A program made the translations under genes and the position numbers. Shown in pieces: positions 1-64,000 of a stretch of 64,000 nucleotides of DNA. Source of the stretch: Mesaphorura yosii (taxonomy: Eukaryota; Arthropoda; Collembola; Poduromorpha; Tullbergiidae); NCBI GenBank assembly GCA_009869945.1, contig WIXG01000335.1, positions 21,656 to 85,655 of the forward strand, given 5' to 3'. The notes under the pieces were generated by a model. The model was given only the letters and a program-made list of their open reading frames with translations, searched no databases and was not told where the DNA came from. The number at the start of each line of letters is the position of its first letter. Position 1 is the stretch's first letter.

Positions 1-133
1 TAGTTGAGGTATTCGCTGCCGACGACACGATACTTGTCACTGGAAGGGTTCCTCTCGGGGTTGTTGACAGGAGTGGAGTAATGTTGTGGTTGTTATTATT
101 CGAGTTAGAACTTCGACTTCCATTGAAATTCAT
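1..133 (-). CDS. N-terminal coding part of an unidentified gene, cut by the window edge
   Basis: On the minus strand an ATG at 133-131 opens a frame that stays open for 44 codons to the left edge. The encoded start is rich in Asn and Ser, with a run of four Asn followed by His-Asn, then Thr/Pro/Ser-rich sequence (TPLLSTTPRGTLPVTS). Such low-complexity starts are common in regulatory proteins, but no domain is visible, so I do not name it. It could also be a chance frame; the composition and absence of stops are the only support. Confidence 0.4.
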   Translation of the reverse strand, partial: MNFNGSRSSNSNNNNHNITPLLSTTPRGTLPVTSIVSSAANTST

Positions 134-1027
134 TTTCCAAGTGTGCACAATTAGTCAGAACATTATTTCCAGCGAGCCTCGGATCGAGAAAGTTTCTTAT
201 CACAGAAATAACTCGAACAGTCTTCAATTGTTGTGATTCCACTTTTTGGATGATTATGCAATAATTTCGTGCTTATTTTCCTGGTTCATTCATACCTCAA
301 CTCAACCGCTGCTGTGCACTGAGTGAATGATTGAATGCACTAAACGTAACAATTGGTACTTTACCATTTACCTTGCTAAATGCCAAGTCTACAGTCTTCG
401 TGATTCTCAAGTGGGACAGGGACAAATTACTGGGAATTACGTGCGATCTTTACCACACAACTGCGTAATGTAACCGAGATAAAACTCGTCTCGTTCGGCT
501 GGGAAGCCAGAAACCTACACAAACGCGTCCGTTCTTTAGTTATTTCAATTGACCGTAATTTGGGTCATGCATGAGTCATAAATGGCCAATGTGACGGAGG
601 AGACGCTCCTACGCCGTGCCTAATCTTTACTGCTCGAGATTAGGAGGAGTAAAGAAATCAGAATGGGCGAACGAACATTAGGAATTTTTGCAAATTCAGA
701 TTTTATTTTGTGTCAGAAGACATTTTCTTGTATTTTATACTTAAATATTTATGATTATAATTGTGCCGTGTATTGACTAAAAAGTAGTGTCGTTAATTTC
801 AAAAACTAAAACTAAGTTGCACGTTGCTGATAATATTCTATAAGTAAAGAATAGCTCGTCACACGGATTCATTAAATGGGTCAGCATTAAAATTAAACTT
901 AAGCCAAACTTTGATGGCAAGTCACATCGTTTCAAGCATTTTGAGCAGATTGGAGCAATTAAAGCTTACAATCACGACGAATCATTGACAATGGGATTGG
1001 GACAGACTGAAACTTCTAAACTACTTA
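134..1027. other. Non-coding stretch, nothing recognised
   Basis: About 0.9 kb of AT-rich DNA between two minus-strand genes. It should contain the promoter of the left-edge gene and the 3' end of the histone gene. I see no convincing frame, RNA gene or repeat. Confidence 0.5.
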
Positions 1028-1501
1028 TCACATTCTAATGTCTTGTCGAGAAATTACTCGACGAGGATGAAATCCGTCGATAGGACCTCGAATTCTTCTC
1101 CAAAGCTCCATGTCCTTCCCTTGAATAGTTACGCGTTTTGCGTGCAACGCGATTTCGTTCGCGATACAAAACATATCTGTGAGGTACGCTTCTGTCGACT
1201 CCTGTGACGCTGCCAGTGCTTTTGCTTGGAATCTGACAACGTCGTCTTTGGAGACTTGGACAATTTCGCGAACGACTCTCTGGAATGGAAGAGCTGAGAT
1301 CAAATTTTTGGTACGTTTCTGGTAATGGCGAATCTCTTTAAGTACGTTGGCACCAGCTGTGAATAAACAGTGAATGAACAATGGAGATTTAAATCTCAAC
1401 GAATTTACTGGTTTATGACAATTTTACGGTCATGGCTTACGCTTTCGTGTGCGGGCTCCAGTCGCTCTAGGTCGTGGTTGTGGCTGCTGGCACGGTCCCA
1501 T
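1028..1501 (-). CDS. Centromeric-type histone H3 variant (CENP-A/CenH3-like)
   Basis: Two exons, 1441-1501 and 1028-1356, joined over a short GT/AG intron in exact phase, give 129 residues. The alpha-N helix ([13 protein letters not shown]), the [10 protein letters not shown] block, the EAYLTDMF helix and the [20 protein letters not shown] end identify a histone H3 fold. It is not canonical H3. The N-tail is only about 22 residues, without the ARTKQTAR or ARKS motifs. Loop 1 ([10 protein letters not shown]) appears one residue longer than in H3, and the core is strongly diverged. Both are hallmarks of centromeric H3. A C-terminal extension of about 15 residues follows RRIRG. CenH3 replaces H3 in centromeric nucleosomes and recruits the kinetochore. 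A different divergent H3 variant remains possible. Confidence 0.8.
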
Positions 1502-2341
1502 GATCTATGGTTATGATATTAGCAAACCTATCCACAACGGGTAATCCTTCACGGTCGACGGTCCGAGCACTGCTGATTGCAAAAATTGGTTCGTTCGTCA
1601 ATTATCCAGTTGAATTTCCAGTTTTGCCAATTATTGTTACAGCGCCCTCCAGAAAACACTGAATCCCAGATAACCGTCAGCCAGTATCCGTTGAATTAAC
1701 TAATTTTGGTTTCAAGAGAAGTCAAGTGCAGCCCAGAATGTTTCAAACCGTTAATGCCCTGTGTGATTTCATCCTCCTTGCGCACAGGAAAAGGGTAGAC
1801 TTTTGACTTGGTTATTGCAATGAAAGCATGTATAAGAAGTCAGAACGCTTTGTCTTTTCTGTAAGGAGTATTTTTTATTTAGGAGTGCCCAGAAATCTGT
1901 AATCTGTGATGTCACAAAACTTGCTATCACTAATTATTAACCTTTCGCAGAACTGAGACTACGACACGACTACGCGATACGTTTTAACTTCTATGAACTA
2001 CGAACCACGAGTTTGTGCAAGAAATTCACCGTCGAGCTAGAAGTCAGAAGTCATGAGGCTTACTTCTGTACTCATGTGCTCACAGCAATGTTGTAATTAT
2101 TCTATCTTTAACTCCAACCTAGTCTTGCTACTTGCAACATTCATTAAGATTAAGAGACGTGAATTAAATTTAGTGATGACGTGTAAACAAAGAGTACAGA
2201 TGAACGGGAATCCCCGTTACGTCTGCGTGGAATAACTTTTACACTGCTCGATGTACATTGCATTAGATGCCAACCTGCATTGCAGAACTTAAATAAATGC
2301 TACTCGACGAGAAGAGTAGCCCACGCCACGAAATACAAAAC
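1502..2341. other. Intergenic, nothing recognised
   Basis: About 0.84 kb between the 5' end of the H3 variant and the 3' end of the bHLH gene, both on minus. A 60-codon plus frame at 2053-2235 has no domain or family resemblance. Likely promoter of the histone gene and 3' UTR of the bHLH gene. Confidence 0.45.
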
Positions 2342-3704
2342 TTAATGATGGATGTTAGGATGGAGATACGAAGCCGACGAAGGATGATGCGAGTACATCC
2401 GTGCCAGCGGTGCAAAAGGAGAAATTGCGGGTGGGACGTTCTGATTCTGGTGACAATCAATTCCAGGCAACAGTACAGCGGCTCCGTTGTTCGAGCTTCG
2501 CGTACTCATCAAACCATACTGACTTCCGCCACCTCCGTGGTGATTGCTCGTGCTGATTGAACTGGCGCCCTTCCGCTCGGTGGCGGAGTGCGATTTCCCG
2601 ACGAGTCCGTTTCGAGTATCGTCCGGCACGCTCAGAATGTCGCCCATGAACGAAATGTACGTGATGGCCAGACGAAGGGTCTCGATTCGTGACAATCGTT
2701 TCTCGTAAGCGAAGGTCGGGACCTAAAGATTACAATTACAAGCAACACTCACTTGCAGTTAAGACGTTAAGAGTCTTAACTTAAGACTGATTGAATATTG
2801 AATCGAGATTTCGTCACCTTCCGCCTGAGCTTGTCAAACGCTTCGTTCAAGTTGTACATTCGTCGCCGTTCGCGTATGTTGGCAGCTCTTCGCTGTGCCA
2901 AAGTCGCGACTCGTCTTCTGGGCTTTTTGGAGGACGATTTGTGCTGTCCAGTTCTGAAAAATTATTATTTAATTTTAGACTAAACTTAAATACGAGCTGT
3001 AAACCTGTTTCTGAGAGAGAGTTGGTGATTCTAATTCGTGTCTGTGAGTCTTTAAAAGCACGAAACGCCGTAAATTCTCTTGCACAAAATCGATGTAATA
3101 CAAACGAAAGAAAACTAAAGTTTTGTTTGAGTCCATGATTTTTATTTTTGAGTTAGGCGTTGTACCTTTGGCCCCTGCCGTTCGTTGCGGGCGTAGTGTT
3201 CGCTGGCGCTCCCGTCCAAATCTCGCAAGAATGAGGAATCGCGCTCGCCTGCACTTCGTTCGCCTGATGCTGATGTAGATGTTGGTAAGCGCCAATGTTT
3301 GGCCCTCGCTGAATTCCGGGAATGAGCCCGCTATCCCACAGCGAATTTGCTGTCAATCCTCCAAGACAATTATTCATTGACCCACTCCCTCCGAGGCCAG
3401 CGTTCATAAGCGCTGCTGGTGACTGATTCATCGCACCGGCACCGACACCGACACTCGACGAACTGGAGCCTCGCAGCAGGGCGGCTGCGGCAGTGACGGA
3501 AGAATGCGGCTGGTGACCAGCCAAATGCTCCGAATTGTAAAACTGGCCCATTTGCAGCGCAGTCTGAAGGTGGTGGTGGTAAGCCAGTTCGTAGCCTGAA
3601 AGGGTGCTTATCGACGAATCGTCCTCACCCTCACAGGCGGTCAAGTTCCTGTTGTATGCGGTCAACGTTGTCACACTTACACTGCGATCAATCCAAGATG
3701 CCAT
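2342..3704 (-). CDS. Fer3: Fer3-like bHLH transcription factor (FERD3L/Nato3 family)
   Basis: Three exons (3166-3704, 2818-2953, 2342-2722) join in phase to give 351 residues. The bHLH domain lies near residues 200-255: basic region [19 protein letters not shown], helix 1 ending KLRRK, loop [12 protein letters not shown], helix 2 [18 protein letters not shown]. The [15 protein letters not shown] block is typical of the Fer/PTF1A group, and [24 protein letters not shown] matches the Fer3 branch. These proteins bind E-boxes as dimers with Daughterless/E proteins and act in neural or mesodermal fate. The N-terminal 170 residues are Ser/Gly/Ala/His-rich and the C-terminal 100 residues are low complexity, making it longer than most Fer3 proteins. 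The ATG at 3704 is the first true Met in the frame; an upstream 5' exon cannot be excluded. Confidence 0.88.
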
Positions 3705-6143
3705 GAAACGACGGGACGAAATGAAATATGGCTGCACCACTGCGCAAACTCCAATGGCTGACTTCAAGGAGTTCTCTTTCGAATATTTCTGTATCCATTC
3801 GACTTGTCGATTAAAATTAGTGGAATGCTAGAGAAATTCACCGTGAAAAGTGAAATGGAGAGAACGCAAAGAAGAACTGAGCCAACAATGGCCGTGAGCC
3901 ATGGATCGCTTTCCAGAATTGAGAGAAGGCCTTTCTTGTTCGTCCTTTGTGGGTGGGCCCGTTTAGAAAAGGAGTGAGTGCTTTCTGTTGTGGGATTACG
4001 AAGAAAGAAAGCAGTCGCAGGTGCACGTAATCTGATTTCCATAATATTCGTACGCGTGGATGCAGCGCAACATGCTGAAATTATTGCGTCTGTTCTTATT
4101 ACTTCCTGAAGTGTCATGTGTGCTGGGCTTCAACTTTGCTTTGCCTTGTCATAATTGCAGTTGCATTAGTGCAGTCAACTTTTATTAAAATGAAACAGTG
4201 GGACCGCATCAGAATCATTTGTCAACTTGAATGGAGACGATGAAATGTGTTTATTTATAAAAAGAGAAAGCAATCCGTGTCGGATCATATTTAATAACAA
4301 AAGGGAGATCTGTCACGGTTGAATGCTTCCTTTTCAGCTGCGGCTGAGGCCTGGATCACTTTATTAACCTGATTTGTCATTTCTCCTCCTCCCCGTGCAT
4401 TTCCCTTGCTGCTGTTCTGCTTGTTAATCTCTTAACGAGCTCTCAAATTGCGTAACCGTAATATTATTATTAGAAACTCCAGTTTGGGGGGTTTTGCTGC
4501 ATTGGCATTAGCTTTTGCTTTATGAACGGAATAATAGAATCAATATGATGCAAATCAGTGGAAGCCTCGATGACATATCGGACGAAGATGAGGGGAGACT
4601 CGCGATTCACGAGCGGGAAAGGGTCAGGAACCCAGTTTTGGGCTCAGCTAAGAAGATTTTAATGAAAGTTCAGAAAATTATGAATGAGTACAGTGAGACA
4701 AAACGGATATTAATTTTTCCTCACATTTTAATCAATTCCGAATCCCAGTCGTTCACAAAATCAGTTGTGCCACTGATTTGGCTCGTTCTGGGATCAGTCG
4801 CAACTCGCAAGTGCAGCTAGCATTCAATGCGGCATTCAGTTATTAGGTAAAGTCTCCCTTTAATGCAAGCATCAAGCATAAACCATGAAGAAAGAGAGTT
4901 CAGCCGGAACATCTGCTTTACGCAAGTTTCTAATTGTTAGACTGCTTCTCAGAATACTGTCCTACTCTTTGATTTAGCGAATCTTGTGTAAAAATGGTCA
5001 TCATCAATTGCAAAATCTAAAATGGTTTGAAGTTCACAGTGGAATTCCTGAATCAATGATGCTGTCAATGTACAGTTGTAATGAGAAGGTTAACTTGCAA
5101 ATTCGTGAATGAGGTTATTAATTGCTCGTAAATGCTCCTTTCTTGTAATATAGCCAAACTGAATGCACGTCGTTGCTGTTCAAAGTTTAGGCAACCCGGA
5201 ATTCGGAGCGTTTCATTCCTGCAGAATTATGAGGAATGTGATTCCCAGTTTCATACCGACTGGAGTATTGCTGCATGGAACGGAGACACGGCCGTTACTG
5301 GCTCTGACTCCACCCTCGAGGGTGAGAGCACAGCTTAGTCGACTGTTATTGGATGCAGTGCATTTTCCAGCTGCAAGTTGGCTGGATGGTTGAGAGAAAA
5401 CTGTTAGCTCGTCTTGTTCATGATCTCCACGTTCACGATTGATTTTTCTTCGCATCTTTCCATTACTCATCTATCATCTTCTTTTACTGAGTACTTTCAC
5501 TTTCACTTTAATGCACTGCCAGTCGACCAGTTTTCGATACCGATAACGAAGCCATGGTTGACTTCTGTGCTGTCGTCGATCAGATTAATGCATAAACACA
5601 GCACCTGTGGATTAAGAACGATATCACATGCCATTATTAGTCGCTTGTTATCGGGAATCAAACGAAGCAAAGCGTACAAGTTCAAGTCCCTTCTCCCTGC
5701 GCCCCGGCATTGGCTGTATGACGAAAGCTGGTAACGCAACTACGCAGGAGCATCAGCATCTGTTTCTGTTTACGACTCCAGCCTTCGTAATTTATAATTT
5801 GTCATCCTCTCAAGTCACAATCTTTCATTCGACCATGTGATAAGGCACATTTCTTGTTCGTCATGTAGATTAAGTACACGAGATAGGTAAACCACAGTTT
5901 TGTTTTGAAAGTGCGAGTTCCCGTTGTAGTTGTAGTTCATCTGCCCTGCTAACTTGATTAAATTTGTTTAGTTGAGGTTCGTGTGCTGTCCGGACTGCTT
6001 TAGTGACATGAACTAAGGCAATTACGTAGCAGAAATTGTCAGGATGTGAGTTGCATGATTCATAAGAGGTATACATCTGAGTCCTTACTATTTTGTGACT
6101 GGTTTGCATTTCCACAGGCAAGACTTGCAAGAACTGATCAACA
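3705..6143. other. Long intergenic region upstream of bHLH and F-box genes
   Basis: About 2.4 kb between divergent genes. Several frames exist (for example 3764-4117 minus, with a hydrophobic stretch, and 5213-5470 minus) but none shows a domain, splice continuation or codon pattern that convinces me. Its size next to a developmental bHLH gene suggests cis-regulatory DNA; that is inference. Confidence 0.4.
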
Positions 6144-8229
6144 ATGACTGACTCGCTGTGCCCATTTCTGGAGCTTCCAGCAGAAGTTTTCGAAAAAATT
6201 ATATTTTACTTGGATGGAAATGCATTGTCTAATCTTAAGAGTGCCTCAAAGAAGACAAGGGATAGAATCAAACCAATTGCTTCGTCCGCCAAAGTAAGTG
6301 TTCGTATGTCATGCACCAAATAACCAACTGAGAAGCTAGGCGTCATGCTACTTGGCTTTATGTGCAAGGGTGAGGAATTTTGGGAAGCCGGTTGCCAGCC
6401 GTACTTAATTTGCACATCCAATTCCGTGCTGAAGAGTATCATTGCAAGCTATTTGACCGTTCTGGATGAGACGATCAGAACTAAAGCTCTGGAGGAGCTG
6501 AAATTGTTTAGAGCAAACCCGAAAATTGTTGCATCACCTCTAAGCATCTGGCGCCCAAAAGAAATCATCGAGACATGTGTTACCTGGGAAGACGCTTTCG
6601 AGTGGCACAACAAGTACCTGGGCAAAATTTCGTACCCTCAAATGAGATTGGAGCACATGAAGGACGTGGAGCGAATCCTTAAGGACAAGTTTCAACTTTT
6701 CTACGGCCTGTCCTGGACCGAAGCAGTTGCGGAACCGGAGAAGAAGTGGCCCATGCAGTTCATTTCCACATGTGGCCCAACGCTGTACCATTTCATGGGA
6801 CCAATTGAAAATTTAAAGAACCCAGACAGCATGACGTTTTATGAAAATATGACCGAGTCAAGACGCAGTACTTTGAGAATGGAACCAGCGGACATAGTTT
6901 ACTCATGCAAGCTTGTGGTTCTTAATTTCCACTGGGACACTGCTATGGTCCGGCCAATTTTAGTTCTGCAGATGCACCCGCCTGCGTTGTGGCTGTGCCC
7001 CGTGAATGAGGGACGGCCGTTGAAGATTGGTCTCCCATTTAATAACCAGGAATATCCCACTCATGTGTGGCAGCCGAACCCGTACACCTTTTGGGGGTGA
7101 GTCATGAAGTTCCAATTTCGCATTGTATCCCTCATGTAACTGATGCAAATAATTGAATGTCTTTTCTGATTTCAGGAATCTCCTGGCCATCTTTGAGAAT
7201 CCCCTGAATTTGAAAGTATACCTCATTAACATGGATTTGGCTGGAAATCTTGCCATTCACAGTCAAGTGCAGTCATTCACTTCAGTCCTAGACGGACAGC
7301 TCCCAACTATTTGGAAATCTATTCAATCAGCTGGAAGTGCGTACTGTTTTGCGCTGGGTACTGAATTGGCTTTTCCATCCGTCATTGGAAGACATCCACA
7401 GGCGAAGGTGTACGGGCGACAGCACTGCTACTACACGTTTGTCTTCACTGGTGAAACTATTTGTTTTGATGGAAGTACTTACAGAACCTTTACACCAAAG
7501 ATTTATGGCGGCGACTACTTTGAGTCAATGAGAGACCCAAAGTTCGAGTACGACCATGCAACAATTCTGCTTTGGACGGAGAATATTTTTGCGTGTCCTT
7601 TTGGGTTCCACATTTGGGCCGTCAGTAACTGGAGCAGGCACATTCCCGACTTCAGCAGTGTTTCTTTGGTGGAAATCATCGACAACCACACCATCATGCT
7701 TTGTGTAAATGCGAAACGTGAAGCTCCAAGAGGTCTGGCATCAAGAATTGTGTTGGCCAAAATCATAATTGAAAATGACAAAGAAGGCGAGCGTGGTTCT
7801 GTTGAGGTCTCACTGAACATAATCAGAATTATCAGATTGGAGCCTGCACTGTTCCGAGAGTCCGCTTCCAGCAGCAAAATTACAAGATTCCATTTTGACT
7901 TTGATCGAGGAAGGCCGTATATTTTCCTGGTTGCCGAACACAAACAAAGTTATTGGAAAAATATGCGTTTCTCAAAGTGTGCTGGAAGTGTGCAGATCCC
8001 GAAGTCCGCGTACATATCTCTGACCTTTCAGCTTATGAAGGTAACATTCCAAGATCTTGAAGGTGAGCTCTCGAACTCTTCGAAAATCGTGCACGATTTT
8101 GACCCTTCAGTCGCAAGTGCCGCAGCTGTGCCGGACGATGAGGATGAAAATGGGAGGGCAGATGCGGAATTTCCGGATCAAATGCTGGAAAATTTGCTGG
8201 AGTGCTTGCGTCGCTTCGAAGAAAATTAA
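6144..8229 (+). CDS. F-box domain protein, rest unrecognised
   Basis: Three exons, 6144-6293, about 6336-7096 and 7176-8229, give about 654 residues in phase. The first exon encodes an F-box (LELPAEVFEKIIFYLDGNAL then LSNLKSASKKTRDRI) at residues 8-45, the segment that binds SKP1 in SCF ubiquitin ligases. The remainder has no repeats (LRR, WD40 or Kelch) that I can recognise. It probably forms the substrate-binding part. Intron 1 is very short (about 39-42 nt); reading through it meets a stop, so splicing is required, but the acceptor could be at 6332 or 6335. An AATAAA follows at 8442. The gene is convergent with the chitin-binding gene on the other strand. Confidence 0.8.
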
Positions 8230-8441
8230 AAAGGAGGGAAGATTTTCATTTCGCAATGCTTTTTGGGAATGGTGCCTTAATTTCGAGTGCCTAGACCCTC
8301 TACAAATTAAATGAGACTGATTTTTACATGCACAATGCTATTCTTGTTTTTCCTTACGACATGCTTATATTAGATGTTATTTTGGCAGTTCCATAAGTAA
8401 GTTATGTTATACGTTATCGCGTTACCAATTAAATGATTTTG

Positions 8442-8447
8442 AATAAA
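8442..8447 (+). terminator. Poly(A) signal of the F-box gene
   Basis: AATAAA 213 bases after the stop of the F-box gene. Confidence 0.6.
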
Positions 8448-8494
8448 GTTTGACTACCCGAAATTCGTGAGGTATTGCTATTTGCTATTGAGGT

Positions 8495-9207
8495 TCACGA
8501 AGACGAAAACGAATTTGTAAAGGCCGGAAGTGGTTTCGGCTTGGAGCAGAGGAAGGCTTGCTCCTCGTTCAACACGCACTGCTTCTTCGTCTCGTCAAAA
8601 ATTCGATCCTTCGGGCAACTGCCGAAAGAAAGTACGATATTTTGGCACTTCCGGTAGCGACCAGTGATAAACTTGCAGTCTACCTGTAATGCGTTGGGCT
8701 CTGGTAAAAGCACAGAAAGTACTTGGTACAGTCATTCTTATCAGCGTAGTATCCGTTGAATCCGCAATCCACTTCTAATCATTGCAGAAAAGGAGATAAG
8801 TATTAAAATCTGTCATAATTCTAGTGTGTGATTTACCAAAGGGGCAAATGCTTTCCGGGATCCTTTCTCTGGGTAGGCACTCCCTCAGCTCCGGGTGGAA
8901 CGCGAATCTCGGGGGACATTTGAGCGGAAATGCGTGGGCACGGTGACATAGAAAGTAGTGTATGCAGTACTTGTCGCTCGGGTCTGGATATTTGGCTGTG
9001 ATGCTGGAATTTATAGATTTAAGCTTCCGTTAACAATGGCTGACACATTGCGCTAGCAGGAATTGAATTTATGGCTTACGGATCCTCGGGGCACTTGAAG
9101 AACCCTTTCTCTGTCCTTTCGATGAACTTCTTCGTTGCTACCTGGCATATTTCGAGTGTTTGTACGAACAGAAAAATTGCAACAACCACACGTCCACCCA
9201 ATTTCAT
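8495..9207 (-). CDS. Secreted chitin-binding (peritrophin-A/ChtBD2) protein, 3' part uncertain
   Basis: Exon 1 (9080-9207) starts with a signal peptide (MKLGGRVVVAIFLFVQTLEI). Exon 2 (8837-9003) and exon 3 (from 8774) continue in phase. They encode cysteine-rich modules with the ChtBD2 spacing: FFKCPEDP, then YPDPSDKYCIHYFLC, KCPPRFAFHPELREC; and VDCGFNGYYADKNDC, TKYFLC. A further piece with CPKDRIFDETKKQC ends at the stop 8495-8497, but it lies in another frame: the exon 3 frame hits a stop near 8680. Either a small intron or alternative exon is missed there, or the copy is frameshifted. Proteins of this type bind chitin in cuticle or gut lining. Family call is firm; the 3' model is not. Confidence 0.7.
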
Positions 9208-9539
9208 GCTATCTTTCAAGCCCACTGAGCCCAGCAATTACTTCAACGACTAATGACTTGCTTCGGCCACCTGCCTCCTTGTCCTACACCAGTCACAGTC
9301 ACATGTCACAGCAAGATTAGTAAAAACAAAACACGCCGACAAAGAAACGAAGGTAATTAAGTTTTTATTATTCACAAGTCGTTGACTGTGACGGCTCTGC
9401 CTCAAACCTTCCCGATAATGGTAGAAATACAAAAATAAAAAACTCGTGTGGAAGCTTCCTGCCTTTAATTAATTCCCGAAGTTTGTTGACTCGAATTTGT
9501 TTGCCACGCTTCACCTTGATTCAAAACAGCATCGGTAGG

Positions 9540-11686
9540 TCACTTCCTCCTGTTCACCCACTGTGTGTACTTTTGATTGGCCGCTTCAAGAATGGAGTAC
9601 ATGTGGCCTAAAATGAAGGCAGGGTCGTGGTGGTCCCTCTTCAGCTCATCTTTCACCTTCTGAAGCTTAATTTGCTCAAACTTCTTGATCGTCTCGTGAG
9701 TCTTGACCAATTTTGCTTGCAATGCAGAAGTTGTGGGAGGGAAACAGGACCAAAAATGCCGCAGTAATTCGGATAAGGCCACGTACGTGTTTCGGAGTTC
9801 AGTCTCCAGCTCAGTTGACAGTGCTTCTGTGTGAAAAGTGAGATAGAACATTTGTTACATAATGACACAATACAGTACTAATTTGGCTCTTACGGGCGGC
9901 GTTCTCCGAAAAGTTTAGCTTCATCATTGAGCCTCCTGGATTCAATTCCCCAAGCATGTTCACAGCAGTGTTGGAATCAAGCACATTTGTTCTCGTTGCC
10001 CAGCGGGCCGCAATATCTCTCATTGTTTGAATTGTTAGACTGACTTGCTCCGCTGCGACTTGATCAGTTTTGTAGTCCGGAATCGGGCCATTCAGGTATC
10101 GATCGATTTTTGTCAGGTTGAGTTTTTGGAAATTTTGGGTTGTTTCGGTATCCAAATCTTCAAACTTGTCTACTTTTGGCTGAAATAATGCAAAGGAATC
10201 AATCAGTTGTTAATCCTGTTCTAAGATCCACATGTTCGGGCACTTAACAACCGGAGCTATTTACCTTTTTGAGATCACGATCATACTCGTCTGTGGAAGG
10301 TTCCGGTGCTGGTGCGTGATTTCCGTTCACAGCTGGAGCAGCCGTCTCCTCAGTCGGTGCAGCATTTTTCTTTGACTTCTTACCCCGTTCCTGAGTTGCA
10401 GATTTACTGCTTTCAGCGTCCGCAATGTTGCTGTTCCTCTCATAGGCGTTCAACAGCATAATCGAATGCTGGTTGAATCTGTCAGCAAGAAAAGGCACGT
10501 AATTCGGTCATTTGAAACCCTGATTTTTTTTCTTCGAATCATTTGAAGTCTTACCGTTTAATCATACTTCTGTGGACTCCAGTGGCAGAGTTTTTGTCTG
10601 CCTTCTCACCGGTAGCCGCCAACAATTCCTTATTGTCGTCCTGAAATCCAGGATCTTCAAGAATATTCAATACTTCAGTGTCTTGTTGCTTCACTTTCTC
10701 CAAGGCCCTTTTCATTTCTTTATCGTCAGCTTTGGCGCAATCGGAAAACAAATCTAGCATTGTAGGCAGGCGATCACGATGAAAATAGTGAGATTGAAAG
10801 AATTTGACCCAAAATTCGGACTCCGTCATTTGAGATGGCACAGTTTCAAAATGTTTCCTGCGAACGGCTGGATATGTTTTGAAGATAGCTTCCATTACTT
10901 CCGGTGTTAAATTATACGTGATTCCATTCGATCCGTCCGTCAGAGGCTGAATTCCAGACTGTAAAGGATAAAACATAAACGTGCAGCGAATGACAGCAGA
11001 GGAAGCGCTTTAGTCCCTACCAGAAATCCGGAAGAGATGCCGATGTCTTGTTTTATAGAATTTGGCTTGTTCTGTGCTAAGTACTGCTGAGCGTGTACGG
11101 CCCAAAATTCTTCGGTAGATACAATTCCATCAGTCACAAGATCCTGGGATAAAGAGCAATTGAATTTTACCACAGCACGGGCAAATTAATCTAGCCAAAT
11201 AAGTCGTACCTTATACAACTGGAACAATGTACTATTTTCACTTAGGAGTCGATTCTTCTCCAGCAATTCATTGTCGCGTCCACGGCCATATTTTGGTAGG
11301 ACTTGTTTCAGGTACTCAACAACCAGTGATCTGGCTTCAATACGTTTTTGTAGACCAGCCGGATCAATGAACTGAAAGCAGAACGTGTATGTTTTTTTAG
11401 ATCTCAAGCTAGTTTCGCTAACATGATCAATATCATTTATCATAGGTCTTACGTCGAATGTATATGTCGCACTACTCTCGTGCAGGATAATTTGCAATTG
11501 GGTTTTAGGTTTGCCTTCCGAAGATATCTTCTGGGATTTGATGTCAGCGTAATTATGTGAGACGCTGACAATGTCCCGATTGCCTTGAATCCAGCACAGT
11601 CTTTCGTACATCACGTAAAGTGTTCCAACATCCTTCTTGTGCTTGACATGATTAATTTGGTACAGCACATCTTCGGACGAGGTCAT
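9540..11686 (-). CDS. GTF2H1: General transcription factor IIH subunit 1 (p62)
   Basis: Seven exons (11453-11686, 11210-11371, 11021-11143, 10555-10958, 10265-10478, 9894-10179, 9540-9826) close exactly to 569 residues; human p62 is 548. The N-terminal PH-like domain (about residues 1-110) carries [20 protein letters not shown]. It is followed by the first BSD region with [20 protein letters not shown]-like sequence. Next come [13 protein letters not shown] and the [23 protein letters not shown] block. A second BSD segment ends [17 protein letters not shown]. p62 is a core TFIIH subunit that works with XPB/XPD in promoter opening and nucleotide excision repair. A Lys/Ala/Pro-rich linker near residues 340-390 is poorly conserved. 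The ATG is followed by TSSEDVLYQ, matching the family start. Confidence 0.95.
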
Positions 11687-12421
11687 CGTGGCTCTGATCT
11701 CTGATATCACAGGTGACACAAATGCTTAATGCTTAACTAAGAGTAAAGATTTCAGCTGCTAAACAATAATAATGGCAACTCACGCGTTTGCAATTGGATG
11801 CACGAAGCACGAGGTTCGCGTTTCTTAACCTCGATTGGACTCTTAATCAGACAGACCCTTTATCACCTTAATTTGTTCAATTTACACTTACAAAATAACT
11901 TTTACAGTGTCTGAAGTAAGTAATTAATCACTGAAAGCCTCCGAATAACCGTAATAACTGAAATTAGTTGGCGACAATTCCTTGAACTGTGAATTCGAAC
12001 TGAGCACTGAGCTGAGATGTGTTAGATTGTCGTCGGCTCTTCCGCTATTTGAAATTTCATGAAAAGCCCAACATAAAAGGTCTCTTTAAGGTGTCGAGAG
12101 ATTTTGTGTACCGAGTGCCTTTTGTCTTTGTGCACCTCTCAAGCAGACATAAAGTTCATAATGCCATAAAGTCATTTTAGGATGACTTTATGGTCCCATT
12201 CTAATCTGTTTCCAAGAAAGGCTTCAAGACATTACTTTAGCGACGCATTCTGCGCCCTGACCACCTCTGTTTGATGCGGAGCTGGAGCCCCAATACCATA
12301 CATGCTCAGAGTGACTTTCTTTCTTACTTAGTCTCGGGTCGCGGACCAATTACAATTTGAAATGGAACTCAAAATTCAAAATTAATATACTACTTCACCA
12401 CACTAAAGATCAAGATTCATA
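11687..12421. other. Divergent promoter region between GTF2H1 and the Cys-rich gene
   Basis: About 0.73 kb separates the two ATGs facing away from each other. No frame or repeat is apparent; both promoters probably lie here. Confidence 0.45.
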
Positions 12422-15400
12422 ATGTCCAAACGGTGTAGCTCGTCTGGTCTTGGATCTGATGTGAAACAGGAAGCAATTCACGCAATACACTTCAGAGCAG
12501 TGAAGCCTGCAACTAATATAATGGCCCAGGAAGCACAGCCACAAGATGCTCAAGATCTACAGAATAAAGAGAACTCATTCTCCTGTGCAGAGACGGATGA
12601 CGACGACGGTTCTAAGGGACTGTTTCATGAAACAGCAAGACACGCCGTAAAACCACACGAGATGAATAAAATCCCTCTGATTACAACCCCGACATCTTCG
12701 GGAGAGAGCGGCTTATCTTCTGGGGAAGAAGAAGACAATTTTTTCGGCGATCCAGCGCCGGCTCCGATTCAAGCGATTCGACCTTTATATGAGATGGTGA
12801 CAAGTGACACAGAAATCACAAGAATTTGGAGCCGTAAAATGCCGAAACCACGAATTAGTCAAAATAATCCACCAAACTAAGAAAAAGTCATGCCAGTGAC
12901 AAAAACAGGCAGTTCGGAAATAAAGGTTTTTCGACTAATCGAAGTTCAACCTAATCAGCAGAATAGAAAGTCAAATTATAATGGGCTCGTGTCCGCAACT
13001 GATTGTGAGTCTGATGGCGAAGAAGTTGAACTGAGCCAAACAAATATGCACTCTGGCAATCCTACCAATGAACGCAATCACAACGGGATCAATTCTTACC
13101 CTATCAAGGAATTTGCAAAACAACTCGGCGAAAGTCCGTCCGTGATACAAAAGATGATTCAGAGCATGAAGGACTTCTTTGGAATGAGTAAAACTAAGCA
13201 AGACAAGGGAAAAACTCGGCTGATCCGCATGGCAAAACGCCAGTCTGGCAAATCGTCGCTAGACAAATTCAAGACCTACTACGACGGAAATCAGAATGTT
13301 ATCTTCGCACCCGACTTGAATCCAGACAGGAAGAATCTGGACCGACAAATGTACAACGTTTTTTTCTCCGGAACAAAAGCAGAAGAAACCGAAAGTGAAC
13401 GTGGGCGTTCGACCTCGGCTTCGAAAGCTTCTGTCGGTGGTAAAAGAGTGAAACAATTTCCGGCTGAAGAAGGCTGTGACGACGTGGATGAAAGTGAAGT
13501 GAATGAAGTCATCGCCGAGCTGCTTCCAAACTATCCGAACTATTCGAATGAGACGCCAAGCTCCAGACCGAGGCCAAGACCAGCGTGCAGGTCCAGAAGA
13601 TGCACTTGCTCGAAACGATCCCAGCGAGGAGTTTGCATTGTGCCTGGACTCTCGTTGACTCGACGTTGTCGCCCGGTGCATTCAGCCTGCCGAAAACGTC
13701 TACTTTGTGGCGCCCGCGCGAGACCAGACGCGTGCCGAAATTCATGCTGTTGCCACAAACACGAAGGAGACGCAGGTGACTGCGATTTCATAAAGGCGCC
13801 GAGAGGACGAAGTAGGCGAAGGCAGAGTTGTTGGCCGAAAACTGAAGTGTGCAGCATTTGCAATGCGGGCCTGAACAGATACGACCCGATTCACTACGTC
13901 GACGTGGTGCAAGTATAAGTGCGAGAACAACCTGCAACCTGCCTGTGAAGACCTGCCCTTGTTCAGAAGGCGCGACTGCAGGGACAGAAACAGGATGGAC
14001 ACGGCGTGCTTGAAACCTGTGCGAAGATGTCGAAAGCGCTGCTTCAGATGCCACAATTACCTGGAGAATTGCTGTTGCGTCCGGCCTCGCGAGAATTCGT
14101 ACAGATGCTGTCCACCGGTTTGTCCGAAGTCATGCAAACCTGCTCCAAGATCGAGGCCAGAGTGCAGGAGGAAGAAATCCATCTGCGAAATGATGAGGGA
14201 CCACGAACGCTTTTGCCAGCGAGACAACTGCGGAGAAAGTGACGTAAACAGAGGCCAGTGCCTAGATTTCCATTTTTACCATCGGAGACACCACCTGCAT
14301 GACAAGCGGGATGAGCGATGTGGCCTTCCGCCGCGAAGACACCATTGCGATCGAGATCCGACTTATCGAAAACCGGAGTGCCCGGTTCCCAGGCGCATGC
14401 GGCCACTTCCAAACTTCTGCAATCCCGTGCCAGTGCCAGTTTGTCCTCCACCCCGGGCGGACCCCACGATAAATTGCAGGCAGAGGAAATCTGATTATGA
14501 CCTTTTGGAAGAGGAATTCTGCGAGACAAATTATTGTGGCCAGGGCAGAAAACAGGAAAACTGCTATTTGCAATTCTACCCAAAGCAGACTAAACCGTCG
14601 TGTGGGGCGAGGAAATGTCGTCATTTGCCTAAGAATATGGAATGCCCATGCCCCTGTCCTCGTCCGAGGTCGAAAGTAAGAATGATCGATTTACTATGTA
14701 GTCCTGAATCTTTTCAGTAATTAGTCGGTCTAACACAGCGCCTTGAACATGGGACAGAACAACTGCAGATCCAAGCCAAGATGTACGTGGACGGGTGTGG
14801 CGATACAGCAAGTGAGAGTCCGGGAGAAGCAGTGTCCCAACCCTTGCAACCAGTGCCCGCTTTGCCTACCACCGCGGTGTCCTCCGTCTCTTTGCCCGTC
14901 ACGGCCGCCGTCTTGTTCTCCTGTGGTTTGCCAGATCCACCAAGACAAGGAATGCTACCACCCCGTGACGAGGAATTATCGCTGCGATCCGCTCTTGTAC
15001 TACTGCAGCACGACTCCTGATCCAAGCTCCCGTGCCCGAAAGATCTTCCCCAGCAGACCGGCAAATCCTGAATTTCTACTTAATCCACTTGCGATTGATG
15101 CGAATTGTGAAGACCTTCACGTTCTCTTTGATCGTAGTAATAATAACGCTAAGAATATTTCGTGAACCTGTGAATTTTCATCTTCTAATTTAGGAACCGA
15201 AATCGTTGCTGCTGCTGCCGCACCGCAGCCCGAAGAAGTTGTCCTTCCAATCGAGCAACAACGGAGACGGCAAAGTGTGCGTGACAATTCCAAAGAATCT
15301 TAAACACAAAACTACAATTAAAATCAGGACAATGCCAGAATCGAATACGCAGGACAACGGTGATGGTGATGAAAATGGTAATAGAACGAGCGCACTTCGA

Positions 15401-15463
15401 TCAATCATTCGGGAATTGCGTGAAATTGCAAATTCATACGTGCGAAGAACCAACTTCATGTAA
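12422..15463 (+). CDS. Unfamiliar Cys/Arg/Pro-rich protein with internal repeat
   Basis: I do not recognise this gene. Long frames of similar make-up follow one another on the plus strand and probably form one gene. They join as 12422-12833 | 12897-about 13775 (or 13811) | 13879-14675 | 14758-about 15119 | about 15195-15463. The first and third joins close in phase with GTAAAA and GTAAGA donors; the second and last are uncertain. The N-terminal third is acidic and Ser-rich. The middle contains a Lys-rich helix region (QKMIQSMKDFFGMSK). The C-terminal half is packed with Cys, Arg and Pro (CPPPR, CPCPCPRPRSK, CPSRPPSCSP). A motif FC-x4-CG-x8-9-C-x3-FY occurs twice (FCQRDNCG...LDFHFY and FCETNYCG...YLQFY). 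Composition recalls disulfide-rich structural proteins such as those of sperm tails or cuticle; that is inference. AATAAA at 15499. Confidence 0.6.
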
Positions 15464-15498
15464 AATTCAATCCTGTACTCGTGTTTACGCTAACACTG

Positions 15499-15504
15499 AA
15501 TAAA
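15499..15504 (+). terminator. Poly(A) signal after the Cys-rich gene
   Basis: AATAAA 36 bases after the stop at 15463. Confidence 0.55.
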
Positions 15505-15744
15505 ATAACCAGCCTTTGTCTCACTGCTCACAAACACTAAACACATGATTTCAGTGCAAGAATTCAAGTTGTTCCTTGATAACCTTCAGTCAAATGCCTC
15601 TTTGAAACACTCGTTTGTCCTGCCGTTTGAAGTGCTTCACTAACTGTAATTGACCTGCAGTTATTTCGCAATTTCCAACATCGCCGACAGGCAGGCAAGC
15701 ACACGACAAAAGAGACGACTGCGAGCTGCCTTTGAAGTTCCAAG

Positions 15745-18471
15745 ATGTCTAGAATCAGAGACATTTCCAAGGTGCTGGTCGCCAATCGTGGGGAAATCGC
15801 GTGTAGAGTGTTCAGAACATGCAAGAAGCTGGGTATGAATACTGATTAATGAATTCGTCTAGCAACAGTTTGCCTGACCCTGACTGACTGGTCATTTTTA
15901 TTGTTGCGCAGGAATTCGGACGGTTGCCGTCTATTCGGAGCCTGACGCGCACTCGCAGCACGTGCACATGGCCGATGAGTCCTATCTGATTGGACCGGCC
16001 GCGTCAACGCTGTCGTACTTGAATCAGCAGAAAATATTTGATGTAGGACTCATCTTAAACCATACCAACTGACCTATGTATTAGATTAGCTATTTCTGTG
16101 CTAGATTGCAAAACGAACTGGCGCAGAGGCAATCCACCCCGGCTACGGATTTCTCTCGGAGAACTACGAATTCGCGACCAAGTGCGCCGACAACAATCTC
16201 ATTTTCATCGGCCCACCTCCGCAGGCGATTTATGACATGGGAATTAAGAATAAGTCTAAGGAACTCATGACAAAAGCGAATGTGCCGGTCGTTCCAGGCT
16301 ACCACGGCCAAGAAGCGGCGGCGAATCTCGAAGCTCTGAGGAAGGAGGCTGTAAAGTGCGTAAACCCTAAACACTGTAAAAGCTGTTTCACGCCCACGTG
16401 TCACGACATTTTTCTAATTTGACATGATCTTAGGCTCGGTTTTCCGCTCATGATCAAAGCGATCAAGGGAGGAGGTGGGAAGGGAATGCGGATCGCGAGA
16501 AATGCGGAGGAATTCATGAGCCAAGCAGAGTCCTGCAAGTCCGAGGCTGAGAAGGCATTTGGGGACGGTGCTCTCTTGATTGAAAGGTACGAGCATTCTG
16601 AAGGCCACTTTCCACTTGCTTAAGGCTGCGCGCCGAAAGGCATGACTAAATTGAAATATGGCTTCTCTTTAAGATTCGTGGAAGCCCCACGACATGTTGA
16701 GATCCAAATCTTTGGAGACTCCCACGGAAATTGTGTGTATCTCTGGGAGCGCGACTGCTCCGTCCAAAGGCGGCACCAAAAAGTCATCGAGGAGGCACCG
16801 GCTCCTGGCCTGACGCCGGAAACACGTCTAAAGATTGGAACCGCCGCTGTGAATGCAGGTTAGTTGGCGCTGTCATTAATGCGAGTGAATTTATGCAGAA
16901 ATCGACGGTGAACTAAGTTTTTTGTTGGCTTTCCTGCTTTTCAGCAAAGGCAGTCAAGTATGCCGGTGCTGGGACAGTTGAATTCATTGTTGAAAATCAG
17001 GACTTTTATTTCATGGAGATGAACACGAGATTGCAAGTGGAGCATCCTGTCACGGAAGCCATCACAGGTTCGAATAAAATAAGTTAGCACTCCCTACCAT
17101 AACACCGGAGAAGCAGACAATGACTGGAAGCTTGAATGTATTAATTCACAGGTTTGGATTTAGTCCAATGGCAGTTGATGGTTGCAATGGGACACGAACT
17201 CCCAATCAAAGACCAAAACAAAATTCCAGGTAAACCACCCGAATTTCTTGAATCAATGATCCCTGGTGCTCGCTCGTTGGTTGATTCTATCAATTGAGAA
17301 CGACATTGTACTTGTGCTTAGGTCCATTCGGGCACGCGATGGAAATGCGAGTGTACGCTGAGGATACGAGCGGCGGACAATTCGTGCCTGCGCCAGGGCA
17401 CGTTCACACTCTCAAGACTCCAGGAGACTGCCGGGTCGAATCAGCAATCGTCGAAGGCGACGACGTGAGCGTTTTCTACGACCCAATGATAGCCAAAGTC
17501 ATCGTTTGGGGTAACGATCGGACAGAAGCCATCAAGAAGGCTGATCTGGCGCTAGCCAACTTCAACGTCGGCGGTGTTGAGACGAATATCGACTTTATGA
17601 GAAGAATTTTGCAATCGAGTGCATTTCGCAACAAATTGGTGACAACGAAGTTCATCGACGAAAACTATGACGAGCTGCTCACTAAGAAAGAACTCACCAA
17701 GCCACAGTTCGCCTTAATCGCACTGGCGTTAAGCGCAATTCAAAACTACGATAAGAAGGGGTCGTTGGCGCAAAACTTCCGAGTCAATTCCAACATGACG
17801 ACACAGTTCATCGTCAAAGAAGGGTCGGAGAAAAGTCATACCGTCTCCGTTGAGTTGAATGGACACAATAACTACACGATTGAGGGTCTGAGCAATTGTA
17901 GCATCCTAAAAGTTGGCAAACAGGGAAATATTTTCGAGGTCGAAGTCGCCGTGCAAGACAAAACTGAAGTGTTCAGTGCGGCGCTGGGCCTGGATAATAT
18001 CCTGACAATCTTCACTGCAGTAAGTTGAAAGCCCACCCATGTGCAATTGTGCCTACAGCAGATTAATTACACTAATGCACTAATTGCTTTATATTTAGGA
18101 CGAGTCATTCAAGGTGGAAGTGCAAACTCTCGGACCGGCCGACCGCAGTCTCGCCGAAGGAAGTGGTGAGGTCGCTTCCGGTGAAATCGGCTCGCCGATG
18201 CCGGGCACACTGGAGAAGATTCTTGTGAAGGAGGGCGAACTGGTTAAGAAAGGGCAGCAGTTGGGGACTCTGGTCGCAATGAAGATGGAAGTAAGTTCTT
18301 TTCTCATGTCACGTGTCATCCTTCGAAAATCAAAGATCATTTTTTAAAACTATTGCCCCATTTTTCCAGCATGTGATACGCTCACCAGTCGAGGGGAAAG
18401 TCGAGAAGGTGTACCAAGAAGTGGGCAAGACTGTGGCCAAAGGAAGCAAACTCTTCAAAGTGTCCGTATAG
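15745..18471 (+). CDS. MCCC1: Methylcrotonyl-CoA carboxylase subunit alpha (biotin-carrying)
   Basis: Ten exons close exactly to 666 residues: 15745-15832, 15912-16042, 16105-16355, 16434-16586, 16674-16858, 16945-17067, 17152-17229, 17322-18019, 18099-18290, 18370-18471. The biotin carboxylase domain begins at once ([17 protein letters not shown]). It contains the ATP-grasp loop [11 protein letters not shown], the [19 protein letters not shown] block and [15 protein letters not shown]. The C-terminal biotinyl domain has the AMKM motif; Lys631 should carry biotin. The enzyme carboxylates 3-methylcrotonyl-CoA in mitochondrial leucine breakdown, together with MCCC2. Identity over propionyl- or pyruvate carboxylase rests on GLDLVQWQL and overall length. 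No mitochondrial presequence is visible: a TGA lies in frame 12 bases upstream of the ATG, so a leader would need an unseen 5' exon. Confidence 0.94.
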
Positions 18472-19233
18472 AGCCTGGACTAAATTAGGACACAGATGCC
18501 AACCAAAACTCTATTCTTTTACTGTCCGAATTTATCCAGTGATAGCAAAATCGAGCCGAAATATATTTTTTGATCACTTGAAATGTCCTGCCAGAGAAAA
18601 TGAGATGGAGTGAAATCAATAAATTCTAGTCTTAATTTAATTGTGTATGCAACTCAAATTTCTGCAGCCTGTCTGTCTTTCGTGCGGCATGCGAAATGCA
18701 TGCGTTCCTTGATTGCGTTCGGTTCGACCACAAACGAAAACCAAATTAAACATCTGTGAAAGAGATTAGCCAAAACCACAGCCGGGCTAAGCTTAACTGA
18801 ACCATGAAACAAACGCCAACATTAGCATTAGCGCCGTAGCGTGGCTTTGGTTCTTTTCCAGCCGCATGCATTGCATTGTATTGAGAAAAGATCGTTACTG
18901 GAATGCTGGAGCTGGAACTGCGTCTGCGGCTTCGGTTCTTCGTCCGTCGTCCCACGACTCGATTCCAGAGCTGCATTGACTCCAGTGCAGTGTTTTTCCA
19001 TATGGAAGAAATCGTATCCAAAAGTTGCTGAGCAACCGACCAGCATAATTGGTGCTCTGTTCGTTTTTGAATAGAAGTTACACAACAAACATTAAAGCTG
19101 AATTCAGTTAATTGGAGCAAGATGTAGTGCTGTGATGGTGCATTTAGGAATTCGAAATAACAGTAAGTTGCAGTGCAGTGCTACATTTTGATTAACCGAT
19201 CCCAAACTAAACTTGGCTTGTGAATCCCTGAAA
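18472..19233. other. Intergenic region between MCCC1 and PICK1
   Basis: Contains the MCCC1 3' end (AATAAA at 18618) and the promoter of PICK1. Frames at 18746-19120 on either strand look like chance overlaps without domains. Confidence 0.45.
18618..18623 (+). terminator. Poly(A) signal of MCCC1
   Basis: AATAAA about 147 bases after the MCCC1 stop. Confidence 0.55.
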
Positions 19234-21656
19234 ATGTTGGACTTGGGCGAAGATTTCATTTTGGACGAGGACAAACTGTATTAACATTTACTACTTCTTG
19301 TTTCCGTACCTTTTCGCATGTGGAGCAACGTTTTTTTATTTGGTTTGCATTTCTGAATTCACTATCAGTATCAGTTATAACTAAAGCGATCATGAAGCAT
19401 GTATGCTGGTAGCTGTAACTTATTATTTGCTAGTTTAGCAGGTTGTGAGTTTGTGAGCGTAGAATTTAGCAGACAATTATAAGTCCCGGATTACGTTGGA
19501 GACTTGAGATTATGAACGCTTTGAGTGTTTCTTTGCCTTACGACTTTTACCACCCACATCAAGATTCAACCATGTATCTTAATGACCCGTACTACTTTTA
19601 CGAGGACCGAATGTAAACGTTATTTTACTTTTACTAAGTTTTGCTAACTGCAATTGCGCGCAAGGTACAAGCTTTTTGTCGCTTTCTGTGGATTGCGGTT
19701 GCAAGAGGAAAGAAATCTTGTGCTTGAATTTCCTGTCATTTCCGTCAATTCCCTTTCCAAAGCATGTTGCACGGTGAAGCAGTTGCACAGTTTCTTGCAA
19801 ATTGTCTGATAGAGCACTGTAATTCCTTTGATTTAAATGCAGTCCCAGTTAATCGTTAAAATGAGTTTATACAACCACTCGCATGTGGCTCCCTTCAGTT
19901 TGCTGGTCAAATCGATTTACTCCAGCCCAACCACGTAAATTGCATCCTTTGAATGCTTTAGCACGCCGCGCGATTGACTTTCTTGCTTTTTTGGCTTACG
20001 TCCGATAAACTAATTCAGTTAAGAAGCTGGGAAACTTTCGTCTGTGCTCCGCAGGGGTCTGAAGGTGACTTCCGGCTCGGTCACAATCCAAAAGGATGAA
20101 AAGTCAAACATGATTGGAATCAGCATTGGGGGCGGCGCTCCGAATTGCCCGTGCCTTTACATTGTTCAGGTACGTCACGTGTGTCAGGCAATTGTCAGCA
20201 TTTTATCAATTATTCGACAACTACTGTCATTTATGCAGATTTTTGATAACACCTCCGCCGCCCGCGACGGGACACTGCAGAGTGGAGATGAAATCACGTC
20301 AGTCAACAGCACCTCGGTCAAAGGAAGAACAAAAGGGGAAGTTGCGAAGCTGATACAAAGTGTTCAGGTAACATTCTGGTGATTTGGGAATCCTCCGTCG
20401 AAATATTCGGAGTTTTCACGTTCAATTTTCGTTTCAGGGCGAGGTTACAATTCAGTACAACAAACTCCACGCAGAGATTTCCCAAGGAAAGAATTTGGAC
20501 ATTATTTTAAAGAAAGTCAAGCACCGACTCGTGGAAAATATGAGCTCGTCCACTGCAGACGCGCTGGGCTTGTCCAGGTTCGTTCTTTCCAATGCATTCT
20601 TCCGAAGCCCAATTCGTGATCGTACGCGTACATGACACATGAACATGGCAATTGGATTTTGCAGGGCCATTTTGTGCAACGACAACCTCGTGAAGAAGCT
20701 GGCGGAACTGCAGCGAACTGAAAACATGTACAGAGGACTCGTCGAACACACCCACAAACTTCTGCGTTCGTACCTGGAACTGCTGCGCATCATCAAAATG
20801 TTTGGAGAATGTTTCGCACAAATTGGCGTACGCGAACCACAGCCGCGAGCGTCGTTGGCCTTCACTCAATTCGCAGACTCTCATCGACAAATTGAGAAAC
20901 GTGGAGTGCAGATGGTCAAACAATTGAAACCTGTAAGAAATGTGCCATTTCCATTTCGACAATTTCTACGCTCCAGATGCCATTGCTGATGATGTCGAGT
21001 TAAGCGCCCGTTTTGTCTTGCTTATTGCTTCGCCAGGTGTTATCGGACTTGGGCACGTACCTCTACAAAGCAATTCCCGATACGAAGCTGACAATTGGAA
21101 AGTACGCCGATGCGAAGTTTGAGTACTTGTCATTCTGTCTAAAAGTCAAAGAGATGGATGACGAGGAGTTCAATTACGCTTCGATCCAAGAGCCGCTTTA
21201 TCGGGTCGAGACGGGAAACTATGAATACAGGTACTCGCACCCATCCATACAAGGCACACCTAACTTGTCGAAACTCTGCTGATTGTACGCGACAAGCAGG
21301 GACTCACAAGCCTCAATTTTGTTTTCAGGCTCGTCCTCCGCTGTCGCCAAGAAGCACGCGCAAAATTTGCGAAATTGAGGACTGACGTGCAGGAGAAATT
21401 AGAACTGCTGGATAACAAGCACGTGCAAGACGTTGCTGCACAACTTCAGAAGCTCTCCAAGGGTCTAGCGGAGTTCTACGAAGAGGTGCATCGAGTCAAC
21501 CAGGAAAACGAGAACCTTTTTCCCGTCGAAGTGGATTTGAATGACTCCGCATTCATTTATGATGCAAATAGCGAGACATTACCACCAGACGAGAATACGG
21601 CGGACGTGGACGACGAAAATGAGCCAGATGATGACGAAAACTTGATCGACTCATAA
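19234..21656 (+). CDS. PICK1: PICK1: PDZ and BAR domain scaffold
   Basis: Seven exons (19234-19277, 20055-20169, 20239-20367, 20438-20577, 20665-20932, 21037-21230, 21329-21656) close to 405 residues; human PICK1 is 415. The short first exon ends in LDEDKL, like the family start. The PDZ domain (about 18-100) has the carboxylate-binding stretch IGISIGGGAPNCPCLYIVQ. A linker with HRLVENMSS and ADALGLSR leads into the BAR domain (about 140-350). That domain shows IGVREPQPRASLAF, the TKLTIGKYADAKFEYLS helix, KVKEMDDEEFNYASI and YRVETGNYEYRLVLRCRQEAR. The C-terminus is acidic. PICK1 bends membranes and binds C-terminal PDZ ligands such as receptors and protein kinase C in trafficking. AATAAA at 21707. 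Two other possible first exons lie between exon 1 and exon 2 (separate entries). Confidence 0.95.
19512..19612 (+). CDS. PICK1: Possible alternative first exon of PICK1 (1b)
   Basis: ATG at 19512 opens 33 codons plus two bases, then a GTAAAC donor at 19613. The phase is the same as in the main first exon, so it can splice to 20055. It encodes a Tyr-rich start (MNALSVSLPYDFYHPHQD and DPYYFYEDR). No conservation can be judged here; chance is possible. Confidence 0.4.
19861..19934 (+). CDS. PICK1: Possible alternative first exon of PICK1 (1c)
   Basis: ATG at 19861 opens 24 codons plus two bases, ending at a GTAAAT donor at 19935, again in the phase needed for exon 2 at 20055. It would encode MSLYNHSHVAPFSLLVKS and six more residues. 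Support is frame and splice phase only. Confidence 0.35.
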
Positions 21657-21706
21657 ATACTGGGGTTTACAAAACATGATTTTGGAGTGTCTGAATTCTT
21701 GAACCA

Positions 21707-21712
21707 AATAAA
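21707..21712 (+). terminator. Poly(A) signal of PICK1
   Basis: AATAAA about 50 bases after the stop. Confidence 0.55.
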
Positions 21713-21734
21713 TCAATCGTATCTATCTTTTCAC

Positions 21735-21980
21735 TTACGCGTACAGGCGCTCATGCTTTAAGCAGTTTCGATTAAATAATAGCCAAACTCTAGAGCCACA
21801 ATTTCTGGAAGAGGAACCTGCTTTTCCTTGGCTGCGTTCAATGAATTTTTCCGTTTCAATGAAACGGCGGCACAGAAGGCAGTAAACAAGAGACAAGAAT
21901 GAAACCACGAAAACAGCAACTGACCAGACTGACACAAACCGTATTTCAGTCAACGCAACGTATGTATAGGACATTGTCAT
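21735..21980 (-). CDS. Possible small single-pass membrane protein
   Basis: An 81-codon frame with a true ATG at 21980 contains one clear hydrophobic segment (VWSVAVFVVSFLSLVYCLLC, about residues 18-37). It is followed by basic residues, as in small type III membrane proteins. I recognise no family. It lies tail-to-tail against PICK1 with little room for a 3' UTR, so it may be spurious. Confidence 0.3.
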   Translation of the reverse strand: MTMSYTYVALTEIRFVSVWSVAVFVVSFLSLVYCLLCRRFIETEKFIERSQGKAGSSSRNCGSRVWLLFNRNCLKHERLYA

Positions 21981-22231
21981 TAAAGTAATAATTAACTCGC
22001 TATCGTGCGGACTGATTTACGAATTACGAATTTTAGTAAAAACAACTCAACTAGCACGATGAGTGCTCCAGCGTTAGTGAACTTTGAGTGAATTGTACGT
22101 GAAAATTTGAGTAAATTCAGTTAACTTGCTCAACGTCCGACGTCCCCGGAATTTCTGAATTTTACCTCGATAACATTTACAGTTATATTTTATTTTTTTA
22201 CTCTGACGCAGCCGCAGCGGTCCTTATCAGA

Positions 22232-23938
22232 ATGGCGTCTGGTGGACCACACAAAGAAAAAGAAACCTCTAGCAAAGGCAGTGATCGAGCTCCGTTCAGG
22301 TTCAAGCCCATAGAATTCGACATAGACGAAATATTACGGTCTGCTCAACAAACATCGAAAGTTGTTGGCGCACAAAAGTCATCCGTGGCTGACAAGCACA
22401 AAGCCTATAAGTCGTCTAAAGGTAACGTGAATGAATGCATGACCTCGCGCCACCGCACCGGTTTCGATTTGTGTATTGGTTATCATGATCGATGATCTTC
22501 GCCAAATTCTTTTATTTAGATGATGTGAATCGAGCCGATCTTTACGGAGCACTTCTGGCATACTTAAAGAGCAGAGATCTTGACCAGTTGAAAGATGAAA
22601 AGTTTTTCAGGAAATTGGATCAAGCTGTGTTTGAAATCAGTTCCGGAGGCGAGGGACTCTCCAAGGAAGATGTGAGGAGGAAGACCGCACAAAAATTAAC
22701 TAGGAATATTCTGGTATGGCGTGACGGTTCGTTGTTATTCTTTATGACGTTCAAGAAGTTCTTTTAACACTTCCTTTCTTTGACACCAGGGAATTCTGAG
22801 TGAACGTAAGATTTCAGCTATGACTGGCTATTTACGGTTTCTTGGTAAGTTGCTTCAGGCTTTTCACTTCTCATCCTCTACTGCTTAATTGAGCTAATTA
22901 TGTTGATTTACAACTTCTCAGAAACCATTGATAATACAACTAAGAACACGTGGTCTTCATATCTTCTTCGGGGTGGAGCACCGAATGCTACCGACGGAGA
23001 CGCTGTATCATTTATTAAGAAGTTGAAATCTGATGTGTTCAACCGGCTCACTGCTGATGAAGAAGAGAATGCAGATTATGTAAGATCTAATCAGCCTTGA
23101 TTGAATGGTGAACCCTAACACTAACACTAAGGAATTTTTAACAGTTCTTAGATTACGCTGTTGATGCCGATTTGGTATTTCTCGGAGTCTGTCTTGCGGT
23201 CAGGGGCAGGAAGATCAAGCGTACATTTAATTGCTTCTGTTATAAACTGGAATCTGATGCACTATTTGTCGGTGGGAATCCATTGCCCGACGTTCTTGAG
23301 GTACAGAAAAGTTAGCTAGTTAAAATTCTCGTTTCTCGCGTAAGCCTGCCAAGCCACTTTTTGAAATTTAGATTGTGGTCGAAAACTTGGGATTTACATT
23401 TTATGTGAATAGCAGTCTCAACGGAATCGGATTACAAAAATTGATTGAAGCCCACACTCGGGAGTAAGTTTTTTTTATCTCGTCCGCTATTACTTCTCTT
23501 TCTTCTTACTAAATCCTAGTAATTTAACTACATAACAGATTGCATACATGCAACATGAAGGAGATGAAGCGCAAAATAGTTGAAAGTGAACAGAAAAGAA
23601 TGGAAGAGGGGATTCATCCATTCAACCCGAAGCGTGAGAAATTGACAACATTACAAGCCGCTCTTCTTTACGATGAACGTGATGCTCCGAACCCGATAAA
23701 GAAGTTTGACATCAACTTTGCTACTCCGTACTTGACAGAAGACGGTGAAGTTGATGAAAGTAGACCTGTAGCGCCCGGCAAGACGAGAATCACCGTCACG
23801 GGAAACGCAGACGAGTATTTTGCTGAAATGTATCGCGAAGGCTTTATCACTGACATCACTCCTTTTATGAAACTCAAACACAAACGCGCAAACGCCATTG
23901 TACTGCGCGAAAGCGGCGCAGGGGCAAGTTCACATTAA
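22232..23938 (+). CDS. Unrecognised 414-residue intracellular protein
   Basis: Seven exons close in phase: 22232-22421, 22520-22713, 22790-22844, 22922-23079, 23145-23300, 23372-23463, 23539-23938. The multi-exon structure and continuous frame leave little doubt that the gene is real. No signal peptide or membrane segment is seen. The N-terminus is Lys/Ser-rich and probably disordered. The middle (about 70-260) looks globular with alternating helices and strands (FLGVCLAVRGRKIKRTFNCF, FTFYVNSSLNGIGLQKLIEA). A charged helix (MKEMKRKIVESEQKRMEEG) follows. The C-terminal part ends in the basic stretch MKLKHKRANAIVLRE. I cannot assign a family or function. Structure prediction would be the most useful next evidence. 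Confidence 0.82.
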
Positions 23939-25085
23939 TATAAATTTTTGGCCCTACTTTGTAATTTCAACTCTCAAAACACATTTTGTCATTCTTGTAA
24001 CGAAATTGGGAGCTATTTTCATTCCTTCCCGTTGGTAGTAAATTAAATGTTGCAACAAACAATTGAATAAAAAAAAAAAGCAAAACCACACTTGAATGTG
24101 GAATTGAACTATCACGAAGTTGACGGTTATTTTATGAGAGCAGGTTTTTTTTTACAGTTTCCTGAATTGAATTCTGACCAAGTGTCGTGTTGGTGTTTCA
24201 AGCCTGACGGCTTAACGGATGACACCAAACCAAAATGAATAGAAAAACCGGGTTGGATTTCACGAAGCTCACAGCTTTGGTTCAAGAGTTGCTGAGTTAA
24301 GTAAAAATTTCCAACTTGGCCATGAATTGCTGAATTTGGGAATAATTCTCGTCTGAAATGAATCTTGGCACCAGACCAGAATGAGTAATTAAGCTATTCT
24401 GTCTCATTCCGCTAATTAAATATGTAACAGGTGCCTCAGGAGAATGTGTGTACGTATTTTATTCTTAATTGATAAAAAGCACTTGTCAGTAATTGGCAGA
24501 AGTGAAGAACCGGTTGCCCGAAGAAAATCAAGTGACCACTCTTTCCCCAGATCATTGCAGTAGAAAGAAGCAGAAAAGTTGCAGGCATGACAGTGCTCAT
24601 TAATTCAACATGCTTTTATGGGATAATTTCGACTATCGCTCAATTAAAGAGATTTATGGAATCTCTTCACGCCGCACGCAATGATACACTGATGCAGAAT
24701 AGTTTATTGCTCCAAGGTCAATATAATCGACTGTTGAATGAGGCATAATCAATTAATCAAACAAAAATCTTGTTCTAGCGAATGATTTTAAACGTACACG
24801 TGTAAACTTGGGTGAAGAATGCGACGGCGAGCAGAAATAAAAAAAGATACCGCTGAATCAGGAGATAATTACTTGCTCAAACAACAAAGCTCGACTCAAC
24901 TCGTTTTACTGTCACTCGAGACTGAGAATTCGTCAATGTCGCCTTGTCGCTCAAAATCACGACACGAACACGTCAAATTAGCATTTTAACTTCACGTTTA
25001 GCCACGCAGCAGTCAGTTTCAGCGTCAGCGACTGACGGTCTCGGTCTCTGTGGCTCGGAGGCGAACCTCTCGCAGATTGCGAAAA
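23939..25085. other. Intergenic, nothing recognised
   Basis: About 1.15 kb, AT-rich, with an A-tract at about 24067-24078 after an AATAAA that probably ends the preceding transcript. No coding frame stands out. Confidence 0.45.
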
Positions 25086-25487
25086 ATGATAAAATATCTG
25101 CTGCTTATCACCGTACTTCTGCTGGGTCTGAACTTGGCGTACTTGGGAACCGACCACTTCCTGTTTGTAGCCCTCATTTCGGCATGGACGACAGTTGCAC
25201 AGCCATTGTTGCTGCATACTTTAGCGTTATTAAGAACGTTTGTGCCCTTCCTTTTTGATTTTGTGCTTGAAAACTACGAGAGCATCAGTGCAGTGTTGAG
25301 TTACGTGTTGGAGAACGCGCTGGTGATAATCTGGAGTGTGTTGACATACCTGCCATCGATTGTGATGCTAACGCTAGAAAATTATGGGATTATTGTGAAA
25401 CTACTGGACATTTATATGTATCTGAGCAGTGCGCCAAATTACGCAATTGACGGTATCAAATTCCTTCTGGATTACTTCCTGGATTGA
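25086..25487 (+). CDS. Small, very hydrophobic membrane or secreted protein
   Basis: A single-exon frame of 133 residues from ATG 25086 (AAAATG context). It starts with a signal-anchor-like segment (MIKYLLLITVLLLGLNLAYL). It continues with three or more hydrophobic stretches broken by a repeated LENY(E/G) motif (VLENYESISAVLSYVLENAL, LTLENYGIIVKLLD). It holds almost no Lys or Arg after the start. I recognise no family. The frame extends upstream without a stop, so a 5' exon could add residues. AATAAA near 25830 may be its poly(A) signal. Confidence 0.55.
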   Translation: MIKYLLLITVLLLGLNLAYLGTDHFLFVALISAWTTVAQPLLLHTLALLRTFVPFLFDFVLENYESISAVLSYVLENALVIIWSVLTYLPSIVMLTLENYGIIVKLLDIYMYLSSAPNYAIDGIKFLLDYFLD

Positions 25488-26240
25488 GCACAGATAGACC
25501 ACGCTTCGATTAAATGGTTCGTAAAAGTGCGAAGATTGAAGATTGCATCCACTTCTCAATCTCAAACGGAATCTCAATTTCAGTCGAAACAAAACCTTTA
25601 GATGGATTACGCACGGAGGAATGCTGACTGGACTGCAGACTACGTGATGCTTGTGCAAGCTGCTGTCCTGTCCTTCGACTGACCGTGAACCGCTCAGGCT
25701 GAATCATTCATTTGAAGGGGCAGACTGTTTATGTCAAACTGTATCGAGAGATAATGACACTAGCCTTAACGCATGACTTACACAATCGTACGCTTTATCA
25801 GTTCTTTCTTATCTTATCCTTTGTAAAAGAATAAAGAAATTAGCCATCTTTCTGTGACTGATGTCACCAGACCAAAATTCTGCAATTCAGTATTCAGCGT
25901 TGCATTTGCAATTTCCTCACACGAGTGAGCCAATCCTAATTTGCACTTTGTCCCTGATTTCGTGGTATGACAGACTCCGCGCTGAATCCCGAAAATTGAT
26001 TACTAAATTCTGCATGATCACATGCGACTCCAGACACAGACCCCAACGAATTTAAAGATGCCCATACAAGACGAGTCACTGACACTGGGCTTGGCTTTCA
26101 CCTTCAGCTATAAATATCAAGGAAAGCAGAATTGATATGACACGCGACCCTGCACTTTTACCTCGGCTCTTTCAAGTCAAAACAATTCCATTGTCTTGGG
26201 CAGCTGAACTTCGAATTTTCAGTGTTATCATTTTATCACA
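25488..26240. other. Intergenic region upstream of the SLC22-like gene
   Basis: About 0.75 kb without a convincing gene. It holds a TATA-like site at 26109, listed separately. Confidence 0.4.
26109..26116 (+). promoter_or_regulatory. Candidate TATA box of the SLC22-like gene
   Basis: TATAAATA lies 125-132 bases upstream of the ATG at 26241. This would place a start site near 26140, a plausible 5' UTR length. No transcript evidence is available. Confidence 0.35.
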
Positions 26241-28540
26241 ATGGCCCTTCGTCTTTCTGACCGTCCCGAAGGCATAAATAGAACCCTTTTGCGCGTGGAT
26301 CCAGATTTTAGTACGAATTTGTTGTCCGACATGAAAGGTAATATGGCAAAGACTCCCAGTGACAATCATTTCAAGAGTCAGGATCCGGAAAATGGAAGTG
26401 TTAGAGACACAGGACAAGAAGACCAGCGAATTTCTGTGATGGCCACGTTTCCTGTTCACTCTGAAGCCAAACCTGAATCCTTTGAAGATGTACTTGACTC
26501 AACGGGTAACAAACACCAATTCCATTAAAGGAATCGTGCATATGAGTTGTCCTTTTGAATTATTCCGCAGGTGGATTTGGTCTCTTTCAGTTGCTGATGC
26601 TGATTGTCCTTCTGGGCCCAGAAATTCCAGCGGCCTTCGTCGCATTCATACAAGTATTCGCTGGTAAGTCCCTGCATTTCCTGGGATGCTATTTCCGGTG
26701 TGGATTGAGGAATTGAATCTTTTCAGTGAGAAATCCATCGTCTTGGCTTTGTTCCGACAACAGCACGGACTCCCTTTATGGCAGCCACAATTCATCATGG
26801 AATACTTCACTTGATACCTGCTCCTGTGAACGTGGTAGCATATTTGCTGAAGATGGAACAGATTCGCTCATCACTGAAGTAAGACTTCGGCACACTTAGC
26901 ACTTTAATTCAAGAAGCTTCCTGTATAAAACAATGCCAGTTTTGTTCACTCGCAGTGGAGCTTAATTTGTGAGAGCTCTTGGATTCCGGACTTTATTACA
27001 AGTGTGCAAATGTTCGGAATGCTGGTCGGCTCCTTGTTCACGTCACAGCTGGCAGACTGGTAAGATCGAACCTTCCGTAGTACTGCCGTGGTAGAAGATG
27101 CAATTTTGAAACCGCTTTTAAGGTACGGGCGGAAGCTGACATACATGGGATTGTGTTTGATGATGGCGGTGGGTCAAGGCGTGTCAGCGATCGCGCCGTC
27201 GGCATTTGTGTATGCTTTTGGAAGGTTTTTATGTGGTGCCGGCCTTGCAGGTGAGAAGGGCTTAAAAAGTAGCCTTGCTTGTAAATCTTGCGGGTGGTTT
27301 CGGATTCAAATCGAACCCGGTGACACTTTTCAGGGTTCATGGGTCTGTCGACAGTATATCCGATGGAGTTCCTCACTCCACAGTGGAGGCAGTTGTGCGG
27401 GAGCGTCGGTCCATGGTTCGGACAGTTTTACAACTTGTAAAACTTAATGAATGGTAGGTGAATAATTTTATGCTGTTTTTTTAGGGGCGAAGGCATCATG
27501 CTCCTTGCTGTGGTTGGTTATTACGTCAGGCCGTGGAGAGATTTGCTTTGGATTACAGCTGCACCATTTCTACTGGTTTTCGCGACAGTTCCGTAAGTCT
27601 CCCGTACAAAGTTGATTGGCCGATGGCACGACTCTAGTACAATACAGCAACTGCTGGTTTGCAGATTTCTGCCAGAAAGTCCACGATACCTTCTCCTGAA
27701 CAACAAAGTGGAGCAAGTGGAAAAGGTCCTGCACACAATCGCAAGAGTGAATGGGCACGGAATGGAATTTTCAACGGACATCAGCAAACTCAAACGCATT
27801 GCGTTGGCGGAGAATTCCAGTAGCTCCACCACCAGACACGGTTACTCGTACTTGTTCGTGAAGCCGAGCATTCGAAAGAAGACACTCATTTTGGGTGCCA
27901 TTTGGTTCTCGTGGGCGCTCGTGTACTATGGACTCACGTTCAACATTAAGAATTTACGCGGAGACCCGTCCTTTAATCTGTTTCTGCTCGGAGTCTCGGA
28001 CGCAGTTGGCTATCCAACGGCGCTTCTTGTGAACAACAGAATAGGACGACGAAAATCGCTGATACTGTTCATGAGCCTTGGTGCCGTGTTCCTCGTTAAT
28101 CTCGCGGGTCTCGAGCTGTTGTACGGGAACGACGTTAATTCGACACTCATTGCCATTCTATGCCTGTTTGGGAAGCTGGGCACTGCCGGCGCTCGATCAA
28201 GTGCGAGGATCCTGACGAGTGAATCATTCCCGACAAGCGTTCGCAGCATGGGCTATGGAGTCACGGGTGTAATGGCAGGAGTCGGTGGAATTCTCGCCCC
28301 ACAACTCGTCTATCTCGGATCAGAACGTAAGGGGATTGCTAACGACGCGAAATTTCTCCTAATTAGTATGTTCTATGCTCTAAGAATCTGGTCTGGTTTT
28401 CAGAATGGCGGCCTTTACCCTTCGTGGCATTCGCTGTTATTAGCATACTGGGTTCAGTTTTGGCGCTGAAGCTTCCCGAAACTGCTGGCGGTTCTTTGCA
28501 GGAGCAGACTCATATTTTGAAATCTAACTCAATTAATTAA
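26241..28540 (+). CDS. SLC22-like organic ion transporter (major facilitator superfamily)
   Basis: Nine exons (26241-26505, 26571-26663, 26727-26878, 26956-27059, 27123-27250, 27334-27436, 27485-27592, 27665-28326, 28404-28540) close to 583 residues. After a cytosolic start of about 85 residues comes the first helix (GGFGLFQLLMLIVLLGPEIP). A large extracellular loop has several Asn-x-Ser/Thr sites and Cys residues. Then comes WSLICESSWI, typical of SLC22 proteins. Loop 2-3 is ADWYGRKL, and PESPRYLL precedes the central loop. The C-half contains NRIGRRKS and FPTSVRSMGYG, and the protein ends with LPETAGG. Family members move organic cations, anions or carnitine across the plasma membrane; the substrate cannot be told from sequence. 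Confidence 0.9.
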
Positions 28541-28683
28541 CTGCACTGACTAGCAACTAGCATTAAACCCTTGGCTTTTATTGTACTTAGTCAGACAAGA
28601 ATAATATGAAAATTTTGTTGTTCTACGTATCGTTAATTGCGTTATGAATTTTCAGAACAGAGCCCAGCGACGCGACAGCACAT

Positions 28684-30982
28684 TTATGGCTGCGGCTGTG
28701 TGGGCTCATGAGTTGATGAGGAAGCAGGCTGAGCTGGAAGCGGCGGTGGTGACGGTTGGGGTGCGACACTGCTCTGGCGCTGGTCGTCAGATTTTGGGGC
28801 GTTAGGAGCCTGCAAGGAATGTGATGAGGGTCTCCCGCCCTGAACTTGACCCGCTGTGATTTCGGCTGTCGAACCGGTTGCGAACTGACGCATTTTGGCA
28901 ACGATGGCATTCCTCAGGTCTCTGAACTCCAACGGCTCGTGCTCGACAGTCTCCTCTTCGTCCTCCCTGAATACGAGACGATTCGAATCATTTTGAATTC
29001 GTTCCTTTTCATTCATACAATAGTAGAATGCTTTACAAGTTGAGTGCTTTGCTTACTCTCCAGCGTCAATTCTTCCAGCGATGATCACCTTAGGCTTGTA
29101 CGGCCCACCCGTGGCCTTTCCTCGTGGCCCCTGCGTCCCAGGAGCTCTTGCTGGCAACTGACCGCCGTCGATCTCAACAGACTTGCGAATCTCCAGCATC
29201 GCCTTCGCATGCTGGAGTTCAGTGATTCGATGCTCCAGCACGCCAAGACAAAGTGCGGCATTTCGGGGTTGAATTCCACTTCGATTTCCTTTGCGAAACG
29301 AAAAAGCGCGGGGCGGTTGCATTTATTTAATGAACAGCTGGGCCTCAATCGACCCTTGCAAGTCCAATTTACCAAGCAGCTGGATGATCGGGGCATTTGA
29401 GCAGTCTGCGAGGTTAAAGACTTCCTCCACAAGCCCGACAACGACCTCCATGTTGGCCTCGGCCTCTTTCCATTCAGTGTGCAAATCTTCCAGCTCGTGC
29501 ACCGATTTTGTGTACTCTTTCTCAAGTTCCCGCAGTGCTCGTCGCTGTTTCTTATTTTCAGTTTGCTGCATGAGCGACTTCTCTTCAACCTGCGCCTTCA
29601 ACTCGCGAATTGTATCGTACACCACTTCGACCTCGTTGTTTAAATCCGAAATGTACTTGAATTGGGCAAAGTTCGCTTGCTCTTGTGCCAGGTAGCTTTG
29701 GACGAGTGACTCCACGTCGTGAGTGTTGGCCAGGGCTAACAGATCACGGAAACTGTTTTTGTACGACGCGAGAGTGTCGTCCAGCTGCTTCTCCTTCATG
29801 TGATCCGATCGCTCTAAAGAGTCAACGAATTTACGGACAAATAATCGAACGATTTCAGGATTGGCAAATTTTAATGTCAGCGTGGGTTGTGGGTATTTGA
29901 ATGCTTACGTTGCCTAACTTCATCCTCCTCGATTAAACTTCGGACTCGGCTCTTCGCCACCATAAATGCGTGTCCTTTCTCATCGTGGTGCAAGACTCTG
30001 GAAGAATGAGACCATTTAAATGACCATTGAATTCAGAAAGGCTTGGATCAGCATTAAGCATACCTTTGATACTCCTTCATGTCCAGCACGTGCTGCTTGC
30101 TTTCCTTATCATTGCGTTCACGATGCATGTGAATTTTTGAAGTCGCTTCTTCTCTGTAAACAGCAAACGAATGAAAGACGGTTAAGAACGCCAAGAATCG
30201 TTGCCGAACCTCGCATCGTAAGTGCTTGTCGCGTTGTCCACGATGACTGCCATTTGTCGCTTCAGCCGAGCCAACTTCTGCTTATTGCTTTCGTAGCGTT
30301 GGTAGAAGCGTCCGCGTTCCATCAAGTTTAAATTTATTTCCTTGATCACCTGCTGGTTGTTTGCAGTTTGGGTGTCGAAGAGCGTTGTGACCTGTACAGG
30401 AAGCAGAAATAAAAAACGGGCTCAATTCATGCTGTATTCTGGCAGTCTGAAATTGGAAAGGGGAGATAGAGGCTCTTTTCTTCTTACGTGGTATAAACGA
30501 TCTTCGAGCACTCGCCTCCGCTTCTCGGTCTGGGCGACGGTCATCGACTGGCCAAACAGCGCCTGCACTTTGAGTTTCTGCTGCACCACGCGCTTGGTGA
30601 TTTTGTCAACCTGCTCCTCCATCTCAGCAATTTGGCCGAGTTGGTACACAATTTCCGCTTGGAACTGTATGTACTTGTCTATGATGGTCAGAACCGTGCG
30701 AATCGTCTCCTTGTCCAGTTCCTGATTGTGTCGGGACGTCGCATTCTTGAGATCGGTGAGAAGGTCCTCCTTCTCCGCTTGCAGAAAAGCGAGGACGCGT
30801 CGTTGTCGACCAACTTTTGTTCCGCTCTCCTCCGCGTACGCCTTGCGGTCGCTTTCCATGAGACGGTACTGCCTTTGGAGTCTGAGCAGCTCGTCTCGTG
30901 CCATCGCCTCCAAATCGACGTCCGACTCGGCCCGGCGAATCGAAATCTCACGCCGGGGATCTCCTCGGCATCCTGAAGCCAT
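28684..30982 (-). CDS. ODAD1: Outer dynein arm docking complex subunit (ODAD1/CCDC114-CCDC63 family)
   Basis: Seven exons (30488-30982, 30210-30391, 30064-30153, 29909-29997, 29373-29813, 29057-29288, 28684-28966) close to 603 residues; human ODAD1 is 670. Nearly the whole of residues 15-440 is coiled coil. Family-like stretches include RDELLRLQRQYRLMESDRKA, a segment with GRFYQRYESNKQKLARLKRQ, AQEQANFAQFKYISDLNNEV, and LCLGVLEHRITELQ. The C-terminal 110 residues are Gly/Pro/Ser-rich and disordered. The protein anchors outer dynein arms on ciliary doublet microtubules. In an arthropod this implies motile axonemes, most likely sperm or sensory neurons. CCDC63, a sperm paralogue, is the main alternative name. 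The penultimate intron (29289-29372) removes an in-frame TAA. Confidence 0.88.
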
Positions 30983-32002
30983 CCTGGACGATTTATTAGT
31001 TGGTCACGGCCCACTAAACTAAATTCCGGATGCCAGTCCACTAAAACTGCTGTTATTACAAAAACTACGTACAAAAAACACAACGCAAAGAAGAGAATCC
31101 TAAACTATCAGAAGTTATGAACTGAAAAAGAAAAAAGTCGATGCAAATGAAATGAAATGCAACGCCATGAATTTAAATTGATTTAATATGAATTATAAAG
31201 GTTAACGTAACGCAGGTACGAGTCTCGCAAGCAACAACCGGAAATGAGAAGTGGTCCCATTGCCAATTCCGATTCTGCACTAGTCGAATTCCTTTCCCAC
31301 TCGCTCCGCTGAATAAAGAAGGTCGGTTTCGATTCAGCGGTCGGTTTTTCGTAATTGCATTAATGTTGAGCTTGAAGTGTTCTTAATCCCATGAAATTCC
31401 ATTGCCTTGCATTGCTAAGACAGAGTTTTACTGATGTCCTCATCCTCATAAGACAAAGAAAGAAAGGAGATTTCAAGGTTCAAGGACATTGTGGATTTAT
31501 TCTCGTAAACAAAGTTGCTTAAGTCTATTGACATTGAGTCTATTTGTAACAAATGATAGTGGTCCTTTATCTCTTTGGTAAATTTCTTCTCGACAGGCTT
31601 AATTAGTGTCGCAACTACCCATCCGAAACCCGTCTCGGGAGGAAGGAAGTGTTGGATTATCGTATAAAGTGAAAAACTGACTAAACAGCATCAACGCATC
31701 AGCGTCGTGATACGTGTAGTAGACGGTAGACGAAATTTCATCGATACACGTGTATAGGAAGGATAAAAATCCGTAACAAGAGTCGGTAGTAGTTAAAAGG
31801 TAGTTGCAAAGTTCTAACAAGTTAACAACGCTGGCCTATTCTGCTAGTGTGTTATTGTTCTTACGCAATGCTCGTACAATACTGTTTAGTAACAAGTAAC
31901 AATGCCGTCGTGATCGTGATAGTTAGTCTTAAGACAATAAGTACAATGGATAAAATCTGGTCTCTGGTCTAGTTTCCACCTGCGATGGAGTAATTTCTAT
32001 AT
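30983..32002. other. Intergenic, nothing recognised
   Basis: About 1 kb between the ODAD1 start and the RGS gene stop, both on minus. It should contain the ODAD1 promoter and the RGS 3' UTR. No gene-like frame. Confidence 0.45.
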
Positions 32003-35000
32003 TCAAAGGTAGCCCAACGTTGAGTATGTCTTCACGAACGTCGTCGTTTCTGCCTGAGAACCGTTCCTAGAATTTTAGAGTAGAAAATCATGAGTTCAAG
32101 CCAAGTACTACAATTAATTGTCAACAAGCGCAAAGACTTACTCGTGATCCCAAGGGCAAATCGCCTTGTCGACGTCTTTCTTTACTTCAGGCTCAGTCAC
32201 CAGCACGCTGGGTTGTTCTTGCTGCTGCTGTGCAATATTGTTATTTGTCGTAGTCGTAACGTTAACATTCTTAACTATGCTAGCGGAAGTGTTTGACGGT
32301 TCGGAACTCGTAGGAATTTCTATTGTCGTGGATTCCGGCTTCACCTCCTCCAACCGTGTCTTATCGGACTTTACGCTCTGAGAACTGGCCGTGCTCTGCT
32401 GTCTCAACGGAGTCTTGCTCCCGCCCGTAGTGGCCATTCCTGCGCCCGACGCTGATGAGGTGAGACTGTGCTGACTGTCTTGACTCCGTCGCATGCTCAA
32501 TGCTGCCATGCTGTCGGCCTTCTTCGAACCAGCCGCTGATGCTGCTGAGCCCGTCGAAGCGACGCTGTCTTGCTTCGTGATTGCTGAAGTCGCAGCTGTA
32601 GCGGCGGCGGCAGCAGCAGCAGCCGCTGACGTCGAGGGTTTAGCGGGAGGAATGACAAGCGGTGAGTGCGAAGAGGTTTCGCCAACAACAACAGCTGCAG
32701 CAGTGACGCTGTGTGGCTCGATTTGTTTCGCCACCGACTCCTGGCAGGTGATGCTGCTGCTCGAACAGGGCACTGGTTCATTTGTACTGCTAGAAGGAGA
32801 GTACGAGGAAGAGTACGGAGCATCGGCGCCGGACCCGGCTCGTGTGACGCTGTTGCTCGTACAAGGAAGATTCTGTGACGAAGACGTAATGGTTGTCGAG
32901 GAAAGGTTAGCCGGAATTGAACCCGCTTTTCCGCTCTCAAGCAACGACTTGCTCGTACTCGGCTTCGCTTCCATCAAACTCTGCATGGCTGACTTGTCTG
33001 GAAGCGCGCTGGAACTTTCCCACGGGCACACGTCGTCAAAACTTTGACTCCTGAAATGGCAGAAATTAGATCCAACAAAAAATCTGGATTAGTGCACGTG
33101 TTCCGTAGTATTTCATCGTATTTAACACGAAGACAGTTGTAAGAGTTGATGCAAATGCAGCAATTCAGAGCCACAACGACGATTAATCGTACCAATAATA
33201 CGGACAAAGCCCGCAATCACAATTAGCAATCCCTCCACGACAAAATTAAGCGTACGCGTACAAAGTACAATGCAAATGCACAAAGAAACGAAGAAGCTTA
33301 GTTGGAAGAGCATCCAACTCATTCTTCACTGGATTCCAATCAGCACGAGGATGTGCTGGACAAAAATAGGAAATTAGCAGCCTGGTGTCTACCAGGCTGC
33401 CAGAATGCTTCAGCCATCAAAATCAGAAACATTTTGCAATTCACACAATATGACAGAAACATAAAGAACACGGATCCAAAAAATTCAGGCTCCAACAATG
33501 AAACGAAAAATTCATATTACACGAAGTTTCCGTGTACGAAATGACAAACGAGACAGGCAACAATCAAAACTCAAGACCTTACAAAACACAAAGAGGGTAT
33601 AAATTCTGGCCTCCTTACAAGTTTTTCTGAAAAGGGGCAACTTTAATTTTGTTGTTTTCTGGAAAATCTCCCCTGTAGTGGAAAAATCATGAATCATAAA
33701 TATTCTGGAGCAAACCTGTTGACTTGATATCTTTGCTCAAAGTCGTTTGAGAAATTAGATTTTTCATGTGTTATAGTTAAAATACACAGATGAAGTTCGA
33801 TGTCTTTTGTCATTGCTGACCTGTATGGAGTGTCTGGAAGCTTGGAAAGCTGTTCAGAATCCTGAAGCGAGTCTGCATTCGAGGCCGTTAAGTAGTCACC
33901 CGGCTTAGCCCCGGTAGTTATCAGCATGACTTCATCAGTCGCTTTCACCACTTCGCCGACACCCGCGGTTGCACTCTGCGTTCCAACCGGAAAGATTACC
34001 GGATTCGTACCAGACGACTTTTTCTTGGTTGGTGCGGCAAAGCTGAAGAATCTAAGGCGTAAATGGTGAGAGGAGCCATTAAAAGACGCGGAATCAATAC
34101 GCGTGTATGTGTACGCGGGCATTTTATATATTTTTTACCTTTTCTTTTGACTGATCTGCAACGCGTTCGCGAGAAACGTTTTGTAGTGGTCAGACCTTAT
34201 GTATCTCGGATAGCAGTCTTTTTTCAGGAGCATTGTGTATCTGTGCATCGAAAATATACGCAAGGTTACTGAAAAATTCGAGCTCTCAAGCGGCACCGGT
34301 AGTCAAGCAGATTTCGCTTACACATGATCAGCAGCTGGGTCAAACACAAACCGAGACGGGGCGACGTAGTTCATTTCCTTCTGCACAGCCTCCATTGTCC
34401 TCATATCAATATTAATTTCACATGGAGCACCAGGCGATAAAAATTCACTATGCAAAAATACAAAGTACGCATGAGTAATGAGCAGGTTCAATAAAACCGC
34501 ATTCATTATTTGGATATTATGTAGCGAACTCACTTATAAATCTCTGAAGCCTTCCTTTTAATTTTCGATGCTGGTCCATGTCGTAAATCACGTACGGCGA
34601 GCCAAAACCTTATATTCTCGTGGCAATATTCTTTCTTCAGGTACGCAGTAAATTCACGGAGCCCTAAATCAAGAACACAGCAAATGACCCAGTCTTAAAA
34701 TGTCCAGTAAATCATTGGGCCATCATGTGAATTTAATTAGCATACCGGTGGGATCATAAATCAGGTTCTCCATTGATATACCCCACTTCTTCACTCTTCT
34801 CTCGACGGGAATCTCAACTCTGTACAAAGCACAAGACACAAGAAAAGAAAGGGTTAAAGCCTCTGTGTATTTTGCTTTGACCTGCTAGTCATAATAATTA
34901 TAAACAATGCTGATTGACACAAGACAGAAAACGCAAACGCCAGCGGCCACCCGCCCGGTTGCGTTGTTCGGACTTTGTACTTGGCATGTGCACATTTTTC

Positions 35001-38000
35001 TATGACATGCTATGATTTATGACTTCAACGTCTCCTGCGCCTCAACGTGCATGATCAAAATACTCAAAATGACTTACAAAGGAGCGTTAATAACCCAAAA
35101 GTACGTATCTTCAGTCACCCACGGATTGGACGGCTGTCTTGTGACGAGAAATGCATCGTGTTCGTGGTACACTTCACAATGCGTTGCCAAACTTTCCAGA
35201 GCTTGAGACACTGCGAATTGAAAGGCGAAGGTTCACTTTAGCTGGAACGGATTCTTCTAGGAACTGTTGCTAAATTGGGACTGATAATTATACATGAGGA
35301 GAAGATAGCGGAAAGAAGATTGGATTTTTAATTGGATTATGTTAATGCTGTTTCGAACCTTTAGTTCTGCTGCGGAGACACGAAATTCTCAGAAGAGCAA
35401 CCTCTGCTCTCAAGTCTTCGATAAGATTGGTTCTGCCCTTCTGCTTCATTCCTTCGTGCGAGTGGAAATCGTTCGTGAACATTGGTGGTGTCTCAATCCT
35501 AAGAAACATAACGCGTAAAGTGTTAAAAAAAAATGATATGCGGTCGAAGGTGTCTCATGTTGCCTCTTCTGCACAATGCGGCAGTCGATTCATACACTCG
35601 CTTTATGAAATAATAATATAAATAGCAAAGCTAGCGGCGGGCCTTGGCTTAGGAAGCTGACATGGCTAGCCTCCTTAGCCACTTAGGGACTTTGCCCGGT
35701 AACTGCAACTCAGCCAAATTAATCCGGAAACCCTTCGAGCGAAGGCGAATGCAGAAAGAATCATGGAAGGGGAATTACACCTATCGGGGGGAGATCCGGC
35801 TTTCAGGTGCACTTTCGTTGGTCGTAATGCTGCTTTCCATACGGCTAGGTTGCTTTTTCATCACCAGTCTTTGTACCGAGGGTAATAGCCTATCTAGACC
35901 ACGGATTTAGTGGGAAGAATTTCGTGAGATAGCCAAGGAAGAGTCAAGGATAATAAAAAAAAAGTGCTAGATAATTCCGATTTGCTACCAAAAATATTGT
36001 TTCGAAACAATATTTCTGGTAGCAAAGACAGGATATGCTGACACTACGTCCGTCCCCTCGAAATTCTCAGTGTGTCTCTGGAATTTCGAAGCAAGGCAGT
36101 GCCTGCTACGAAATCCTTGCTACCAATTGCTTAATGTAAATAGGGTTTAAGTTAGAAGTTCGTGTCATAGTAAAGTCAAGGGATATAATTAATGGTGCCA
36201 CTTCTCTACATTGGGTCCAACGGTGGAATTGCAAGCTAATTTCGAAGTTTCAAAGAATACATTCAACTGAAGGAGAAAGAAATACCACAAGACGCCAAGA
36301 GTGGTGGAGATTCACAGAAGGGCTCGTCTTAAGATATTACAGTGTCATCGGAACTGCGTAGAGCAGAGGAATTAATGAACGCAGTAAAAGCGCAATCGAG
36401 ATTTTCACCAATGTTCTCAACTTTGTTGTTTTTGTGGACCAAGAAACCGGCGACGACGTATTGCAATACGTTAGGAACATTTTGAAGAACCCGTTGAAGC
36501 AAATTATTACATATGTTGGGAAGCGAGCAATCTACAATATTACAGACCTTGACATTGCAAAGGATCACGCGTCAAAATCGAGCAGCACTATTATTGATCC
36601 GTACACAAATGAGAAGAAAGTCGCGTTCTTGGTTGCAAGGCGTTACCATCAAAATAAAGAAGAGATGCAGGAAGAAGAATCAGTTTTCCAGATAAGCCAA
36701 TTCAGTGCCGATTGTGCTTTCGATATAGTTTGACAATTTGATATTTAAATTTCAGCTTGTTGGACAATTCAGCGGTTCAAAAACAAATGTTCAATGGAAG
36801 TCGTGTAACAGAAGAATGGAAGGTGGGCCCATTGACACCTTCTCCATGAAGCGGATTTTGGATGCACAAAAACTAGGCAGAAGTAATGACCCACTTTTAT
36901 GTGTTAAAGAACCTTGCCACGAGCTACCTCAAGGGTAGAGACTTCTACGCTGAATATCACGTCAAGGAAGAGGATATTGTTAAGTTGAATTTCCAAGTTG
37001 CAGACTAACTGCTTCTGAGTAACCCTACTGCAATAATTCCGTAATAGTTGTTTAACTAATTCATCCTTTTCGTTATCCATTTATAAGTTGCAATGTTCAA
37101 CATTTGTACTTACAACTCAAAACATAGCTGTGTTAACTTAGTAAACCAACTTCACTTACTTCGAATGGTTAAATAACTTCACGACTAAATGTCCAACTTA
37201 CATTTAAATACCATTCAACTTACAAGCTTATTGCTCCAGGAGGAGGTCTCAGCACGCGCCAGAAGGCCCTTTCTTGACTGTCAGCCACCATCTTGTCAAC
37301 CTTCTTCCGCTCTTTGCTGATTCGCACCTGTGCGGATAAAATCAAAATGGCGTCCGTAATCGTACGATTACGAATCAAAATCCGATCTCTAACGTCGCAA
37401 TGCGTTCTGATTATAAGATTACGTGCCTGTTCATCCGCTTGCATTGTGACAAAATCCCATTTTTGCGCCAAGTTTTTTCGCAACGATCCCAGCGCCTCCA
37501 TTTCATAGTCTTCTAGCCCGTGTTTCTGTTTGTTGCGCATTGTTCGCTTTGATAAATAAATTGCGTAATCCACATTATCTAAGCACTATTAATAATAGAT
37601 TAATTAATAATTTAATAATATCAAGTAATAATAAGTCTTTTATTACCGGTACTTGAGATGGCCAATAGTATGGAGTCTAGAGTTCAGAAGAAAAACGATG
37701 AGCGATTATTGGAATACTACGCTCGTACTTTTAATTAATGGGCTCGTATAAACATAGCGTTGTCGATTTACCTGAAATCGATACAAGGAAGAATCATCTT
37801 TGACTGATAAATTTCGGTTGTCGCCCACAGGAAAAAAGTATCCATGCTGGCACAATAAATTCGCAATGTGAATGGCTTCCACTACAAGACAAGAGTTTGA
37901 ATAATTAAGGACACATGACCAACTTCGGCAATTTGTACTTTTACAAGACTTTCATCGATCGAAGTTTGACTTTGAGTGCAACTCACCTGAGTCTTCAATT

Positions 38001-38307
38001 GAAAGTCTTTCCATTAACCATTCAATAATGTCGTAGCCAGCAAAGGCAGCTGGAATGGAAGTGAGAAACAACTTCTGACTGCGGACAGGAACACCAGTTT
38101 CAGCATCTTGCATCTCTTTGATGAGGCTCTCCATCTGAATTAAAATTAAAATCCCTGGATCTTTGCACGGCACAAACATTTTCTTTACTTCTCCAGCCTC
38201 CTCCAGTGTGACTCGCTTACCTTTGAGTACGATGATGGTCGTTTGAGGATGACTTCCTGATGCAGCGGATCTGGAGAGCTGGCCTTTCCATGTGAGAGCA
38301 ACTCCAT
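32003..38307 (-). CDS. RGS7: R7-family regulator of G-protein signalling (RGS6/7/9/11 type) with long C-terminal tail
   Basis: Fourteen exons close exactly to 878 residues: 38221-38307, 37987-38134, 37772-37881, 37647-37676, 37224-37585, 35359-35498, 35078-35210, 34746-34819, 34534-34663, 34322-34447, 34139-34240, 33821-34042, 32142-33050, 32003-32066. A DEP domain (about 35-115) has IPAAFAGYDIIEWLMERL and LLCQHGYFFPVGDN. The helical extension (NVDYAIYLSKRTMRNK, DSQERAFWRVLRPPPG) follows. A GGL domain (about 265-325, EDLRAEVALLR, SNPWVTEDTYFW) binds Gbeta5. The RGS domain (about 345-475, NIRFWLAVRDL, SPGAPCEINIDMRTMEAVQ, KDCYPRYIRSDHYKTF) speeds GTP hydrolysis by Galpha-o/i. The 400-residue Ser/Thr/Ala-rich tail is unusual and carries CPWE and CPWD motifs. 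Residues from 37386 to 37451 could instead be a 66-nt intron. Confidence 0.92.
35638..36125. repeat. Foldback-rich insertion in an RGS7 intron
   Basis: Inside the RGS intron 35499-37223. A near-perfect palindrome spans 35981-36026: two 23-base arms around TTCGAA with one mismatch. A second hairpin pairs TCGAAATTC (36058-36066) with GAATTTCGA (36081-36089). A third pairs AGCAAGG (36090-36096) with CCTTGCT (36115-36121). TTGCTACCA occurs at about 35982 and 36117, and its reverse complement at about 36017. The preceding 300 bases (35638-35930) are more GC-rich than the surroundings. This looks like a small foldback transposon or a structured RNA region; no transposase is seen. Confidence 0.45.
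36362..37005 (+). pseudogene. Decayed coding fragment inside the RGS7 intron
   Basis: Coding-like pieces lie on the plus strand, opposite to the host gene, and switch frame. From 36362 a frame includes FVVFVDQETGDDVLQYVRNI and ITYVGKRAIYNITDLDIAKD and stops near 36733. A region around 36780-36935 continues in another frame (CHELPQG end), and 36903-37005 in a third (YLKGRDFYAEYHVKEEDIV, then stop). A charged segment (SSELRRAEELMNAVKAQ) sits just upstream in yet another frame. The protein-like composition over several frames suggests a broken gene or mobile-element remnant. I cannot name the parent. Confidence 0.4.
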
Positions 38308-41197
38308 CACGACACGCAGTCCGCGTATGCGACACAAGCAAAGACTTGCTTTGATTCAGCAATTAGCAATTACTTAATAGGCTTGGTTCTATTGACGCAG
38401 AAGTATAGAAGCACGACCCAAATATGAAAGTCCATGATTGCGAATTACGATCACGGCGATTGCGACTGCGACGATATACAAATTTGCAAGCCAAGCCCAA
38501 GCAGTGGTAAAAACTAAAAAGTCTGATGCACCAAAACATAAAAGCCAGGATCAAATTACGGCTGCACTGCCATCACTGCATTCTGATATTCGAGATCACT
38601 GCCACTGACACTGCGACGCGACGCATAAAATTCTGTTAGCCCTCAGTTAATCCCATTATGAAATTATGATTATGATTACCCTGTGATTAGACTTTAAATC
38701 TCATTTTCGCGTAGCGTAGCAGATTCACGATTCACGACGACGACACAGCGAATTGAGAATTTGCGAATGTCAACGATGAGAAGCACTTTTGCGTTACACT
38801 CGTACTTTACCCCATTATTATTGCAATTAGGATGACTGATCACACAATATCACCAAACCCAACACCCAGCCCAGATTTGGTGTGGACTCAGACGAGCACC
38901 GTCACTGCTTATTAAACGCACGCTCCCGTTTTTAATGATTTCCGTCGTAGTCGAAGTCGTGTCATTGTTGCCGTGCTCGTTCTTTTGATGATGGGCAGAG
39001 CAGGAGGAGTAGTAATGAAGGTGTTCGTGTCTCTTTCTCCTCGTCGCCTGTCACCCGTCGTCGACTCGTGTGTCGTCTTTCTCTCCTTTCTTCTCTCCTT
39101 TCTTCAAATCCCGTCTTTCTATTTCTTTGGGCTCGTGCAATAAATTAAGTATTGATCTCTCTTTGTGAATGCCGTGTGTGGCATGAGGCAGACTCGAGCG
39201 AAGGAGGTTGGCAGCGATGCGAAGCAATCACGAGCTACCACCACAACCAGAAGTCAATACTTAAAAGAGAAGAATTTTATATTTTTATGGTGTAGTCAGC
39301 AGTTTCATTTCACGACTGGGTTTTATAGGTTCATATTATTATGGCCATTGCTCTGCCATTTGCGCGTACTTTACTCACTCCTCCGACAGCCGACCGACCG
39401 AGTTTCGCCTCGTTCGACAACACAGGCACTCGACCTGCCTGCACAGTTCGAGTTCGAGGAGCTGCGAGTGTGAAGAGCAAATAAGAAGGAGGGGCAGTAG
39501 TAATCGTAGCACTGGTAATAGAAACTAGAACCAGGAGCGAATCAGTCAGTCGGCCGTCGGTTCTCCGTTGCACGTTGCACGAGAAAAAAACGACGAAGAA
39601 AGTGCCGTGCGCGTGATGGAAATGGGGAAAACATTAGATTTTCCTCGTGCACACGCGATAGAAAGAAATCCATTCGAGTTCATCTTTATACACACGTCCC
39701 AGAAGCCCCATTGCCGTCCAAGTCGTAGCTTGTGCATTGTGAGGCTGCTTTTTATGTTGATCATGATTTCATGTTCACGTTATGGTCGGGTCTGGTCTGG
39801 TCGTGAAGATGCCATTCGCAATTCACAATTCGCATATTATTCATGTCATATTTCGCCGTCCGTCCTGTGCAAATGCTGGCTGGTAGTTGGCAATGCTGTG
39901 CCTGTCGTTTTAAAAGTCAGAGAGCATTCTCAGTCATATTTCAGGAGTCGGACAAGAGGTTAGCGAGCAGCAGCGCAGGAAATGGTAGTGCAAGAGAAAA
40001 GTAAATATGACAAGCACGTAGCGCATGATAATAATTTTATGGCTTTGCCACCGCATCGCACAACCGGCCACCAATATTAAACTAATGCATAATGCGAATT
40101 CCTGCCATTTCCATTATATCCATCGTCGCGTCGCCGCCTGGAATGGCCGGCATGGCGTGTGGCAAAGCATCATTGACACAGCACAGCACACGGGTCAGGA
40201 ACCCAAATCCAATGTGCTCTTTTATTACTGGGCTAAAACAATGAGATACAACAATTTGACAAACACGTCAACACTCTCAATACGCTAATGTGAAACCTGT
40301 CCTTGTTTCGAATGCTTCAGCGGTGATTCAGATTCCGAATGATGGCTGATACGGTAAATGGACCACATTTGTGATTTCATTTTCATGATTTCATGATCAC
40401 AAGATTAGAGATAGACGGACTCGGAGACGGCTTTCCTTTCCCATTTAGCAATGCAATTCAGCATGTCGTTATCACGTTTCCTATCACTCTCCTATGAGCT
40501 TTTTATAACCTATGTTTTTGATTGCAATTCGTATAATTCGATGGAAGAACGATGGCAAAATCGTGAGACTAATATGTTCATGCTAAACTTCTACTCCTGA
40601 CGCAAAAGACCAAACTACTTTTATTATATATCTTTGTGATTGAATTTTGAACAAGGAAAACGGCGTCCGTGTGCTTGATGCTAGAAACCACGGCGCACTA
40701 TTTTCAAATGTAAACAAGCTTTATTCGGAATGCAGCAAATGACGTAAGGCATGAGCAAAGCGTAAGCGAAGAAACGACCAACTCAGCCTTTGCTTTGTAG
40801 TGCACGTAGAGCGGTAGCGGTAAAGCATTGCATTAGTGGTTTAGTAATCTTTTATGCAGTGAGTCGTCCGCGTCGATTTCGTAATTCCATTTAGAGAACG
40901 TCTCGAGTTTTTAGTTAATTATTAAGCCACCGAGATTTATACAATTAACAACTAAGTTTGGACTTAATTCTTGAAGTAAGTCGTAAGCACGCACATTTGA
41001 CAGCTTTACATCGTACACTGTTTGATCGAGTAGAAGTATTCTATAGATTACAAACGAGATGTACGTGTAACTAACTTTCCAACCTATTTACATTAGTTAA
41101 TTGCTAGTTTGGTACCATATTTTGCAAGTACAAGTGAACGACTGCTGCAACACAAGTTCCCAATTCTAATTCAAGCTTGTTTGTCACGCCACAGACG
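38308..41197. other. Long non-coding region between divergent RGS7 and ALYREF
   Basis: About 2.9 kb, the largest gap in the window. It contains CT-rich runs (about 39060-39115) and AT-rich parts, but no frame with domain or splice support. It probably holds the RGS7 promoter and 5' UTR exons and the ALYREF promoter. Its length suits a neuronal signalling gene with complex control; that is inference. Confidence 0.45.
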
Positions 41198-42612
41198 ATG
41201 GCGACGCCAATGGAACTCAGCTTGGATGACATCATCTCCCAAACCAAGAAGACAGGCCGAGGAGGAGGCAAGTTGCATTAATAATTAATATATTAACATT
41301 AGTCACCATCATTAGCTAAGTAGTAGTCAACGTGCCTGAATTTGGATGGACAGGTCGTGGACGGGGACGAGGAAGGGGTGGATTGACCAGAACACGTGGA
41401 TTCAGCAGTGGCGGCACACGAGGCGTTAGAACCGGTGGTCTACGTGGACGAGGAGGTTTCAGAACTCGGGTAATTTTTGCAAAATGACTTCTCTTTGAAA
41501 AACAATCACAATTTGAGGAAGTCAAGCACACTTTTGGAATTCACCGCTCGTACAATTTTGATAACTGAATTTACTAAAAGTACTGTATGAGTCTTAAGCG
41601 AATGTGCGAAAAGTTAGCATGGATGGAGAAGCAAGTTTTGAGCGAGACCAGGGAGGGCCCTTAACACACTCCTTTCTGCTAATTTCGACTTTGCTGATCA
41701 TCCTTCATCTTCTGCGACGAGTCTGTCAAGCCAGAAAGATAAGGACGGGATTGGAAGTTGAGAAGCTGGAAGAGAGCACACGAATTCTATTACGCACATT
41801 CGAAAACGTTCCCTTCTGCTGACAAATTTCAATTGTGATGGAAAAGGACAATAGAATTATTTGGGTTCACTCCAGAGTTCAAACGCTGATGGAGTATGGA
41901 CTCATGACAAATTCCAGGACGCAGGATTTGGTGGAGCAAGAGCTGGCGCTGGCGGTTTAAGAACCGGAGGAACCGGCCCAGCTAAAATTACCATAAGCAA
42001 CCTCCACTTCGGCGTTTCTGATGCGGACATTCTGGTAAGAACGACTGGATCTGATCGTTTGCATTGCCTTGCCACAATTCATGGTCTCACTGAACAATTC
42101 CTTTTATATAGGAATTATTCGGAGAATTGGGCAGAATCAAGTACGCTTCGGTTCACTACGATCGCACTGGCCGATCCATGGGGAAGGCCGATGTTGTTTT
42201 TGAAAGGCGATCTGAGGCACAACTGGCTATTCAACAGTACAATGGAGTCCCATTAGACGGTACGATTCAATTCAGTTTTACACTGTGGTGGTAATCATGA
42301 AATGCCCAGCCCAAACCAACACTTTGTGTTTCGTGATGAACAGGTCGTGCCATGTCCATCACCTGGGCAGGAGCTGAAGCAGCAGCTGCCGCATCCCCAC
42401 AAAAAGGAGGGCTCAGGCAGCTGCAAGGAGGCCGTATCAACAGGACATCAGCTGTAGGCGGCCGGGGAAGAGGTGGCGCACGTGGAATTCGAGGAGGCAC
42501 GCGGGGACGTGGCGCAGGTGGAAAACGCGGCGGACGAGGAGGTGCAACCCCCAAAACTGCAGCCGAACTTGACGCTGAATTGGATGCTTACATCAAGGAA
42601 AACGCAAAGTGA
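41198..42612 (+). CDS. ALYREF: mRNA export adaptor ALYREF (REF/Aly)
   Basis: Five exons (41198-41267, 41354-41469, 41876-42034, 42112-42259, 42344-42612) close to 253 residues; human ALYREF is 257. The N-terminal UAP56-binding motif is present ([14 protein letters not shown]), followed by an RG-rich block. The RRM (about 100-175) reads [20 protein letters not shown], then [18 protein letters not shown] and [20 protein letters not shown]. The C-terminal RGG region ends with a second UAP56-binding motif ([17 protein letters not shown]). The protein couples splicing to export as part of TREX in the nucleus. Intron 1 uses a GC donor (AG|GCAAGT), the only reading that keeps the phase. AATAAA at 42762. 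Confidence 0.95.
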
Positions 42613-42761
42613 ACGCATTTGCTAAACTAATGCAAAATGGCACCGTTCAGTTCGTAACCATTTTTGAGGAACATTAATTGTATTAACATTTAAGGGAGCC
42701 CAGACATTATTGTACTTGATCAGTTCTTACAGCATTTTCTTTCTTGTAGTGTTTGTTTGTA

Positions 42762-42767
42762 AATAAA
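42762..42767 (+). terminator. Poly(A) signal of ALYREF
   Basis: AATAAA 150 bases after the stop. Confidence 0.55.
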
Positions 42768-43191
42768 TTACGTAAGACAAGTTTTCTACGTCAAGATTAG
42801 ATTTAAAGACAATGACGTTGTATTCAGAACATAGAATGGACCCGACCCAGCTTTTCTTGACGGGCGGGACTGTTATTTATATTAACTGTAGAAGGGTTCA
42901 TTATTTAAAGTTGTGTTTAATAAATTCTTACGTATTGGCATTAACTTCACCTTGGACTTGTCGGGAGTCTTATTCTTGGTCATTACTCCTTTCGTCATTC
43001 GTCATAGCTACACTTGGACGAAAATGTTTACAACACGCATCATCTTATCTCCGTGTCATGGATCCACTCGGAAGAATTTGGGCCTGTTCGCAAATCCGCT
43101 GGGACGAGTTTTGGATCGGCCATTTTATTTTTGACTTTTCAAACTTTCCTTCCCAAATTGGGCTGCTGCCGTCTTCTGGATTCTCAAAATT

Positions 43192-43578
43192 ATGGCTGAA
43201 CAAACCGGCCAGCTTCCGCATGTCAATTCGCTGAATGGCAACACCGTCCCAGTCGTGAACGGAGGCCCGATGCACGTCGTCGCCAGGGTTTCGGACAGCG
43301 ACCTGACTGGTTTGGATTTCAACCGCTTCTTGGTGGCCAAAAACTCTATGGAGCTACACAAGAAGAAGAATAAGCTTCATAACCGCCCCAACCAATCGCT
43401 GCCGTCTGTGTTTGGGGCGGAAGAGTACGCCAACGTGAAACCTCGTCCACCACCGAGCGTGAATGTAAACAAGGTTGCCGGGAAGTCCAGCATGGCCACA
43501 TTGAAGAACAAGTTTGGACCAAAAAAGAGGGTTGGACGGACACTGCAACAATGCAACAATTTGAATGAACAAAATTAG
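43192..43578 (+). CDS. Unrecognised 128-residue frame, possibly 5' exon of the next gene
   Basis: ATG at 43192 (TTATGG context) opens 128 codons. The product is basic and Pro/Asn-rich (VARVSDSDLTGLDFNRFLV, ELHKKKNKLHNRPNQ, AEEYANVKPRPPPS, LKNKFGPKKRVGR). I see no known domain. It ends 46 bases before the next long frame, which is in a different frame. I found no splice pair that joins them cleanly. Either it is a separate small protein, or a 5' exon whose junction I misread. Confidence 0.45.
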   Translation: MAEQTGQLPHVNSLNGNTVPVVNGGPMHVVARVSDSDLTGLDFNRFLVAKNSMELHKKKNKLHNRPNQSLPSVFGAEEYANVKPRPPPSVNVNKVAGKSSMATLKNKFGPKKRVGRTLQQCNNLNEQN

Positions 43579-43624
43579 TTATTACTAGTTACTTATCGTG
43601 GATCACTTGTGCCGTACAGGTTGA

Positions 43625-45358
43625 ATGGGCAGACGGATGCAAAAGTCGGACAAATCAGTTGGTCACTGCGAAAACGTTCGACAGCGAGACGATGGATATT
43701 TTAAAGTACGAAATGGAATGGGTCAGTTGCATGTTGCATTTACGGAGCCCAGTTCGAGTTCGGATGGGCTTCACATATCGACATTTCTCTCACGATCTTC
43801 ATTGCAGAACGCTGGGTCAGGAGGAGAATCGGACTCCGAGCCCTTCGTTTCAATTTTGAGACCGCAGGCGTTTCCAGTAACTTCGTCGGAGAGCCGAACC
43901 TGTCTGACGCTGACGCTCCACTCCCTGCAGGCAATGAACAACCTGGTCGAAAACACGCAGGACGTGCACCTCACAGACAACTTCACGAGGCCCGAAGTAA
44001 AGTGGACGCCTGCGGCAACAAATCTTAACCTCAACGAGCAGCAATCGGTGTGCGGCGGCTTCGAGTATGAAAGATCGCGTTCGCTCCCGTTTCAGAACCA
44101 GAATCCATTCAACAACTTCGCTCAGACCCTGAACTTGGCGAAAAGTCACATGCGTTCAAACTACGAATCCTTGCGGACTGAAGCGCCTGTGCCGCTTGGA
44201 TATTACTCTCCACGAAATGCGGCGCCAGATGTTGAAGAATCCCACATGAACGCTGCTCCTTGTAATGGCAGTGATGGCCGCCTTTCTGTTGCTGCTGATG
44301 TAAACTCCCTGTCGCCGTCGCCACTGATGGGCCAATATTGTCCGTTCCTTCGCCCAGGGCAGGGTTCTGATGACTCCACATTGAATGAGTACCCTCCACA
44401 GTTCAATAAAGGCGTAGCCGCTCACAACAACTCCGTAGCGGATTTCCCAACAGAAGATAATGATAACGGCGACAACGCTCAGAACGGTGACCTTCAGATA
44501 TCCCCTTCAATGGATGACAATGACGGTAAGAGAGAATGTACGAAGGCCCCATTTATAGCACTGGCGTAGCGCCGTATAATTCCATAGAAATCCGTTTCCG
44601 TACGGTTTGGAGCCTGAGTAAAGCGTTTGAAGATTATAGTCATCGTATCATAGCGTCGAGATTTGTAACCAAATTGTGACGATGACCGACTGATTAATGA
44701 TTAGCTAAGGGCTGCAAAGCTAGTCTAGTGAAAGTGAGCAGGTGTTGACATTGACAGTAAACTGAGGAAACCTAAGGCTTCAGTGGTATGATGACGAACT
44801 ACTGGAGCACAAAATGGTTAAGTAGTGGAGGAGGATTTAACTTTGGATTCGGTAGTCACAGCTTGGGAGGGTCGGGAGCGGGCGGATCAAATGCGGAGCC
44901 TTCTTACTTCCGTGGGCGCACAGGCGCAGAAGACAAAGGGTGCTCCAGTCGCAGTTTAGGACTTCCCATGTCTATGTCGGAAATTACTAAAACCCTGAGC
45001 TCACTTTCGGTCTCCTCGTCACCATCAAAACGAAAGCTTCCAGCCCCGGAAGTTGTTGAATATGGTATCATATCGAAATCGGCCCCGAAATTTCGAAAGT
45101 ATTGCATAATTTTTCTGTTTCATTTCTCGTTTTCCAGATGACGAGCTCCTGCTGGAACCGGACAAGAACGTCGAGCCGCGTCTGCCCCACATTGAGGAGA
45201 TGTGGATCCCGACGGTCGCAAATGTGGCAATGAGCATTCCACCGGAACAGCACCACTTAATCGAAGTGAATTACAAGAAGGATTGTCGCACATGGCTCTG
45301 GAAATCGACTCGTCAGCGTGAAGAGCGGTACATGAAGCCCGAACATCCATCTTCTTAA
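43625..45358 (+). CDS. Unrecognised gene with two phase-equivalent upstream exons
   Basis: Exon A, 43625-44525, encodes 300 residues of Ser/Asn/Pro-rich, probably disordered sequence (FEYERSRSLPFQNQNPFNNF, PVPLGYYSPRNAAPDVEES). It ends one base into a codon at a GTAAGA donor. Exon B, 44788-45064, encodes 92 Gly/Ser-rich residues (SEITKTLSSLSVSSSPSKRK) and ends in the same phase at GTATCA. Either can join the last exon 45138-45358 (DDELLLEPDKNVEPRLPHIE, EVNYKKDCRTWLWKSTRQRE). Exon B cannot be placed between A and the last exon without a stop, so the two look like alternative starts. Joined through exon B, the sequence reads EYDDELLLEP, which fits the loose eIF4E-binding pattern Y-x4-L-hydrophobic; this is only suggestive. 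Confidence 0.55.
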
Positions 45359-46504
45359 ACCAAGAAAGAATAAGTCTCTCTAATTCATTTTTGAGAAATT
45401 TGAGATGTGCTGCTCAATTTTTTCTCAATAGTCATATATTCCTAACTAAATCTAACCAACATGCAACAGTTCATTGAAGTACTTCATGTAAATCGAATGC
45501 CACGAATTGCAGCAGCATCTCAAGTAATAAAATTCATAAGTCTGAGATCTTGTACAAATCTGAGTCCAATCTTTTTTCAAAAGGCATGACCTTTTCCTTC
45601 TTTACTGCTGCTCATGCTACATCCGTTGTTCTCTGAGTCCATGGTCCTGGCTGGTCGTAAAAATGCTAATTAAAGATTTCCTCAGTCGTCGCGTCGTCGG
45701 TTCTCTTTGTGTTTGGGTTTCAGTTTTGTTCTGCTGAACGATTTTAAGTATGGTCGTAAAATGGTTTCAATTCTTGCATCACGAGTTTACAAGTCATCTG
45801 CATCAGTGCGTAAACGATCATTAACACAAACCTGTGCCTCTGCCCGAGTGTCCGTATCCGTGTCGTGTACAACCAGTCGTTCGTACAAATGAGATGTGTC
45901 GCGTCAAAGATTTCATGGTGCCTGAGCTGAGCCTGAACCTCATCTCATCAACCTGAATTGAGATCCTGCTGCGATCCGGATTAGGAAAAGGGTTGATGTA
46001 GCGTAGCCGAAGAAGTGCTGAAACTGTGAAAATATTTTACATGCAGCAGTCACGTCACAAGACAAATCCTGGCTGGCTCCTTTGTTATGAGTTGGCTGAG
46101 TCGAACCTTGCGTAACAAGTAACAAGTGTTTAGGGAATGTTTATACGACAGATTCGAGATTCCTTTCAGCTGCTTGCAAGCGAAAAGTGGGAATGAACGA
46201 AATAATATCTTATTTATTGCCCAAAATTGGTTTCAACCGCTCAGCCATAGCCGAGTCTAGTTGGGGTCCATGATCTTAGTTCGTGTTATACCTGCAAATT
46301 AAATTTGGTGGTGTCGACGTGTGGGGCTGGCCGCAACGTTGGAGGTCTCTGCAAGCCATTAGCCAGTCAGCCAGTCAGTCAAAATTAGCTCAACTGAAGT
46401 AGACAGCCTACACGGAACAGACTTCATCATTCTTCGTTCATTGACCGTGTTAATCGTAATTAAAAGTATTTGTTCATCGCTTCCGGAAAACATATCTTGA
46501 TTCA
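45359..46504. other. Intergenic, nothing recognised
   Basis: About 1.15 kb between the preceding gene and MOB1. It includes short tandem copies of CAGTCAGC near 46365-46380. No coding frame is convincing. Confidence 0.45.
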
Positions 46505-47551
46505 ATGAGTTTCTTATTGTAAGTCCAGTGCTGGGATTTCCCAGTTAAGGTCATTTCTAAATCCCTTTTGTTTTGTTTTGCAGTGGGAACCGATCCAATA
46601 AAACTTTCAAGCCCAAGAAGCATATTCCAGAAGGCACCCATCAATATGATTTAATGAAACATGCAGCTGCTACGCTAGGCTCCGGAAATCTACGACTTGC
46701 CGTGATGCTACCGGAAGGAGAAGATCTAAACGAATGGGTCGCTGTCAATAGTAAGCCCGAAATGGAATAAATAATATGACTTTATGCGAAAATAGCAGCT
46801 AGAAAAAAAAAACCATGTTTGATTACCGTTTCTAGCTGTGGACTTCTTCAATCAAATTAACATGCTGTATGGAACAATCACGGAATTCTGCACTGAGGAT
46901 TCGTGCCCAGTTATGGCAGGTAAGTTTTGAAGTAAAACGGTAGAGTAAGAGAAAGGTTTGTAAGTAGGCGTTAATTCCAACTGCTTTCCTGACTTCCGTC
47001 TTCGTAGCTGGTCCAAAATATGAATACCATTGGGCTGATGGACATAAACACAAGGTACGCGTTATTAGAAAACAATGTAATTCTTAAAGTTATTGATTGT
47101 GTGTCTGCAGAAACCAATTAAGTGCTCTGCGCCGAAGTACATTGACTATCTCATGACATGGGTCCAGGACCAGCTTGATGACGAAGCCTTGTTTCCGTCC
47201 AAAATCGGTATGCATTGCATTAGTCCAAGGCGTCTTCGTGTTTATAGAAGATTTAATTTAATCTGATTTCTAGGAGTACCTTTTCCGAAGAATTTCTCAA
47301 ACATAGCCAAAACCATCTTGAAACGCCTCTTTCGCGTATACGCCCACATTTACCATCAGCACTTTGCCGAAGTGGTTCAACTCGGAGAAGAAGCGCATCT
47401 CAACACATCCTTCAAGCATTTCATCTTTTTCGTCCAAGAATTTTGCTTGATCGAGAGAAAGGAGTTGGCTCCTTTGCAAGAACTTATTGAGAAACTAACT
47501 AATAACGGCAATAACATGAACAGTAACAAAGATTCATCACTCCAGCGTTGA
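46505..47551 (+). CDS. MOB1: MOB kinase activator 1
   Basis: Six exons (46505-46518, 46584-46750, 46836-46919, 47008-47054, 47111-47207, 47274-47551) close to 228 residues; human MOB1A is 216. The first exon is just 14 bases (MSFL plus two bases). The protein follows MOB1 almost residue by residue: [102 protein letters not shown]. The zinc ligands (two Cys in the CTEDSC region and two His in HIYHQH) are kept. MOB1 binds and activates LATS/NDR kinases in Hippo signalling and mitotic exit. An Asn/Ser-rich tail of about 12 residues extends beyond the usual end. Confidence 0.97.
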
Positions 47552-48172
47552 TAGCGACAAACTACAAAATGCAAGTTACCTTACGTATTTACTGCTTTTC
47601 AATGTGCTGATTGCTCCCGCTTACAGACGACGACTGCAGTAAACTTATTACATGACAAATCCAATTGGGTTGAATTTGGGTAATTTTTTAATGATTGAAT
47701 CTGATTTACGTACGAAATTAAGTAAAGTGAGAGAAAGAGCAAGAACGACTAATATCTTGCACTACATTCAATGTGCCTTACTTAATGACTGACTTGTGTA
47801 GAATTAGTTAAAAGCCCGTGGCAGTCTGATGTGATGACGTTTCAATGTTTTAAGTTCGTAGTGAACTTTGCAGCTTTTGTCTTAAACTTAAATCGTAAAC
47901 GTACGTAATTTATTTTAAACTTCAACTTCATTACATTGTACAAACAATCTTTATTTTAGATAAGAACTCGGCAATTATGATTTAGCGATACGATACGACA
48001 CTTACGACTTACGACAAAACTGTTGATACAGTCGAACAAAGCAATAAAAGTTCTAATGTAACTTGGATTCTGAATCTTTCGGATGGAATTTTATATAAAC
48101 GTGTCTACAAGTTGGATAACTATGCTCCTATCTTTATTTCACAAACAATGGGCTCTCAAGTCAGAAACTGAA
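47552..48172. other. Tail-to-tail intergenic region
   Basis: About 0.62 kb between the ends of MOB1 and RBM22; 3' UTRs are expected here, nothing else is seen. Confidence 0.5.
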
Positions 48173-49851
48173 TTAATCAGCAGAGGGTTCGGGCGGCGGT
48201 GCAGACGATCTGGAAGTCGACGGCTGCGGCGAGTCTGCCTCAACGCCTCCGATTCCTCCTGCTCCCATGCGCGTCGGATCTTGAGATGGGTAATAGAAAG
48301 ACAACGGCCTCTCGATCCCTGGAACGCGAGGCTCTTCCGAATCCGCCGAGGTCGATGGTCTCGGCTTTCCACTGAACGAGCTGGAAGAGCCGTACCCAGG
48401 AAGTGGAGGTGGAGGCATGAAAAACGGCAAGGGTGGAGCCAAACTCGTTGATGCAGTAGGCAAATTGAAGTAATTCGCTCCAGACGGAGGCGGTGGAAGG
48501 GCTCCTGGAAGGCCTGGAACCGGTGGCAGAGCCATGCCTGACTCCTACGCAATAAAAAAATATTAGTCTTCAATTCCACCGTGTATGGAACAGTTTTCAA
48601 GACAATTGCGAGTTCACTTACCCCTCCGGCCACTTGCTTTGCTTGTGATTTTCCCCATCTCACAGTCAATCGTCGTCCCAGAAGTATGAGTTTGTTGAAA
48701 CTCTTCTCAGCAGCAACTTCCGCAGCTGATCTGGTTGTGTACTGAACGAAAGCACATTGCTGCTTGGCCACGACCGTAATGTTCCTTATTTCGCCGTACT
48801 GATAGAAGTGATCGCGAAGATCCTGCTCTGTTACGAATTCGCCCAAATTTCCGACGTACAGCGTTGTAATGCTTTTGTCTTCTGGTGCAGACAGGACTGG
48901 CATGGCCGTAGCTCGCCGCAAAAGTTTGTCCGCAACAGGATCGTTTGTTCCGTAGTATCTGTCTCGAATATTCTGATCAGACAATGGATCATCTGGATCC
49001 GTTGGCTTCTCATGGCGGTACGGACACTCCTCTCCACGCTTACATTCGCCCTTCACCCAGAATGAACAAATATGCGGGCGATTTCTTTTGTAATACGGCG
49101 CTGTACGAGCCAATTTCTGCAGAAGATCGGATGGGGCTTGGGCCTTCCCAACTTCTCCGATGGGTTCTGCTCCAGACGTGTTTGCCATCTAAAATTAATG
49201 CACGCAATTGATATAGGTTTTGGGTTTGAGTACTGCGGAATTGCAGTTGGATTACGCGTTCTTACTTGTTGCTCCAGATTTTGCACGTAATATTCTTTAT
49301 TCACTTCATTTCTCGGTAAGTTGTCCTTAACTTTCAATGCGGAGTCTCGAACTTGGATGGGTAACCCATACTCTAAGTCCAGAAGACATGTCTGACAAAC
49401 GTTTTTAAGCTTTGCACATGTCTGGCACACTTCTGTCTTCTTAAAACGCATTCGTGCTCCAGGACACCACCGAAACACTGTGAATGGACGCATGCAGACC
49501 TTGCACTCGGATCCAAACTTTTCTTTTGTCTACAATCGAAAGAGCATAGTTTAGAAAACTAGAAGTAATGCTTTAGGCGTCACAGACGTCGGGGCTTGAG
49601 TTACTTACCATTCTAACATAAGGATTATCTCCTAAGCACGTCTCACACAGTACTGGGAAATCCTGTGAATGTATTCAAATAACTTTATTATCTCGACAAT
49701 GACGCATTTAATCTTAAACGATACCTTGGTGGGTCGCTCTGCCTCCTTGGGCCTACATCTTATATGTTAAAATTAATGTTAGAAATAATTAACTTACGGA
49801 ATCTTCCCAGTTTTGTCGATTGTAAGTGTTGGTGGTCTTGGACATCGCCAT
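48173..49851 (-). CDS. RBM22: Pre-mRNA splicing factor RBM22
   Basis: Five exons (49798-49851, 49609-49662, 49266-49529, 48622-49188, 48173-48544) close to 436 residues; human RBM22 is 420. The N-terminal Cys-rich zinc domain reads [63 protein letters not shown] finger follows ([20 protein letters not shown]), then an RRM (about 225-300, [40 protein letters not shown]). The C-terminus is Pro-rich ([17 protein letters not shown]) and ends in a Ser-rich stretch. The protein sits near the catalytic RNA core of the spliceosome (NTC-related, yeast Ecm2/Cwc2 functions) and contacts U6 snRNA. All introns are phase 0. Confidence 0.97.
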
Positions 49852-50350
49852 CTTGAATGAATGTATATGGTCTACAAGAATTTATCACAACAGAATAAAT
49901 TAGCTGTGAATTTACAACTAATAATATTTTAATTGATTGACGCACTTTCAAGTTTCTTGAATCTGCGAAATAAAAGGTCGTTTGATGAATTCAAAGCAAG
50001 CGCAATTATTACATTGTACAAGAAGGAGCAGTCGCGGTTTCATGCGTTATGAGACCACGCGTTCTTTTGCGTTTGGGCTTGTTTCTTACACTTGATACGT
50101 CGTTCGTTGTAATAGTCATATTATTAACTAGCTTATTCGGCACGCCGCAAGCAGCCTGCATTTAACTTCACTGGCAATTAACAAGACCAACACAGTAAAA
50201 CTTGAACTTAAAATTTTCTTTAAAAAATACACTCCTTGATCTACTATTCCTAGAGGCAGGGAGGCATGTACGGCGCACAGCAGTATCTTTTATGTTGCCT
50301 ATTGAACAACAAGGGCCACCAGCCATTAACATTGCATTTTCTCCTGAAGC
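49852..50350. other. Intergenic, nothing recognised
   Basis: About 0.5 kb holding the RBM22 promoter; it ends at a telomere-like repeat. Confidence 0.45.
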
Positions 50351-50367
50351 CCTAACCTAACCTAACC
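50351..50367. repeat. Interstitial telomere-like repeat (CCTAA)3CC
   Basis: Three full copies of CCTAA plus CC, which is TTAGG on the other strand, the usual arthropod telomere unit. It sits 33 bases upstream of a truncated protease gene. Confidence 0.6.
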
Positions 50368-50399
50368 GTCTCAAACGACGTCGTGCCAGTTTCTTCCTT

Positions 50400-50762
50400 A
50401 TGGGAAACACACAGGAACGAAATCTTTCGAGTGGAACTATTTCTAATTGGGAACTAACACGTTGTAATGTGAGGGAAGTGACGCTGCCGGTGGTCTCAGT
50501 TCGAGAATGTTTCAAAATACTTGACATTTTCCCGTCTTCTCAAATCTTTGCTGTACACACCACTGAAGTGAGCGCGCGTAGCGGTGATTCTGGATCAGAG
50601 CTCCTGTTCCAAGAGGAGGGTGCACGGAGGTTGTATTTCCTCGCCGGGATCGTCAGCCATGGTCAGGCGCTGGATGATCCTTATTGTGATTACAATCGAT
50701 ACCCCATTTTCAGTCGAGTGGGCGAGTTTAAGGAGTGGATCGAAGAAATTGTGTTTGAGTGA
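50400..50762 (+). pseudogene. C-terminal remnant of a trypsin-like (S1) serine protease
   Basis: A 120-codon frame from ATG 50400 matches only the second half of an S1 protease. It has a (G)NTQERNLSSGTISNWE-like strand, EVTLPVVSVREC, the active-site serine region ARSGDSGSELLF, YFLAGIVSHGQALDDPYCD and YPIFSRVGEFKEWIEEIV. The halves carrying catalytic His and Asp are absent upstream. The Cys normally placed before GDSG is missing, and GDSGGP has become GDSGSE. It cannot be an active protease by itself. AATAAA follows at 50766, so it may still be transcribed. It is most likely a 5'-truncated copy; an upstream exon beyond what I can see is the alternative. Confidence 0.6.
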
Positions 50763-50765
50763 ATG

Positions 50766-50771
50766 AATAAA
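50766..50771 (+). terminator. Poly(A) signal after the protease remnant
   Basis: AATAAA four bases after the stop. Confidence 0.45.
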
Positions 50772-52263
50772 CTTAATTTCACATTTCAGTTATGAGCAAC
50801 GTTGCGCATATGAAGCCATTTCGTAATGTAATCATTTGTAGTGCAGTCGAACGGCAGTGCAATGAAACACAAATCGTGTTCGTGCACGCCATGTTTTGCA
50901 TTTCTAAAAGACAGACGGTCCTTTTTCTTTCCAGGCTTAGCCTCAATTGGTTATCTAAAAGACGATAGTGACACCGCTGTTATAAGAAGAGCGGGATTAA
51001 CTGTGTTGATTCGATTTACAATACTAATAACAATAATGTTCACGCTGCAAATGGGATTAATGTAATTTGTCATTTATTCAACAAAAAGTAATAATGTAAT
51101 TCAGCGATTAACGAAATAATAATGATCCGTTAGAATTAATAAATAGAACTACGAATAGTGATAAATTATCTATCAACTTTCTCACGAGACCTCCTAGGTC
51201 TAGGCCCACGTCCGCGCCATTGTTAATACTCTATTCGCTCAATTCTTTTCTGAATCTTTTACACTGGAAATTCATATCAATGTTTTCAATTCAATGCACG
51301 AAAGGAAATATTAACTATTCAAGTGACTTAGATTAACTAAACACTAAAGTAGTCAAAGTAAAACAACAATATTGTCATTGTCGTTAAACATTACACTAAC
51401 AAAAACGATCACAACTGATCAGCGAATGAACTGCTGAATAAATTGTCAAATCAGTAAACACACGAGTCATTCACACATTGACGAATTAGGACAGAGACTT
51501 CGTAATCATCTAAATTTGACCCTAATGGCCGCTGGCATCAATCAACGCAACGACTTCAACCGCTTGCTCATTCGCACAAAAATTACGTTTGATTTTGATA
51601 CGATTAGTATTGGAATTGTACAATGCTGCTGCTTAGATTCTTAACTCCTGAAGAAAACTGTGTCTTGAAATGTGACGCAGTCACGTCTGTGTATGTTTAT
51701 GCCTTATCTTAGGAATTTAGGATTTCGTCATCTTCATCATCAAGTAAGAAGATCGACCCTTTTTTGCTCTCTGAATATGCTACGTAATTTTAGTCCTGGT
51801 TATATCTGTAACGGATTCACTTGTATGTTAATAAAATTGGGAAAAACTTATTCCTTGAATTTTTATGTAGCATTACATTTTAGCTACGAATTTGCGACGA
51901 ACAAAAAGATCAAAATTGAGGACAGGACAGATTTACAACAAACGTACCCATATTTTGCTGCATATTAAGGAGGAAATGAATTATTGCTAAGCGAGAGGTG
52001 TTGCATTGGATGCAGGATGCAGGAGACGTGTCAGAAACAAGGTTCGTTGTCTATCAGGCTAATTACAGCTCTTATAGCAATTGAAAACTTACTCGTCCAT
52101 ATCTAGCACCGTGAACATATTAGCACTTATGTGCCGCTAACTTTAACGATAGAAGATAACAATAAAGAAGTTTTAGAATACCGTCATTCTAATTTTAGCC
52201 GTTTTAGCGGAGAAAGTTGTGACAAATAATGAAAGAATAACAAGTGCAGGAATATCAATTAAA
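50772..52263. other. AT-rich intergenic region
   Basis: About 1.5 kb with small frames (50841-51065, 51672-51968) that lack domains. The part next to 52263 should be the alpha-SNAP 3' UTR. Confidence 0.45.
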
Positions 52264-53506
52264 TTAACACAGTTCATCAGCGTTCAAGTTCCTCTTGATT
52301 CGTAGGAGTAGCGTTGTGTACCACTGATCGAGGCGACTAATAGAATCGTATTCCTTAACAGCTTCGGTGAACGCGTCCGCGTCTTCAGCCTCGACATGTT
52401 CCACCAATGTCTGAAATAATTAATACCAGTGATATTGACTCGTGGTTTTGAAACCTTGAACAAAACCCTGAACCCTGACTCACCTTGACCAGTTTATACT
52501 CTCTGGAATCCTGGAATGCTGGGTACATCTCGGCGTAGCGTTCTAGCGCTTGCTGTGCGTTAAGAACATCCACACAAAGGTGGCAGATGCCAGCTCGAAA
52601 GAAGTGCTCCTTCGCACCGTACTTCAGTAAGCTGTTCTCGATGGATGATGCCGCGACCTAATCAAAAATTAAGTGTTTTGAACGCCTTCGGTAGCTAGGT
52701 TGAGATACTTTATAATTCTGAAAACTCGAAGGTTGAAGGGTTTCACCTCTTCGTAAACTTTGATAGCCTTCACGTAGTCTTCCATTTGGGCTGCATGCTG
52801 CGCGACCTTAAGCAGACATTTATTCCCAGCTGCGTTTGACTCTTCACCCTTGTAATAATCAGCAGCTTGTTCATAGTGGACGACGGCCCTCTCCAGGTCG
52901 CCTTCGGCTTCCAATATCTCAGCGATCGTCTGGTGATGTTTTGCTGCGATGCTAAATCGACCAATTTCCAAGTACTGTTCAATTGCTCGCTCCATGCATG
53001 ACACAGCCTCTGCAATAATCACAACCAAGCTCAACATTTTGACAAGTGTTACATAACATTAAACCAAGACGAACCTTTTGCATCTGTCTTTTTGTAACAA
53101 GTTGCAGCATCCACGAAATTCGATGCGGCATCGTGACGACCTCCTGCCCTCAAGTGTAGTTCTCCAGCTTTAACAAATGCTTCTCCAGCATTTCCCCATT
53201 TTCTATTCATTTTGAAGACATTAGCTGCTCGCTGATATAGTTCGATCGCTTCATCAGCTTTACTTCCTCCCCCACTACAGTTAATACAAATAAAAATGAT
53301 ACATAAATGTCAATGTCCGTTGTTTGTTTAGTCAAAATATGGCGTGGCATAACATCAGCCCAGACTAACTACGTAAAATCACCCTTTTGCGTCGTGACAG
53401 AATATCTAAAGGTCTCTTACCCGAAGATGCCTCCAAGAAATCCCTTTGAGTTTAGTTTTTTCTCGGCTTCAGCCATCAACTCCATTGCTTTCTTTTCGTC
53501 ACCCAT
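52264..53506 (-). CDS. NAPA: Alpha-SNAP (NSF attachment protein)
   Basis: Five exons (53421-53506, 53075-53274, 52747-53009, 52484-52657, 52264-52410) close to 289 residues; human alpha-SNAP is 295. The protein is an array of TPR-like helix pairs: [13 protein letters not shown] and [10 protein letters not shown] at the start, [80 protein letters not shown], and the C-terminal [20 protein letters not shown] that stimulates NSF. Alpha-SNAP links NSF to SNARE complexes so that they can be taken apart after membrane fusion. Length and the SRLDQW end favour alpha/beta- over gamma-SNAP. Confidence 0.97.
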
Positions 53507-53812
53507 TTTAATTGTTGATGGATGTCACTTCTACGATTTTACCACTTGTCTAGTTAAGTGAGTAGGATTTGGCCTAACTTCAAATTGGCTGGCTGACTTG
53601 GCTCTTGGCTGGGGATGGGTAATCAACTAACCACTAATTAATTTTTGATAGTAGAGTCGTGTTGACTGTCGACTCAAATCGTGACAACATAAAATATTGA
53701 AATATTGATGTGCTGTGTGTGTTTCGATGAGGATGACACTACGTTGTATTTAAATTCGCTCTTTACGTAATTACACTACGTGCCCGACAACGCAGCATGA
53801 ATCACATGTACA
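53507..53812. other. Short divergent promoter region
   Basis: About 0.3 kb upstream of alpha-SNAP on one side and a possible secreted ORF on the other; nothing else seen. Confidence 0.4.
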
Positions 53813-54322
53813 ATGTACCCAATTCGTTTCCTATTCCTTCTTTTATGCTGTGCAATAAATTTTCACGATGCGGAGCCCACAGGCAAAGGCAGAAGCTGGA
53901 GTTGGAACTGGAATGGGTGGGTTTCAGCGTTTAGCGTTTCAGGAACTTCTCTCGCGCACAGCAGCAGCAGCGAAATTCAAGGTGAATTTGCGAATTCAAT
54001 TCAGCAAGCTTTGTACTACGGCTACGTGCAGATACTGCGAACTCTGTATCCGCTGCTACTGTGGAAAGTCGAACCCACTTTCTCATCTAACATGTTTGCG
54101 AAACTCGGTTTTCCCTTTTTACTGCTGAACGGCAGAACCACGTTGATTTTGCGAAAAAGAAATCGATTAGAACGATGCGATGCGTTGGGACTCGCGAGTC
54201 GTGACCTTAGCACAGAAACGGAGAAAATTTGCACTGGATTAGACGGCTGCCCTGCAAAGATGCTCGGAAAACAATGCGTTACTACGAGACAAGAAACATG
54301 GATTGTACACTTGACAGAGTGA
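53813..54322 (+). CDS. Possible secreted protein, unrecognised
   Basis: A 169-codon frame from ATG 53813 begins with a good signal peptide (MYPIRFLFLLLCCAINFHDA). The rest is Ser/Trp-rich, then has a hydrophobic part, and ends with several Cys (TEKICTGLDGCPAKMLGKQC). An AATAAA follows at 54363. No family is recognised. An internal GT...AG at about 53916 could be an intron, so the model is provisional. Confidence 0.4.
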   Translation: MYPIRFLFLLLCCAINFHDAEPTGKGRSWSWNWNGWVSAFSVSGTSLAHSSSSEIQGEFANSIQQALYYGYVQILRTLYPLLLWKVEPTFSSNMFAKLGFPFLLLNGRTTLILRKRNRLERCDALGLASRDLSTETEKICTGLDGCPAKMLGKQCVTTRQETWIVHLTE

Positions 54323-54362
54323 CACGACACGACGAACTGAAGCATTAGCCTTTCAGCATGTT

Positions 54363-54368
54363 AATAAA
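54363..54368 (+). terminator. Poly(A) signal after the possible secreted ORF
   Basis: AATAAA about 40 bases after the stop at 54322. Confidence 0.4.
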
Positions 54369-54771
54369 CAGCGCAATTCCAGAACTGACTCTAAGTTTAT
54401 TCATGTAAAACCGAATTTTGTAATAAAGACAAGAGTTCGGATGACGATTGGTTACAAAATTCAGAGAATTTGAAATTTGATATCAAACTGACTTTGCTTT
54501 AGCAGTTCTCGTAACACGTATCACTGATCGGAAGCTGAAATAATTTTAAATTTTATTGGTCAATAGACATTTATTCTGAAAGCTTGAAAAGTTATGTACG
54601 TGCTCGTTACCTCTGAAGAAAGGGAGTGAGAAGGAATCATGTTTCCTATGAAAATGTAACAAATGTACGAGAACTACTTACATTTAAGTCGAATTAAATA
54701 TTAAGTTTAATTTAGTCTATTCACTTACTCAGTTTAAGGCAACCAATTGTAAGGGAGATTTCTTGAGACTA
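54369..54771. other. Intergenic, nothing recognised
   Basis: About 0.4 kb between convergent features; no frame or repeat stands out. Confidence 0.4.
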
Positions 54772-55043
54772 TTACATCATATCTGTTTCTATTTCGTCCG
54801 GCGAGTCTGGATCCGGATTATTTGGCATTGTTGTTGACAGCACTGACGAAGAAGTTGTCGGGGGTTTGGGTTTTGCAAATGGATTAGATTTTAGCATACC
54901 ACGGAATCCTCCATCTTTATCTAGCCGCGCTCTCTTGGAGTCTATACACATACATATTTAACGGAGTTACACAAAGACATGCACACAGGCAACTAAGCGT
55001 CATATAAATTACAATTAAGTAAGCTAAATAGTCCCCTCGACAT
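54772..55043 (-). CDS. Possible two-exon small protein or terminal exon
   Basis: Exon 54772-54941 has a good acceptor (GTATAG) and an open frame ending in a stop: SKRARLDKDGGFRGMLKSNP, then FAKPKPPTTSSS, ending SPDEIETDMM. The protein-like, charged composition is striking for a non-annotated stretch. A short exon 55013-55043 (MSRGLFSLLN plus one base) with a GTAATT donor joins it in phase to give 66 residues. CSN6 lies just upstream on the same strand, but its exon phases do not fit this acceptor. I do not recognise the protein. Confidence 0.4.
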
Positions 55044-55399
55044 GAAATTGCGATGAATAAGTCTTAGGAAGCGGAAGGTTGAGGTCAGAGTGAATCAAAT
55101 AGACTCTTAATCCTGAGTCTCTACTTTATACGAATGAATCTATCTAAACGAGCTTGCTGAATTCAGTAGGGAATTATCTCAGACAGGAATTGGACGAAAC
55201 GCAAAGGAAACCGAAAAGCAAGGAACTAAAATCAAGTTTATCGTTTGTGTTCATTTGTCTGAGGTCCTGGGATGCCTAGGAACTCTGCAGTCTTCTGTTA
55301 AGAAATCTAAGGACGATTGCAACGAAAGTTATGTTGAGCGTAAATAATGTCCTGATTGCTCACAATTATGCTTAAAATTTTGAACTAAAAAGAAAATAA

Positions 55400-56751
55400 T
55401 TAATAAAAGAGACCCCGAATTCTGCGCATCCCCTGCTTCTCGTGAAGGAGGTTAAAACGTTGAATAAACTGGTGAGCCTCTTCGCAGCCTTTTGTGATCA
55501 TTCCCAAGTAGGTAATCAGGTTGACATCATTGCATTGCTGTAAGGTGCAAAGAGGAATTTAATTTTAGGATTTGTGAAGTTGTGCTCGCTTGCAACTGAA
55601 AAGACACAGAAGAATTGTCACCTCGTAAAAGTCTGGTTTAAATCGGTTGGGTTGCATTATCGGTAATCGATGACAAAGAGAGTACGCCATTCGGAGAGTC
55701 TCATGACAAATTGGAACTTCGCCTCTTTCCACGGCTTTAATATAATCCAGGATCAGTTTAACGCGGCTATGCAACATCTTAATGGCAGAATGTTGAGCTT
55801 GAAGATGTTCCGCAACTGCAAAAATTCACAGCATTAAACAAAAGTACAACAAACGGCTAAGTAATCAAACGCACCAAACGAGTTCTCGGCCGAATCCGTG
55901 GCAGAAACGCGTGCGACATGATCTACGCCAATTCTCTCCGCTTCTTCTGTAGCCAATACATATGAAAGCTGGACAAAGAGCATTGTAGTCTGGCCATTGA
56001 CAATGTCAATTACAGATTCATATACTGATACTGGAAGCTGTGAACGTATTTCATATTAGCCTTAAAACCACACATTTTGTTTAAAATGTTATCTTGTTCT
56101 TACATCTGTATTCTTGATAATTGGATTCAGTTTAAGAAAGATGGGGCTCTCGTTAATTTCACAGATTTGCTTCTGCACGTGTATGTCCATTGGATTTGGA
56201 GCATCGCCAGTGGTATACCAGCCTAAGAAGTCCATGTCTTGAAACACTTGCTTGACTACAAAAAACATGCTTAAGTTAAAAACGGAGGACTGACAGGGAT
56301 GTGTTCTTGATCTTCCTTAACTCACACTGTTCTTCTTTAGTACGATAGTAATCTCTATCGATCACAATATACCCATCAATGGTTGTAAATACCAGTTCAA
56401 ACGAGTTCATTATTTCGACATGGCGTCCTCTGTGCTGCCCAATGAGAGCTCCAATCACTAAAAATATGAAGGTAGAGATAATTACTTAACGTCATCCTCT
56501 CTTCTTTAGGTTCATCCTGATTTTCTTAGGTCGAATACCCCTCAATTGCACATACCTTGTCCGGGCTTTCCCTCTTGAGCCTTGTGTCTGGTCCAGTGTT
56601 CAGAAATGTTCATGATCACCAACGGATGCAGCGAAGTTGTGACACTACCAACTGTGGATGGAGACGCCATCACATTATAATTGCCAAGTCCATTGTTGAG
56701 GCCTACCGTCCTGTCTCCAGCAACGGTCATTTCATCTCCGTCAACCTCCAT
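55400..56751 (-). CDS. COPS6: COP9 signalosome complex subunit 6
   Basis: Six exons (56556-56751, 56326-56457, 56104-56255, 55875-56037, 55622-55815, 55400-55537) close to 324 residues; human CSN6 is 327. The MPN domain (about 30-165) shows [40 protein letters not shown] and [20 protein letters not shown]. It lacks the JAMM zinc ligands, as expected for this non-catalytic partner of CSN5. The C-terminal helices carry [34 protein letters not shown] and GLFY at the end. The complex removes NEDD8 from cullins. I place the start at ATG 56751 (MEVDGDEM), which resembles the human MEVDA start; the upstream codons are open but have no ATG. Confidence 0.97.
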
Positions 56752-57920
56752 GATGCCAATATCTCCAACTGCAACTTCCAACTATTAATTATTAATTAAC
56801 TGCTTCTGATTTGTTGGATTCACCGCTGTTGTGTGTTATTGTGTTCGAACCACTGGTCGAAGACACACCACTGAATATTACCGTTCTAATATTCACTCGC
56901 AGGTGTAATACACAATCGGCAAGTGAATTAATTACGATAAATTATGAATTTCGCTGCGACTGTAAAACTGCAATTAAAAATTGCCGACAATTCCAAAGCG
57001 CATCACTGCATCAAAAAGCCACCAGCTTTGTATTCAAAAAGGCATGTTACCACTCTATAACATCCAGTTACTTTGGGCTGTTGCAAAGGTAAACAGGAGA
57101 TGCACTTTGCTTGACGTTTGACAAGATGTGCGAAATTTCGTAAAGTTAAAAGGAGGAACCCAAAAAGAGCATTTAAATTCTATTAAATGTCAACATCGAC
57201 GTCAACACTTCTGGTTCCAATCCACGATTGAGTGATACGTATACGCTCCCGAATTCTTAGACAGTTTTCGTGCATTTGTGAATGTGATTGATTCGCAAAC
57301 TGCATTCGCACCCGTATCCATTGAAAACTGTTTGAACTCTGAAGACTGCTGATGTTTAATCGTGCAATTCTGAAATGTCAAACGTAGCCGTTGAATCTGA
57401 AATTGGATCTCGGAACTCCAATTAATTACAGTTGTCTTTCTCAGGCATTTTTAACTTTGTGTCAGGAATTCGACCTTCAGCTCGTGAACTGATCTGTGAT
57501 TTGATCTCGCAACGCTTCTAGTCACAAATTGATATTGCTGCAATGCGGGTTGAAGGTTGAACGCATTAAATAAAGAATCGCAAAAATTGAATGTGCCGTG
57601 CAGTGAATGGTGACATTGGCCAATTGTCTAGAATCTTAACCTTGGCATCACCTGCGGTTAAAGATGATGTGTTAAATGTTTTGTTAACGTCAAACTGTAA
57701 TTACACTTCGCCTCTTCTGTCAATCTTCAAAGTGGAAGTGTGACATCGAGAGTAAACCGCATTTGATATACGATCATGTCCGCATCTGAGCCTATCGGAA
57801 TATTTGAGTTTGAGTGAAAGTTCATGCGACGGGATATTAATTGGACGTGCAGTCGCGACCTATCTACACAAAACAGCGTTACATCCAAGAGCAGCTTCTC
57901 AAGGCACTAGAAACTTCATC
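56752..57920. other. Divergent promoter region between CSN6 and RUFY
   Basis: About 1.2 kb without a convincing gene. Short frames at 56811-57092 and similar positions lack support. Confidence 0.45.
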
Positions 57921-58221
57921 ATGAGTTCCACAGGCCCTTTTCCTGAGAGTGCGTTCAGTTTCGCCGGAATTCCTGGCGTCGTGCATCAGGACACGCCTGA
58001 ACCGGCGACTCCAACATCGGTCATGTCCGATTCGGACGCATCGGCTTCGGATTTTCTCAGTCCCACGAAGTTGGCCAGCTCGGGCAAAAAGTTTTGGACG
58101 GAGTCTTCCACCTGGATTGCTTCCAAGCTCCCTTATCAGAATCAACACCCGTCGGTGTCTTCCTCAGGATACTCATCAGTGGACAAGCCAAACACCGGAC
58201 CGTATTCAAACTCCCTGCAAA
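57921..58221 (+). CDS. Possible alternative first exon of the RUFY gene
   Basis: ATG at 57921 opens 100 codons plus one base up to a GTATGT donor at 58222. The phase equals that of the main first exon (58867-59068), so it can splice to 59176. The encoded part is Ser/Pro-rich (MSSTGPFPESAFSFAGIPG, FLSPTKLASSGKKFWTESST) and would replace the usual N-terminus. Codon-like composition and a strong donor support it; no transcript data. Confidence 0.55.
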
Positions 58222-58866
58222 GTATGTCCGTTTAAATTCTTTTCTAGGCGCATTACAAATGCATATTAAATCACCGCCTTCAGACATTCGCAGACAAAGT
58301 TAAATACGCGAGTGACCTTCATCCTTCAATTCACGGCACTGCGAGTTATAGTTTCCTGTAATTTGTAATTGTAAGTGATTTCCTGCGGCGAGACTTTCTC
58401 GCTTTCTCCACTTTCACGTGGTGAAACCTTGAATTCATTATTCCAAACACATGCTGCTAGCTGCTTGCTGGATGCTTTTTGTTGTTGCTCGCGTTTCTCC
58501 ATTGCCATTCATCCGCATTCGCTCCGAGTCCGAACCAAAACCGATTCGCACCATATGTGTAGGAGTTCGGCTATTCAGCTGAACGCTAGAAAACTGTATG
58601 AATGAGAAGGAGGCCTGTTTACACTGCTTTCACTTCGGAGACATGTTTATTGATCGGCCGTACGCTTACAGAGAGAAAGTGGAGCCATTCGGCAGAGTAG
58701 CTCTTCAGCAGTTGAGGCCAAGTCAGATTCTTTACGGCTGCAACTAAATTGAGGGGAAATTAAGTTCATGGTCAGTTTCCAGTAATTTAATATAGACGAC
58801 ACCTTTCTTCGGTTCCCATTGTCCTTCAGAGCAATTAAACAATTAAAGTAAAAGTTGTAAGCCAAA

Positions 58867-61800
58867 ATGAAAGAAGAAGGGCAGACAGAAAAGCAGTCAA
58901 ACAACGGGGCACAAGACACCATTTATCTGTGCAACTTCCGAGTCTCCGTCGATGGAGACTGGCTCTGTCTCCGGCAGCTGGACGATGTCGAGGTGCCCAT
59001 GCAGCGACCCATTTATGAAAGTTTGCCGCTACCAAATCTGCCATCGCCTGATTTCCCACCATATTACGGTTACATTTCATTGAATTCATTGACCTATTGC
59101 GCACTCGTATTTATGAGTTTTTTTTAAGTGAGCAGTTGCGTAATTTTGATTGCTTCCTGTTGCTAAATTTTGTAGACCGGGATCCCACCACCGTAGAGCG
59201 AAGCAATTTACTGAATATCACAAAGTTAGTGATCAAATCATTAATCGAATGGTCAATTAGTCGCGGGCGCTCACTAGAATCCGAGCATCCTCCGCTTCAG
59301 CATTTCTTTATTGTGCTGGAACACGCAATGAGACATGGGCTCAAACCAAAGAAGGTTAATTACCAAAAAATACGTACAGAGTTCATTAAATGAATTCCCG
59401 TCACGGCCATCGTTTGCATTAATTTGCAGGGTCTGCTCGGACCAAAGAAAGAACTGTGGGACGTGTTAACACTGGTCGAGAAATGTACGAATGAGGCGTT
59501 TGACATTACAAACAGCATTCGAGATTTGCCAACAGTCAGGTTAGACTTTAGAATTTGCCACTCTCGCCGCAACATGCAACTCTTTGACTTGATTAACTCA
59601 GTGCTGATTTAACGATGATAGCACGCACATGGGCAGAGCCAGGGCCTGGCTGCGACTGGCGCTGATGCAAAAGAAACTGGCAGACTACTTCAAGATTCTG
59701 ATCGAGTGCAGGGAAACTCTGCTCAAGGACTTTTACGAACCAATTGCTCTCATGATGTCGGAAGAAGCGTCCGTACTCGCCGGGCTCCTCGTAGGTCTCA
59801 ACGTCATTGATTGCAACTTTTATCTCAAGGTTTGAGCATGCGTTTGAGTGTTTGAGTTTGTCCGAAGTTGCAAGTTGCAAGTCTGACATCAAGTGTTTAA
59901 TTGAAGGAAGAGGATTTAGACAGTCAGCAGGGCGTCATTGACTTCTCTCTGTACTTGCGCTCGTCCAAATCAAGCGAATCTCTCAGCGACGAGACGGAGC
60001 CAAACAACATGGACTCCGTTTTGGATCAGAAGAATTATATCGAAGAGTTGAACCGACATTTAAAGTAAGACTCGTTCAACGGCTCAACGTTTGGGACGGA
60101 TTCAATTTAACATTTGATTCATGCATTAGTGCGACCGTCACGAATCTCCAAACTCGCGTGGAAACGCTCACCACGACAAATGCGCTTATGAAGGAGGATT
60201 TGGCAATTTCGAAGAATACAATCGTGTCGCTGCAGGAAGAGAATCACGTCCTCAAACTCCGATTAGACCAATTTCTTGGGTCGCCTGATCAAACCAACAT
60301 TGCGCAGCTGGAGCCTTTGCCAGTACCAAAGGCGGTCGCAGTCGCAGGAGCTTCGTCGTCGTCACCAACCGATGAGCACAAACTGGGGGTTGGTGACGGA
60401 GACAAACGAGATATGAGCGCCTCGCCAATCTCACCGGTTCCAGCCAATTTGTCAGTCACGGATCTGAGTAAAAAGCTACACGACGAGCGGACGTTGAGAT
60501 CTGAATTGGAGAAGGAAATGGAAATTCGTGTATGTGTCTCGCTCTTGCAGCGTTCACGTTCAGCTAAAGTCTGAGCTGATGAACCTTGTTGAATTCATTT
60601 CATAGATGAACCAAAAGAATGAAATGGAAATGGCGATGAGTTTGATGGAGAAGGACGTACACGAGAAACAAAAGACAATCATCTCCCTTCGGACTCAATT
60701 GGAAGAAATTAAAGTCATCAATTTGGAAATGTACAAGAAATTGCAGGTACTGCTTACGGTTCAAATGAATTGCGGATGAATTGTGATACGTGAATTGATT
60801 GTTGATTTAGTATTTAAACTGGAACTTTGTTAACTTTTGCTGTGGTGTGGGAACTCTGTCTGTATTTGCCATTGTATTCGATATATTTAGGAATGCGAAG
60901 GTGAACTGCACGCGAAGGGTCATCTCATTGATCGACTTCAGCTTAAAACCACACAGATTGCTACCTTGCTTCAAAATTTGGAGGCTGCAAAGGCGTTCGA
61001 GCTGTCTGCACCAGGCACGCCGTGTACGCCAAGCAATCCGCTTCCACCATCGAATATTTTTGACAAGAACGTTCCTCCGAAATAAATCTCAATTCAGCTA
61101 AAACGACAGATGCTAGTCAAAAACCCCATTAACATTAACTTTGCTCTTTGCCACGCTTCTTGGAAACAATCAATCTATCGGATGTTAATTGTAGAGCACT
61201 GCTCGCTGCCTTTGCTAACTGAATTGCTACTTTCTACTACTAATCAATGAATTGTGTTGTGATGAATTGAAAAGAATGACGAAATAAAACAAAAATATTT
61301 TAGAAAACTAACCCAGACACATAATTTTCTCAATTCCAGGAATGTGAGAAGACGTTGAAATACAAAACAGAATTCATTGCGGCGCTCGAGTCGAAAGCCA
61401 CAAAATTAACCGAAACGATTGACCGGCTCGATGAAAAGTAATTTATTATTGCCATTGCGTTCGTTTTCGGGTCGATAGTCGATTCGATTGATCGCGCAGA
61501 TTACATCATTTTCGTTATCGTTTATTTGTCAGGTCCATTGCCGGTGAAGCCGAACTGAAGTCTGCGCATGAGATCATGCGAAGTTTGGGCGTGCAGATCG
61601 CAGATAAGGAACTGAAAGTGTCAACGCTTGAAGGCGACCTGAGAATCGAAAGAGAATGGCGACAGTCGCTGCAGGACACACTCATCAAGGACAAAGAAAA
61701 GATTTCGGAGCTCAACATGGAAGTTCAGAAGCTGCAACTTGTTGGTTTGGTAAGTTATCACTTTGCAATTAACGATTTTAATGATAGCTTTCCAACTCGT

Positions 61801-62280
61801 TGATTCCCAGGAACTTGAAACTGCTCAACAAGAAATTTCAAGGCTCGGGAAAGTATGCAAGGAGCATGAACAAACATTGGAAGACATGGGAGTTCGGCTG
61901 TCGGAGTCGACTTTAAAGATGGAGGACCTGAAGGAGGCTTCTTCATCAAAGTTGTACAACGAGGCTCAATGGGCACGTGATGATGAAGTGAAGCAATGCA
62001 ATCACTGCGCCAGAGAATTCAGCATTACACGAAGAAAGGTAAGACTTTGGCTTGGCCACTCTGGCTTGCCACACAACTTTAACGCAAAAATTTTTAATTT
62101 GGCTCTTTCTATTTCCAGCATCACTGTCGAAATTGCGGTGAAATTTTCTGCAAGCTGTGTTCAGACAATTTTGTGCAACTTGCCTCGTCAGCCAAGCCAG
62201 TTCGAGTGTGTGACAGTTGCCACACAATTCATCTGCAAAAGTGGACCGTCGCTGCTTCCACAAATTCCAGTACAAATTGA
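58867..62280 (+). CDS. RUFY: RUN and FYVE domain-containing protein (RUFY family)
   Basis: Eleven exons (58867-59068, 59176-59354, 59430-59539, 59622-59829, 59907-60064, 60130-60529, 60606-60746, 61340-61437, 61533-61749, 61811-62038, 62119-62280) close to 700 residues. The start has [20 protein letters not shown]. The RUN domain (about 70-235) includes [39 protein letters not shown] and [20 protein letters not shown]. Coiled coils fill about 280-630 ([13 protein letters not shown] precedes them). A C-terminal FYVE finger (about 633-690) has [14 protein letters not shown] and the signature [17 protein letters not shown], binding phosphatidylinositol 3-phosphate on endosomes. RUFY proteins link small GTPases to endosome traffic and axon growth. 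Which vertebrate member (RUFY1-4) it matches best cannot be settled. An alternative 3' exon is listed separately. Confidence 0.93.
60891..61085 (+). CDS. RUFY: Alternative terminal exon giving a FYVE-less RUFY isoform
   Basis: After exon 60606-60746 (phase 0) an acceptor ATATTTAG at 60883-60890 opens 64 codons and a stop at 61083-61085. They begin GAATGCGA ([17 protein letters not shown]) and end [11 protein letters not shown]. The downstream competing exon at 61340 begins almost the same ([12 protein letters not shown]). AATAAA at 61283 could end this short form, about 530 residues, which keeps the RUN domain and loses the FYVE finger. Vertebrate RUFY3 has comparable short forms. Confidence 0.7.
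   Translation, partial: ECEGELHAKGHLIDRLQLKTTQIATLLQNLEAAKAFELSAPGTPCTPSNPLPPSNIFDKNVPPK
61283..61288 (+). terminator. Possible poly(A) signal of the short RUFY isoform
   Basis: AATAAA about 200 bases after the alternative stop and before the next coding exon. Confidence 0.5.
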
Positions 62281-62755
62281 AATGGTCGGGCGATCACCGT
62301 CTTTCTTTCGTTGCGTGCCAAGTGATCAATCAAGCAACAGCAACAATACGTCCTCAATTAAATTACTTAGCCAAGAAGATGCCTCAACATAAAATATTTT
62401 AGGATGTTCTAGAATTTATTTATTTTTAAAGTTCAAAAGCTTTTATAAACATTTAAGCTCATTTTTAGTGGAGAATTTGTTGGGTTGCAGGCGGTTTTTA
62501 CCAAATCAGGTGCAATTAAAGTCCTGTACTCAGATTATGCGGGCTCAAACTAGTTAAGCTATTTAAAGTTAAAATTGTTGATAAAACCGTTAGAATTTTA
62601 AGTTAAAATGAGATTATTAATCCATCATCAACTGTACTGCATGGGTGCAAGGTAATTCATGCCGCATGTGATGGATAAATAAAAGATTACTTTTATGTTA
62701 ATGAACGGAATCAAGAATCAAGTAAGATTACGGCTGGTCGAGTGCTGCTGCTGCT
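62281..62755. other. Tail-to-tail intergenic region
   Basis: About 0.47 kb containing the RUFY 3' UTR with AATAAA at 62678; nothing else seen. Confidence 0.5.
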
Positions 62756-63720
62756 TCACTGTTTGGGCGGCTTTGGAGTGTCCGGGACGGGTGTCATCTC
62801 CGCCTTCCTCGCGTCCGTGTCTTCCCTGCATTGATCAAAATAGAACAATGTTCTTATAACTACGAACACAGACATGGACTGACCCATCATTTCATTGCCG
62901 CAGAATGACAATGCAGGATTACATATCGCTCATTACCTCCAGAATGAATAATTCATGAATGCCATTTCAACCAAGCCTTTCGCCCTTATCCAAGCTTTCT
63001 TCTTCTTCTCCTCGAGGCCCGCTACCTGGGCGTCTGTCAAAGGTGCTGGGCCTGGTGCATCCTGCTGCTGGTTCGCCAAGAGCTCTTTATTCACCTCGTA
63101 AACCTCATTTAGCGATCTCCTTGCACTGTCCATCAACACCTGAATGCCTGGAACCCATGATCGGATGAAGTCCCCTGTGTACTGTTCTACTTCCCTCATT
63201 TTGCCCAGCGTTATTTCCAAATTGTTCTGCAAAGCCAACAAATTGGTCCAGAATTAGCACAACAGCTCCGTGTGGGACTGTCTGAATCGAAGGGGTCGCT
63301 GATACTCGAGGAAGGAGACAAGTGAGCTACGGCTGCAGCAGCAGGGACTGTTCGGCAAGCAAACCAGCATTCTTCACAACACGACGACGACGAAGGCCGC
63401 GTGTTTCCCTCTTGTATGTTCTGACCCGACTTGTATTTAACTTGGAGAAGGAGAATGGAACACACCGAGTCCGTGCTATGGTTGAAGCATTGTTGCGCTG
63501 TTGTGAACTGTGACTTTGTGCATGTGTCACTTACCAACATCAGTTTCTCATCGGTATCTTGCTGGGCCCCACAAACTCCAGAATCCTGTCAAGGACCTGC
63601 AATCCCAACCAGAGCTTTGGTGATTTAGTCCTTGCAGATGTAAGATATCCTTGGCGATTCCTTGAATTGAGGGCGACTCACGTGAGGGTAGTGGAGTGGA
63701 ACCGCCGGCGGGTCGTTCAT
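62756..63720 (-). CDS. Small coiled-coil protein, gene model incomplete
   Basis: Two 3' exons are well supported: 62937-63226 and 62756-62825 join in phase. They encode about 119 residues, with helices likely to form coiled coil (NNLEITLGKMREVEQYTGDF, RRSLNEVYEVNKELLANQQQ, EEKKKKAWIRAKGLVEMAF) and the tail KAEMTPVPDTPKPPKQ. A likely first exon at 63682-63720 (MNDPPAVPLHYPH, donor GTGAGT) fits on the same strand. The exons between, around 63320-63600, could not be ordered: several frames are open and Ser/Ala-rich. I do not recognise the family. Confidence 0.55.
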
Positions 63721-63910
63721 GCTGATACTTATCCGGTCCGGAGTCTCGGAGCGACGAAAGGGATTCAGAAAATTGAAGGTGAAGTGGTCAATTGGGGACG
63801 TTATTCGCTTGCTAATGAACTGCGCTGGGAAAGTTGACCCAAAAACCGTTGGAATTTTGGACGTTGAAAGTTGTGTTTCCGGTACTGGTGCTGTATGTTA
63901 CCGGGTGGTC

Positions 63911-64000
63911 ATTCCAAAAATGCATTAAGTGACCGGGCGAATTAGCATGATCAGGTGTATCAATTCCAGTCATGCATTGAGTGACCGGGCAGATTAACAT
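63911..64000. repeat. Imperfect 52-base direct repeat at the right edge
   Basis: The 38-base segments 63911-63948 and 63963-64000 are close copies 52 bases apart; both contain ATGCATT(A/G)AGTGACCGGGC followed by ATTA(G/A)CAT. The array may continue beyond the window. Confidence 0.6.

Follow-up and report, generated by a model that had tools for sequence, protein, structure and literature searches.

Does a receptor-type CPW motif truly belong to an RGS protein, and what might it do there? A sequence-only reading of a region of the Mesaphorura yosii genome had proposed an R7-type RGS protein whose long tail recalls GPR158 and GPR179, the receptor partners of this family. We analysed this region within a stretch of 64,000 nucleotides of contig WIXG01000335.1, termed the window, in whose positions all coordinates are given. 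The gene and the domains of its core are the following:

32003-38307, minus strand: R7 RGS gene with 15 coding exons, encoding 848 aa (ATG at 38307, stop ending at 32003; consistent exon phases and four Pfam domains)
37772-38134, minus strand: DEP domain, aa 43-114, exons 2-3 (PF00610, E 1.5e-16)
35359-37676, minus strand: DHEX, aa 117-215, and first part of GGL, exons 4-7 (PF18148, E 9.8e-42; PF00631, E 1.6e-9)
34139-34819, minus strand: RGS domain, aa 319-436, exons 9-12 (PF00615, E 7.5e-30)

The exon model maintains a single frame across all 14 introns (2547 nt, 848 aa), 13 of which have GT-AG ends and one of which, after position 37427, has GC-AG ends. This GC-AG intron, intron 5 (37328-37426, minus strand), is 99 nt long and open in frame, and its retention would add 33 residues within DHEX. 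DEP, DHEX, GGL (aa 241-299, finishing in exon 8) and RGS all score above the Pfam gathering threshold and stand in the R7 order, which is common to RGS7 and RGS9; the family also includes nematode EGL-10 and EAT-16. The closest solved structures by sequence in the PDB are likewise RGS7 (E 3.5e-115, query 27-438) and RGS9 (E 1.3e-108, query 24-442). Judged by its domain set and by similarity over the entire core, the predicted protein is a member of the R7 RGS family, as the sequence-only reading had it. What sets it apart from RGS7 and RGS9 is a tail of 402 aa with two CPW[ED] motifs.

Within the family the signals are mixed. The DEP-DHEX half reaches 219 bits against RGS7 versus 184 bits against RGS9, and a 168-aa query comprising the last GGL residues, the linker and the RGS domain reaches 155 bits against RGS9 versus 135 against RGS7. 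The loop between X-alpha-1 and X-alpha-2 of DHEX, placed by eye, has the length of that of RGS7, whereas the loop of RGS9 is two residues shorter; EQVRISKERKKVD, which follows the loop in this by-eye placement, is closer to RGS9 in alignments. According to the available text of PMC8611064, an RGS7-like X-alpha-1/X-alpha-2 loop is said to differ in RGS9/11 and to mark the GPR158-binding RGS6/7 branch. We would place the M. yosii protein outside the vertebrate split between RGS6/7 and RGS9/11. The 448-aa core, searched without its tail, gave no relative among prokaryote contigs (20 pattern matches) or viral contigs (15). At aa 423 in the RGS domain (34139-34240, minus strand) the protein reads KKDCYPRY, compared to D-S-Y-x-R in RGS7 and RGS9, a change of Ser to Cys at a position which we take to be a G-alpha contact. 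Relative to RGS9 there is also one additional residue (VYTML), with two more before VYTML.

The tail (aa 447-848) consists to 42% of Ser, Thr and Ala, and from this composition it is probably disordered. Its exons and motifs are:

33821-34051, minus strand: exon 13 (231 nt), encoding the initial part of the tail without a CPW motif, with phase 2 at either end
32142-33050, minus strand: exon 14 (909 nt), encoding Ser/Thr/Ala-rich tail with both CPW motifs, likewise with phase 2 at either end
32003-32066, minus strand: exon 15, end of the tail (...TFVKTYSTLGYL) and stop, without CPW motif
33017-33031, minus strand: motif 1, VCPWE, aa 532-536
32147-32161, minus strand: motif 2, ICPWD, aa 822-826

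The sequence-only reading had described an RGS domain that runs in phase into about 400 Ser/Thr/Ala-rich residues, with SFDDVCPWESS near the start of the tail and DKAICPWDHE near its end, and both descriptions hold: the phases are consistent, and the two peptides are found at aa 528-538 and aa 819-828, respectively. The junctions it named, 33821/33050 and 32142/32066, are the same as those used by the 15-exon model. As a refinement, both CPW motifs lie within exon 14, one copy near each end of it. The tail contains 2 Trp and 5 Cys residues, and both Trp and two of the Cys are inside the CPW motifs. Moreover, the six frames of the window, 127,996 codons in total, contain the tripeptide CPW nowhere except at these two tail sites. 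When the tail residues were shuffled 200,000 times, at least one CPW[ED] appeared in 37 shuffles, at least one [VI]CPW[ED] in 4 and two CPW[ED] in none. Two copies of [VI]CPW[ED] are far beyond chance.

We rejected a recent DNA duplication as the origin of the two copies. There is no DNA repeat family connecting the two sites and no tandem repeat at 31000-39000, the Pro codons of the motifs differ (CCG versus CCT), and the flanks are unlike, only one Asp and the CPW core being identical on alignment at the protein level. Since, in addition, the outer residues V/I and E/D vary conservatively, the CPW core looks as if it were kept at the level of the protein. A short core retained amid changing flanks would, in this one genome, match the pattern of a binding motif in a disordered tail. 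Searches with simple forms of other short motifs found no 14-3-3 mode 1, EVH1, WRPW, class I PDZ, GoLoco-like or LxxLL motif in the tail, which also has two PxxP and one KKKS.

These numbers bear on the view that the tail has a two-copy motif with a lineage-specific use, or with none, which resembles GPR158 and GPR179 by coincidence. The matching positions are only five, and the flanks differ not only between the copies but, by eye, also from the EVCPWEVTE of GPR179. No Pfam family above the cut-off covers the tail, and PDB searches with two tail segments (48 and 43 aa) and with a two-site motif profile gave no match beyond chance; a GPR158 or GPR179 chain is absent from the matches of the two segments, the profile and the GPR179 peptide. 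The weak matches that did appear, 1vmf (E 0.38), 9xnl (E 1.4) and, below the cut-off, Pfam Gemini_AL2, were dismissed as chance. Furthermore, because the window was read for oddities, striking matches were to some extent selected for. The shuffles, none of which produced two copies, speak against coincidence, as does the fact that the bearer of the motifs belongs to the very family that works with GPR158 and GPR179. Coincidence is in our estimate unlikely.

A more basic doubt concerns the gene model itself, which is predicted from genomic sequence: exon 14 might come from another transcript and the R7 protein might end soon past exon 13. The exon 13 donor, GTCAGC, is weak by eye, read-through beyond it reaches a stop at 33694, and an ATTAAA at 33647 could serve such a short form. 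The phases, however, agree at every exon junction, and exon 14 is open across 302 codons, while base shuffles of it were open in 0 of 20,000 cases (mean 11.8 stops). Motif 1 starts at complete codon 7 of this exon, ahead of any in-frame ATG, and thus no start codon within exon 14 could yield a separate protein with both motifs. Finally, the sole AATAAA between 37644 and 31000, at 31501, is downstream of exon 15:

31496-31501, minus strand: AATAAA, candidate poly(A) signal, about 500 nt past the stop

Codon use was scored with a training set of 2883 codons from the RGS core and from stop-to-stop frames of neighbouring genes, not all of which are Pfam-matched. The synonymous codon score of exon 14 is 0.049, with a 95% null of 0.053 from random places; a different forward frame of the exon, with 13 stops, scores 0.087, and an antisense frame, with 5 stops, is similar overall (0.121 versus 0.124). 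Codon use is uninformative in this genome and does not prove that exon 14 is coding. The phases, the open frame and the poly(A) signals favour the 15-exon model, codon use being too weak to decide, and we rejected the artefact, which we regard as very improbable.

The sequence-only reading had held that R7 proteins typically end soon after their RGS domain. This overlooks RGS9-2, which at about 670 residues has a long C-terminal extension past the RGS domain, as does the M. yosii protein. The extension of RGS9-2 is made by splicing and, according to the accessible parts of PMC5795056, is postulated to take the role that PDE-gamma has for the short form of 480 residues. It amounts to about 190 residues, compared to 303 from exon 14 alone in M. 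yosii, and no CPW motif is mentioned for it in the same parts of PMC5795056. No PDE-gamma chain was matched in the PDB by the two tail segments. Long R7 tails are therefore already known, and what is new is an R7 RGS protein that carries receptor-type CPW motifs on a skippable exon. Among the literature matches listed, considered as titles and abstract openings and mostly outside subscription papers, none concerned an RGS protein with CPW motifs.

The suggestion that the tail recalls the receptors is corroborated by the literature on both of them. The portions of the review PMC9027133 at hand name two VCPWE motifs in GPR158, state that they regulate its interaction with Go and trap G-alpha-o, and report that RGS7 promotes the release of GPR158 from G-alpha-o; GPR179 bears EVCPWEVTE (PMC11291154, in part). 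The M. yosii tail has the [VI]CPW[ED] core in common with the tails of both receptors, and, like that of GPR158, has it in more than one copy. GPR158, a metabotropic glycine receptor according to a reference title in PMC12716839, and GPR179, described as the night-blindness receptor, belong to class C of the seven-helix receptors and have Cache/PAS and EGF-like domains. The M. yosii protein, in contrast, has no receptor domain, as Pfam at E up to 1 recovers no domain beyond the four of the R7 set; here the RGS protein itself carries the motif, whereas in GPR158 and GPR179 the carrier is the recruiter receptor. The available text of PMC12716839 describes the seven-helix domain of this receptor class as older than animals and its domain set as an innovation of stem animals, so that such a receptor may well exist in this animal too.

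As to what is bound, the sequence-only reading had offered, besides gain by fusion or convergence, a shared G-protein or RGS contact and had linked the CPW motifs to the recruitment of RGS proteins. The latter link is not borne out by the literature, in which RGS7 is held through its DHEX domain by the loops, TM3 and the cytoplasmic coiled coil of GPR158 (PMC8611064, in part). The same source, as far as available, reports that separate halves of the GPR158 cytoplasmic domain recruit RGS7-G-beta-5 and G-alpha-i/o, although it is inconsistent as to which half recruits G-alpha, the second in its Results and the first in its Discussion. Of the suggestions offered, a contact with the G protein fits best, because, according to the review, GPR158 engages Go under the control of its VCPWE motifs; the partner reported for the motif is G-alpha-o rather than the RGS protein. 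R7 RGS proteins are, moreover, Gi/o-selective and reported to be G-alpha-o selective (PMC7572916, in part).

The motif could nevertheless be common to the tail and to GPR158/GPR179 on account of another partner, such as a scaffold, a ubiquitin ligase or the R7/G-beta-5 complex, in which case the tail would localise or stabilise the RGS protein without capturing G-alpha-o. The PairK authors chose EVCPWEVTE of GPR179 as a TRAF6-type candidate ligand (PMC11291154), and, according to the accessible text of PMC12796736, both RGS7 and GPR158 were found by mass spectrometry among proteins associated with Go-GTP in brain lysate, so that one complex could contain several partners of the motif. It is Go, on the other hand, that PMC9027133 names as the partner of VCPWE in GPR158. 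We rejected the TRAF6 ligand grammar for the tail: its pattern, P.E..[FYWHDE], has 0 matches in the 402 aa, and the shared core is thus not TRAF6 grammar. A different partner appears rather unlikely to us.

Our preferred reading, by analogy to GPR158 and GPR179, is that of an R7 RGS protein with a long tail that may bear two G-alpha-o capture motifs; we give it a little less than an even chance. The DEP-DHEX half, together with G-beta-5 on the GGL domain, would anchor the protein at the membrane, while the [VI]CPW[ED] motifs of the tail would loosely hold G-alpha-o close to the RGS domain of the same molecule, resulting in faster GTP hydrolysis and release. The RGS protein would so do in cis what the receptor tail reportedly does in trans for RGS7, RGS9-2 with its long tail being the nearest precedent. 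Skipping of exon 14 would produce a form without the capture arm and act as a splice switch. All three elements, the binding of G-alpha-o by the tail, its hand-over and the splice switch, are steps that we infer. A Gaussian-chain calculation with assumed segment length and exponent estimates the local concentration near the RGS domain at about 0.7-1.0 mM for motif 1 and 0.08-0.09 mM for motif 2, and in this model estimate such concentrations would suffice for even a weak motif to matter. Motif 2 ends with D, not E, which we counted against capture. The motif and the RGS domain might also compete, given that RGS7 is reported in PMC9027133 to promote release of the receptor from G-alpha-o.

A wider version of this proposal holds that the motif is an old G-alpha-o-capture element of the R7 complex, which may sit on the receptor or on the RGS protein, and that its place here on a skippable exon might make the protein a receptor-independent, splice-regulated trap-and-hydrolyse enzyme. 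This we regard as doubtful, if conceivable. How R7 proteins gather G-alpha-o and what VCPWE does in GPR158 and GPR179 are medically relevant questions, for which a motif and a GTPase-accelerating domain in one natural chain would be a simple test system without a membrane receptor. Such a protein would also show that a short motif may be transferred to either member of a signalling complex, or originate there.

The exon structure is compatible with the splice switch. Exons 11 to 14 each start and end in phase 2, and the predicted skip products, 545 aa without exon 14 and 468 aa without exons 13 and 14, both lack a CPW motif. Since exon 14 contains both motifs and its 909 nt are divisible by three, its skipping would leave the protein in frame but armless. 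This in-frame length is weak evidence by itself, because 7 of the 15 exons (1, 4, 5 and 11-14) have lengths divisible by three, and two of these lie within the RGS domain. The 468-aa form would be about equal in length to short RGS9 (about 480 residues in the text of PMC5795056 at hand). Upstream of exon 14 there is a further element:

33375-33402, minus strand: hairpin with 12 uninterrupted pairs, one of them G-U, which intron 13 carries about 320 nt ahead of exon 14

It folds at -24.7 kcal/mol with a z-score of -3.75, and 0 of 200 shuffles are as stable; this z-score is flattering, as the hairpin was chosen after a scan, from four matches where 2.5 are expected. It has no Rfam match, and that it might govern the splicing of exon 14 is a guess.

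The genes around the RGS gene are of PDZ and arfaptin type, sugar transporter, ODAD1 type, RBM22 type and SNAP type, a set compatible with an animal. The ODAD1-type coiled coil (outer dynein arm docking; 29323-29904, minus strand) follows the RGS gene downstream on its strand and hints that the animal has motile cilia or flagellate sperm; an open frame beside it, at 30422-31003, has no Pfam match. At 12881-15165 (plus strand) three consecutive long open frames are largely Cys/Arg/Pro-rich; two of them were scanned against Pfam, without a match. Inside intron 6, antisense to the RGS gene, an open frame of 123 aa (36362-36733, plus strand) has no Pfam match and a PDB match at the level of chance (E 0.51). 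Finally, an inverted repeat of 23 nt with 96% complementarity and no spacer is found at 35981-36026.
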